DNA of 37,756 bases from a virus, in IMG/VR virus record IMGVR_UViG_3300009695_000390, positions 1 to 37,756 of that record; one strand, 5' to 3'. The position numbers and the translations under genes were made by a program. Under the pieces are notes generated by a model. It saw only the letters and a list, made by a program, of their open reading frames with translations. It was not told where the DNA came from and made no database searches. This document shows positions 1 through 37,756 of the stretch, piece by piece (the first letter of the stretch is position 1; every line of letters starts with the position of its first letter).

Positions 1-168
1 ATGAACAGACTCCTGATAATGCTTGCAATGGTAGTCGCCTGTGATATTGATGAAATATGCGATTACGTGTATGATCATACAACCGTAGCCGATGTGTTTA
101 CTGTGATTGTTTTGTGCATTGCCGGGCTCCTGGTTTATACTGTCAACAAAGCAGAACGTGAAAGATGA
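1..168 (+). CDS. Small lipoprotein-like membrane peptide (55 aa)
   Basis: Reading from the ATG at the first base gives 55 residues. The first 13 residues are hydrophobic after Asn-Arg and end in Val-Val-Ala-Cys, which fits a lipobox with Cys14 as the lipidated residue. An acidic stretch (DIDE) follows at once; acidic residues after the Cys are linked to surface export of lipoproteins in Bacteroidota. A second hydrophobic segment covers about residues 33-47, and the tail is basic (KAERER). Its stop codon overlaps the next start (ATGA), so the two are probably translationally coupled. Because the window begins exactly here, a longer upstream reading frame cannot be excluded. The function is unknown; a small envelope protein, for example for exclusion of other phages, is only a guess. 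Confidence 0.5.
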   Translation: MNRLLIMLAMVVACDIDEICDYVYDHTTVADVFTVIVLCIAGLLVYTVNKAERER

Positions 169-323
169 AAAGGATCTTCCAATTTCTAATGAGACTATCA
201 GAATTCCTTCTGACAATGATTATTGCCTGTGTGGTAACCCTGTTTGTAGTTGCGATCATTGGCCAATCAACAGTAATGGAATTGGTCGAAACATTACAAA
301 GAGTGATCCGCGTATATCCATAA
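165..323 (+). CDS. Small single-pass membrane protein (52 aa)
   Basis: The ATG overlaps the stop of the preceding peptide (ATGA). The 52-residue product has a basic, partly amphipathic N-terminus (MKRIFQFLMRL), one strong hydrophobic segment at about residues 14-34 and a short polar tail, so it is a predicted inner-membrane protein. I recognise no family. A longer reading frame in another phase (107-349) covers the same DNA but starts at TTG and has no membrane or domain signature. The coupled start and clear transmembrane segment make this frame the better choice. A phage-encoded membrane peptide in an early operon could act on the host envelope, but nothing here shows how. Confidence 0.5.
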   Translation: MKRIFQFLMRLSEFLLTMIIACVVTLFVVAIIGQSTVMELVETLQRVIRVYP

Positions 324-376
324 CCGACCTCGAGAATCCAAAATCTTAAAAATTAATTCTAAACCAATAAATACAC

Positions 377-847
377 ATGAATACTATTGCAACACTTGGC
401 GATTCACATTTATTGCCAGAACAAGAAAACCCGGCCCTTAGTCAGTCATTTGACCTAACCGGCCCGATATCAGATTTACCAAACCTGAGAAAAGCTATTG
501 AACTTCCAATTGACCTGATGTCTGATTATTGGACTCCTGTTGAAAAGAACGAATCAAAGTACGTGTTTTTCGAAAAACTTGGTTACTCTCAGATTTTGGA
601 TGAGAAAACAGGTGACATCGTTCCTCTCGAATGCGCTTTCTTTATTGAACAAGATGAAAACGGACAGGTTCGTAAAATCAGAAATGGGTCTAAAAGGCTT
701 GTCGGAACTTTAATGGACCTAGTTGCCGCATCGGTGTTAAAACAGGGAGCTCCTTTGAAAATTACCTATTCAGGTAAGGTTAAAAACAAGAAAGGGCCAA
801 ACAGTTCAGACAATTGGTCAATTCGCCCACTACGAGTAGAAATCTAA
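377..847 (+). CDS. Phage protein of ssDNA-binding-like context (156 aa)
   Basis: No family is recognised with certainty. The product is 156 aa with an ATG start. The first 45 residues look disordered. The remainder alternates short beta-like strands with charged loops, and a basic turn at about residues 130-140 (KVKNKKG) is followed by SDNWSIRPL. It lies just upstream of a RecE-like exonuclease and a DnaQ-like exonuclease. In phage recombination cassettes that position is usually held by a single-strand DNA-binding or annealing protein, so a DNA-binding role is plausible by context. There is no classical Redbeta/RecT, Erf or Rad52 signature by eye. The N-terminus has no signal peptide or membrane segment, so it should be cytoplasmic. 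Confidence 0.6.
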   Translation: MNTIATLGDSHLLPEQENPALSQSFDLTGPISDLPNLRKAIELPIDLMSDYWTPVEKNESKYVFFEKLGYSQILDEKTGDIVPLECAFFIEQDENGQVRKIRNGSKRLVGTLMDLVAASVLKQGAPLKITYSGKVKNKKGPNSSDNWSIRPLRVEI

Positions 848-895
848 TGTTCCACCTGGCAGGATGCGTGATCATCCTGCCAAAACCTTTCTACA

Positions 896-2044
896 ATGAA
901 CTACGATTTCGAAAAGCTTTATGACGCTCAGGAAGGGCCTGAATTGAATCCGACATTTTATGATGTAGGCGATTTCACTCCGATTGAAGAAGTGATTGAT
1001 TTCATTCGAAACCGCGAATCTGTGATCGATATCAGAACATTATTACCACAATTGAGTTTAAACGGAAAAGCGATTGAAGAAGATATGCAGATTTATCTGG
1101 ATTCAAAAGCATGTTCATCCGGTTCATTGAAAGAGGCATTGAAATCACCATTGCACTATCTGATCAATACGGAAGAAAAAGAAGTCAAGCCGGATAAGAA
1201 CTGTTTTGTACTTGGAACGTTTTGCCATACGGCATTCCTTGAACCTGATAAATTCGATGCTTTGGCGGTTGAGCCGGAAGATGGCGACAAAACCAGCACG
1301 GAAGGAATTCAGAAAATGATAAACTTCTGGGAGAAGCAAGCTGAACAAATTAACCCAGATCTAGCAGAAGAAGCCTATTTCCATGTAATAGGATCTGGTT
1401 TTGATCTTGACAAAATCAAAGGAAAGAGGGAATATTTAACTGAGCTAAAAAACAGAGTTGGTAAAATTTCAGTTGATCCAAAAAGCAAGACGATTGTTGA
1501 TTTGATCAAGCGAAATTATTACCGTTACGGCGGTGGAATCATCCCGGCTTTACTTGAAGGATCCGTTCCAGAAGTTTCAATGTATTGGACTGATATTGAA
1601 ACCGGCTTGCCCTGTAAAATGCGCCCGGATTCTTTTCAGATCGAAGAAAATATTGGTTGTAACGCGATCATAAGCGTTAAAACTACCCACGCTGACAACA
1701 TCGGAAAAATGCAGTATGATGCTGCAAAATATATGTACTACCTATCAGAAGGAATGTACAAAGATGGTTTTGAAAAAGTTACTGGCCGTAAAATTACAGC
1801 GGTTATCTGCATCATGCTTCAAACCGTTCTCCCATACTTGCCGGTGGTGTTTTGGTATTCACCTGAAGACATTGCAAACGGTGTTTACAGGTACCGGATC
1901 GCGCTTCAAAATGTGAAGGATGCGATGGATAAAGGGAATTGGCCTGGATTTGATTCTTATGCCGACGAAGGCAACATGGGAATAATAAATATGTCGCTCC
2001 CTGAGTGGAGCAGAAGAGAAGTGATACCTCAAATTATTGAATAA
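896..2044 (+). CDS. RecE-like PD-(D/E)XK exonuclease
   Basis: The 382-aa protein resembles the C-terminal nuclease of exonuclease VIII (RecE; DUF3799/PDDEXK_1 type). These enzymes resect duplex ends 5'-to-3' to expose single strands for annealing. An early segment (CSSGSLKEALKSP) matches the family's N-terminal helix, followed by a GTFCHTAFLEP block that is typical of the fold. The catalytic core is at residues 244-262: Pro244-Asp245 followed by Ser260-Val-Lys262. The family usually has Asp or Glu two residues before the Lys, so Ser260 is unusual. A downstream YDAAKYMYY segment corresponds to the family's QxxxY-like helix. It lies between the putative DNA-binding protein and a DnaQ-like exonuclease, one base from the latter's ATG, which suggests a recombination/replication cassette. 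Confidence 0.85.
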   Translation: MNYDFEKLYDAQEGPELNPTFYDVGDFTPIEEVIDFIRNRESVIDIRTLLPQLSLNGKAIEEDMQIYLDSKACSSGSLKEALKSPLHYLINTEEKEVKPDKNCFVLGTFCHTAFLEPDKFDALAVEPEDGDKTSTEGIQKMINFWEKQAEQINPDLAEEAYFHVIGSGFDLDKIKGKREYLTELKNRVGKISVDPKSKTIVDLIKRNYYRYGGGIIPALLEGSVPEVSMYWTDIETGLPCKMRPDSFQIEENIGCNAIISVKTTHADNIGKMQYDAAKYMYYLSEGMYKDGFEKVTGRKITAVICIMLQTVLPYLPVVFWYSPEDIANGVYRYRIALQNVKDAMDKGNWPGFDSYADEGNMGIINMSLPEWSRREVIPQIIE

Positions 2045-2045
2045 C

Positions 2046-2816
2046 ATGAAATTACAACTTACCAGACCGATCGCGTTTTTTGATCTTGAAACCACAGGAA
2101 CCGATACCGAAAAGGATCGCATTGTTGAAATAGCAGTTTCGATACTTTATCCGGATATGCAGGTTAAAACTGTATCCAGGCGCGTAAATCCTACCATACC
2201 AATTCCAGAAGGTGCCAGTGCAGTACATGGAATTACTGATGCTGATGTTGTCAATGAGCCAACATTTAAGCAACTATCAAAAGGATTACTTGAAATGCTT
2301 TCCGGTTGCGACATCGCTGGGTTTAATTCAAATTCTTACGACGTTCCATTGCTTTACAATGAATTCGCAAGAGCTGGCATTGAATGGGATTACACACAAT
2401 TTTTAATGATTGACGCTTGTACGCTTTTTAAAAGGAAAGAACCTCGTGATCTAAAAGCAGCTGTGAAGTTTTATTTGGGTAAGGATCTGGAAGATGCTCA
2501 CAGCGCCAAAGCTGATATTGAAGCAACGGTCGATGTGTTTATCGCCCAGATGATTAAGTATGAGAATGAAGAAGGCTTTCCGGATACACTTGAATCACTG
2601 GCGCTTTACACAAACTATGATAAAAAGGTTGCTGACCTATCTGGCAAATTTACCTACAATGAAGAAGGTGTTTTGGTTCTGAATATCGGCGAGCATCGAG
2701 GCAAGCCGGCCATTGATCATACTGGGTTTTGCGCATGGATTTTAGGAAAGGGTTTTCCGGCAGACACTAAAAAAATAGCTCTCTCTGTCATAACTGAGAG
2801 CAAAAACAAAGATTAA
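2046..2816 (+). CDS. DnaQ-like 3'-5' exonuclease (DEDDh) with DUF3820-like tail
   Basis: This 256-aa protein carries the three Exo motifs of the DEDDh family, which includes the DNA polymerase III epsilon subunit. Exo I is Asp13-Leu-Glu15-Thr-Thr-Gly. Exo II is in the GFNSNSYDVPLL segment near residue 100. Exo III is HSAKADIEAT near residue 155, with the catalytic His and Asp. After about residue 200 a short module (GEHRGKPAIDHTGFCAWIL) resembles the DUF3820 domain found at the end of Bacteroidota exonucleases. A TTG nine bases earlier would also give an open frame, but the ATG at 2046 sits one base after the previous stop and gives a normal family N-terminus. It probably trims 3' ends in phage replication or recombination. 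Confidence 0.9.
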   Translation: MKLQLTRPIAFFDLETTGTDTEKDRIVEIAVSILYPDMQVKTVSRRVNPTIPIPEGASAVHGITDADVVNEPTFKQLSKGLLEMLSGCDIAGFNSNSYDVPLLYNEFARAGIEWDYTQFLMIDACTLFKRKEPRDLKAAVKFYLGKDLEDAHSAKADIEATVDVFIAQMIKYENEEGFPDTLESLALYTNYDKKVADLSGKFTYNEEGVLVLNIGEHRGKPAIDHTGFCAWILGKGFPADTKKIALSVITESKNKD

Positions 2817-2925
2817 TAAGGGTTTAGGATTACATGCTGTCAGACATGCCGCTGCGCATCTGGCCCCGAGCTTTCGGGTTACTTCGAATCAATTCAGTTT
2901 TTAATAATTCATAACAATAAATCAC

Positions 2926-3411
2926 ATGGAAGAAGATTTGGAAGACATTGAAATTAAGCACGATTTGACTCAGGATGAGCGAAACGAAATGAACACTCAA
3001 TTAACCGACAAGTTGATTGAAATTTCGGAAGTTGAAGATGAGAAAAAGGCGAAAGCAGCTCAGTTCAAAGCTAGATTGGATGGGCTCAATGGTGATGTGA
3101 ATTTACTGGCACGTCAACTTAGAGACGGATACATATTCTACACCGTATCTGCCGAAAGACGCAGAAATTACCTTCTGAAAAGATGGGAGTACGTCAACCC
3201 TGAAACAGGCGAATTGTTGAAATCTGAGCCGTTTATGGGTAGAGATTTTCAAATGAGAGTTGGCGATAACTTTGAAGATCCGATCAGACCACTTCGAGAT
3301 TTTATAAATGATCACAATGTCATCATAGAGGCTGTCAATCCGATGACAGGTGAAACAAAGCAGCTCATTCCTGATAAACCAAAACAAGGAAGAAAAGCCA
3401 ATGCGGTTTAA
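2926..3411 (+). CDS. Phage coiled-coil protein, unknown function (161 aa)
   Basis: I do not recognise the family. The first 60 residues are very acidic and then heptad-rich (about residues 15-60), consistent with a coiled coil. A mixed basic/aromatic segment follows (SAERRRNYLLKRWEY, about residues 77-91), with a NPETGELL turn that recurs as NPMTGETK near residue 145. The C-terminus is basic (KPKQGRKANAV), which could contact nucleic acid. The gene comes after a 109-bp gap and its end overlaps the next ATG by 11 bp, so it is probably co-translated with the DUF1064 gene. An accessory role with the neighbouring nucleases is possible but is not shown by any motif. Confidence 0.6.
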   Translation: MEEDLEDIEIKHDLTQDERNEMNTQLTDKLIEISEVEDEKKAKAAQFKARLDGLNGDVNLLARQLRDGYIFYTVSAERRRNYLLKRWEYVNPETGELLKSEPFMGRDFQMRVGDNFEDPIRPLRDFINDHNVIIEAVNPMTGETKQLIPDKPKQGRKANAV

Positions 3412-3790
3412 ACAATTCCCGGCTGCAACGCCATCCAAGTATAAAAATATCAAAACCGAAGTTGACGGCATCCTGTTCGACTCAAAAGGCGAGGCGAACA
3501 GGTACGTCGACCTGAAGTTAGCTCAACAAGCGGGCAAAATCAGCAGCTTAAAAACACAAGTGCCGTTTAAAATGAGAATCAACGGTATGCTTATTTGCAC
3601 CTACATTGCTGATTTTGTTTATAAAAAAGACGGTCAGCATGTTTGCGAAGACTTCAAAGGAGTCCTAACCGACGTTTTCAAGCTCAAAGCAAAGCTAATG
3701 AAAGCTATTTGTGGCATTGACATCCTGATCACCCGCAAACCAACGGCTTACAGTGAAATCGGCAAAAGAAAGCCAAAACTTAAAAAGTAA
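3401..3790 (+). CDS. DUF1064 family protein, PD-(D/E)XK nuclease-like
   Basis: The 129-aa product has the DUF1064 pattern: KYKN.KTEVDGI.FDSKGEA.RY near residues 12-35, then an IADF strand near residue 66 and a CEDFKG motif near residue 80. Asp in IADF, the Glu/Asp of CEDF and the following Lys match the active site of the PD-(D/E)XK fold. DUF1064 proteins are common in phages and are thought to be resolvase- or endonuclease-like. The frame is open further upstream, but the ATG at 3401 overlaps the preceding gene by 11 bp and begins at the family's normal N-terminus. It is the third nuclease-type gene within 3 kb, which supports a recombination module. Confidence 0.85.
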   Translation: MRFKQFPAATPSKYKNIKTEVDGILFDSKGEANRYVDLKLAQQAGKISSLKTQVPFKMRINGMLICTYIADFVYKKDGQHVCEDFKGVLTDVFKLKAKLMKAICGIDILITRKPTAYSEIGKRKPKLKK

Positions 3791-3812
3791 TTAACTCCTA
3801 TAACTCAACGTC

Positions 3813-4040
3813 ATGAAAAACAAGAAAAGCAAAAACAGAATTGAAGCCATAAAATGGAGTCCGATAGCACACAATGCCAGCTTTGTAAAGTTCTTTTTTG
3901 AGAACACGCTTCAATACTGCTCGTTTTTGAGATCGCATAAAGATGTCATTCACGTAGCGAGGGTAACACTTACGCCGGTTGTTGATCATCAAGGGAATTT
4001 ATTTAATCCGGTTACTCCGGTGGTTTTTTATCTTAATTAA
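3813..4040 (+). CDS. Hypothetical phage protein (75 aa)
   Basis: No known family is recognised. The 75-aa product begins with a basic stretch ([15 protein letters not shown]). A hydrophobic-aromatic core ([17 protein letters not shown], about residues 23-39) follows, and the C-terminal half is beta-like ([14 protein letters not shown]). There is no signal peptide or cysteine cluster. It starts 22 bp after the DUF1064 gene and ends 2 bp before the next start, so it sits inside the same operon. The strand, tight spacing and lack of an alternative frame support it as a real gene. The function is unknown. Confidence 0.5.
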
Positions 4041-4042
4041 TT

Positions 4043-4744
4043 ATGGAAACGCAAAACAAGAATCCGTATCAACAGGTTTTGGGCATGTTTGCGAGTAGCG
4101 ACACCTTGCGGCCTACAATGTGTAAACCATTTCGGGTGGATCAATTTTCTGCTACCACTGATGGTGGGTCAGTCGCATTTTGTAAAAAAGATCTAGTAAC
4201 AGAGTGTGAGCCAATTGAGTTATCAAAATCTGTTGGTGATTTGATTGTAACTGATGACAATGAGAATCTTGTCATTCTAATATCCGACCTGGAATTAATC
4301 ATCCAGTCCGCACCAATGGAACCAGAATACTATTCTTCTGGCATACCTTGTCCGGCATGTAAAGGAGATTCTTTTATCGAAGCCACATTTGAATATGATG
4401 GCGATATTCATAAAATTGTAGCTGAGTGTCCTGTTTGCGATGGATCAGGCGATAAGCATGGACCTCCGAGGTACACAGGAAAGGAAATACCGTCATTTAC
4501 TTCGATCATCGGTATTGGATGTTCTTTTTTCTCAATCGGATACATTCAGAAGTTGATCAAGTCGGCAAGTATTTTACAGGTTGACTCAATTACTTTGGTT
4601 CAACAAACAGAGAAACAGAAAGCTTCAATATTTCAGATTGGCGAAGTAAGAATTTTACTAATGCCGATGATGGTACCTGATTCTAATCAAAGCGTTGTTG
4701 GAATACTTTCTGAAAACGGAGTTGAGATTTTGGAACATTTATGA
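4043..4744 (+). CDS. Zinc-knuckle protein with DnaJ-like CxxC pairs (233 aa)
   Basis: The centre holds Cys103-x2-Cys106 followed by Lys-Gly-Asp, and Cys129-x2-Cys132 followed by Asp-Gly-Ser-Gly. This is the layout of half of a DnaJ cysteine-rich domain and should bind one zinc. There is no J domain. The flanks (about 1-95 and 145-233) are beta-rich, with short repeated turns such as LVTDDNENLVILISDLELII. The pattern of a beta-rich domain around one zinc knuckle recalls DNA-clamp-like accessory proteins, but that is speculative. The gene starts 2 bp after its neighbour and its last codons overlap the DUF4406 start (ATGA), so the two are co-translated. The precise function is unknown. Confidence 0.6.
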   Translation: METQNKNPYQQVLGMFASSDTLRPTMCKPFRVDQFSATTDGGSVAFCKKDLVTECEPIELSKSVGDLIVTDDNENLVILISDLELIIQSAPMEPEYYSSGIPCPACKGDSFIEATFEYDGDIHKIVAECPVCDGSGDKHGPPRYTGKEIPSFTSIIGIGCSFFSIGYIQKLIKSASILQVDSITLVQQTEKQKASIFQIGEVRILLMPMMVPDSNQSVVGILSENGVEILEHL

Positions 4745-5040
4745 AACGAATCTACATATCCGGGAAGATCTCCGGACTTCCAATTGAAGAAGTAAAGGCC
4801 AAATTCCAAACAGCAGAAGACAATATAAACCGGATGGGTAACTACCCCGTAAACCCGCTTAAAAATGGCCTTTATGCGGATGCTACATGGTGGGATCATA
4901 TGTCGAAAGATATATCCATGCTGCTTGAATGTGATCAGATCCTTATGCTTCCGTGCTGGAAACATTCCAGAGGTGCACGGATAGAACATTTTATTGCGCG
5001 CGAAATGGGAATTCAGGTTGTACAGTTTAAAAAGAAATGA
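4741..5040 (+). CDS. DUF4406 protein, nucleoside deoxyribosyltransferase-like
   Basis: This 99-aa protein is a clear DUF4406 member. It begins KRIYISGKISGLP, has a NPVNPLKNG turn near residue 35, a WWDHMSKDISMLLECDQILMLP block in the middle, and SRGARIEHFIAREMG near residues 78-92. The fold belongs to the nucleoside 2-deoxyribosyltransferase/TIR-SAVED-like group that binds nucleotides; the Glu of the ARIEH segment corresponds to the conserved acidic residue of that group. DUF4406 genes are common on phages and may act in nucleotide salvage or nucleotide-signal metabolism, but the reaction is not established. Its start overlaps the stop of the zinc-knuckle gene, and the next ATG is 3 bp downstream. 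Confidence 0.9.
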   Translation: MKRIYISGKISGLPIEEVKAKFQTAEDNINRMGNYPVNPLKNGLYADATWWDHMSKDISMLLECDQILMLPCWKHSRGARIEHFIAREMGIQVVQFKKK

Positions 5041-5043
5041 TTT

Positions 5044-5523
5044 ATGGAAAAGTTTGATCCAACAAGATTCAATCTTGCTGATGCTCTTAAAAAAATGCAA
5101 AAGCAACAGGTAGTGCCCGAGAAAAAGCACAATCATAAAGAGGCTTTTTGCCACATGTCGTATGCAACAAGTAACGACAATCCAGACAAAAACATTTACG
5201 TAAGAATCTGGAACAGTCGCGACGGTGTAACTCCTTTTTGTTTTCAGAGTAAAGAATTTGCTGTTGAATTGCAGCATGTTCAATGGAGAAGCGATCAATA
5301 CGATCCGAATTACAAACCTAAACCAGGTGATTTGATTTGGCGTGATGCCACTCAGGAAGATAAAGAGCTTTGGTTTGAGCAAAAGAAAGAAATGCTCAGA
5401 GGTATCAATGATCCAAAGATGATCGAAATGGCGGCGCACGTATTGAAAACCTACGAAGACAACCCACAGATTTTCTTTGCTGAAATAAGAGATGGTGAAC
5501 CTGTTTTGGATCTTGTCAAATGA
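5044..5523 (+). CDS. Hypothetical phage protein (159 aa)
   Basis: I do not recognise this protein. It is 159 aa and hydrophilic, with a basic Gln/Lys-rich region (about residues 14-32), a beta-like centre (NIYVRIWNSRDGVTPFCF) and a helical C-terminal half (TQEDKELWFEQKKEMLRG). There is no signal peptide, membrane segment or metal-binding cluster. It starts 3 bp after the DUF4406 stop and its stop overlaps the next ATG (ATGA), so it belongs firmly to the operon. A long antisense frame (4687-5538) crosses this locus but lacks any recognisable domain. Confidence 0.6.
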   Translation: MEKFDPTRFNLADALKKMQKQQVVPEKKHNHKEAFCHMSYATSNDNPDKNIYVRIWNSRDGVTPFCFQSKEFAVELQHVQWRSDQYDPNYKPKPGDLIWRDATQEDKELWFEQKKEMLRGINDPKMIEMAAHVLKTYEDNPQIFFAEIRDGEPVLDLVK

Positions 5524-5990
5524 TCTACCCTGTAACATATTTCACAGCCAAATGCGACAATTGCGGCGGCGATTGGCATGATGACCATAACGGATTTTCG
5601 GCTATGGCTGATGAGTCCACAATGGGCGAAATGCTTGGTAATGACGAATGGCACGAAGAAAACGGAAAGCATTATTGCCCAAACTGTTATCATTTTGATG
5701 ATGATGACGTTTTATGTATTCACCTGGTAGAACCAAAGCCGGATGATACAGCATCACTTATGATCCTTAAAATCATTGAGAAAGAAAAGATCACCCAACG
5801 CCAATTCGCGGAAGCTTGCCGCATTTCCTACCAAATGCTGAATGACATCATTTGTGAACGTAAGGATCTGGCTGTTCATACAGCTATCCGGATAGAAAAA
5901 GCAATACCTCTTTTTGATTCACGAAAAGCTTTACGAGCTCAGATTGAGATTACACATAAGCGGATTATTCAAAATTCACGGTTTAAATGA
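5520..5990 (+). CDS. Zinc-ribbon protein with XRE/HigA-type HTH domain
   Basis: Two parts are visible in 156 aa. Residues 12-56 form a zinc-ribbon-like unit: Cys12-x2-Cys15 and Cys53-x2-Cys56, with His20, His23 and His51 nearby. Residues about 80-130 form an XRE-type helix-turn-helix resembling HigA antitoxins (ITQRQFAEACRISYQMLNDI at 91-110, then ERKDLAVHTAIRIEKAI). No HigB-like toxin lies next to it, so it is more likely a stand-alone DNA-binding regulator than an antitoxin. The start overlaps the preceding stop (ATGA) and its end overlaps the next ATG. It lies near the 3' end of the early operon, so it could act on phage transcription, but its binding sites are not evident here. Confidence 0.75.
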   Translation: MIYPVTYFTAKCDNCGGDWHDDHNGFSAMADESTMGEMLGNDEWHEENGKHYCPNCYHFDDDDVLCIHLVEPKPDDTASLMILKIIEKEKITQRQFAEACRISYQMLNDIICERKDLAVHTAIRIEKAIPLFDSRKALRAQIEITHKRIIQNSRFK

Positions 5991-6196
5991 GCAAGAAGCC
6001 AAAAATATGCACGAAGAAGAAGTTTGTTTCAGAGAAATCGGCTCTAAACGAAGCCCGAAAAAGGTTTAATGAATTTCCTGCCTTTTCGGGTCAGAAGCAG
6101 ATGTCACAATATTTCTGTGATGCTTGTAATGCCTGGCACAATACAAACATGGATCAAGATAAAAGCAGTTACCGAAAGAAGATTTCTCAATCTTGA
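5987..6196 (+). CDS. Small zinc-finger-like phage protein (69 aa)
   Basis: The 69-aa product has the layout of a widespread small phage/plasmid protein: an N-terminal Cys8 followed by a basic stretch, an Ala-rich helix (SEKSALNEARKRF) and a C-terminal Cys44-x2-Cys47-x3-His51 in YFCDACNAWHNT. One zinc could be bound by Cys8, Cys44, Cys47 and His51. The start overlaps the preceding stop (ATGA). It is the last rightward gene: its stop is only 6 bp from the stop of the leftward endolysin gene, so transcription from both sides converges here. The role is unknown; nucleic-acid binding is possible from the metal site and charge. Confidence 0.65.
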   Translation: MSKKPKICTKKKFVSEKSALNEARKRFNEFPAFSGQKQMSQYFCDACNAWHNTNMDQDKSSYRKKISQS

Positions 6197-6202
6197 ACGA
6201 AG

Positions 6203-6835
6203 TCATAAACTGACAATGATCTTTTCATAAAGCTCCCGAACCGCATCAACCCCAATCAATCCCCCATTTATCGCTTTACGTGCACCCTGAATGTCAGCTT
6301 TATCAGCAAAGACATTCAGGTTTTTCTTCTTCCAGTAATATCCGGCTGATTTCAAAGCCCATTCTGGCATAAGCAGAAGATCTGGATCCGAAATAATCTT
6401 TCCATCCATGTGAAAAGCCTGATCAAGCTCTGAATAATTCGCCCGGCCAGTCGTCATTATGATTCCACGGCCCCGGTATTTCCAGCCATCACCTGAACCG
6501 GCCGGTCCGTTTCCCATTCTGTCAGCATAGGTCACATTTGCAATCATTTCCGGCCTGCGAGCGATATTCAAAGCCAAAGCGTTCGGAAGCTTTTTAATTG
6601 CATTTGGCGATCGGGAAAACCGAGATGGCCATGTATTTGCAAGCCCCTGAGCGGTATAGTTTAGATTCTCAACAAAACGGGTAAAGCCTTGGCATTCGTG
6701 GCCACACTGAGCGAGAAACATTGCAATCCGCTGCGGTGAATTCAATCCCGCATAAACAGAAACTTCCTCCCAGAATGGAAGAAAGTTCAGGATCTTGCTT
6801 TTTGGGAAGAGCTTTGTTAAAAGAGAAGGGTTCAC
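6203..6835 (-). CDS. Endolysin, glycoside hydrolase family 19
   Basis: The 210-aa protein is a GH19 (chitinase-type) lysozyme that cuts the glycan strands of peptidoglycan to release progeny. The catalytic pair is visible: Glu47 in the QCGHECQGF segment as general acid and Glu56 in the diagnostic VENLNY motif. Further family blocks are DGWKYRGRGIIMTTGRANY in the middle and TKAINGG-like ARKAINGGLIG near residue 190. There is no signal peptide, so it should depend on the adjacent holin to reach the wall. The start is GTG at 6835, overlapping the holin stop (GTGA), and no in-frame ATG would keep the catalytic N-terminus. It is the last gene of the late operon. Confidence 0.93.
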   Translation of the reverse strand: MNPSLLTKLFPKSKILNFLPFWEEVSVYAGLNSPQRIAMFLAQCGHECQGFTRFVENLNYTAQGLANTWPSRFSRSPNAIKKLPNALALNIARRPEMIANVTYADRMGNGPAGSGDGWKYRGRGIIMTTGRANYSELDQAFHMDGKIISDPDLLLMPEWALKSAGYYWKKKNLNVFADKADIQGARKAINGGLIGVDAVRELYEKIIVSL

Positions 6836-7413
6836 TTTGGCTCGTTGGTGTCTGGATCTTTATCAAAACTCAGAAGATCTTTATAGTCTCCTGAATTCCT
6901 GAACTTTCTGAAAGGTGCGCTAAACCATGCCGGCAATAAGTTTGGAAGTATCTGATCAATCAGATCGCACGACTTTATAAAATAGTAGGTGAACATCACA
7001 CCGTACCCGGCAAAGATGAAATACAAAGCAATTCCAGGTACCGGATTTGCACCGGCAACAGCCTGAGTAGCGATTTTGAACACCACGGCGATGATTATAG
7101 AAGCGACATATCCAAGCATCACAACCGAAACCATTACGACAAACTGCTCAACTGTTTTTTTAATAAATATTTCGGCTTTCGCTTCCCCGGTCTTATAGTG
7201 CTTTACAAGACCTAAAAAAGTCATCAAGGCGAATCCAATTGCCGTTGCTGCAAGCAGATCAACCGTTAAATCCTGTCGGTAATTGAATACCTGAATAAAT
7301 CCAACAGTCGAAGAAGAAATAAGCAGGAAGGCCGGGTTTGTTACCATCCCCTTTATTGTTATGCCGATTGACGTGAGCATGTCGTTGAGATTAAAATGTT
7401 CAAAGATTTTCAT
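6832..7413 (-). CDS. Holin-like membrane protein (193 aa)
   Basis: The product has about four hydrophobic segments: around residues 27-45, 52-70, 88-112 and 125-148, separated by short charged loops, with a polar C-terminal tail (DKDPDTNEPK). Size, topology and position directly before the endolysin, with overlapping start and stop, match the Bacteroidota phage-holin family. Such proteins collect in the inner membrane and open it at a set time so that the endolysin can reach peptidoglycan. The identification rests on topology and context rather than on a signature motif. Confidence 0.75.
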   Translation of the reverse strand: MKIFEHFNLNDMLTSIGITIKGMVTNPAFLLISSSTVGFIQVFNYRQDLTVDLLAATAIGFALMTFLGLVKHYKTGEAKAEIFIKKTVEQFVVMVSVVMLGYVASIIIAVVFKIATQAVAGANPVPGIALYFIFAGYGVMFTYYFIKSCDLIDQILPNLLPAWFSAPFRKFRNSGDYKDLLSFDKDPDTNEPK

Positions 7414-7450
7414 GATGATCCTGATTAAGATGTTAATTTTTCATCTGATT

Positions 7451-7903
7451 TCAGTGGGTTATAGTTCTGACAAATAATAGTGTTCCTGTTACTACTATCG
7501 GCACTAATGATCCTGTTTTAAATCCTTTCCAAAATGATTTACGGTTTTGCTGCACTTCTGTTTTAACCTGTTCGCGCAATCCGTCGACCTGCAGGTTGTG
7601 CAACTTTTCTTTGTAGTCCCATTCGATTCTTGCGGCAAGGTATCTTTCATTTTGAAGTTTGATTATGGCTCTCTGATTCTCAAAAGCTGGCCGGATTTCC
7701 TGTAAAACAATGTTACTGTCTTCCAGTGCCCGGGTGTAGCTCTCTTGCAAGTATTCGGTCGATAATGGCTTTTTTGTTACTTGCGCGAAGCTCTTCGAGC
7801 TTGGCAGAATCAAGCAAAACATTATAAACAGCACTATCGAAAGCAGGCTGCAAATCCGTGCGCTCGTTGAGCTGCGTTTCGATAATGACTTTCTTGGCTT
7901 CAT
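7451..7903 (-). CDS. Secreted coiled-coil protein, spanin candidate (150 aa)
   Basis: The N-terminus is basic (MKPRKSLSKRSS), followed by a hydrophobic core at about residues 17-33 and a possible signal peptidase I site (SFA before Gln41). A helical, charged stretch covers about residues 50-125, and a second hydrophobic segment lies at about residues 132-146. This predicts a periplasmic coiled coil held by one or two membrane segments. There is no convincing lipobox. The first 63 codons are read in another phase inside the preceding gene, a nested layout typical of phage spanin pairs (Rz/Rz1). The later half has no competing frame. A lysis role is inferred from topology, overlap and position before the holin. 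Confidence 0.55.
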   Translation of the reverse strand: MKPRKSLSKRSSTSARICSLLSIVLFIMFCLILPSSKSFAQVTKKPLSTEYLQESYTRALEDSNIVLQEIRPAFENQRAIIKLQNERYLAARIEWDYKEKLHNLQVDGLREQVKTEVQQNRKSFWKGFKTGSLVPIVVTGTLLFVRTITH

Positions 7904-8036
7904 AGAATTTTGAGCTGTCGATTTTTATGACCTCGGTTTCTGTTGTGTGGTTATCGTAATTTCTAGGCATCCACCAGAAGAAATAGCACAATGCAGCAAT
8001 CGCGATGACAGTAAATATTTTGTCAAGGTTCTTCAT
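7713..8036 (-). CDS. Membrane-anchored coiled-coil protein, i-spanin candidate (107 aa)
   Basis: The product has a short basic N-terminus, one transmembrane segment at about residues 8-24 (including CYFFWWMP) and a polar helical remainder up to residue 107. This is the topology of an inner-membrane spanin subunit. The ATG overlaps the stop of the upstream secreted esterase gene (ATGA), so its translation is well placed. Its last 64 codons overlap the next gene in another phase. I see no sequence family. In the Rz/Rz1 model this would be the inner-membrane partner and the nested gene the second partner. Neither has been shown, and one of the two frames could be spurious. Confidence 0.55.
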   Translation of the reverse strand: MKNLDKIFTVIAIAALCYFFWWMPRNYDNHTTETEVIKIDSSKFYEAKKVIIETQLNERTDLQPAFDSAVYNVLLDSAKLEELRASNKKAIIDRILARELHPGTGRQ

Positions 8037-10756
8037 AGGCCTATCTGGAATTTCAGCGGATTATCAACCCTGGCCGACCAGAACAAAGGAGCGTGATCGC
8101 CGCCTTGAATAACCAAGCTTCTGAAATTAGAATCAGAATATCCTTTTGCCTTTAAAATAGCATCGACCTCATTTTGTCTGCCTGTGTAGCTATCATCCAG
8201 GCCGACCGTGCCGTGATCAAAATACAATTTGTGCGATGTTGGATCTGGAAGATTTGCAGTTAAATAGTCCTTGAACTTTGGGAACCAATCAGTATTGTGA
8301 TACCCCAAACTACCCATCCAGTGCGTTGACATGGAAATGTTTCCTTTGAAAATGTCCGGGTACTTGCATAGCGCATAAATCCCGATCAGACCACCCATCG
8401 AACTTCCCCCTATGAAAGTGTTTTGTTGGTCAGATAATGTGCTGTATTCCGAGTCGATCTTTGGTTTTAACTCGGTAACAAGGAACTTTAAAAACTCATC
8501 GCCTAACGGGTTTCCACCCGTTTCTTTCACGAATATATCTTTGGTTGATTGATCAAGGCTTACCCATGTAGCAGAAGGTAAATACTCCCTGAATCGGTAT
8601 TGATCGGAGTTTATTCCGACAATAATCGTTTCCTTTATTTGTCCTGAATTAATCAGATTTTGTGCAGTAGCATTCAGATTCCACTTTCCCGGTCCATCGT
8701 TAAATAAGTCTTGTCCGTCTGTCCAGTAAACTACCGGATATTTTTTTGCTGTTGTGTATGCATTTGGAAGGAAAATAGAAATCCCCTTTTGCTGAATATT
8801 ACCACCTGGCATATCAAAGTAAGTAGGGGGATTAGGATTCAAAGCCGCAACATCTGGATTTACACCACCCCAGAAATCAGGGGTTTCGATTTGATTGATG
8901 TACGCGTCCGGGTGATCATTGAAAGTCTGGTCATACAGCCATTCATTATTAAACACATTGTGAGGACTTTTTGTAATGTCGACAATGACCGTATTTTGGA
9001 CCGTAACAGGTGGCGGGTTGAAGGGTTTGCCAGTATACTGCCTTAATCTTGATGCCCCCTCGTTTATTTTTTGCACTCCGTTATCTAGGTACTTCATAGC
9101 TATGTGAGTCTTCCAGCCCCCGGCTTCCCATATCTTGGTTGCGAGTTCAACAAACTGGCTTGTCGTTACCTCCCCAGTTCCCCATCCCTCTTGTTGTCCT
9201 GCATCTTGTGAGTCAATTTCTGCACTGGCTGGTTTATTTGGGAAAGTCCCTCTGAATACTTTAATCCCCTTGATCTTCCTTTCGTTGTCATAAGCATAGG
9301 AACCGTCACTATGGTACAATTCATCCGCATTCTTGGCTACGTAAGAGAAGTAGGCAATCAGTTCGTTTCCGTTTTGATGCGTACCAACAGAGGGCATAAA
9401 AAAGCAAACATTAATCTTTGAACTACCAGCCCTTACACCTTCTGCGAAGTTGTCAAAGTACTTACGCATTGTGTAAGTGCAGAACCGCATGTACTCTTTT
9501 CCGATCTCATTGGTCGCGTCCAGGTATCCGTTTTCGCTATAAAAATCAGGTCTACGGTAGGCGGTTAACTTTCTTTTTTCAACCCACTCTTTAAACTTAG
9601 CCATGAATGGATCCGACAAATCAGACGCTTCCACAATCTTATAACCCGGATCAGTTTCTGTTTTTTCCCTGATTACAGTTTCAAAATTAGGCATCACAAA
9701 CTCTTCCCCCCGGCCTGATCCAAGCCCAATGTATCCAGCCTTTTCGTAAGTGCTTAATACTTCGGATAATACCTGTACTGCCTTTTTTATTCGGGCATTG
9801 GTTTGGTCGTCTACGTAAGTAGCAATAGTTGAATTGTAAGGGATGTACTCTCTGATATCAACAGGGTAAAACGTTCCCCCTCTGTTTCCCCTCATAAAAA
9901 GATCATTGGAGATAAACCCATCGCCGTATTTCCGCCAGGGAAGAAAACAAATATGCAAAATAAGCCCTCTATCTCTATGCCATTGGATCATGCGTTTAAC
10001 CCCTTCAATCTCGTAGTTCCCGGGTGTTTTTTCGAACTCATACCAAGGGAAAGCGACCCTTACACTGGTAATAGTATACTTCCCGTTTACCTTGAATTTC
10101 TCTACATAATCCGAATCTTTAAATCCTACCGTGTTTTCGTTCCACTTGTTATTTCGCCAATAAGTAGCCTCAAATCCTTCACCAGTTAGGTTTAAAACAA
10201 GCTCGTAGATTTTATCCGCCGATGGAACGACAGGCGAAATAATGGGGGGTGTGACTTCCCCGGTACTCCCAATGGTAAAGTTAATCGGAACAGGATCTTT
10301 CTTATTCTTGCAATTCCCGCCTTGAATCCAGAAACGGTAGGTTCCGTTCGCTATCGTGTTGAACTTCGCAATAGGGTTGTTATTTGATGGCGTAACAAGC
10401 GTTCTTTGAATCGCCGCGGTATCTGTCAGACTTGTGTACTTCGCGCTTATCAGTGTCACATTCGACCCATCAAATAGGAATCTAATCTGAGTTGGCGAAA
10501 TTGATAGTAGCTTTTCTAGGTTTGGACCTCCGTCGCAGTTGGGTAAGATGGCGGAAGGTGGGTTAATAACAGGAGGAACTACAACGGGCGGTTTTACGAT
10601 CAGCTTTTCCAGATTGTCAATTCTTGAATTAACTGCATCCAATTGCGCCTTTGTAGCGGTACCCGAAAGATCAACCTCGAAAGTTCCAGTTGCTTTTTGA
10701 GCCTGGACAAATAATGGAAGTATGGCTAGTAGCCAAATTTTGATAAAGTTTTTCAT
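8033..10756 (-). CDS. Secreted two-domain enzyme: TIM-barrel hydrolase-like plus esterase
   Basis: The 907-aa product begins with a signal peptide (cleavage likely after QA near residue 19), then a short coiled coil and a proline-rich linker (about 53-68). A fibronectin-like domain follows (about 70-165), then another proline linker. Residues about 180-590 resemble a GH42-like TIM barrel (VRVAFPWYEFEKTPGNYEIEG; GRGEEF as a possible acid-residue site). Residues about 610-907 form an esterase-D-type alpha/beta hydrolase with Gly-Gly-Ser-Ser786-Met-Gly-Gly, Asp854/855 and His888 as the likely triad. It probably deacylates and perhaps cleaves extracellular polysaccharide. It sits between the capsid gene and the lysis genes, behind a hairpin. 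A signal peptide is unusual for a virion protein; it may be a cargo gene. Confidence 0.8.
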   Translation of the reverse strand: MKNFIKIWLLAILPLFVQAQKATGTFEVDLSGTATKAQLDAVNSRIDNLEKLIVKPPVVVPPVINPPSAILPNCDGGPNLEKLLSISPTQIRFLFDGSNVTLISAKYTSLTDTAAIQRTLVTPSNNNPIAKFNTIANGTYRFWIQGGNCKNKKDPVPINFTIGSTGEVTPPIISPVVPSADKIYELVLNLTGEGFEATYWRNNKWNENTVGFKDSDYVEKFKVNGKYTITSVRVAFPWYEFEKTPGNYEIEGVKRMIQWHRDRGLILHICFLPWRKYGDGFISNDLFMRGNRGGTFYPVDIREYIPYNSTIATYVDDQTNARIKKAVQVLSEVLSTYEKAGYIGLGSGRGEEFVMPNFETVIREKTETDPGYKIVEASDLSDPFMAKFKEWVEKRKLTAYRRPDFYSENGYLDATNEIGKEYMRFCTYTMRKYFDNFAEGVRAGSSKINVCFFMPSVGTHQNGNELIAYFSYVAKNADELYHSDGSYAYDNERKIKGIKVFRGTFPNKPASAEIDSQDAGQQEGWGTGEVTTSQFVELATKIWEAGGWKTHIAMKYLDNGVQKINEGASRLRQYTGKPFNPPPVTVQNTVIVDITKSPHNVFNNEWLYDQTFNDHPDAYINQIETPDFWGGVNPDVAALNPNPPTYFDMPGGNIQQKGISIFLPNAYTTAKKYPVVYWTDGQDLFNDGPGKWNLNATAQNLINSGQIKETIIVGINSDQYRFREYLPSATWVSLDQSTKDIFVKETGGNPLGDEFLKFLVTELKPKIDSEYSTLSDQQNTFIGGSSMGGLIGIYALCKYPDIFKGNISMSTHWMGSLGYHNTDWFPKFKDYLTANLPDPTSHKLYFDHGTVGLDDSYTGRQNEVDAILKAKGYSDSNFRSLVIQGGDHAPLFWSARVDNPLKFQIGL

Positions 10757-10771
10757 GTAGTGTGTGAAAGC

Positions 10772-10799
10772 AACTGACCGACATTGAAGCCGGTCAGTT
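10772..10799 (-). terminator. Strong hairpin between capsid and esterase genes
   Basis: A perfect 9-bp stem (AACTGACCG with CGGTCAGTT) encloses a 10-base loop and lies 13 bases downstream of the major capsid stop. On the minus strand the stem is preceded by an A-rich run and followed by TTGCTTTC, only a weak U-tract. On the plus strand ATTTTTG follows, but no rightward gene exists here. It probably acts as a partial terminator or 3'-end stabiliser for the abundant capsid transcript. Confidence 0.65.
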
Positions 10800-10812
10800 A
10801 TTTTTGAATGGA

Positions 10813-12030
10813 TTAAGAAGCGGTCAACTTCGCGGCAAAGATGCCGGAAACACCGTACAGGACACTACTATTATCAGATGTGAACCATCCAAGAGGTCTA
10901 GCGTGGAAACCTCCCGCTAAACCAAGTGTTGCCGTGGTTTTAGCGAAGTCATTATCATCCCGCTTATTGGTCACCCTCAAATCAACGTCACGAATGAAAG
11001 AATGAGCAACATTTTGAAGGATTGCTTCATCTTCCGGAAGGTTCATGAACATAATTTTCGCTTTCGCATCAACTGTGTCATCGCTGTTTGTTGGATCGTT
11101 GAACTTAGGGAAGTCACCATAGCAGAAAGTTTCTGCGCAAGCTGCTCCTGAATCAACCAAAAGAATCCGACCATCACCATAAACCGAATCAATAAGTTCG
11201 TCATAGTAGAAGTCAAATGGCGCTTTGTTAAACATTGCAGGCCAGTTAAATCCAGCATCGTTGATAGCTAAAATCCCTTCGCGGCTAAATGCACGGCTTG
11301 CTAGTGTTCCACCAATTACGATCAATCTGCCGGTGATCTTGTTAGCAATTTTAGTTTCGCGAATGAAATCATAAAACTCAGCCTTTAAAGATCTGTCCGC
11401 ATTGAAAGTTGCAACATCAACCAAAGGAGCTGCCGCGGTGGGTGTAGTTGCTGCCGGGAAAGCCGCATTCTTACCGATCCGAGCGATCAAAGAAGTAAGA
11501 ATGTACGTTTCGAAGGGTTTTGCAATCCCGCCATCAAAATCCTGCATGATCTGAATGCCAAGGCGATCAAGCAATACACGATACTTTGGATCGATCTGCT
11601 CAGACATTGCACCTGAAACAATCTTCTGCATGTACTCAATCGCTTTTGGCTCGTAAAATTCGCGAGCCAGTTGGCGATTCACCTTGATTTCTTTGTAGAA
11701 ATCGTAAACGACCTCCGTTGTTAATGGATCAGAAAAATCTTCTCCATTAAGATCGCGTGTCCGCTCGTCATAGCCAGTAACAACACGAGCTGGGAAAGTT
11801 TTAACTGTCACCTTCGGTACTGGTATTTCGCGTCCGGGAGTATCCCCCCAACCTACGACTGTTGAGTCGCTAGGGCCATAAGGACTGATAGCACTTCTCA
11901 ATTCAGCAACGGCGGGAGAAAGCATTGCTTGCAAAGCTCCGTAACGTCCGAATTTAAGGCCATTGTTTGTGGTATGCATTAAGGCCGCTTGTACGGTCCG
12001 GGCAATACCAAGGTTTACATTATTTGGCAT
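10813..12030 (-). CDS. Major capsid protein (candidate)
   Basis: The 405-aa product follows the coiled-coil scaffold gene with a 22-bp gap and is followed by a strong hairpin. That is the usual place for the major capsid protein after portal, minor head and scaffold. It is mostly soluble, with an alpha/beta mixture, an N-terminal helical arm (about 1-55) and an extended segment (REIPVPKVTVKTFPAR) that could be an E-loop. It has no signal peptide or enzyme motif. An Ala/Pro/Thr-rich loop lies near residues 190-205. I do not see a diagnostic HK97 sequence motif, so the call rests on order, size and neighbours. An alternative would be another abundant virion shell protein. Confidence 0.7.
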   Translation of the reverse strand: MPNNVNLGIARTVQAALMHTTNNGLKFGRYGALQAMLSPAVAELRSAISPYGPSDSTVVGWGDTPGREIPVPKVTVKTFPARVVTGYDERTRDLNGEDFSDPLTTEVVYDFYKEIKVNRQLAREFYEPKAIEYMQKIVSGAMSEQIDPKYRVLLDRLGIQIMQDFDGGIAKPFETYILTSLIARIGKNAAFPAATTPTAAAPLVDVATFNADRSLKAEFYDFIRETKIANKITGRLIVIGGTLASRAFSREGILAINDAGFNWPAMFNKAPFDFYYDELIDSVYGDGRILLVDSGAACAETFCYGDFPKFNDPTNSDDTVDAKAKIMFMNLPEDEAILQNVAHSFIRDVDLRVTNKRDDNDFAKTTATLGLAGGFHARPLGWFTSDNSSVLYGVSGIFAAKLTAS

Positions 12031-12052
12031 CTTGAATGTCAGTTTTAAAAAT

Positions 12053-12877
12053 TTACGATTCTATCGATTCTGGTTTCAGAAGCGATTTTACGGTCAGCTT
12101 CGGAGTTCCACCAGTTCCATCCACATCCAAGGTTGTACGTGGTGGCGTTGGGCCGGCGTTCTGCCGAAACTTGTTCTCAGATAATGCTTCCTCAAAAATT
12201 TCGTCAACCGTCACGGCTTTGGCTCCTTTCTGGTAAAGGACTTTGGTTTCTGCATTGATCACATCCAACGTGTCGGGCTTAATTTCAAGTCCCTTCCCTT
12301 TGATGAATTCCAAAACCTTCGGCAAGACGAGCAATTTGAGTGCATCTGGGCTTTTGTATGCCTCAACGACATCATTTCTTCCCTGCAATTTTGTAAGCAG
12401 CGTTGAAAGGAAAATCTTTGATTCGTATTCGCCCCTCACTTTTTCAACTTCAGTTGTTTTCTCTGCTTCCAGGGTTTGCATTTTGGTTGTCAAAGTGGTA
12501 ATCTCATTTCTTAGCTTTGTAAGATCTCCGTCTCCACCAGCCGCAGCGGTTTGAGCTTCTTCGATCTTTTTAGCAAGCAAAGCTTTCACTTTGTCAAGCT
12601 TTTGAGGTCCTTTTTCCTTTGCAAGTGTTTTGATATCATCACCGAGAATGTCAGCCCACCCCGCAAGGGATTCATCGAACTTGTCAAGATTTCCAGCCTT
12701 CTGAGCGACCTTCGCAAGCTCGTTCGTTGCCTGGTTTGTTGCAGTGTCAAACAAAGTTTGAACAGTTGCAGAAACTTCATCTTGTGGCAATTCGGCCAAT
12801 ACAGCCTTTTGCTCTTCTGTTAATTTCACCCCGGCCGCAGCCAGTATATTGGTGATGTTTTCTGCTAATTTTGCCAT
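12053..12877 (-). CDS. Capsid scaffolding protein (candidate)
   Basis: The 274-aa product is helical and rich in Lys, Glu, Ala and Leu, with a clear coiled coil at about residues 110-155 (TKLRNEITTLTTKMQTLEAEKTTEVEKV in the frame, shown here in part) and a Gly/Pro/Thr-rich C-terminus. These are features of phage scaffold proteins, which template shell assembly and then leave or are cut. It directly precedes the capsid gene. The open frame begins at a TTG 15 bases upstream, but the ATG at 12877 (MAKLAENI) is preferred. The residue LTEEQKAVLAELP near position 20 is a short amphipathic helix. No protease domain is visible. Confidence 0.7.
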   Translation of the reverse strand: MAKLAENITNILAAAGVKLTEEQKAVLAELPQDEVSATVQTLFDTATNQATNELAKVAQKAGNLDKFDESLAGWADILGDDIKTLAKEKGPQKLDKVKALLAKKIEEAQTAAAGGDGDLTKLRNEITTLTTKMQTLEAEKTTEVEKVRGEYESKIFLSTLLTKLQGRNDVVEAYKSPDALKLLVLPKVLEFIKGKGLEIKPDTLDVINAETKVLYQKGAKAVTVDEIFEEALSENKFRQNAGPTPPRTTLDVDGTGGTPKLTVKSLLKPESIES

Positions 12878-12939
12878 AATTTTAGGTCGCAACCTTAATT
12901 ATCAGGTGTGTAAAGTGTTTGTTTTTGCCCTCGGGCGAA

Positions 12940-13245
12940 CTAGAATTTAATTACTTTTCCGTTTTCAACGTACCCGATAAGTTTTGCACCTCTCTGAGCA
13001 GCGTACTTCGGGTTTCCGTTTTTATCTTTGACGATATTCAACCAGAATTCATATTTGACGTGTTGTTCAACTACCTCTTTCTCAATCTTATTCTCGCCAT
13101 CTTCTTCAACATGAGCGGGATTTTTGAAGGCTACAACCACGTCATCGGTTGATTTCAAATCATCGATAGTCTTCTTCTTGACTTTCGGTGCATTAACCTT
13201 GTCGGTCGCTACCTTATCAGCTGCTTCTTGTTCTTCAGGTGTCAT
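12940..13245 (-). CDS. Small Lys/Glu-rich head-region protein (101 aa)
   Basis: The family is unknown. Residues 1-30 are charged and low in complexity (ATDKVNAPKVKKK), then come DVVVAFKNPAHV and a C-terminal beta-like domain (KYEFWLNIVKDKNGNPKY, AKLIGYVENGKVIKF). The 30 bases encoding ATDKVNAPKV occur again exactly 90 bp upstream in the same phase, just before the start codon. The upstream copy has no in-frame ATG, GTG or TTG, so the ATG at 13245 is the best start. Position between the minor head and scaffold genes suggests a head-completion or decoration role, without direct evidence. Confidence 0.55.
   Translation of the reverse strand: MTPEEQEAADKVATDKVNAPKVKKKTIDDLKSTDDVVVAFKNPAHVEEDGENKIEKEVVEQHVKYEFWLNIVKDKNGNPKYAAQRGAKLIGYVENGKVIKF
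13181..13210. repeat. 30-bp direct repeat, copy in the coding region
   Basis: This 30-base segment is identical to 13271-13300, with a 90-base offset that is an exact multiple of three. On the minus strand it encodes ATDKVNAPKV at residues 13-22 of the 101-aa head-region protein. Confidence 0.9.
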
Positions 13246-13270
13246 AACCTTTTTGTTTGATTTGGAACTT

Positions 13271-13300
13271 ACTTTCGGTGCATTAACCTTGTCGGTCGCT
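13271..13300. repeat. 30-bp direct repeat, copy upstream of the start codon
   Basis: This exact copy of 13181-13210 lies in the 62-bp gap before the 101-aa gene and in the same reading phase. The phase is open from just after an in-frame TAA (13315-13317) but offers no usual start codon, so this copy appears untranslated. It looks like a tandem duplication scar at the N-terminus of the gene. Confidence 0.9.
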
Positions 13301-13307
13301 GCTGGTA

Positions 13308-13874
13308 TTACTCTTTAATCGTATAAATCCGCAAACTCGAACTCGTTGCCGTGTAAGCGATCGCGGGAATTGGTTTATACTTTCCGGTTTTTGGTGATCT
13401 GGTTGCTTTAAAAATCACTGTCTTTCCAAACGGTATAGAAACCGTATTGCCCCCGACCACTATCGAGCTGGCTACACTTGTATGATCATTCGAGATCTCG
13501 ACGTAACTGTAAGTGCTCGCGGCAAGTGTGCCGGTCGTTGTACTATTCAGAATCGTTTGATCAGTAACAGCATCATTACCGGTCACAAATGCACCGATTA
13601 CAAGCGGGACCGTTGCGCCATACGAAGTAGAATCAGCTTTGCGTACCTGAGATGGTAACAAAGTCAGATCAAAACCAGAAAACTTAAATCCAATTTTGGT
13701 TCCCCTAGTTGCAACTCTGAATTCAGATGCCGGTGAAATCTTCCAAAGACCTCCATTTGCTGAATCGACGCGGATCTGATCAGGAGCGGTGTAATAGATC
13801 CGGTAATTCTGAGCACTCGCGGAAAACCCTATCAGAAGGGCAAAAGACAATAGTAAAAAACATAACTTTTTCAT
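13308..13874 (-). CDS. Secreted beta-rich protein inside the head operon (188 aa)
   Basis: The ATG at 13874 opens a textbook Bacteroidota signal peptide (MKKLCFLLLSFALLIGFSASAQ is the segment, here described rather than needed in full; cleavage before Gln). Two in-frame ATGs lie 6 and 9 bases upstream; the Met-Lys-Lys start is preferred because it gives the normal n-region. The mature part (about 165 aa) is rich in Ser, Thr, Val and Gly, with beta-strand periodicity and no catalytic motif. It lies between the MuF-like minor head gene and the scaffold gene, 13 bp after the former. A secreted product is not expected in a head-assembly cluster. It may be a cargo gene or a surface protein acting on the host. 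The function is unknown. Confidence 0.6.
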   Translation of the reverse strand: MKKLCFLLLSFALLIGFSASAQNYRIYYTAPDQIRVDSANGGLWKISPASEFRVATRGTKIGFKFSGFDLTLLPSQVRKADSTSYGATVPLVIGAFVTGNDAVTDQTILNSTTTGTLAASTYSYVEISNDHTSVASSIVVGGNTVSIPFGKTVIFKATRSPKTGKYKPIPAIAYTATSSSLRIYTIKE

Positions 13875-13887
13875 TTGCATCATTGGT

Positions 13888-14709
13888 TTAATTGTTATTA
13901 GTAAATCGATTGTAAAGCTGTTCGGTGATTGGGCGAAGAACATCTATGCAGTTGTATCCACCAACTAGCCAGAAGATACTTTCCTTGGTTGTACCTGGAA
14001 TTTTACCCTGCCAGTCTTCATCTGCCCAACTCTCAATTTCTTTTTTTGTGAAGGCTTTACCCTTCCTTTTTATGCACCATGCCCGGCTGTGAACGACCGC
14101 TACACCGTCAAAATAAAAGTGTTCTAAATCAAGAGCGGTACCTATCGAATTGGAATAGTTCCGATGGAACATCCAAAGAGATTGTTTTGCCTGGTTAAAC
14201 ACGTAATTGGCTGGCAAGTCATCTGTCTGAATAATCTGCTTGACTTGTTTTCTCAAATCAGTTAAGGTTTGCCCTGACATTACCGCATTTTCAAGAGCCT
14301 GGCTAATTGGTTCAATGAATGCTGTTTCGGGTATCACGTCAATGAGCTGCTTTCTAACCCTTTCAAGAGCTTCACCGCCTGCCTGATGAAAGAATGCTGA
14401 ATACTTGCTCATTCCGTATGGCTCGTAATAGCTTTCGATCTGGATTGTCACTTCTTTCATTCCAGTTAGCAAGCCGTCAACAGTCACATCATATCCGGCT
14501 TTTGAAAGCTCAGTCCGAAGAAGTAAGCGGTACCTGGTTACAGTCTTCCAGTCTGTCATTCTGCTTTCGGGAGTCATTTCAAGCTCATCCATGATTTCAA
14601 GGATCGAATCCAAAAAAGCCTTAGCGACAACCTGAATTCCTTTCATGAAGGTGGCCAATAAACCTTCCTGCTTCATTTCTGCCTGTTCAAGGAATTCCAG
14701 CTCTTCCAT
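13888..14709 (-). CDS. MuF-like minor head protein
   Basis: The 273-aa product is helical in its first 190 residues and ends in a compact module resembling the C-terminus of MuF/SPP1 gp7-type minor head proteins. That module has the order SRAWCIKRKGKAFTKKEIESW, then a Pro/Gly segment, then GGYNCIDVLRP, with Trp-Cys and Asn-Cys as the conserved cysteine sites (about residues 205-265). These proteins bind the portal and enter the procapsid, sometimes to be ejected with DNA. The ATG overlaps the portal stop (TAATG), so the two are translationally coupled, as is typical for portal and minor head genes. Confidence 0.75.
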   Translation of the reverse strand: MEELEFLEQAEMKQEGLLATFMKGIQVVAKAFLDSILEIMDELEMTPESRMTDWKTVTRYRLLLRTELSKAGYDVTVDGLLTGMKEVTIQIESYYEPYGMSKYSAFFHQAGGEALERVRKQLIDVIPETAFIEPISQALENAVMSGQTLTDLRKQVKQIIQTDDLPANYVFNQAKQSLWMFHRNYSNSIGTALDLEHFYFDGVAVVHSRAWCIKRKGKAFTKKEIESWADEDWQGKIPGTTKESIFWLVGGYNCIDVLRPITEQLYNRFTNNN

Positions 14710-16628
14710 TATTGGCTCATCTGGTTAATATCCTTGGCATTCACAAGCGGCGCAAGTGTGCTCATTTCAATTGGCTGGCCAGCTGGACGGATTGAGAAAT
14801 ACTTATCGTTTTGCTCCATTAGGATATCATATTGCTCCTTAGAAGTCTTTTCAAAAAAATCCGATGTAAGCATTATCGCATCACGCAAAATCGCCTCGAA
14901 ATTGATACTGAACTGAATCTGCTTGACGGTCTCTTTGAATGTGTCGCTTTCCCGATCCATGGTCAAATAAGCCTGACTGATCAAAAAAGACTTCATTTCG
15001 TCAGTTTTATTTCGATGCGGATCCAGACGCGTTTTGATCCTTAAAATTTTATAACCCTCGGAATCTTTACCGTCCTTTTGTTCCAGGTACTTGATTTGCA
15101 ATGAATCTTTCAATTCCTCTGAATATTTATTAGTCATTGCATCATTGAGCTCTTCACGGGTTGCGTCGCTGGTGTTCAGATCAAACCTTTTCGGGCTTTT
15201 CACAATGGGTTTCTGCCCCATCTTATTAACCGGACCGTAACGGATACATTCGGTGGCTTCATAAACAGGAGACAAGAGGCCAGTCGTGAAATGGTTTGAC
15301 ACATCCATTACCATTGTTTCGGCTTCTGCACGATCATAGCGTTTTGATTCGCCAGATGTTGCCATAAAAATCTGTTCAGAGATATGGCCTAAGCCGATCG
15401 CCTGGTATGCTTCAATGAAATTTCTCCGGTACTCCTCTCTGAATTCTTTTATTGCGGCTGGCGAACGCTCAATCATACCTGCAGGTGGTGTTGGAAGATT
15501 CACTGGCTTTGCTTCGTCATCTCCAAACTGCTCCTGAGTTGGTGGGCTGATTAGAATCATTTCTAATGCAGAATCAGCGATATCGAATCTGGCGCCTTTA
15601 CATGTTGTGCAAACAACAGTAGTTTTTGGCTCTCCCTTTTTTGGTTTCGTGTCAATTTCACCTATTCCATTACACGTCCCGCATTTTTTGGTAACATACT
15701 GCCATTCTTTTGTTGCTGTATGGAAAAGAGCTTCTACATCAATATCAGAAGCTCTTTGTAGCACTGAAATCAGATTCGGGATCGCATCAGAAACCATAGA
15801 TTCGTACAAAACAAACACACCATCTTCCGATGTTTTGTTAATCACAGATCCAACCTTGAAAACCGGCATTGTTCTGAAAAAATGCTTCGGGAAGTTTTCG
15901 GTTAATACCGGACTCCCTTCCAAGTTTATCTCTTCACCAACTCCAAGTATATCCCAGCTTGTAACGCCACTAGTTACAGCGACCTGTTTTGCAACACAAT
16001 AACTTTCACGATCAAAAAAGTAAAGTATCAAACCATCTTTCGTGATTTTTCCATTGTTTTTGACTGGGTTTTTCCTTTCAGCACAAATCACGGCTTTTTC
16101 ACCTTCGGCATAATACCATATCTGAGAGCTCGCAGCCCATAAAGGCAAAACCGTCCGGTAATCCGTTGGCAATTCTGGGATTTGTGGTACAAGTACGGCG
16201 CAAGAATTCGGATCATCAATGTAGCGTTGAACTACCTGGCCCCAAAACCATTGTTCCACAGATTTCCAAGCTCCAAACTGCTCAGAAGTGTAATACTGTA
16301 ATGTGTCTTCATGCTTTATATTGGTGTCAGGAATTGGAAACTCGATCACAAAATCATCCGCATTCCGGATTGCAGATAAGGTCCGGATCAAACGGCGACG
16401 GAAAGGTTTTGTAATTGCCTTATAGATTTTTGCGCGAAATTCTTGATGCGCCTTTTTCTCTTTTCGATCCAGTTTAAGAAATTCAGGATACTCACCACCA
16501 AAAACAGAGGATATCAAAACCGCATGATCTACGGAATTTTTGTAGTACGGATGTAATAGCTCATCTTTTGGGATTTTGGTCCCATGATTGACTAAATACG
16601 GTTTGATATCCTTCTGAAAATCTAGCAT
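14709..16628 (-). CDS. Portal protein with zinc-knuckle insertion
   Basis: The 639-aa protein has portal size and is coupled by TAATG to a MuF-like gene. A central region (VLQRASDIDVEALF, then FIEAYQAIGLGHISEQIF and SGESKRYDRAEAET, about residues 290-445) looks like the clip/stem helical part of SPP1-type portals. The C-terminus is a long helical crown. Between these lies Cys316-x2-Cys319 and Cys340-x2-Cys343, each followed by a Gly-containing DnaJ-like turn, so one zinc should be bound. Portals form the dodecameric DNA gate of the capsid. The call is by size, order and these weak patterns; the knuckle is unusual and may mark a Bacteroidota portal group. Confidence 0.75.
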   Translation of the reverse strand: MLDFQKDIKPYLVNHGTKIPKDELLHPYYKNSVDHAVLISSVFGGEYPEFLKLDRKEKKAHQEFRAKIYKAITKPFRRRLIRTLSAIRNADDFVIEFPIPDTNIKHEDTLQYYTSEQFGAWKSVEQWFWGQVVQRYIDDPNSCAVLVPQIPELPTDYRTVLPLWAASSQIWYYAEGEKAVICAERKNPVKNNGKITKDGLILYFFDRESYCVAKQVAVTSGVTSWDILGVGEEINLEGSPVLTENFPKHFFRTMPVFKVGSVINKTSEDGVFVLYESMVSDAIPNLISVLQRASDIDVEALFHTATKEWQYVTKKCGTCNGIGEIDTKPKKGEPKTTVVCTTCKGARFDIADSALEMILISPPTQEQFGDDEAKPVNLPTPPAGMIERSPAAIKEFREEYRRNFIEAYQAIGLGHISEQIFMATSGESKRYDRAEAETMVMDVSNHFTTGLLSPVYEATECIRYGPVNKMGQKPIVKSPKRFDLNTSDATREELNDAMTNKYSEELKDSLQIKYLEQKDGKDSEGYKILRIKTRLDPHRNKTDEMKSFLISQAYLTMDRESDTFKETVKQIQFSINFEAILRDAIMLTSDFFEKTSKEQYDILMEQNDKYFSIRPAGQPIEMSTLAPLVNAKDINQMSQ

Positions 16629-16644
16629 AGTGTGGTTTAAAGTA

Positions 16645-16665
16645 AGCCCTGTTGTTAGCAGGGCT
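16645..16665 (-). terminator. Hairpin upstream of the portal gene
   Basis: A perfect 7-bp stem (AGCCCTG with CAGGGCT) surrounds a 7-base loop in the 101-bp gap between the 309-aa virion protein and the portal gene. On the minus strand TTACTTTAAACC follows, with no real U-tract. It may stabilise or attenuate the transcript after a highly expressed structural gene; it could also shape the portal leader. Apart from this hairpin I see nothing in the gap. Confidence 0.5.
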
Positions 16666-16729
16666 CTGGAATCCGGCCAGAATTAAGTCATGAAATAATC
16701 AGAGAAATCATCACCGAATGCTGGCTCAG

Positions 16730-17659
16730 TTAGTTTACCGCTACTTCGATGTATACTTCTCCTTTTACGCCGGTTGCATTCACACAAAACACTTTATAGA
16801 TGTAGGTTCCTGCCGCAAGCGATGAAGGAAGTGTAAGTGTTTGGGTCAAGCTGTTGAATGATCCTTTACCAGAAACCGGAAGAGAGGATCCATCAGCATT
16901 TGTGCAATACCATTCAAGGCAAGCATTGGCCGGATCGGTTGCAAAAACCATTGAACCAGCCGAAGCCAAGAGTTTTGTAAACTTCTTGCGCCCAGTAGTT
17001 GAGCAAGAAGCAGCAACAACCAGAGTCAGTGTTGGATCAGCAATCACAAATTTCACGTCATTTTTAAGGCTTGATTGAACGACTCCCATATTTAAAGGAA
17101 GGAATCCTTCAAATGATTTATACATGGTAGTAAGCCCCCCGGTAACCTTCGCGTCCTTGTTTCCTTTGGCGTTACCAATTCCAGAATAAGCAACTCCATG
17201 ATCGGCATAGTAAGCCACTTCAACTGAATTATTTGTAAACATGTAAAGATCAAACTCGCGGTTTGCCATCAGCATGTTTAAAAACTTCCGGGAAGAATAA
17301 GCGTGGTTCAATCGCCAAACCTGAGTAGCGGTCATGGTATCAGTCAACCGAGGCCCCGCTCCGTTACCAAATACTTCCGCTTCGCTGGTTACTGCAGGAT
17401 CCGCTTCTTGGCCGATGATGTCCTGCAAACCAAAAAAGTAAGCCTGATCACTCATACAAAGCGTTTTGATCGTTCCTACGATCGTTGCCCCTGTTTGGAT
17501 AACTGACGAAAACGTTTCACCCATCCGTAAACCCGCAGCAGGATCAACAAAAGCCAAGGCAATGTAAGCTCCAAGGGTTTGATCTGCTTCGGTATTGTAA
17601 TTGTGAGCCCGTTGCACATCAACGCCTTTGCTGGTTAGAAAATACCCGATATCTGGCAT
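16730..17659 (-). CDS. Virion structural protein with Ig-like C-terminus (309 aa)
   Basis: No family is recognised. Residues 1-215 are a mixed alpha/beta region (ending near FVIADPTL). Residues about 215-309 look like a bacterial Ig-like domain (SLTQTLTLPSSLAAGTYIYK, then VFCVNATGVKGEVYIEVAV). Ig-like C-terminal domains occur on major tail and decoration proteins. No obvious tail-tube gene lies upstream of the tail-chaperone candidate, where one is normally found, and this gene is followed by its own hairpin, as an abundant structural gene might be. A tail-tube or decoration role is therefore a working hypothesis. It lies between the fibre-region genes and the portal, and starts at the ATG 27 bp after the 82-aa gene. 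Confidence 0.5.
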   Translation of the reverse strand: MPDIGYFLTSKGVDVQRAHNYNTEADQTLGAYIALAFVDPAAGLRMGETFSSVIQTGATIVGTIKTLCMSDQAYFFGLQDIIGQEADPAVTSEAEVFGNGAGPRLTDTMTATQVWRLNHAYSSRKFLNMLMANREFDLYMFTNNSVEVAYYADHGVAYSGIGNAKGNKDAKVTGGLTTMYKSFEGFLPLNMGVVQSSLKNDVKFVIADPTLTLVVAASCSTTGRKKFTKLLASAGSMVFATDPANACLEWYCTNADGSSLPVSGKGSFNSLTQTLTLPSSLAAGTYIYKVFCVNATGVKGEVYIEVAVN

Positions 17660-17686
17660 ATCATATTTTATTTAAGTGTTTACAAT

Positions 17687-17935
17687 TTATTTTTTAAGGA
17701 TTTCAACCCTTATTCTGTATTCATAAGGCAATACGCCCGGCAGTTGGATGCTAATTTTACCATTCACCATCTCATAGACTCCGACACGCTCATCATTGAG
17801 AAACAGCTTAATCCAGCTGTTGTAGTCTGGCTTGTAGGTCACATGAACGTATGGACCTGATTTATCAAGTTCGAATGTTGGTTTGGTGATTTTGCGTTTA
17901 GCAACCGTTTCAACCACTTCGGCTATGTTTTCCAT
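17687..17935 (-). CDS. Small beta-rich virion-region protein (82 aa)
   Basis: The ATG at 17935 shares one base with the stop of the upstream gene (TAATG), so this start is preferred to one 132 bases farther upstream, which would run back through that gene. The 82-aa product starts with a short helix and a basic patch (VAKRKITKP). A beta-sandwich-like region follows (GPYVHVTYKPDYNSWIKLFLNDE, then VYEMVNGKISIQLPG and YRIRVEILKK). It has no known domain. It may be a small accessory of the neighbouring Ig-like virion proteins. Confidence 0.55.
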   Translation of the reverse strand: MENIAEVVETVAKRKITKPTFELDKSGPYVHVTYKPDYNSWIKLFLNDERVGVYEMVNGKISIQLPGVLPYEYRIRVEILKK

Positions 17936-18873
17936 TAGAATCCTGTTAATTTGATATCTCTGCTTATTGTTTGCGCGGGAATAGCTGCATTTCTGGCTCT
18001 GATCGTGTAGGTTCCAGCTGAAATGGTTTTGATATTTGATCTGAATGCCAAACCGGCTTGTTCCCATACCCCGGCTTCCCAGTTGAATAATCCATCAATC
18101 TGAAACTCACACGCAACAGTTGAGTGAGCAACTAAAATGATCGCTTTCAATCCAGCTCCAACACTTGCACCCCAATCCACCTTAGCTGCCAAATCAATCA
18201 CATTTGCGCCGAAAACGACAGATGAAGCTGGCATAACTAGGTTGTATGTCTTCAAGATTGCATCAGCAATGGTCTGATTTGCACCCCATACTTTCACCTG
18301 GTAGCTTCCGTTCGAGGAATAGGTTTTAGTTGTTCCGGCTCCATCCGCATCAGCATCAAACTTGGTTTTAAAACCTCCGATTGCTCCCTGAATGTCTTCA
18401 AGAATAACCTGAACCGTTCCGGCCATTGTTTCGACCTGACGAAGCCGGAAGGTGATGGGAATATCAAGTACCTGATCAATTGAATCTTTATCACGGGATA
18501 TGTTCCGTTTCTCTTCCGGCGCGTAGATTTCCGGCAAAGCGTCACCACCACTAGCCAGATAATCAGTATATGAATCACCATCGACTGTTACAGGCTCTTT
18601 CCATCCTGTGAATTCGGTATCAGATTCAACAACTTCAATAGCTCCGTATGTCTGATTTCCAAATGATGTCACATAAGCAATAATCCGCTGGCCACTGTAC
18701 AGAGCAGGTGAAACCGCTACCGAAACGGTGCCGGAAGCAATCACACCAGATCCAATCTGAAGCTTTGTTTCATCATCATAGATACGAATCACGGTTCCAT
18801 TCGCTACGTCAGCCGTAACAGAAACAGAGCTTCTTCCTGCGATGAATCCGGATGTGATAACTGCTTGTATCAT
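17935..18873 (-). CDS. Ig-like virion/fibre-associated protein (312 aa)
   Basis: The ATG at 18873 lies 3 bp after the stop of the tail-fibre gene; the frame is open farther upstream, but that part only reads back into the fibre gene. Residues about 1-85 resemble a bacterial Ig-like fold (SSVSVTADVANGTVIRIYDD, then GSGVIASGTVSVAVSPAL). The centre is charged (EKRNISRDKDSIDQVLD, about 130-150). The C-terminal third has a second beta-rich domain ending ISRDIKLTGF. There is no signal peptide. Its position beside the SGNH-hydrolase fibre suggests a fibre partner or adhesin, but no function can be assigned from motifs. Confidence 0.55.
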   Translation of the reverse strand: MIQAVITSGFIAGRSSVSVTADVANGTVIRIYDDETKLQIGSGVIASGTVSVAVSPALYSGQRIIAYVTSFGNQTYGAIEVVESDTEFTGWKEPVTVDGDSYTDYLASGGDALPEIYAPEEKRNISRDKDSIDQVLDIPITFRLRQVETMAGTVQVILEDIQGAIGGFKTKFDADADGAGTTKTYSSNGSYQVKVWGANQTIADAILKTYNLVMPASSVVFGANVIDLAAKVDWGASVGAGLKAIILVAHSTVACEFQIDGLFNWEAGVWEQAGLAFRSNIKTISAGTYTIRARNAAIPAQTISRDIKLTGF

Positions 18874-18875
18874 AA

Positions 18876-21800
18876 TTATAATCCATAAGTTGCCGCAACC
18901 CATCCATAAACTTGCGCCCCCGCACTTCTTAAAGCAAAGTATCCGGGGTGATTGTAATCGTCATTGGCGATTTGCAAGGTGTTATTAATTGCCCCTTCGT
19001 CGTTTTGTTCAATAGTGAAGCTGTGGCTATTAGGCTGCATAGCAAACCATGTCGGTATTAAAAATATTTTATTAGTGACTTGACTCGCTAAACTTCCAAA
19101 CCGTGTTTGCAACTCTTTATACAAATCCCATTTATTGTTATGATCTGATTGCGAAAACAGGCCAATATAATTAGGGTGCCTTTCTGGAAACATCGGGCCC
19201 GGAATATCGGTCAAAAGAACTCCCACCTTACAGGAGGTTAACTGCGTGGTGATTTCCGTAGCCAGCTCAATGATATCGTTTGCTATATCGACCGGATTCG
19301 TAACATGTAGTCTATCATTCTCTCCGGTTGTAATCAGGTAATGCGTAGGGGTACAGACTTGGTGATTCGCTAAGGATACCACCTTCGTTCCTGCTGTGCT
19401 ACCTAAAACCAAAGGCGTTACTCCATCATCTGCAAGGGTTTTCCACTCTGCTTTGTATTTGGCGAAATTAAAGCGATTGGTTCCTGATTTTGAATAATCA
19501 AAATACCTATTCTGAACAGTGGATAAGGAGCCAGCCGCAACACCGTCAATCCACGCTTGAACGAGGGCTATTTGTGGTGCGCTACCAGTCCACGCGCCAA
19601 GGCTATTTGAAATCTGTACTTCGGATATTAGCGTGTTGTATGAATTTGCCGATATAACCGGAGCCACTACGCCGTAAATCGCTTTGGAAATGAGTGTATT
19701 ATCACTTGACGAACCATTATACCCGCGTCCAAGTGTCGTGGATAATCCTAGTAAATCCCATCCACCGAGCGGGAAAACCCACATCCTACAAGGGTGTCTA
19801 AGGAATGTGCTAGTAGCAAAGCCGCCTTGACCATCTGCAAATTGCTTAATTGTAAGAGCGTTTCCGTTATACGTGAGTGTCCCATCGCCAAAATTTGACC
19901 TTCCCATACACAAATAGCTAAACCCGCTACCTCCCGCATCAATTCGGTTTTTCTCCGCAATCTCTTTCGACATACCGTAAATTGTACTCGCACCAATACC
20001 CGTATACACTCCGTTTCTCGGTCTTGGGGTCAATATAGAATCGCCAAGGCATCCGACTTTTGGGAATTGCGCAGCCAATAAACTTATATTAGCAGAAAGG
20101 CGGTTTATGTTGATATTTTTCGTCAGATACTTGCCTCCTCCAAGGGTAATAGCTAAGGTATCCTGTATTACCGTTCCTGCATTTGTGGCGTTTTTAGCAG
20201 TAATTACGAAGTTCTTGCCACCGTTTAGCCATATATCTATCTTCTCCCTTATAAAGTGTTGCAAATACAATAATGTAGGCTCTTTTCTTGCAAAAGCATT
20301 CCCATCTGGTAGGTAAATATTCGAAGGAAAGAGATAAAGAAAATCCGTTAATCCTAATGAGGCCACATTTTCCAATGCGGTAGCGCGAATAGCCAATGCG
20401 TCCGTAAGCCCGGTATCAGCAACATTTTTTTCTCCTATTTTTGCACCAGCTAATAGATACTTTGCAAGTATATTGAGACTGTTTATTTTATCATTAACTG
20501 TTTCTGTAACATAAGATTCGTAAGCGGTTGCTGCGGTTCCAAGTTGAATTTGAACAGTATCCTTATTAGCTATCGAACCTACGCTGCTGTAAATTTGCAC
20601 CGTTATTTTCGTGCAAAGTGCGGGTGTTGTGAAAGCGTAATTATTCGTAGGGCTACCTATAAATGAAATAGTAGCACCCGCTGCATTTAAAAACTTCAAA
20701 CCTCTTGGAGTTCCTAAATTGTGTCCCGATAAAAAGTAAGCCGTGTTTGGCAGAACTGGCATATCTTTTATGCGACCAAAATTAGCTACTGAAAAAATAA
20801 CGCCATCTGAACCAATTCCTTCGCCGTCTTGCAGCATCGTTGCCTTATCGAACTTATTTGTCCCAACAAAAACAAGATTGTTTCCAACAGCTTTCCCAGC
20901 CAATGATGAAGTATTTGCGACTATATTCGATTCTATTGTTTCGATTCGTGTTAGCGTCAACACGTTCTCGTAAAAATGAATGATTCCGGGGTTTGAGTCC
21001 GCAGCCGGTAGCGCTGGAACAGTTGTGTAAGTGGTTCCAGGTAAACTGGTAAGCCAAGCTCGATAATATAAACCCGAACCGTTGTTCCACTCTCCGGTGA
21101 GATCTGCCTTGTTTGTGTCTGAGTAGACAGGATTCAGTGCTGAATCACAAGTTATGTCTACAAATATTTTATCTCCATTTGCAGTTGTAACAGAGTTTGT
21201 AAGATTGATTTTGTATTCGTAGTTGTGGTAGTCCACAATTGAGTCGGCATCGTCATTTGCCGCGAATTCGGCAAATGGAACGGTGATATCTAAGAGTATC
21301 GTATGAACTGCTGATCTTTGATGTACAACTTGCACCCTTACATCACTGGAAATTGTACCTACGCTACTTCTTTTGAAAACAAAAATCCCCACTTTGTCTA
21401 GCTTCTTTACTCCTTTTGGGAAAAACCAAAACTTTTGTTCCTTTTGTCCTGCGATTTGGTACGTTGTATATGCGTAACTAGGAACTTGTTGAATTCGAGG
21501 TGTTGCAACAATTGTAGGAACCAACTTCGAATTTTGATTCTCCAAAACCGTTATTTTTGGCTCAGCTGTGATAATCTTTTGCAAGGCCTGGTCGTTCGGG
21601 GGTATATAGTCCCACTTGGTTCCGCGACTAATTAGCCTTCCACCAACAGCCATCACGGTTGATGTTCCAGTAATAGACTGCGTTCCGGTAACTACAACAT
21701 CGAAATATTTACCATTGTCCTGATTTGCCGTTGACGTTGGTGTGAATGTTGTACCAGCTTCTTTAAGCGTTGCAACGTTTGTAGTTGCATTGTAGTTACC

Positions 21801-21959
21801 GAGACTATCAGTAAGCGAAAATGTTTCAAATATCTCATCAATAGCATCCGCGCTTGAAACCAAGACTTCTTGCAATAGCCCTGCCGAAATAAGTTTACTA
21901 TTGTTAGCAGGAAGTTTTGCAGTTATTTTCTGACGAAATACGCCTGTATTATTTGCCAT
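18876..21959 (-). CDS. Tail fibre/spike with SGNH (GDSL) hydrolase domain
   Basis: The 1027-aa product has an N-terminal virion-attachment region (MANNTGVFRQKITAKLPANN), a beta-rich middle with Ser/Thr/Asn-rich repeats, and a C-terminal SGNH hydrolase at about residues 630-1027. The catalytic blocks are visible: Gly639-Asp640-Ser641 (block I), Gly879-Glu-Asn881-Asp882 (block III, the Asn) and Asp1001-x2-His1004 (block V). Block II Gly is in the loop region after 641. Such domains remove acetyl groups from surface polysaccharide and help the phage reach its receptor. It follows two large tail-tip proteins and precedes Ig-like proteins, consistent with a receptor-binding protein. Confidence 0.85.
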   Translation of the reverse strand: MANNTGVFRQKITAKLPANNSKLISAGLLQEVLVSSADAIDEIFETFSLTDSLGNYNATTNVATLKEAGTTFTPTSTANQDNGKYFDVVVTGTQSITGTSTVMAVGGRLISRGTKWDYIPPNDQALQKIITAEPKITVLENQNSKLVPTIVATPRIQQVPSYAYTTYQIAGQKEQKFWFFPKGVKKLDKVGIFVFKRSSVGTISSDVRVQVVHQRSAVHTILLDITVPFAEFAANDDADSIVDYHNYEYKINLTNSVTTANGDKIFVDITCDSALNPVYSDTNKADLTGEWNNGSGLYYRAWLTSLPGTTYTTVPALPAADSNPGIIHFYENVLTLTRIETIESNIVANTSSLAGKAVGNNLVFVGTNKFDKATMLQDGEGIGSDGVIFSVANFGRIKDMPVLPNTAYFLSGHNLGTPRGLKFLNAAGATISFIGSPTNNYAFTTPALCTKITVQIYSSVGSIANKDTVQIQLGTAATAYESYVTETVNDKINSLNILAKYLLAGAKIGEKNVADTGLTDALAIRATALENVASLGLTDFLYLFPSNIYLPDGNAFARKEPTLLYLQHFIREKIDIWLNGGKNFVITAKNATNAGTVIQDTLAITLGGGKYLTKNININRLSANISLLAAQFPKVGCLGDSILTPRPRNGVYTGIGASTIYGMSKEIAEKNRIDAGGSGFSYLCMGRSNFGDGTLTYNGNALTIKQFADGQGGFATSTFLRHPCRMWVFPLGGWDLLGLSTTLGRGYNGSSSDNTLISKAIYGVVAPVISANSYNTLISEVQISNSLGAWTGSAPQIALVQAWIDGVAAGSLSTVQNRYFDYSKSGTNRFNFAKYKAEWKTLADDGVTPLVLGSTAGTKVVSLANHQVCTPTHYLITTGENDRLHVTNPVDIANDIIELATEITTQLTSCKVGVLLTDIPGPMFPERHPNYIGLFSQSDHNNKWDLYKELQTRFGSLASQVTNKIFLIPTWFAMQPNSHSFTIEQNDEGAINNTLQIANDDYNHPGYFALRSAGAQVYGWVAATYGL

Positions 21960-21961
21960 TA

Positions 21962-24343
21962 TTAGATAGTGTAGTCGTAAGAATAATCATCTGAGAACTC
22001 GCCAAAGGCAGGCTTTACAGCCGTTTCGTCTTGGTAGACAATTTCAGGATCGGTGACGGTCTGATGACTGTAAGTAATCACCGGAAATTCAACACATGCA
22101 CCGGATAGTTCTGCTTTGATTATCCAAATGCTTCCTGTTTCAAATTTGAACCAGTTTTGAAGCCTGATGCGTTGATGCTTTGGTAGTAAGGCGGTTAAAA
22201 CATGAGTACCATTCTGATAGATATTGAGAGTTAAGTCTTCGGATGTTTCAGCTGAAAGCTGATAAGAAGCAGTGTTTACAATCTGCTCATCTATAATTTC
22301 TCTCACAATTTCAGATGAGCTTAACCACATCTGCAACCGGCCAAAAACACCTTCACTAATTACTTTTGCAAAACCTCCGTAAGTTCCTGATTGATAATAA
22401 CTTGACCTATACGAATTATAGTTGTTTTTTTCTCTGGAAAGCTCAGTGATTTTCGTTGTCGCTTGTCTCAGGTCAGTACCTTGAACCAAATGATTCTCGG
22501 CGTATTCACCTGGATTGTAATACAACTTTTCACCAATCCGCAAATGCTTGTGCTTTAAAAATGTGGCAATGGTGATGTGCATTGGAAGATGCGCCGCCAG
22601 TGTGATCATATCGGAAACGAATTCCTTTTTAGTCACCGTCCGACTGTAACCACCCATGTATTTTACGACTCGATCTTCCTCTGATTGCTGTGCAGGTGGA
22701 TTGATAAAAACAGGAAGTCGAACTCTCTGAGTTAACCCGTTTTCATAATATTCAAATCCAAACACATCACCCTGATCGGCCACTTCAAACATCATCCCTT
22801 CCGCTTTATCCCGAATCCAGATATGATTTCCAAGGGCTATCAAAGTCGGAACTTCTGTTTGTGTGTTGATAATACCAAGCTGATAGGTACCACTTTCAAC
22901 ATCACATGGAAATTCAGCTTCAAGTATGTACTGTGAAGACCTGGCCAGTTTCGGGCCATCGGATATTGTTACATCAGTGATATTGTTTTCGTTGTACAAA
23001 AGTCCTTTAAGTGCGTAAGCTTCAAGCGGCGCGCCTGTCAACACTTCTACACTGAAAGAAACAGAATCATAGCCCAAAGCTTCGGCAACAATCAGATCAG
23101 TATCACCATCGACAGCTGTGTACTCGTCGGATCCTGTTACTTTGAATTTGTTTCCAGCTGCGACATCTGAGCCGATCACAATCTGATACCTGTCCACAAT
23201 GTAGGATGGAATAACAGTCAAATCCGAAAGTGTCAGTGAGGGTGAGTTGGTGTTTGCTATTATCTGGGTGCCTGATAAAAAAGAAACCTGTGGAATAACC
23301 CCGGATGCTACTGTATAAAAATCGCCGGTGTCGGTATTAAAGTAATCTTCAATGTTAGTGTTTGTATTTCCTAATTCAACCTCAAACGATTTTGTAGTTT
23401 TCCCGGTTGCTGAAACCTGAATGACGTTACCAGGTTGCGGTGAACCGGAAATGCGGATATGATACCGGTCATTACCGCCGCTGACAGAATCAAAAACAGC
23501 CTGAACGGTTAGCGTGTTTGTATTGGTGATTATCCTTGATCCATTTTCAGCTATTACGGTCACTGCCGAACCGGATACAACATTGTATCTATCTCCGGTG
23601 ATCAGCTGAGCCAAAACACTCGCAGCGGTATCACCTGATAAAGCAAAGTACACCTTCGAATCAAGCGTAAACTTATTTCCTTCTTGTACACTGATTCCGA
23701 CAGTAACTTTATAGCTGTCCTGGTTCGGATATGTATAGGAGCCCTGTGGAATCTTCGAAATCTGTGGGTTATTGGTATTGCTAACAGATGTCGATCCAAG
23801 ACCAACAAACAATCCTTCATCTGCCAGCATGAAAACACCTTCTTTCTCCCAGATACGGACACGCATTTTGCTGCCATCGACATCACACCAGACCTTTGTG
23901 TATGGGAATGATTCATAGAAAGCTTTCAGCGCTTTCATGTAATCTGTTTTGTTGGTCTGTTGTCCCTTGAAGGTGCCGATCACCTTTTCACCGTTCGCCC
24001 GTTGCAAAGCAAACTGTTTCCAGTTGTCCGCATCCGGCAGATTACCGACCCAGATCGTAAATTCAACATACTTTTCTGATTCCTGTGGACGGATCCGGCC
24101 AATCACATACCGGATTGCATTGAGCTGTACAGGATCGCCACACTCGGGAACGTACCTTGGTTTAACTAAAACCAATTGCAGGTTTCTGACATCATTTCCC
24201 TGGGCAATGGATTTCGGCGCAAGCCACCTCCAGATATCGCCTTTCTGAGCTTGGAGTGAATCGTGCTTTTCTTTCGGCACAAAATAGCCCTTGTCAATAC
24301 CTTCCGCTTTTTGAAAGCAGATTACATGCTCATAAATATTCAT
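21962..24343 (-). CDS. Large tail-tip protein with tandem beta repeats (793 aa)
   Basis: No named family is recognised with certainty. Residues about 1-180 form one domain (VRYVIGRIRP-like segment, FTIWVGNLPDADNW). Residues about 185-440 contain three related repeats, each starting Asp-x-Tyr-x-Val/Ile, with a GNKF/GNVI turn, and linked by Asn-Thr-Asn stretches. A C-terminal half (about 440-793) carries further beta-rich and a Tyr/Ser-rich region (NNYNSYRSSYYQSGTYGG near 650). It follows the 604-aa tail gene by overlap (ATGA-like) and precedes the fibre gene by 2 bp. It is probably a tail-tip or baseplate-hub component that carries the fibre. Confidence 0.65.
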   Translation of the reverse strand: MNIYEHVICFQKAEGIDKGYFVPKEKHDSLQAQKGDIWRWLAPKSIAQGNDVRNLQLVLVKPRYVPECGDPVQLNAIRYVIGRIRPQESEKYVEFTIWVGNLPDADNWKQFALQRANGEKVIGTFKGQQTNKTDYMKALKAFYESFPYTKVWCDVDGSKMRVRIWEKEGVFMLADEGLFVGLGSTSVSNTNNPQISKIPQGSYTYPNQDSYKVTVGISVQEGNKFTLDSKVYFALSGDTAASVLAQLITGDRYNVVSGSAVTVIAENGSRIITNTNTLTVQAVFDSVSGGNDRYHIRISGSPQPGNVIQVSATGKTTKSFEVELGNTNTNIEDYFNTDTGDFYTVASGVIPQVSFLSGTQIIANTNSPSLTLSDLTVIPSYIVDRYQIVIGSDVAAGNKFKVTGSDEYTAVDGDTDLIVAEALGYDSVSFSVEVLTGAPLEAYALKGLLYNENNITDVTISDGPKLARSSQYILEAEFPCDVESGTYQLGIINTQTEVPTLIALGNHIWIRDKAEGMMFEVADQGDVFGFEYYENGLTQRVRLPVFINPPAQQSEEDRVVKYMGGYSRTVTKKEFVSDMITLAAHLPMHITIATFLKHKHLRIGEKLYYNPGEYAENHLVQGTDLRQATTKITELSREKNNYNSYRSSYYQSGTYGGFAKVISEGVFGRLQMWLSSSEIVREIIDEQIVNTASYQLSAETSEDLTLNIYQNGTHVLTALLPKHQRIRLQNWFKFETGSIWIIKAELSGACVEFPVITYSHQTVTDPEIVYQDETAVKPAFGEFSDDYSYDYTI

Positions 24344-26154
24344 GATAATTCGATTCCTTTAATTGTTGCCTTTCCTGATGAAAACCGGTAGCTATCTTCC
24401 ATAATCAGAAGGGCTCTTTCAACTCCATTGTGGTCATTATAGTCAACCACTTCGCCCATTTCGGAGTATTCCCGCATGGTCATGCCTGTTTCAATGATCG
24501 CGTAGTTCTTGGAAAACAACTGTCTGTATTTTGAAGCGGACAATGTTTTTTGTTCGGATACTTTGGCTGGCTTGGCTGTGATGTTACCGGTCCCGGATGA
24601 AAAGAACAGATCGCCATTGATCCCAAACACGTTCATCCATCTGGTAAGATTCGCCCTGGGTGAAATGTCGGCATTGATCACATTAGAGGAAGAAATAACA
24701 CCCTCAATATCCCCGGTTACGGCAATGTACTGACTACCTGATTTTTTGGCAACGATCACAAAAAGCATTTCATCTTGCAGTGTATCCGCCTTGTCGCTGT
24801 TCGGATTCCGGCGAAGAATCTCCATGGTCTTACCAGAAGCAGACAGGGTTTTAACAGTGATGTCCTGGCTTGATTTGATCTTTTGCTGTTTGGTATAGTG
24901 GGTTCTTTCCGTGCAAAACTCTTCACGGCCAGCTGCTGTGTTGGATTGCCAGTTTTTGTAGCCAGAATTCACAAACGAAACATAAAAAGGATTTGCCGAA
25001 TAGTTCAGTGTTTCATAGTTGTAAATTCTCGACCGGCCAACCTTACCAAGCATGTATTCCTTTGTTTCGATATAAAGAACGCTACCCCGTTTCCAGCATG
25101 CCAGATTATCGATTGCATTCATATCATCGAACAGCGATTTAAAACTCATTCGGATGTCCGACTGATAACCCCTTAGATTACGCTCACTGGTAAGTGTCCT
25201 GGTAGCGCCTATTCCTTTTGAAAGGTAATGGCTCGAAAGTGTCACTTGTTCGCCGGTGAGCTTTTCAAGAATACCTGTAATGGCCTGCCCGAAAGTCATT
25301 CCCCAGATCAATTGACTAGAAAGCTCCGAGTTTTCATATATCGTAAGAAAGCTCAGTGAATTATACCTGGCTGTAATGTTATTTGCACCAATCACAACCA
25401 ACCGAAGGTACCCGCCTTGCGGAACGTCGATGCTTTCAGAGATGAAAGTAGTTTGCTCATCCGATGACACATTCAGGATCGCAATGGTCTTCGCATCTTT
25501 AACTTCTCCACCTTGCAGGATTTGAGCAACAACGTTGATCGATCCGTAACCGGTCCAAGTCCCGATCAGCTTTCCTTCAAGCTTCACGACTGATTTACGG
25601 TTTGTACCGTTTCGGTATATACTTTCAAGCTCAGTTGGATTTGTTACAGACAATCCGTTTCCTTCCCCCGATTTGTCGGTGGTGAAAGGTATACTGTGGA
25701 TTGTTCCAGAAATATGAAAGGGCCCGTTCAGTCCTTGACCGATTGCATAACTCAAACCCTCACTGATCGGCTGCTGTGGAAATTCGATCTGAATCTTTGG
25801 GGAAACAGAAACCATCATGCTGGTGAGCGAGTCAAGTTCTATATCTTCATCCCGAAACCCGCAATGGAAGTACCGGCCATCGTCATTCCGTATCCCAAAA
25901 TCAATTTCAGCCCCATAGATTATCTGATCACCTTCGGTAATTTCAAACTTTGCTGACGCTTCTGGTCCATTATTTTCCCATAAAGCCCGAAGGATGTTTG
26001 CAGCCTGGCCATCAAAACCGCATTCGCCAATACCCATCACCTTTGCTGTTCGATGGCGCCAGATGCCGAAGTAGTCCGGATGTCTGACCCTTGTCCAGTA
26101 AAGACCGGCATATCCAACCGGATCTTCTATACTTGCTCCATTTAAATAAAACAT
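24340..26154 (-). CDS. Tail-tip/hub protein (604 aa)
   Basis: The 604-aa product follows the tape measure and a small gene, where siphovirus distal-tail and hub proteins lie. The first 110 residues (YWTRVRHPDYFGIWRHRT, EGDQIIYGAEIDFG) look like a hub N-terminus. A beta-rich insert covers about 140-290, and the second half includes SFKSLFDDMNAID and a C-terminal segment (TMREYSEMGEVVDY...SYRFSSGKATIKG) found at the end of many Bacteroidota tail proteins. There is no enzyme motif. Its stop overlaps the next start. The exact role is inferred from order and size. Confidence 0.65.
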   Translation of the reverse strand: MFYLNGASIEDPVGYAGLYWTRVRHPDYFGIWRHRTAKVMGIGECGFDGQAANILRALWENNGPEASAKFEITEGDQIIYGAEIDFGIRNDDGRYFHCGFRDEDIELDSLTSMMVSVSPKIQIEFPQQPISEGLSYAIGQGLNGPFHISGTIHSIPFTTDKSGEGNGLSVTNPTELESIYRNGTNRKSVVKLEGKLIGTWTGYGSINVVAQILQGGEVKDAKTIAILNVSSDEQTTFISESIDVPQGGYLRLVVIGANNITARYNSLSFLTIYENSELSSQLIWGMTFGQAITGILEKLTGEQVTLSSHYLSKGIGATRTLTSERNLRGYQSDIRMSFKSLFDDMNAIDNLACWKRGSVLYIETKEYMLGKVGRSRIYNYETLNYSANPFYVSFVNSGYKNWQSNTAAGREEFCTERTHYTKQQKIKSSQDITVKTLSASGKTMEILRRNPNSDKADTLQDEMLFVIVAKKSGSQYIAVTGDIEGVISSSNVINADISPRANLTRWMNVFGINGDLFFSSGTGNITAKPAKVSEQKTLSASKYRQLFSKNYAIIETGMTMREYSEMGEVVDYNDHNGVERALLIMEDSYRFSSGKATIKGIELS

Positions 26155-26384
26155 CAGTCAGCTATTTTATAGTATTCTGTGAGGGCGCGCCTGTATGTTT
26201 TCAGTTCGCTTTGTATTTTCTTGGCATTGTGATTGATCTTTAACCTGGTCTGCTCTGTTTCCCTTTCCTTACTCATGAGCATGGTGAAACTGGTAATGAT
26301 CCGGTCCAGCTCATCAATATCCAAAACTGCCACTGGCTTAATCGTTCTTACTTTCCGCTCTTTATATTTTATAGGTGCGCTCAT
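26154..26384 (-). CDS. Small helical tail-region protein (76 aa)
   Basis: The 76-aa product is basic at the N-terminus (KYKERKVRTIKPVAV) and helical after residue 22 (ELDRIITSFTMLMSKERETEQTRLKINHN), like a short coiled coil. The ATG overlaps the tape-measure stop (ATGA), and its stop abuts the next start. It has no known domain. The coupling to the tape measure suggests a tail-assembly accessory. Confidence 0.5.
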   Translation of the reverse strand: MSAPIKYKERKVRTIKPVAVLDIDELDRIITSFTMLMSKERETEQTRLKINHNAKKIQSELKTYRRALTEYYKIAD

Positions 26385-29300
26385 TTGTTAAAGATTGTGT
26401 CGTAATAATTGGCTTTGTGGTTATTCCACTGCTCTGAAATGGTCACATTGTTTGCGTCGATGTTCACGTTGAGCAGGGATTTTTCTTGGAGGGTTTTATT
26501 TAGCCTGTCAAGCTTTTGTTCAACCCTTTCCATTGAAATATTTGGTTGATTGTTGCCAAAAAATTCAGGAAGAATCATTTGCGGTGCGGTTGGTATCTCC
26601 ATAGATGGAAGCCGATCAAGAAGCGAGCTTTGTAAAAAACCGTGGATAAGCTCTTCATTGGTCACATTCCTGCCAACGTATTGATTCAAATAGTGAGGAA
26701 CAACCCGCTCGCCTTTGTGTAGTTGAGCCTGAACCGTGTCAATTCCATCGGGATTATCTCCGAGTTCTACGTAAGGAGTACCGTGGAAATACGGATTCTG
26801 CATTTTCTGAATTTCAGCTCCCTGAACACGAAGGGCGAAAACAATTCCAGGGTTAGACTGAGCACCTTTTGCGATTTCTTTTGCAATTTCCGCATCAATT
26901 TGCAACAGCATCATTCTCTTTTCTGCCTCAAATTCATCATGCTTTAACCTCCTGGTTTCATTAGATGCATTGCGCTGAGCATCAAGGATGGAATTTGTTG
27001 CACTGACAGACGCATTTTTAACCTGTTCTGCAAATCCAGTCAGGGTATTGGTTAAATCCAGTTGAATTTTTGTTATTTCATCCTTTTCTTGGGCCTTAGC
27101 CTCTGTATTGGCAAGTGCAATCTCTTTTGTTTTATCGCCTTGCGCCTGCTGATATTCTGCATGTTTATCAGCGATCAGTTCATCAAACGCAATCACTATC
27201 CTTGCAACTTCTTCCGCTGATTTACCATCTGCAATTGCTTTTTCGATCTGCCTTTGTTTTGCTGCTTCAAGAAAAGCAACTTCCCGAACCTCGCCTGACT
27301 TTAAAAGATCGGCTCTGAACTGATCATCTTTTTGTAAACGAAGCTGATTGTCAGATGAGTTTTGCTCAGCAATGGATTTAAGCTTATCGGCTTTTTCTTC
27401 TTCGTCTGCAATTTGCTTATCAACCGATGCTTTGAATGCATCATATTCATCCTGAATAGCCTTGATTGTAAATGCTAATTTCTCTTGAACCAGCTCTTCC
27501 TGACGCTTGATTTTATCAATATCGGCCTGAGCCTCCCTTTGATCAAGCATTGCTTTAAACTCGTTGGCCTGCTTGAATCCGTTTATTATGCCCGTTACCA
27601 GACCGGTAAAAGCAGCCAGGTACTTTCCATCTGTCAGCTGGGAAATAAACTGATTTGCATCTTTTTGTAATTGTCTTGCCGACTCAGAAACAGATGCTAA
27701 TTCGCCTTTTGCAATCTCAAAGTTTGTTTTGGAAGTGAGCACTTCCATTTGTTTTTGAGCATACTTTTCCCATTCGACATTTAATTCATCAAGGCTCAAT
27801 GTGCCAGAATCAACAATGTTTTGAAAGGAGTCTTTATTTGCTTGCTCAATGGAAGAGAAGAACTCGGAAGCTTTCGCCCCCATTTCGTCAATCCTCTTGG
27901 TGAAGCTGTCAAAATTAACCTGTTGAATGCCATCTGCCAGGGAAATCAACGCCTGAGCAACTGCCTTGATCTTTTCAGCTTTCAGCTCGATGACTTTATT
28001 ATTAGCTACCCACTGCTCATATTCCTCTTTTGAAATCTTGCCGTTCAGGATGGCGATTTGTTTTAAAGTCTCCTGATATTCCTCTTGTCTGAGAACTGAA
28101 TCTTTGATAACAGCCGCTTTTGCTTCCAGGTCGGCGCGCTCTTTCATCCATGCGTTGATACGGATAGCGCTTTCGATGACATAAGCTTCTTGAATGATTT
28201 CTTCCCGGCTTTTCCAGAACGATCCTTCTCTGACTAATGCGTCGGCGTGATATTGCTCATTGATTTTGGACTGTTCTTCCGCGTTATTCTCATCAATTTT
28301 AAGGACATCTTCTTTAAGCTTCTCAATACGTTTTAAGCTCTTTTCGATGTCAAATTCTTGCGCCTCCTGAATTGCATATAGCTTTTGATTTTGTTTCCCA
28401 GCAGCTTTCAGGTAGTCATCAAAGTATTTCATAGCACCGGCCATGTTCTTTTCGCCGTACTCCATGATTAACTGAAGCTGCTTATTATGGAATTCGCGGT
28501 CAATGGAAAGGATACGTTCTTGCTCATCACTACCATCAAGCATCCGCTTGGCTTGTTCCTTTTTTAATGCTTCCTCTTTTTCGAGGTATATATACCGGAC
28601 GGCGTAGGTCTGTTCAGAAGATTTAAGCTCTTTGAGGTCATTTTCGAGAGAAAGCTCTAAGGTTGATTTCTTGGCTTTTTTCTTAGAATCTTCGCCATCT
28701 TCAACAATCTTAACCTGTTTCTGAACAGATTCTTTACCGATAGCCTCTGATTTTTCATTAAACTCACTAAGTGAAATCTCATTATCACGAAGCTGTCGAC
28801 GCAATGCAGTTAATTTATCATTATTCTCTTTTTCATCAATTTTTACACGGATAAGAGACTGATCATTGACGTTTTTAGTTATACTTTCTTGAATCCTTTT
28901 AGACTCAGATTCTAAGGCCTGAGCCTGGGCAATCATGATATCATAACCGAACAGGTTTCTATTTCCAAGAACAGCGGTTCCCTGAGTAGCATTGATAGCG
29001 GAATCCATTTTTGCCAATGCAGCAAGGAAAGAAGAATCATCAGCATACTGACCTGATTGTGCTTTATACTTCTCACGAAGCTGAATAAGTGTTTCGTACC
29101 GATCTTTTTCAACTTCTATCTGCTTCTCTAAAAGAGTTGCGTTTTTAGCATCAATAATTGCCAGCTGAATTTTCTCTCGGTACTGAGCATTGACCATTTT
29201 CAAGGCAATTTCAAGCTGCTGATTGTTTAAGCTTTCAGCTTTAAGACCCTTGAAGAGCTCTGGGTATCTTGTTAATAATTCATCGGTTGCCTTTTTCCTT

Positions 29301-30688
29301 TCTTCGGTACCAACAGTTAGCCCCTTTACCCTTTCAATGGCGTTGGTTACCTCTTGGTTTGTCTTGCGCAATGCTTCTGCTTCAACGCTTTGAGCTTCCG
29401 CAACCTCGATGTTTGCAGCTTTGAATACATAAAATAAGCTAATCAGTGAAGTGAGAGCCGTTGCGACAAACCCGAATGGATTTGACATGAAAGCAACTTT
29501 CAGGCCATTGAATGCTGCCGAAAGGCTACTCGTTCCAATAGTCAACCCGACAGTAGCCACACTTTGAGCCTCAATAGCTCCCAGGCTTGCCAATGATGTA
29601 ACATTATTAGCCTTTTGCGCTGCTTCCATTGAAATAACAGCTGTCCGGTAACTGATCCACATGGCAAGGCCAGCTTTTAAAGCAGTAATCGTGCGGGTGA
29701 TTGCATTTTCGCTGCCAATTGTGGCCGTAATAAATTCACCAGTTGTTTTTATACCCGCGCGCAATCCATCTTCAAAGTAATCGCCAATTTTTGCCAGGCT
29801 TAAAGTATACAGATCCGAAAGGTTTCTCTGTTTACCCATCAACTGCTCAGCCTGAGCCGCCATTTGCCCGTAATAGATGCCTCCTTTCTGGGTGGCCTGC
29901 ATTAGGGCTTTCTCAACATCTTCAAATACAATCTTGTGTTCACTGGCCAGCTTCCGGATAGTCTCAACCGGCTTTTCCATCGATTTGGCAAGCAGATCAT
30001 AAAGAGGAACCCCGTTGTCAGTAAACTGTTTGATCTCCTGAGCCATCAACACATGTTTACCTTGAACATCGGTCAAAGCTTTGGCAATCAGAGGGAGCTT
30101 TTGAGTGCCGACAATAGCCGCGATGTCGCCCAACATGTTGATGTAAGGAATGAGCTTTTCAGTCTCAACCCCCATACCTTGAAGCTTTTTAGTAACCTCC
30201 TGTAATTGCTCAGTTTCAAATGGAGATTTCAAAGCGATCTGGATCAGCTTTGCATTGAGCTCTTCGGCTTTGAGCCTTGAACCGAGCATCGCCTCCATCG
30301 AAGCAACAAAACCATCCTGAGATGATTTTGCTCTGATTACTTCATCAATGTAAGTTTTCAGCTGTCCAACAGCCCATGCACCAGCAGCGAGATTAACAAT
30401 ACCAGAAAGCTGCTTCGAAAGCAGGTCGTATTCTTTCCGAAGCGTCCCAATAGCATCGATCTGCTGTTTGGATCCGGTTGTAGTAGTGGTATTATTTTTA
30501 GTCTGAGCTGTCGTTAATTTCTCAATCTCTTCCCGCTGCTGCTGAATAGCAAGCGCGGTTGAAGTAGTATTTTGTTGGGTAAGAGCGTTTTGGGTTGTTT
30601 GTAAAGCAATCAGCCTTTCAAGCTGATTATTGATGTCAGGAAGGTTTGAGGTTGCCTCAATTATCCATCTTGTATGTTTGTCTGCCAT
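26381..30688 (-). CDS. Tail tape measure protein
   Basis: The 1435-aa protein carries the conserved N-terminal tape-measure domain at about residues 80-330 (KSSQDGFVASMEAMLGSR, IQIALKSPFETEQL, PLIAKALTDVQGKHVLMAQEIKQF in the frame, with DNGVPLYDLLAKSM). Hydrophobic segments lie at about 335-415, and long coiled coils fill 600-1270 (Lys/Glu/Ala/Gln heptads). Tape-measure length sets tail length; by the usual ratio of about 1.5 angstrom per residue this predicts a tail of the order of 200 nm. That figure is inference. It follows the chaperone candidate and precedes tail-tip genes. Small C-terminal motifs such as GTPYVELGDNPDG and HKGERVVPHYLN are typical of the family's end. Confidence 0.92.
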   Translation of the reverse strand: MADKHTRWIIEATSNLPDINNQLERLIALQTTQNALTQQNTTSTALAIQQQREEIEKLTTAQTKNNTTTTTGSKQQIDAIGTLRKEYDLLSKQLSGIVNLAAGAWAVGQLKTYIDEVIRAKSSQDGFVASMEAMLGSRLKAEELNAKLIQIALKSPFETEQLQEVTKKLQGMGVETEKLIPYINMLGDIAAIVGTQKLPLIAKALTDVQGKHVLMAQEIKQFTDNGVPLYDLLAKSMEKPVETIRKLASEHKIVFEDVEKALMQATQKGGIYYGQMAAQAEQLMGKQRNLSDLYTLSLAKIGDYFEDGLRAGIKTTGEFITATIGSENAITRTITALKAGLAMWISYRTAVISMEAAQKANNVTSLASLGAIEAQSVATVGLTIGTSSLSAAFNGLKVAFMSNPFGFVATALTSLISLFYVFKAANIEVAEAQSVEAEALRKTNQEVTNAIERVKGLTVGTEERKKATDELLTRYPELFKGLKAESLNNQQLEIALKMVNAQYREKIQLAIIDAKNATLLEKQIEVEKDRYETLIQLREKYKAQSGQYADDSSFLAALAKMDSAINATQGTAVLGNRNLFGYDIMIAQAQALESESKRIQESITKNVNDQSLIRVKIDEKENNDKLTALRRQLRDNEISLSEFNEKSEAIGKESVQKQVKIVEDGEDSKKKAKKSTLELSLENDLKELKSSEQTYAVRYIYLEKEEALKKEQAKRMLDGSDEQERILSIDREFHNKQLQLIMEYGEKNMAGAMKYFDDYLKAAGKQNQKLYAIQEAQEFDIEKSLKRIEKLKEDVLKIDENNAEEQSKINEQYHADALVREGSFWKSREEIIQEAYVIESAIRINAWMKERADLEAKAAVIKDSVLRQEEYQETLKQIAILNGKISKEEYEQWVANNKVIELKAEKIKAVAQALISLADGIQQVNFDSFTKRIDEMGAKASEFFSSIEQANKDSFQNIVDSGTLSLDELNVEWEKYAQKQMEVLTSKTNFEIAKGELASVSESARQLQKDANQFISQLTDGKYLAAFTGLVTGIINGFKQANEFKAMLDQREAQADIDKIKRQEELVQEKLAFTIKAIQDEYDAFKASVDKQIADEEEKADKLKSIAEQNSSDNQLRLQKDDQFRADLLKSGEVREVAFLEAAKQRQIEKAIADGKSAEEVARIVIAFDELIADKHAEYQQAQGDKTKEIALANTEAKAQEKDEITKIQLDLTNTLTGFAEQVKNASVSATNSILDAQRNASNETRRLKHDEFEAEKRMMLLQIDAEIAKEIAKGAQSNPGIVFALRVQGAEIQKMQNPYFHGTPYVELGDNPDGIDTVQAQLHKGERVVPHYLNQYVGRNVTNEELIHGFLQSSLLDRLPSMEIPTAPQMILPEFFGNNQPNISMERVEQKLDRLNKTLQEKSLLNVNIDANNVTISEQWNNHKANYYDTIFNK

Positions 30689-30780
30689 TCCGCATTTGGA
30701 TTGCTGCGTTTTGGCCCTTGGCGATTGTTTTGATCATTTTGTGCTTTTATTTTTTTATTCTGCTCGTGATGATAAGTCAT
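30661..30780 (-). CDS. Coupled 39-aa ORF or frameshift extension of chaperone
   Basis: An ATG that shares one base with the stop of the 238-aa gene (TAATG) opens a 39-aa frame rich in Lys, Asn, Gln and His. It ends 28 bases inside the tape-measure gene and fills the gap between the two. The phase is the one reached by a -1 shift from the upstream gene, which is also how phage tail-chaperone extensions (gpG/gpGT) are made. I see no classical X-XXY-YYZ heptamer in the overlap. Translational coupling is therefore the simpler reading, and both remain open. Confidence 0.45.
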   Translation of the reverse strand: MTYHHEQNKKIKAQNDQNNRQGPKRSNPNAEWQTNIQDG

Positions 30781-31496
30781 TAGTTTGTGGAAGTCGTAAG
30801 CAGGGAGTCGAGTGAGTCGTTCACATTCGCCCACACTTCCGTTTGTGAGTTCAAGGAGTCGAACAGTTCGCTGCTTATCTTTCCAGATTCTCCAAGCCTG
30901 GATTTGGTGAAAATCTGGTTCTGCAATATTTCGCTCAGATTCAGATCCCGTATAGCATTCAGTAAAGAGTTGTCCAAGGACCTGGGCAAAGCGTTCCAAA
31001 CGTTCTTTGCCCATCTCTGAAAAAAACCGGTAAGCTCGGGCCGGGTCATAAAGTCAGCAACTTTCTTTCTGTTTCGACCCGGATCGTTGATTTCAGGGTC
31101 TTCATCTTCTGCCAGAAACCAGATAGCTGAAATCTCCCAGATCCTTTCAATTGATGCGCCAAGCTCTAACCGCTGCTTGGTGGTTTGTGCTCTGAACTTA
31201 GCTTGGTTCAATAGCTCCATGCACTCCTTCGGCTCAGAAACAACCATCATACTTGCCTGGGAAAGTGTTTCGGTGATGAAATCAAAAGCAATCTTCAGGT
31301 CTTCCTTTCTGGCAACAAACCGGTTGTATTCTTCCAGGAAATCACTGAAAGCGTAAAGCCTGGACTGAGTGAACTTTTCGCCGGAATTACTGAACACATA
31401 ATATTTTGTTCCGTTGATTTCCAGTTGGGTTTCATCTGGCATTAAAGCAGGTTCTACGTATTTGTGTTCGAGGGCGAATTTTAGTTGTGGGTGCAT
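30780..31496 (-). CDS. Tail assembly chaperone candidate (238 aa)
   Basis: No sequence family is recognised. The 238-aa product is acidic and helical after residue 45 (DFLEEYNRFVARKEDLKIAFDF), with no signal peptide or membrane segment. It lies directly upstream of the tape measure, where most long-tailed phages encode a chaperone that coats the tape measure. A small frame follows in the -1 phase and overlaps the tape-measure start, as with the gpG/gpGT pair. The C-terminal 55 residues are Asn/Ser/Leu-rich. The call rests on position and layout, not on homology. Confidence 0.5.
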   Translation of the reverse strand: MHPQLKFALEHKYVEPALMPDETQLEINGTKYYVFSNSGEKFTQSRLYAFSDFLEEYNRFVARKEDLKIAFDFITETLSQASMMVVSEPKECMELLNQAKFRAQTTKQRLELGASIERIWEISAIWFLAEDEDPEINDPGRNRKKVADFMTRPELTGFFQRWAKNVWNALPRSLDNSLLNAIRDLNLSEILQNQIFTKSRLGESGKISSELFDSLNSQTEVWANVNDSLDSLLTTSTN

Positions 31497-31499
31497 AGG

Positions 31500-32018
31500 T
31501 TACTGAGAAATGACAAGTGGTGTTATGCTGATATCAAGATAGTACTGCTCATCTGTGTAAGAATTGAACGCTCCACCGCGATTCAGGTTTATTACGTAAC
31601 TATGCCGACCGCCCGGAAGAATGGAATGCATATAGCCGGACAATGCCGATTCATCAGAATAACGAATTCCCTTTAAATACACATCCAAAGTCTGAATCAA
31701 TTCAACCTCTGATTTCGGCTCATTGATCCAGGGAATTGCAACCAAATCAAGATCCCTGTCCATACTTCCGTGAACAATCAGGTTGTAACCCATTCCTTTC
31801 GCTATTTCCTGCATTGGTTTCAAACAAACAGCGTAGAAATGAGGTTTTGCCTTAATGGGTTTTCCAGAATTTCCCTGGCATTCTTTGCAGGTAACCCTTC
31901 TTTTGTGTCCGTAAAAAGTATCATTACAAATACAGCAAATGCATATATACTGGTTTTCGCCATCGACGTAATCCGATGGCCAGTTCTTTGGTGAATCGAT
32001 ATCAGGTGTTATATGCAT
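31500..32018 (-). CDS. Zinc-ribbon protein with nucleotidyltransferase-like motif
   Basis: Two parts are visible in 172 aa. A metal-binding N-terminus has Cys26/Cys28/Cys29/Cys31 and Cys44-x2-Cys47. The segment at residues 60-97 (AVCLKPMQEIAKGMGYNL, then Gly84-Ser85-x3-Asp89-x-Asp91, then LVAIPW) matches a phage protein group with a short GS...DxD pattern like that of minimal nucleotidyltransferases. No second catalytic acid or donor domain is evident, so activity is doubtful. The C-terminal half is beta-rich (RHSYVINLNRGG). It sits between a neck-type gene and the chaperone candidate, an odd place for an enzyme, and it may have a structural or regulatory job. Confidence 0.65.
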   Translation of the reverse strand: MHITPDIDSPKNWPSDYVDGENQYICICCICNDTFYGHKRRVTCKECQGNSGKPIKAKPHFYAVCLKPMQEIAKGMGYNLIVHGSMDRDLDLVAIPWINEPKSEVELIQTLDVYLKGIRYSDESALSGYMHSILPGGRHSYVINLNRGGAFNSYTDEQYYLDISITPLVISQ

Positions 32019-32545
32019 TAATCCAGATTACGTAACCCCTCTAAAAACAGAAGATCATCCCGATCCAAAGAAGGAAGTGTATAATTATATGAAATTCTCC
32101 AAGCGTTGTATTCTGGGTTTTGACCCCACTTATCACGGTTGACCCCCCAATAAGCAGATAAAACCCGCTCTGTATTGTTATCGAAATCAGTAGCTTGAAT
32201 GTTAAATCCTTCGATCTGTTCAAATACAGACATGGCCAGTAAGCCGGCTGTTTTAGTCGTTCCGATTCCAAGCCACGAACATTCAATCGTGTAAACGGAA
32301 ATGTTGCCAATCTCAACCTTCTGTTTACGGATCCGGTCGATGGTGTGGCATGTTTGAAGATCGTACTTATCATCACGCACAATAAAATTATTGGCCTGGT
32401 CATGCATCATCCGGTTTGAATCTGCATTACTCCAAACCATTTTACCAAGGCCGTGAATATCAGCGTTCCAAACAGGCTCGTCGCATCTGGTAGGGAGCAA
32501 TCCGGTCAGTGTGCTGTTCAGCGTTTGTATGTGGTGGTGGATCAT
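32018..32545 (-). CDS. Neck/tail-completion protein candidate (175 aa)
   Basis: The family is not recognised. The 175-aa product opens MIHHHIQTLNSTLTGLLP and has a mixed alpha/beta core (FIVRDDKYDLQTCHTIDRIR, VEIGNISVYTIECSWLGIG) and an acidic helical C-terminus (RDDLLFLEGLRNLD). Its stop shares a base with the next start, and its ATG overlaps the gp10-like stop, so the three are a coupled set. Size and place between the gp10-like gene and the chaperone region fit a tail-terminator-type protein, by analogy only. Confidence 0.5.
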   Translation of the reverse strand: MIHHHIQTLNSTLTGLLPTRCDEPVWNADIHGLGKMVWSNADSNRMMHDQANNFIVRDDKYDLQTCHTIDRIRKQKVEIGNISVYTIECSWLGIGTTKTAGLLAMSVFEQIEGFNIQATDFDNNTERVLSAYWGVNRDKWGQNPEYNAWRISYNYTLPSLDRDDLLFLEGLRNLD

Positions 32546-33027
32546 ATTTTGTCAATCAATCTTTCAATTCGTTCCATTGCATCATCCATGATATCATCTT
32601 CTTCACTTTCGCTAGGAATGAATATCTCGTTTCCGTAGTATTCTTCGAGGTAATTCGCTTTCGTGTCAGATTCTTCACTCATAAAACCTACGCCGACTGA
32701 CTTTTTGCTTCTTTCGGTCAGGTTGTAGTCGAGCATCATTTTGCCGGTCATGTTCAAGTCAACCCTGCTTGTCTGTCTGCCAGCCTCTTTCCTGACTTTG
32801 GCGTACCGTGAGGAATAAGCGCCGGTCCTGTTTACTGACTTCGTTTCAAGCGTATTTCCCGATGCGTCCTTTCCTTCTTGCTTGATACGGTGTGAAACTA
32901 TTACCACCACATCGGCCCCGGCTCTTAACAATTCCCGTTCCAGATCCTCGCCATCGATTTGAAGCAATGAAGTTTGCAGGGATAATGCCATTTCGCGAAC
33001 TTCGCGGCTGTCGGATTTTGTGATCAT
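32542..33027 (-). CDS. Phage virion morphogenesis/gp10-like neck protein (161 aa)
   Basis: The 161-aa product resembles HK97 gp10/phage virion morphogenesis proteins. After an N-terminal helix comes a HRIKQEG...RTGAYSSRYAKVRKEAGRQ segment (about 46-88), then DLNMTGKMMLDYNL, which is the family's NLxxTGxMxxS-like strand. The C-terminus is acidic (IPSESEEDDIMDDAMERIE). These proteins join head to tail or close the tail. Its ATG overlaps the stop of the 334-aa gene, and its stop overlaps the next ATG. Confidence 0.65.
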   Translation of the reverse strand: MITKSDSREVREMALSLQTSLLQIDGEDLERELLRAGADVVVIVSHRIKQEGKDASGNTLETKSVNRTGAYSSRYAKVRKEAGRQTSRVDLNMTGKMMLDYNLTERSKKSVGVGFMSEESDTKANYLEEYYGNEIFIPSESEEDDIMDDAMERIERLIDKI

Positions 33028-34028
33028 ACATAACTCCCCAAAAAGTAATTCTGCTGATCCTCCGGATTCGAAACCAAAGCCAACTGTTCAAGATTAAGCT
33101 GCGCGTAAATCTGCCTGCAAGCTCCGGCCATTTCCTTTTTCAGGTCCTCTTTCAAATCGAAGATGTTCTGCTTTTCCATATCCCGGTTTACCTGGGTAAA
33201 ACGATTTGCCTTCTTTGATTTCAAAGCACGATCAATGATGCCGATTGCACACATCAAACCGTATGATCGTTTCAGAATATCAGAAAACTGAGCCACAACC
33301 TTATCAATTGAAAGCCTGATTTCAAATTCAAGGCCGACATAGCAATCGGAAAGCTCAGTCATTTCAGACATGAAAGGTGTGTGATCTGGATCAAACCGGT
33401 AAAGATCAACCACTGAATATTTGCAGTGATTGTGCCAGCCGAGCGAATAAAGTGTTGCACCATCAGGAATGATAATACCAATGAAAATGGCTTTGTTTCC
33501 CATTTTCGAGCAGTCAACTGAAATGTTGATTGGGTAATCATCAGTTCCGATCACAAAAGGAATGGAAATATCGGTCCCGATCTGAGTTGCCTTGTCCGCG
33601 TCGTAAATCTTAATCACGACATTTTCAGGAGCAGTGTCAGAGTTGAAATCAACAAACAGATTCCGAATGAAAAGAGATTGATACCGGCTTTTTGGCATGG
33701 TAACGACCACGCCAATCAAAGTATCTCCATCGACAATCAAAGTCTCATCACCGCTGATCGATGGAATCTCTGAAACTTCAACAACCTGCCGGAAGTTGGC
33801 GCGCTTTGCAAACTCACTGAGAAGATCAGACTTCAAACAATCGAACTGCTCATCTTTAATTTCCTGCCAGACTGTTTCAATGCCGGTAGTATCACCTACA
33901 GACTTCTCTTCATCTTCTGCGATTGCTTCGATCAATGCAGCACTGACGTTTGGAAGTCGGTTCACAAACATTCGTTCGGATCCTGAATCAACAGGGAATA
34001 GGCCGATAAGAGGTTCGAGTGGGTTCAT
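33024..34028 (-). CDS. Connector-region structural protein (334 aa)
   Basis: The family is unknown. Residues 1-100 are helical and acidic, then a beta-rich domain (about 100-220; RNLFVDFNSDTAPENVVIKI is its clearest strand pair) recalls a carbohydrate-binding-like sandwich. The last 110 residues are helical (FSDILKRSYGLMCAIGIIDRA; a basic KSKKANRFTQ turn) and end NYFLGSYV. It lies downstream of terminase and small genes and upstream of the gp10-like gene, and is coupled to both neighbours by ATGA overlaps. A head-tail connector or neck role is possible; no motif shows it. Confidence 0.5.
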   Translation of the reverse strand: MNPLEPLIGLFPVDSGSERMFVNRLPNVSAALIEAIAEDEEKSVGDTTGIETVWQEIKDEQFDCLKSDLLSEFAKRANFRQVVEVSEIPSISGDETLIVDGDTLIGVVVTMPKSRYQSLFIRNLFVDFNSDTAPENVVIKIYDADKATQIGTDISIPFVIGTDDYPINISVDCSKMGNKAIFIGIIIPDGATLYSLGWHNHCKYSVVDLYRFDPDHTPFMSEMTELSDCYVGLEFEIRLSIDKVVAQFSDILKRSYGLMCAIGIIDRALKSKKANRFTQVNRDMEKQNIFDLKEDLKKEMAGACRQIYAQLNLEQLALVSNPEDQQNYFLGSYV

Positions 34029-34321
34029 TTGTTGGGATCGTTAATGAAATCGTGGTAGGCTTTGCGGGTATTGATGTGGTGCCGGATTGGTATTTGAAGT
34101 TCTTTGCTATGAATTTTATCAGAGCCATTTACAGTCCAATTCATTTTGTATTTTAAAGAATCAGGCAGATTATTTATTTGGTTTAACAGTTGAATCTTCT
34201 CTTGTAACCTGTTATTCTTCTTAACAAGATCATACATCTGATCCCAAAGCAGGAACAACGCGAAACCAGCACCAAAAAGATAGCCGACTACTAATGAGAC
34301 AAGATTGAATATTGGACTCAT
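34025..34321 (-). CDS. Membrane-anchored coiled-coil protein (98 aa)
   Basis: The 98-aa product has one strong N-terminal membrane segment (about residues 4-26) and then a coiled-coil helix (about 28-50, KKNNRLQEKIQLLNQINN). A basic tail follows (IPIRHHINTRKAYHDF). This is a type II inner-membrane topology and is similar in outline to inner-membrane spanins, but it lies far from the lysis genes, between connector and terminase genes. Both ends overlap neighbouring genes (ATGA). The function is unknown. Confidence 0.5.
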   Translation of the reverse strand: MSPIFNLVSLVVGYLFGAGFALFLLWDQMYDLVKKNNRLQEKIQLLNQINNLPDSLKYKMNWTVNGSDKIHSKELQIPIRHHINTRKAYHDFINDPNK

Positions 34322-34524
34322 TTGATCTTATGCGTTAATAATGCTTGCTGAAACTGTTCACTATCTTTTCCGTAAGGGTCTAAACCGTATGATTTGAAGA
34401 CATCGGCAAAGTCCTGCTCAATCAATCCCTGAGTTTTCTTCAATCCAATGAACTCACCCATCAGTTTTCCGGTGGCTTTATTCTCGCGACTGGCTTTTCT
34501 TCGTTCTCGTCTGGCTTGGGACAT
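34318..34524 (-). CDS. Small basic helical protein (68 aa)
   Basis: The 68-aa product has a very basic N-terminus (ARRERRKASRENKATGK) and an amphipathic remainder (LIEQDFADVFKSYGLDPYG). It lies immediately downstream of the hairpin region that follows the paralog pair, so it is the first gene after a possible terminator. Its stop overlaps the next ATG. It has no known domain; the charge could suit nucleic-acid contact. Confidence 0.5.
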   Translation of the reverse strand: MSQARRERRKASRENKATGKLMGEFIGLKKTQGLIEQDFADVFKSYGLDPYGKDSEQFQQALLTHKIK

Positions 34525-34603
34525 TGTACTTTTTAAAGATATTTGGGGTTAAAGTCTCGATATTTGCCTATGAAACACTTCAAAACGTTGTACTTTTCAA
34601 ATA

Positions 34604-34632
34604 AAACGAGCCATTTATAAAACGGCCCGTTT
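34604..34632 (-). terminator. Terminator-like hairpin after the paralog pair
   Basis: A 9-bp stem with one mismatch (AAACGAGCC with GGCCCGTTT) and an 11-base loop lies 30 bp after the leftward paralog gene. On the minus strand the stem ends in GTTT and runs into TATTTG, a moderate U-tract. It is placed to reduce transcription between the terminase genes and the rest of the late operon. The 137-bp gap around it holds no other clear feature and no good TTTG/TAnnTTTG promoter. Confidence 0.55.
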
Positions 34633-34661
34633 ATGAACCTAAACACACAGCACTATCATGG

Positions 34662-34892
34662 TCATTCGACCACTTTCTCAACGTCCTCTTGAATATCAAG
34701 GATGTAATGTTTTCCTGGCTTGAAGTAATCAGAAGCCTTAGTTTCGTCATTCACCATAATCTTTAAGCTTCCACTAGGTGTGAATTTGGCATAATCTTCA
34801 TTACCTGGGCCATAAGCAGCGAATAATGCAACTTCTTTTTGATTTTCAAACTCGGTTATTGAAAGGCATTTGAATTTGGCTTTAACTCCCAT
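34662..34892 (-). CDS. Small beta-barrel-like phage protein, paralog B (76 aa)
   Basis: The 76-aa product has the pattern M-x2-KAKF-x-C near the start, LFA-x-Y-x4-D/E in the middle, then TPSGSLKI and KPGKHYILDI near the end. The same pattern is found in the adjacent 81-aa gene, so the two are tandem paralogs. Similar small proteins occur widely in phages next to terminase or replication genes, but their function is not established. They look like small all-beta proteins with no catalytic or metal site. Confidence 0.65.
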   Translation of the reverse strand: MGVKAKFKCLSITEFENQKEVALFAAYGPGNEDYAKFTPSGSLKIMVNDETKASDYFKPGKHYILDIQEDVEKVVE

Positions 34893-34897
34893 TTCGA

Positions 34898-35143
34898 TTA
34901 TTGATTTAAATTGTTTGTACTGCCTTGTTCGATCACTTCTTCAAGCGTCATTATATATTTTTTGCCAGTGTCCATTTCTACAAAGGCTTTTGAATCCTTC
35001 TGCATTTTGATCTTCAAAGTTCCCAGCGGTGCTAGGTTGGTAAAATCAGATTGAGAATAAGGAATTGCGAACAATGTCGCTTCAACCCCTGCTGATTTGG
35101 TCTTGTTGATTGCTTCACATTCGAACTTTGCTTTCAGTGCCAT
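34898..35143 (-). CDS. Small beta-barrel-like phage protein, paralog A (81 aa)
   Basis: The 81-aa product begins MALKAKFECEAI and continues with TLFAIPYSQSDFTNLAPLGTL and MDTGKKYIMTLEE. These align block by block with the next gene (KAKF, LFA, TPSGSLKI/APLGTLKI, GKHY/GKKY). The first copy has an extra C-terminal run (EQGSTNNLNQ). It starts 5 bp after the terL stop. The pair probably arose by tandem duplication and then diverged; a role as a packaging or virion accessory is only a guess. Confidence 0.65.
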   Translation of the reverse strand: MALKAKFECEAINKTKSAGVEATLFAIPYSQSDFTNLAPLGTLKIKMQKDSKAFVEMDTGKKYIMTLEEVIEQGSTNNLNQ

Positions 35144-35148
35144 AGCTT

Positions 35149-36516
35149 TTAATCGTCGTATGCGTTGTTTTCTACGTTGTTTTCGTCAGAATCAAGGCCT
35201 TTTGGTACTGCGATGTTCCTTTTCACGTCAAGCCAAACATCAAAGCAAAACACAAAAATGAAGTACCTGAGTGTGTCCAAAAGGTGGCCGACATCATTAT
35301 CATCACAGAATTTCTTATCTAAATCGCCTTCTGCATTACAGGGGATTGACACGATATCAGCCCATAATTCAGTACACGACTCGTTTATTGTGAATCTATC
35401 TCCAAGCTCCTTTGTGATCGCATTAGAAATAAACCGGCTTTTTTTTGTCCTGGGATTAGCTTTCAGCTTATTGTAATGCAAAAACTGACACCCGTGCTTC
35501 CTTAAATAACCCTCAATCATCACAAAAGCACTGGCATTTCCTTTGGTCAGCGCGCTTCTGTTATTCCCGGATGAATCACCACTGTAATAAATCTCTCGAT
35601 CTCCGTAATCAGTGGCCAGGATCTCACAAATGGCTTCAAGATCTGTTTCTGCCGTTCCTCCGATTCTGATCTCACGAAGACAGTTAACATGCCAGTAATC
35701 ATAATCATCTTTCCATTTCTGCCAGATCGTAACCGAGTTTTTTACGTTGAAGTCAAAAGAGAATAGGATACTTTCTTCTTCGTTATCTGGGATGTTCTGA
35801 CCATTGAAAGACTGCTTTAAATGCAATAGGTAAGGATTTTGAGCACGAACAACGCCCCATTTAGCCCACCTATAAATCAACCATTGATCATAATCAATAT
35901 CTTTTAAAGCGTCGAGCTCCTTGTAATCATCTTCGGTAGCAAACCTGTTATCATCAATGGTAAAAGTGTGATGCTCAGCCCGTTCGGCGTACTTTGGAGT
36001 ATCAAAAAGGATCTTTTTTAACCAGTGCTTTTCCGAAACTGGATTAAAAATGAAAACAAATTGAATTCCGGTAACACCACGAAACCGGCGAACCAGCTCT
36101 TTAAAATCTTCAATGGTGAACGCATCAGCTTCTTCCAGAATTACCCGTTTGATACCTACAACTGATTTGAGCTTATCCGGCTCATCCAATCCAGACATCA
36201 CAATCCGGTTTCCACCTACTGAGCAGATCATTTCCCGCTTGTCCCCTGAATAGTAATAGTTGAACAAATGGAAGATATTCAGCTGCTTAGCAACCATTTT
36301 AAGGTTTTCAAATACCGAATTCCTTAAAGTGGATCCATGCTTTCTGAAAACAATCGCGTTTTCATTACCCTGTAAAAGCCAAAGAACGAGATGCTGGTAA
36401 TTGGACCAGCTTTTGGAAGAGTTACTACCACCCCTCAGTATTACAAAACGCGCTTTTGCGTCACATAAGACCCAATATGCCCGATTAAAAAACCTTCTAT
36501 CAATTTTCAGTTTCAT
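35149..36516 (-). CDS. terL: Terminase large subunit
   Basis: The 455-aa protein is the ATP-driven DNA-packaging motor and nuclease. Walker A is Gly29-Gly-Ser-Asn-Ser-Ser-Lys35-Ser36 (a GGxxSSKS variant seen in PBSX-like terminases). Walker B is VILEEAD at 125-131 with the catalytic Glu. The C-terminal RNase H-like nuclease shows acidic residues in SFDFNV (about 249), YSGDSSG (about 310) and DVGHLLDTLRY (about 415). The open frame reaches 60 bases farther upstream, but the ATG at 36516 is better placed, overlapping terS by 17 bp. The product docks on the portal during packaging. Confidence 0.93.
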   Translation of the reverse strand: MKLKIDRRFFNRAYWVLCDAKARFVILRGGSNSSKSWSNYQHLVLWLLQGNENAIVFRKHGSTLRNSVFENLKMVAKQLNIFHLFNYYYSGDKREMICSVGGNRIVMSGLDEPDKLKSVVGIKRVILEEADAFTIEDFKELVRRFRGVTGIQFVFIFNPVSEKHWLKKILFDTPKYAERAEHHTFTIDDNRFATEDDYKELDALKDIDYDQWLIYRWAKWGVVRAQNPYLLHLKQSFNGQNIPDNEEESILFSFDFNVKNSVTIWQKWKDDYDYWHVNCLREIRIGGTAETDLEAICEILATDYGDREIYYSGDSSGNNRSALTKGNASAFVMIEGYLRKHGCQFLHYNKLKANPRTKKSRFISNAITKELGDRFTINESCTELWADIVSIPCNAEGDLDKKFCDDNDVGHLLDTLRYFIFVFCFDVWLDVKRNIAVPKGLDSDENNVENNAYDD

Positions 36517-36967
36517 GCGGACCGTTGAAGTACTCAACAGTGATATCACCATCGACCGCAAGATTCTTCTTGTCAATTAATCCCAGATCACGGCTGATTA
36601 TGTTCGCGTTAAAGAAACCAATCGCTGCTCCCGTAAACTTCTGATCATAAACGGTTTCCTCTATGCGTGTAATGACCCGAGCAAAGTCTATTTGGTCCTC
36701 TTTAAGCTTTGCTTTGAATTGTCGAAAGTATTCTACATTACAATCCAAATACCTACACAATCCATGCATAGTAAATGGCCTCATTTTGTTTATTTCAACT
36801 TCTGTCGCGTCTTTTCCCCTGAAATCCTGCTCTTTTAATGGATTCTCTTCACACCATTGGAAATATTCACAAGCTGCTTCCCACATATCATCAGCAGAAG
36901 CAAACAAAGTATCTCTACCGTGCTTACTTCTCAATTCCCAAAACCGGTTCCCAATAGGCGCACCCAT
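36500..36967 (-). CDS. terS: Terminase small subunit
   Basis: The 155-aa protein matches the Bacteroidota terminase small-subunit type. It opens GNRFWELRSKHGRDTLFASA, followed by a WEAACEYFQWCEENPL helix, a TMHGLCRYLDCNVEYF helix-turn-helix-like region near residues 65-81, and ARVITRIEETVYDQKFTGAAIGFFN, then ISRDLGL. These proteins bind the packaging site and stimulate TerL. It follows a small zinc-type gene by 2 bp and overlaps terL. The position as the second gene after the late promoter is typical. Confidence 0.9.
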   Translation of the reverse strand: MGAPIGNRFWELRSKHGRDTLFASADDMWEAACEYFQWCEENPLKEQDFRGKDATEVEINKMRPFTMHGLCRYLDCNVEYFRQFKAKLKEDQIDFARVITRIEETVYDQKFTGAAIGFFNANIISRDLGLIDKKNLAVDGDITVEYFNGPHETEN

Positions 36968-36969
36968 AT

Positions 36970-37170
36970 CTATCTCTGTTCAAATAATCGACAAACTCCA
37001 ATCTTTTCAACATAAAAACGCCCGATACCACACTTGAAGCGAAATACCGGGCGACTTACAATCTTTTCATCATGGATCTTCTCCATGTGTAGGCAGTTAT
37101 GGCATATAGAAGCAGATTGATTGGCTTTGTAATCCTGATCTGCCTTTACCTCTTTGAAATCAAGAGCCAT
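36970..37170 (-). CDS. Small cysteine-rich protein, first late gene (66 aa)
   Basis: The 66-aa product has Cys-x2-Cys in CHNCLH near residues 23-28, and further Cys at KCGIG and VCRLF near residues 47 and 59. Together these can bind one zinc. It is the first gene of the leftward late unit, about 145 bases downstream of the predicted transcription start, and lies 2 bp before terS. A packaging or regulatory accessory role is possible; the family is unknown. Confidence 0.6.
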   Translation of the reverse strand: MALDFKEVKADQDYKANQSASICHNCLHMEKIHDEKIVSRPVFRFKCGIGRFYVEKIGVCRLFEQR

Positions 37171-37316
37171 TTAGGGTAGGTGTGTATAGAGTGGGTAAAA
37201 ATTACCAGTCTCTCCTGGCTGTCACGGGTTCAATCTCTTTGCGTGCCTCTCCCCGTCGTCATCGGCTTCGGTATGCCTTACATTACGATTATATCCTTCA
37301 TCTGGAAAGTATTATT

Positions 37317-37338
37317 TGAATCAAAAATATGTGATTCA
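37317..37338. promoter_or_regulatory. Operator palindrome 1 over the -7 element
   Basis: TGAATCA and TGATTCA form a 7-bp inverted repeat with 8 bases between them. Each arm is itself a near-palindrome of the form TGANTCA. The site covers the -7 element of the leftward promoter, so protein bound here would be expected to block it. Confidence 0.65.
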
Positions 37339-37352
37339 TTTGTCAAATCAAA
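37322..37352 (-). promoter_or_regulatory. Bacteroidota-type late promoter
   Basis: On the minus strand TTTG (37352-37349) is separated by 19 bases from TATTTTTG (37329-37322), an exact match to the Bacteroidota sigma consensus TTTG-N19-21-TAnnTTTG. The start would be near 37312-37317. It reads toward the zinc-type gene, terS, terL and the whole late unit. Confidence 0.75.
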
Positions 37353-37355
37353 ATT

Positions 37356-37375
37356 GACTCAGAAATAATTGATTC
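37356..37375. promoter_or_regulatory. Operator palindrome 2, upstream of the -33 element
   Basis: GACTCA and TGATTC with an 8-base spacer repeat the layout of palindrome 1, with one mismatch in the arm. The two sites are 38 bp apart centre to centre. It lies 3 bases upstream of the -33 element, where an activator would bind. Between the sites another inverted repeat (GTCAA-N7-TTGAC, 37342-37358) overlaps the -33 element. Confidence 0.65.
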
Positions 37376-37468
37376 TTGTGTTTTGAGGATGGGGTGTTTC
37401 TCTATGGGTTGACGAGCATAACTAGCATGGGAATCTGCGCAAACGTCAATTTTTTGGGCTTTTTTGGT

Positions 37469-37756
37469 TTAATTGAAAAGCGTCACAATCTTTTCGCCAA
37501 ACTCAGTGAGGGAATAATATATGTAGTGGGATTCGCGCCGGGTTTTCATCACGCCGGCTTCTTTCATTTCTTTCAGGATCATAGTGGCCCGGTTTGCAGC
37601 TATACCGATTTGCAAGCTTAATTCATCTGCACTCGCTTCTTTTAATTTATAGACCAGAGTAGCTATTTTAAGTTTATTCACATTGGAGTAAACCGATGAG
37701 ATAATCTTCGTTTTTTCTACTTCGCTGAGTGTGTTGCTTATTTGATCTGACCGCAT
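37469..37756 (-). CDS. Winged-helix (ArsR-like) transcriptional regulator
   Basis: The 95-aa product has a short N-terminal helix and then a winged helix-turn-helix at about residues 33-90. ASADELSLQIG is the first helix, AANRATMILKEMKEAG the recognition part, and RRESHYIYYSLTEFG the wing. This is close to ArsR/MarR-type dimeric regulators, but there is no metal-binding Cys pair. It reads leftward toward the late control region, 93 bp from the nearest operator box, so it is the natural candidate to bind the TGANTC array. The start codon is the last base of the window, so its own promoter is not seen. Confidence 0.75.
   Translation of the reverse strand: MRSDQISNTLSEVEKTKIISSVYSNVNKLKIATLVYKLKEASADELSLQIGIAANRATMILKEMKEAGVMKTRRESHYIYYSLTEFGEKIVTLFN

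Follow-up and report, generated by a model that had tools for sequence, protein, structure and literature searches.

The 907-amino-acid (aa) open reading frame (ORF) at 8033-10756 of an IMG/VR virus record, all 37,756 bases of which (the window) were analyzed, encodes a predicted signal peptide, a glycosidase-type barrel, and an esterase domain. This gene is one occupant of a recurring slot in Spirosomaceae prophages, usually beside the lysis genes, and not the isolated cargo gene that the first-pass annotation had proposed. We favor, with some reserve, a model in which its product is a late, Sec-exported surface-polysaccharide depolymerase/esterase that would stay in the periplasm until lysis sets it free.

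The ORF is real, with the length and coordinates first given for it, but ORF calling placed it on the minus strand; a plus-strand reading was discarded, since stops occur throughout. Read along the minus strand, terminase and tail genes come first, followed by portal/MuF-like genes, scaffold, and capsid; then come the enzyme gene, a pair of overlapping spanin-like genes, a putative holin, and a GH19-type endolysin. This puts the enzyme directly between capsid and lysis genes, as had been claimed. The capsid, portal, holin, and spanin labels were given from gene order and the character of the sequences, and the endolysin is the only gene flanking the enzyme that gave a strong family match. The features of this region are as follows.

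10813..12030, minus strand: major capsid protein gene, assigned from position and the preceding scaffold and MuF-like genes; no family match
10771..10800, minus strand: hairpin between the capsid stop and the enzyme start
8033..10756, minus strand: gene for the 907-aa exported-type bipartite hydrolase, the subject of this report
7713..8036, minus strand: putative spanin-like gene with an N-terminal transmembrane segment, its start overlapping the enzyme stop; no family match
7451..7903, minus strand: putative second spanin-like gene, overlapping the gene at 7713..8036; no family match
6832..7413, minus strand: membrane protein, putative holin; no family match
6203..6835, minus strand: endolysin, GH19 type (PHROG 181, E = 6e-67)

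Only 57 nt separate the capsid stop from the enzyme start, and the end of the enzyme gene overlaps the start of the next gene by 4 nt (ATGA); we therefore consider the gene part of the late operon. A promoter scan at the enzyme gene stayed near chance level and found no clear separate promoter. A strong hairpin is present in the capsid-enzyme gap of this phage and of every capsid relative described below, with unrelated sequences (the segments fold at -25 to -29 kcal/mol), and is probably a partial terminator that would set the enzyme below the capsid level. Between the MuF-like and scaffold genes lies a gene for a second signal-peptide protein (13308-13943, minus strand; true start probably near residue 22-24). 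Its identity is 66-70% in each of the four capsid relatives, and no NCBIfam match was found for it.

The enzyme itself is built from the following parts.

10697..10756, minus strand: signal peptide, residues 1-20 (MKNFIKIWLLAILPLFVQAQ), from a rule-based check
10262..10696, minus strand: N-terminal module, residues 21-165, from relatedness to four relatives at the same site
8921..10210, minus strand: clan GH-A TIM barrel, residues 183-612, from an AlphaFold2 model, fold search, and invariant columns
9701-9703 and 9218-9220, minus strand: codons of the barrel catalytic candidates Glu352 and Glu513, respectively
8855..8878, minus strand: junction motif DFWGGVNP, residues 627-634, closing the barrel module
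8036..8839, minus strand: alpha/beta-hydrolase esterase domain (PF00756), residues 640-907
8399-8401, 8195-8197, and 8093-8095, minus strand: codons of the esterase triad Ser786, Asp854, and His888, respectively

The signal peptide and the proline linkers of the first-pass annotation both held up. Signal peptides were called by a simple rule, not by SignalP, and the one here has a basic n-region, a hydrophobic core (maximum KD10 of 2.63), and a VQA↓Q cleavage site; the proline-rich linkers lie at about residues 55-72 and 167-178. The N-terminal module comprises a short tail-fiber-like segment (DLSGTATKAQLDAV; YYTKxQxDS in relatives), a proline linker, and a small domain containing C74 and C149, which may be Ig-like and which occurs as many tandem repeats in one host protein.

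No Pfam match for the barrel was obtained with the 907-aa sequence alone, and single-sequence searches were silent. An AlphaFold2 model built from a 33-sequence alignment (pLDDT 85, pTM 0.90) bore out the predicted GH42-like barrel: a Foldseek search against the PDB returned GH42 galactosidases as the best matches (E = 1e-10), followed by beta-amylases and GH164, with many GH-A barrels matched, and a profile search with the barrel placed beta-galactosidases of the GH42/GH35 type first (E = 7e-5). A viral fold library yielded phage tail proteins and GH5-labeled proteins with moderate scores. Candidate catalytic acids, whose absence would have spoken against a glycosidase, are in place: DSSP on the model puts Glu352 just after the end of beta4 and Glu513 within beta7, and both are invariant in all 33 sequences, as are Trp238, Glu242, Asp279, Asp515, and Asp518. 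The GH42 beta-galactosidases (PDB 4uoq and 1kwg) share the fold and the two catalytic Glu residues at beta4/beta7, but identity is about 11%, the barrel alone is matched, and the GH42 profile PF02449 did not match the 907-aa protein and matched only 2 of 33 family members (best E = 4e-4). The barrel is thus of clan GH-A and GH42-like, but not GH42.

The C-terminal domain matched PF00756 at E = 4e-22 (79.6 bits against a cutoff of 22), and its nearest PDB sequence was 3gff (E = 9e-10). Alignment with the esterase of a Dyadobacter prophage protein (L060; 39% identical) retained Ser786, in a GSSMG motif, and His888 of the triad first proposed, and settled the choice between Asp854 and Asp855: residue 855 is Ala in L060, so the acid is Asp854. 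The recurrence of barrel plus esterase in L060 also means that the pairing, first taken for a nonstandard arrangement, is not unique, and fusions of glycoside hydrolases to CE1-type esterases are known in bacteria. XynZ (1jjf) and the NF041944 xylanase/feruloyl esterases, which are cellular GH10 enzymes, likewise join a glycosidase and an esterase on one secreted chain; however, the 907-aa protein has a different barrel family and scores far below the NF041944 cutoff.

Whole-protein searches of INPHARED phages, IMG/VR, and GTDB contigs found no relatives, which were reached only via capsid, terminase, N-terminal module, and barrel alignments. Capsid and terminase searches led to prophages of Dyadobacter sp. 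CY347, D. alkalitolerans, and D. endophyticus and to one metagenome phage; a capsid search of 48 Dyadobacter genomes returned three already known prophages and nothing further. The host of the phage is Dyadobacter, and a search of the literature available to us found nothing on Dyadobacter prophages. Identity to these relatives is 76-77% for the capsid and 79-87% for the putative holin, while the enzyme gene aligns at 28-32% over the N-terminal module, and further only in D. endophyticus; the module as such is 28-36% identical. In D. endophyticus, the module is followed by the barrel and a beta-lactamase-fold hydrolase (PF00144), so that serine hydrolases of two unrelated folds are found behind the same barrel, which fits the expectation for a partner that de-acylates. 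CY347 and D. alkalitolerans carry an unrelated type B part, whose structure model (L005 type) reached a pLDDT of only 33, and the metagenome phage carries a third kind, type C; no PDB or Pfam matches were found for either type, and we do not assign them as glycosidases. All four relatives thus keep a related N-terminal module with other enzyme parts behind it.

Besides the enzyme gene, a tail-fiber-like gene is among the most divergent late genes, alignable at its N terminus only, where covered. Judged from these alignments, the two show the pattern of genes that would track variable surface glycans. A 1,027-aa tail protein (18876-21959, minus strand) has GDSL/ND/HP-like motifs by eye and no Pfam match was found; its C-terminal part varies too, since only the first 120 aa or so align where relatives are covered. 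The CY347 prophage carries an acyltransferase gene (PF01757; L006:16139-17251) close to its lysis end, possibly for surface-glycan acylation and so opposite in sense to the esterase of the 907-aa protein.

The contigs with the closest relatives are long and belong to Dyadobacter chromosomes, so these relatives are probably prophages. This, together with enzyme parts that vary as strongly as receptor-related genes do, would suit lysogenic conversion or superinfection exclusion, in which an enzyme made by the lysogen removes or de-acylates the phage receptor. We regard this as improbable, since the gene belongs to the late operon, has a hairpin but no clear promoter of its own in front of it, overlaps the lysis-side gene, and lacks the type IX secretion (T9SS) tail for reaching the cell surface.

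The barrel was found in 34 of 223 Spirosomaceae genomes; a phylum-wide sample gave one weak match in 396. By these sequence searches, the family occurs in Spirosomaceae only, and it has no Pfam family of its own. Copies outside the chromosomal group described below were classed as phage-borne by their neighboring genes, the exception being L069/L070, with chromosomal-looking surroundings. In the phage copies, capsid or tail-type genes precede the barrel gene and lysis-type genes mostly follow it; where the barrel is exported, the next genes at most of these loci are putative spanin, holin, or endolysin genes. The DFWGGVNP motif is common to barrels with different C-terminal hydrolases or none. 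At L009 (4346-7690) and L067 (4434-7661), fiber-like proteins with signal peptides are encoded just upstream of an exported barrel, the former with a weak GDSL lipase match. At L053 (4131-6713), L054 (4736-7315), and L061 (3705-6281), exported type B proteins have the exported barrel and another, small exported protein as neighbors, making three consecutive signal-peptide genes ahead of the lysis-type genes. One genome (G097; L065 and L076) has six barrel copies at different places.

The main rival to a lysis-released enzyme is a virion component, a tail or head-decorating depolymerase that attaches after lysis or whose signal peptide goes unused. Among phage relatives, signal peptides are present except in two tail-module proteins: L060 (812 aa), which combines barrel and esterase and has a terminase gene in its vicinity, and L058 (864 aa), a barrel protein 2.5 kb after a tape-measure gene. 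In the barrel tree, both nest among exported proteins, with the barrel of the 907-aa protein on a long branch, and at L065, an exported barrel lies one gene past the tape measure. The barrel therefore alternates between tail-module and exported proteins, with close links between its virion and exported forms. This counts against a nonvirion reading, as does the resemblance of the N-terminal YYTK-like motif to tail-fiber segments. We nevertheless consider a virion role unlikely, since all four capsid relatives and most of the distant ones have a signal peptide despite strong divergence, and in the capsid relatives the slot adjoins the lysis genes, well away from those for the tail.

Dyadobacter also encodes a chromosomal barrel protein of about 760 aa (L072/L075), which shares the barrel family and signal peptide of the 907-aa protein, but lies outside prophages, lacks the esterase, and has a T9SS sorting tail. 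This tail (Por_Secre_tail) was found in 5 of 5 tested chromosomal copies and was absent from the 907-aa protein and all tested phage copies. Release at lysis is therefore likelier than secretion before lysis; of the exported two-domain polysaccharide hydrolase first proposed, the architecture and likely target stand. The host cousin shows signs of being a secreted surface enzyme, and virus-encoded glycoside hydrolases with demonstrated activity exist (PMC6786970), as would fit an auxiliary metabolic gene that digests environmental polysaccharide to feed the host, a role proposed for soil-virus glycoside hydrolases. This is very improbable given the late operon position, the exchange with tail-module proteins, and the variation between closely related phages, which would be unexpected.

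In the lysis-release model that we favor, the protein would be expressed late, exported through Sec to the periplasm, and cut at VQA↓Q; without a T9SS tail, it would not pass the outer membrane before the neighboring lysis genes burst the cell. Its barrel would cleave a glycosidic bond, most likely by the retaining mechanism of clan GH-A, in which Glu352 would be the acid/base and Glu513 the nucleophile, and the Ser786-Asp854-His888 esterase would strip acyl groups that stand in the way of the glycosidase. Overall, slime or receptor would be cleared from debris and neighbors and the progeny freed. We propose that a two-step attack, de-acylation before glycosidic cleavage, accounts for the recurrence of a serine hydrolase beside the barrel, and that surface-glycan diversity explains the swapping of enzyme parts. 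The closest structural relatives are exo-acting galactosidases, and a depolymerase needs endo action, which counts against the depolymerase reading.

Soluble phage depolymerases usually have a beta-helix fold. The 907-aa protein instead has a Sec signal peptide and a GH42-like clan GH-A barrel joined to an alpha/beta esterase, and its gene occupies a slot whose enzyme parts are exchangeable. Phage tailspikes that remove acetyl groups are also known. Its likeness to soluble polysaccharide depolymerases of the Adams and Park type, an accepted phage class freed at lysis (PMC5380687), would be that of a free late enzyme acting on surface polysaccharide, and signal-peptide endolysins are a precedent for the use of Sec by late phage enzymes (PMC6116005). 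Tentatively, and as a rather doubtful extension, Spirosomaceae phages may keep an exported enzyme slot, usually before the lysis genes, with a conserved signal peptide and N-terminal module and enzyme parts swapped in from the virion tail-enzyme pool; the exported copy would be a receptor-destroying enzyme freed with the progeny, in a role like that of influenza neuraminidase and matched to virion specificity.

In this family, the movement of a phage enzyme domain between proteins of virion type and exported ones can be put to the test, and clan GH-A gains a family for which Pfam has no separate entry. So variable a locus could show which Dyadobacter surface glycans phages contest. If release at lysis is true, an exported polysaccharide-cutting step would be added to the exit of phages from gram-negative cells.
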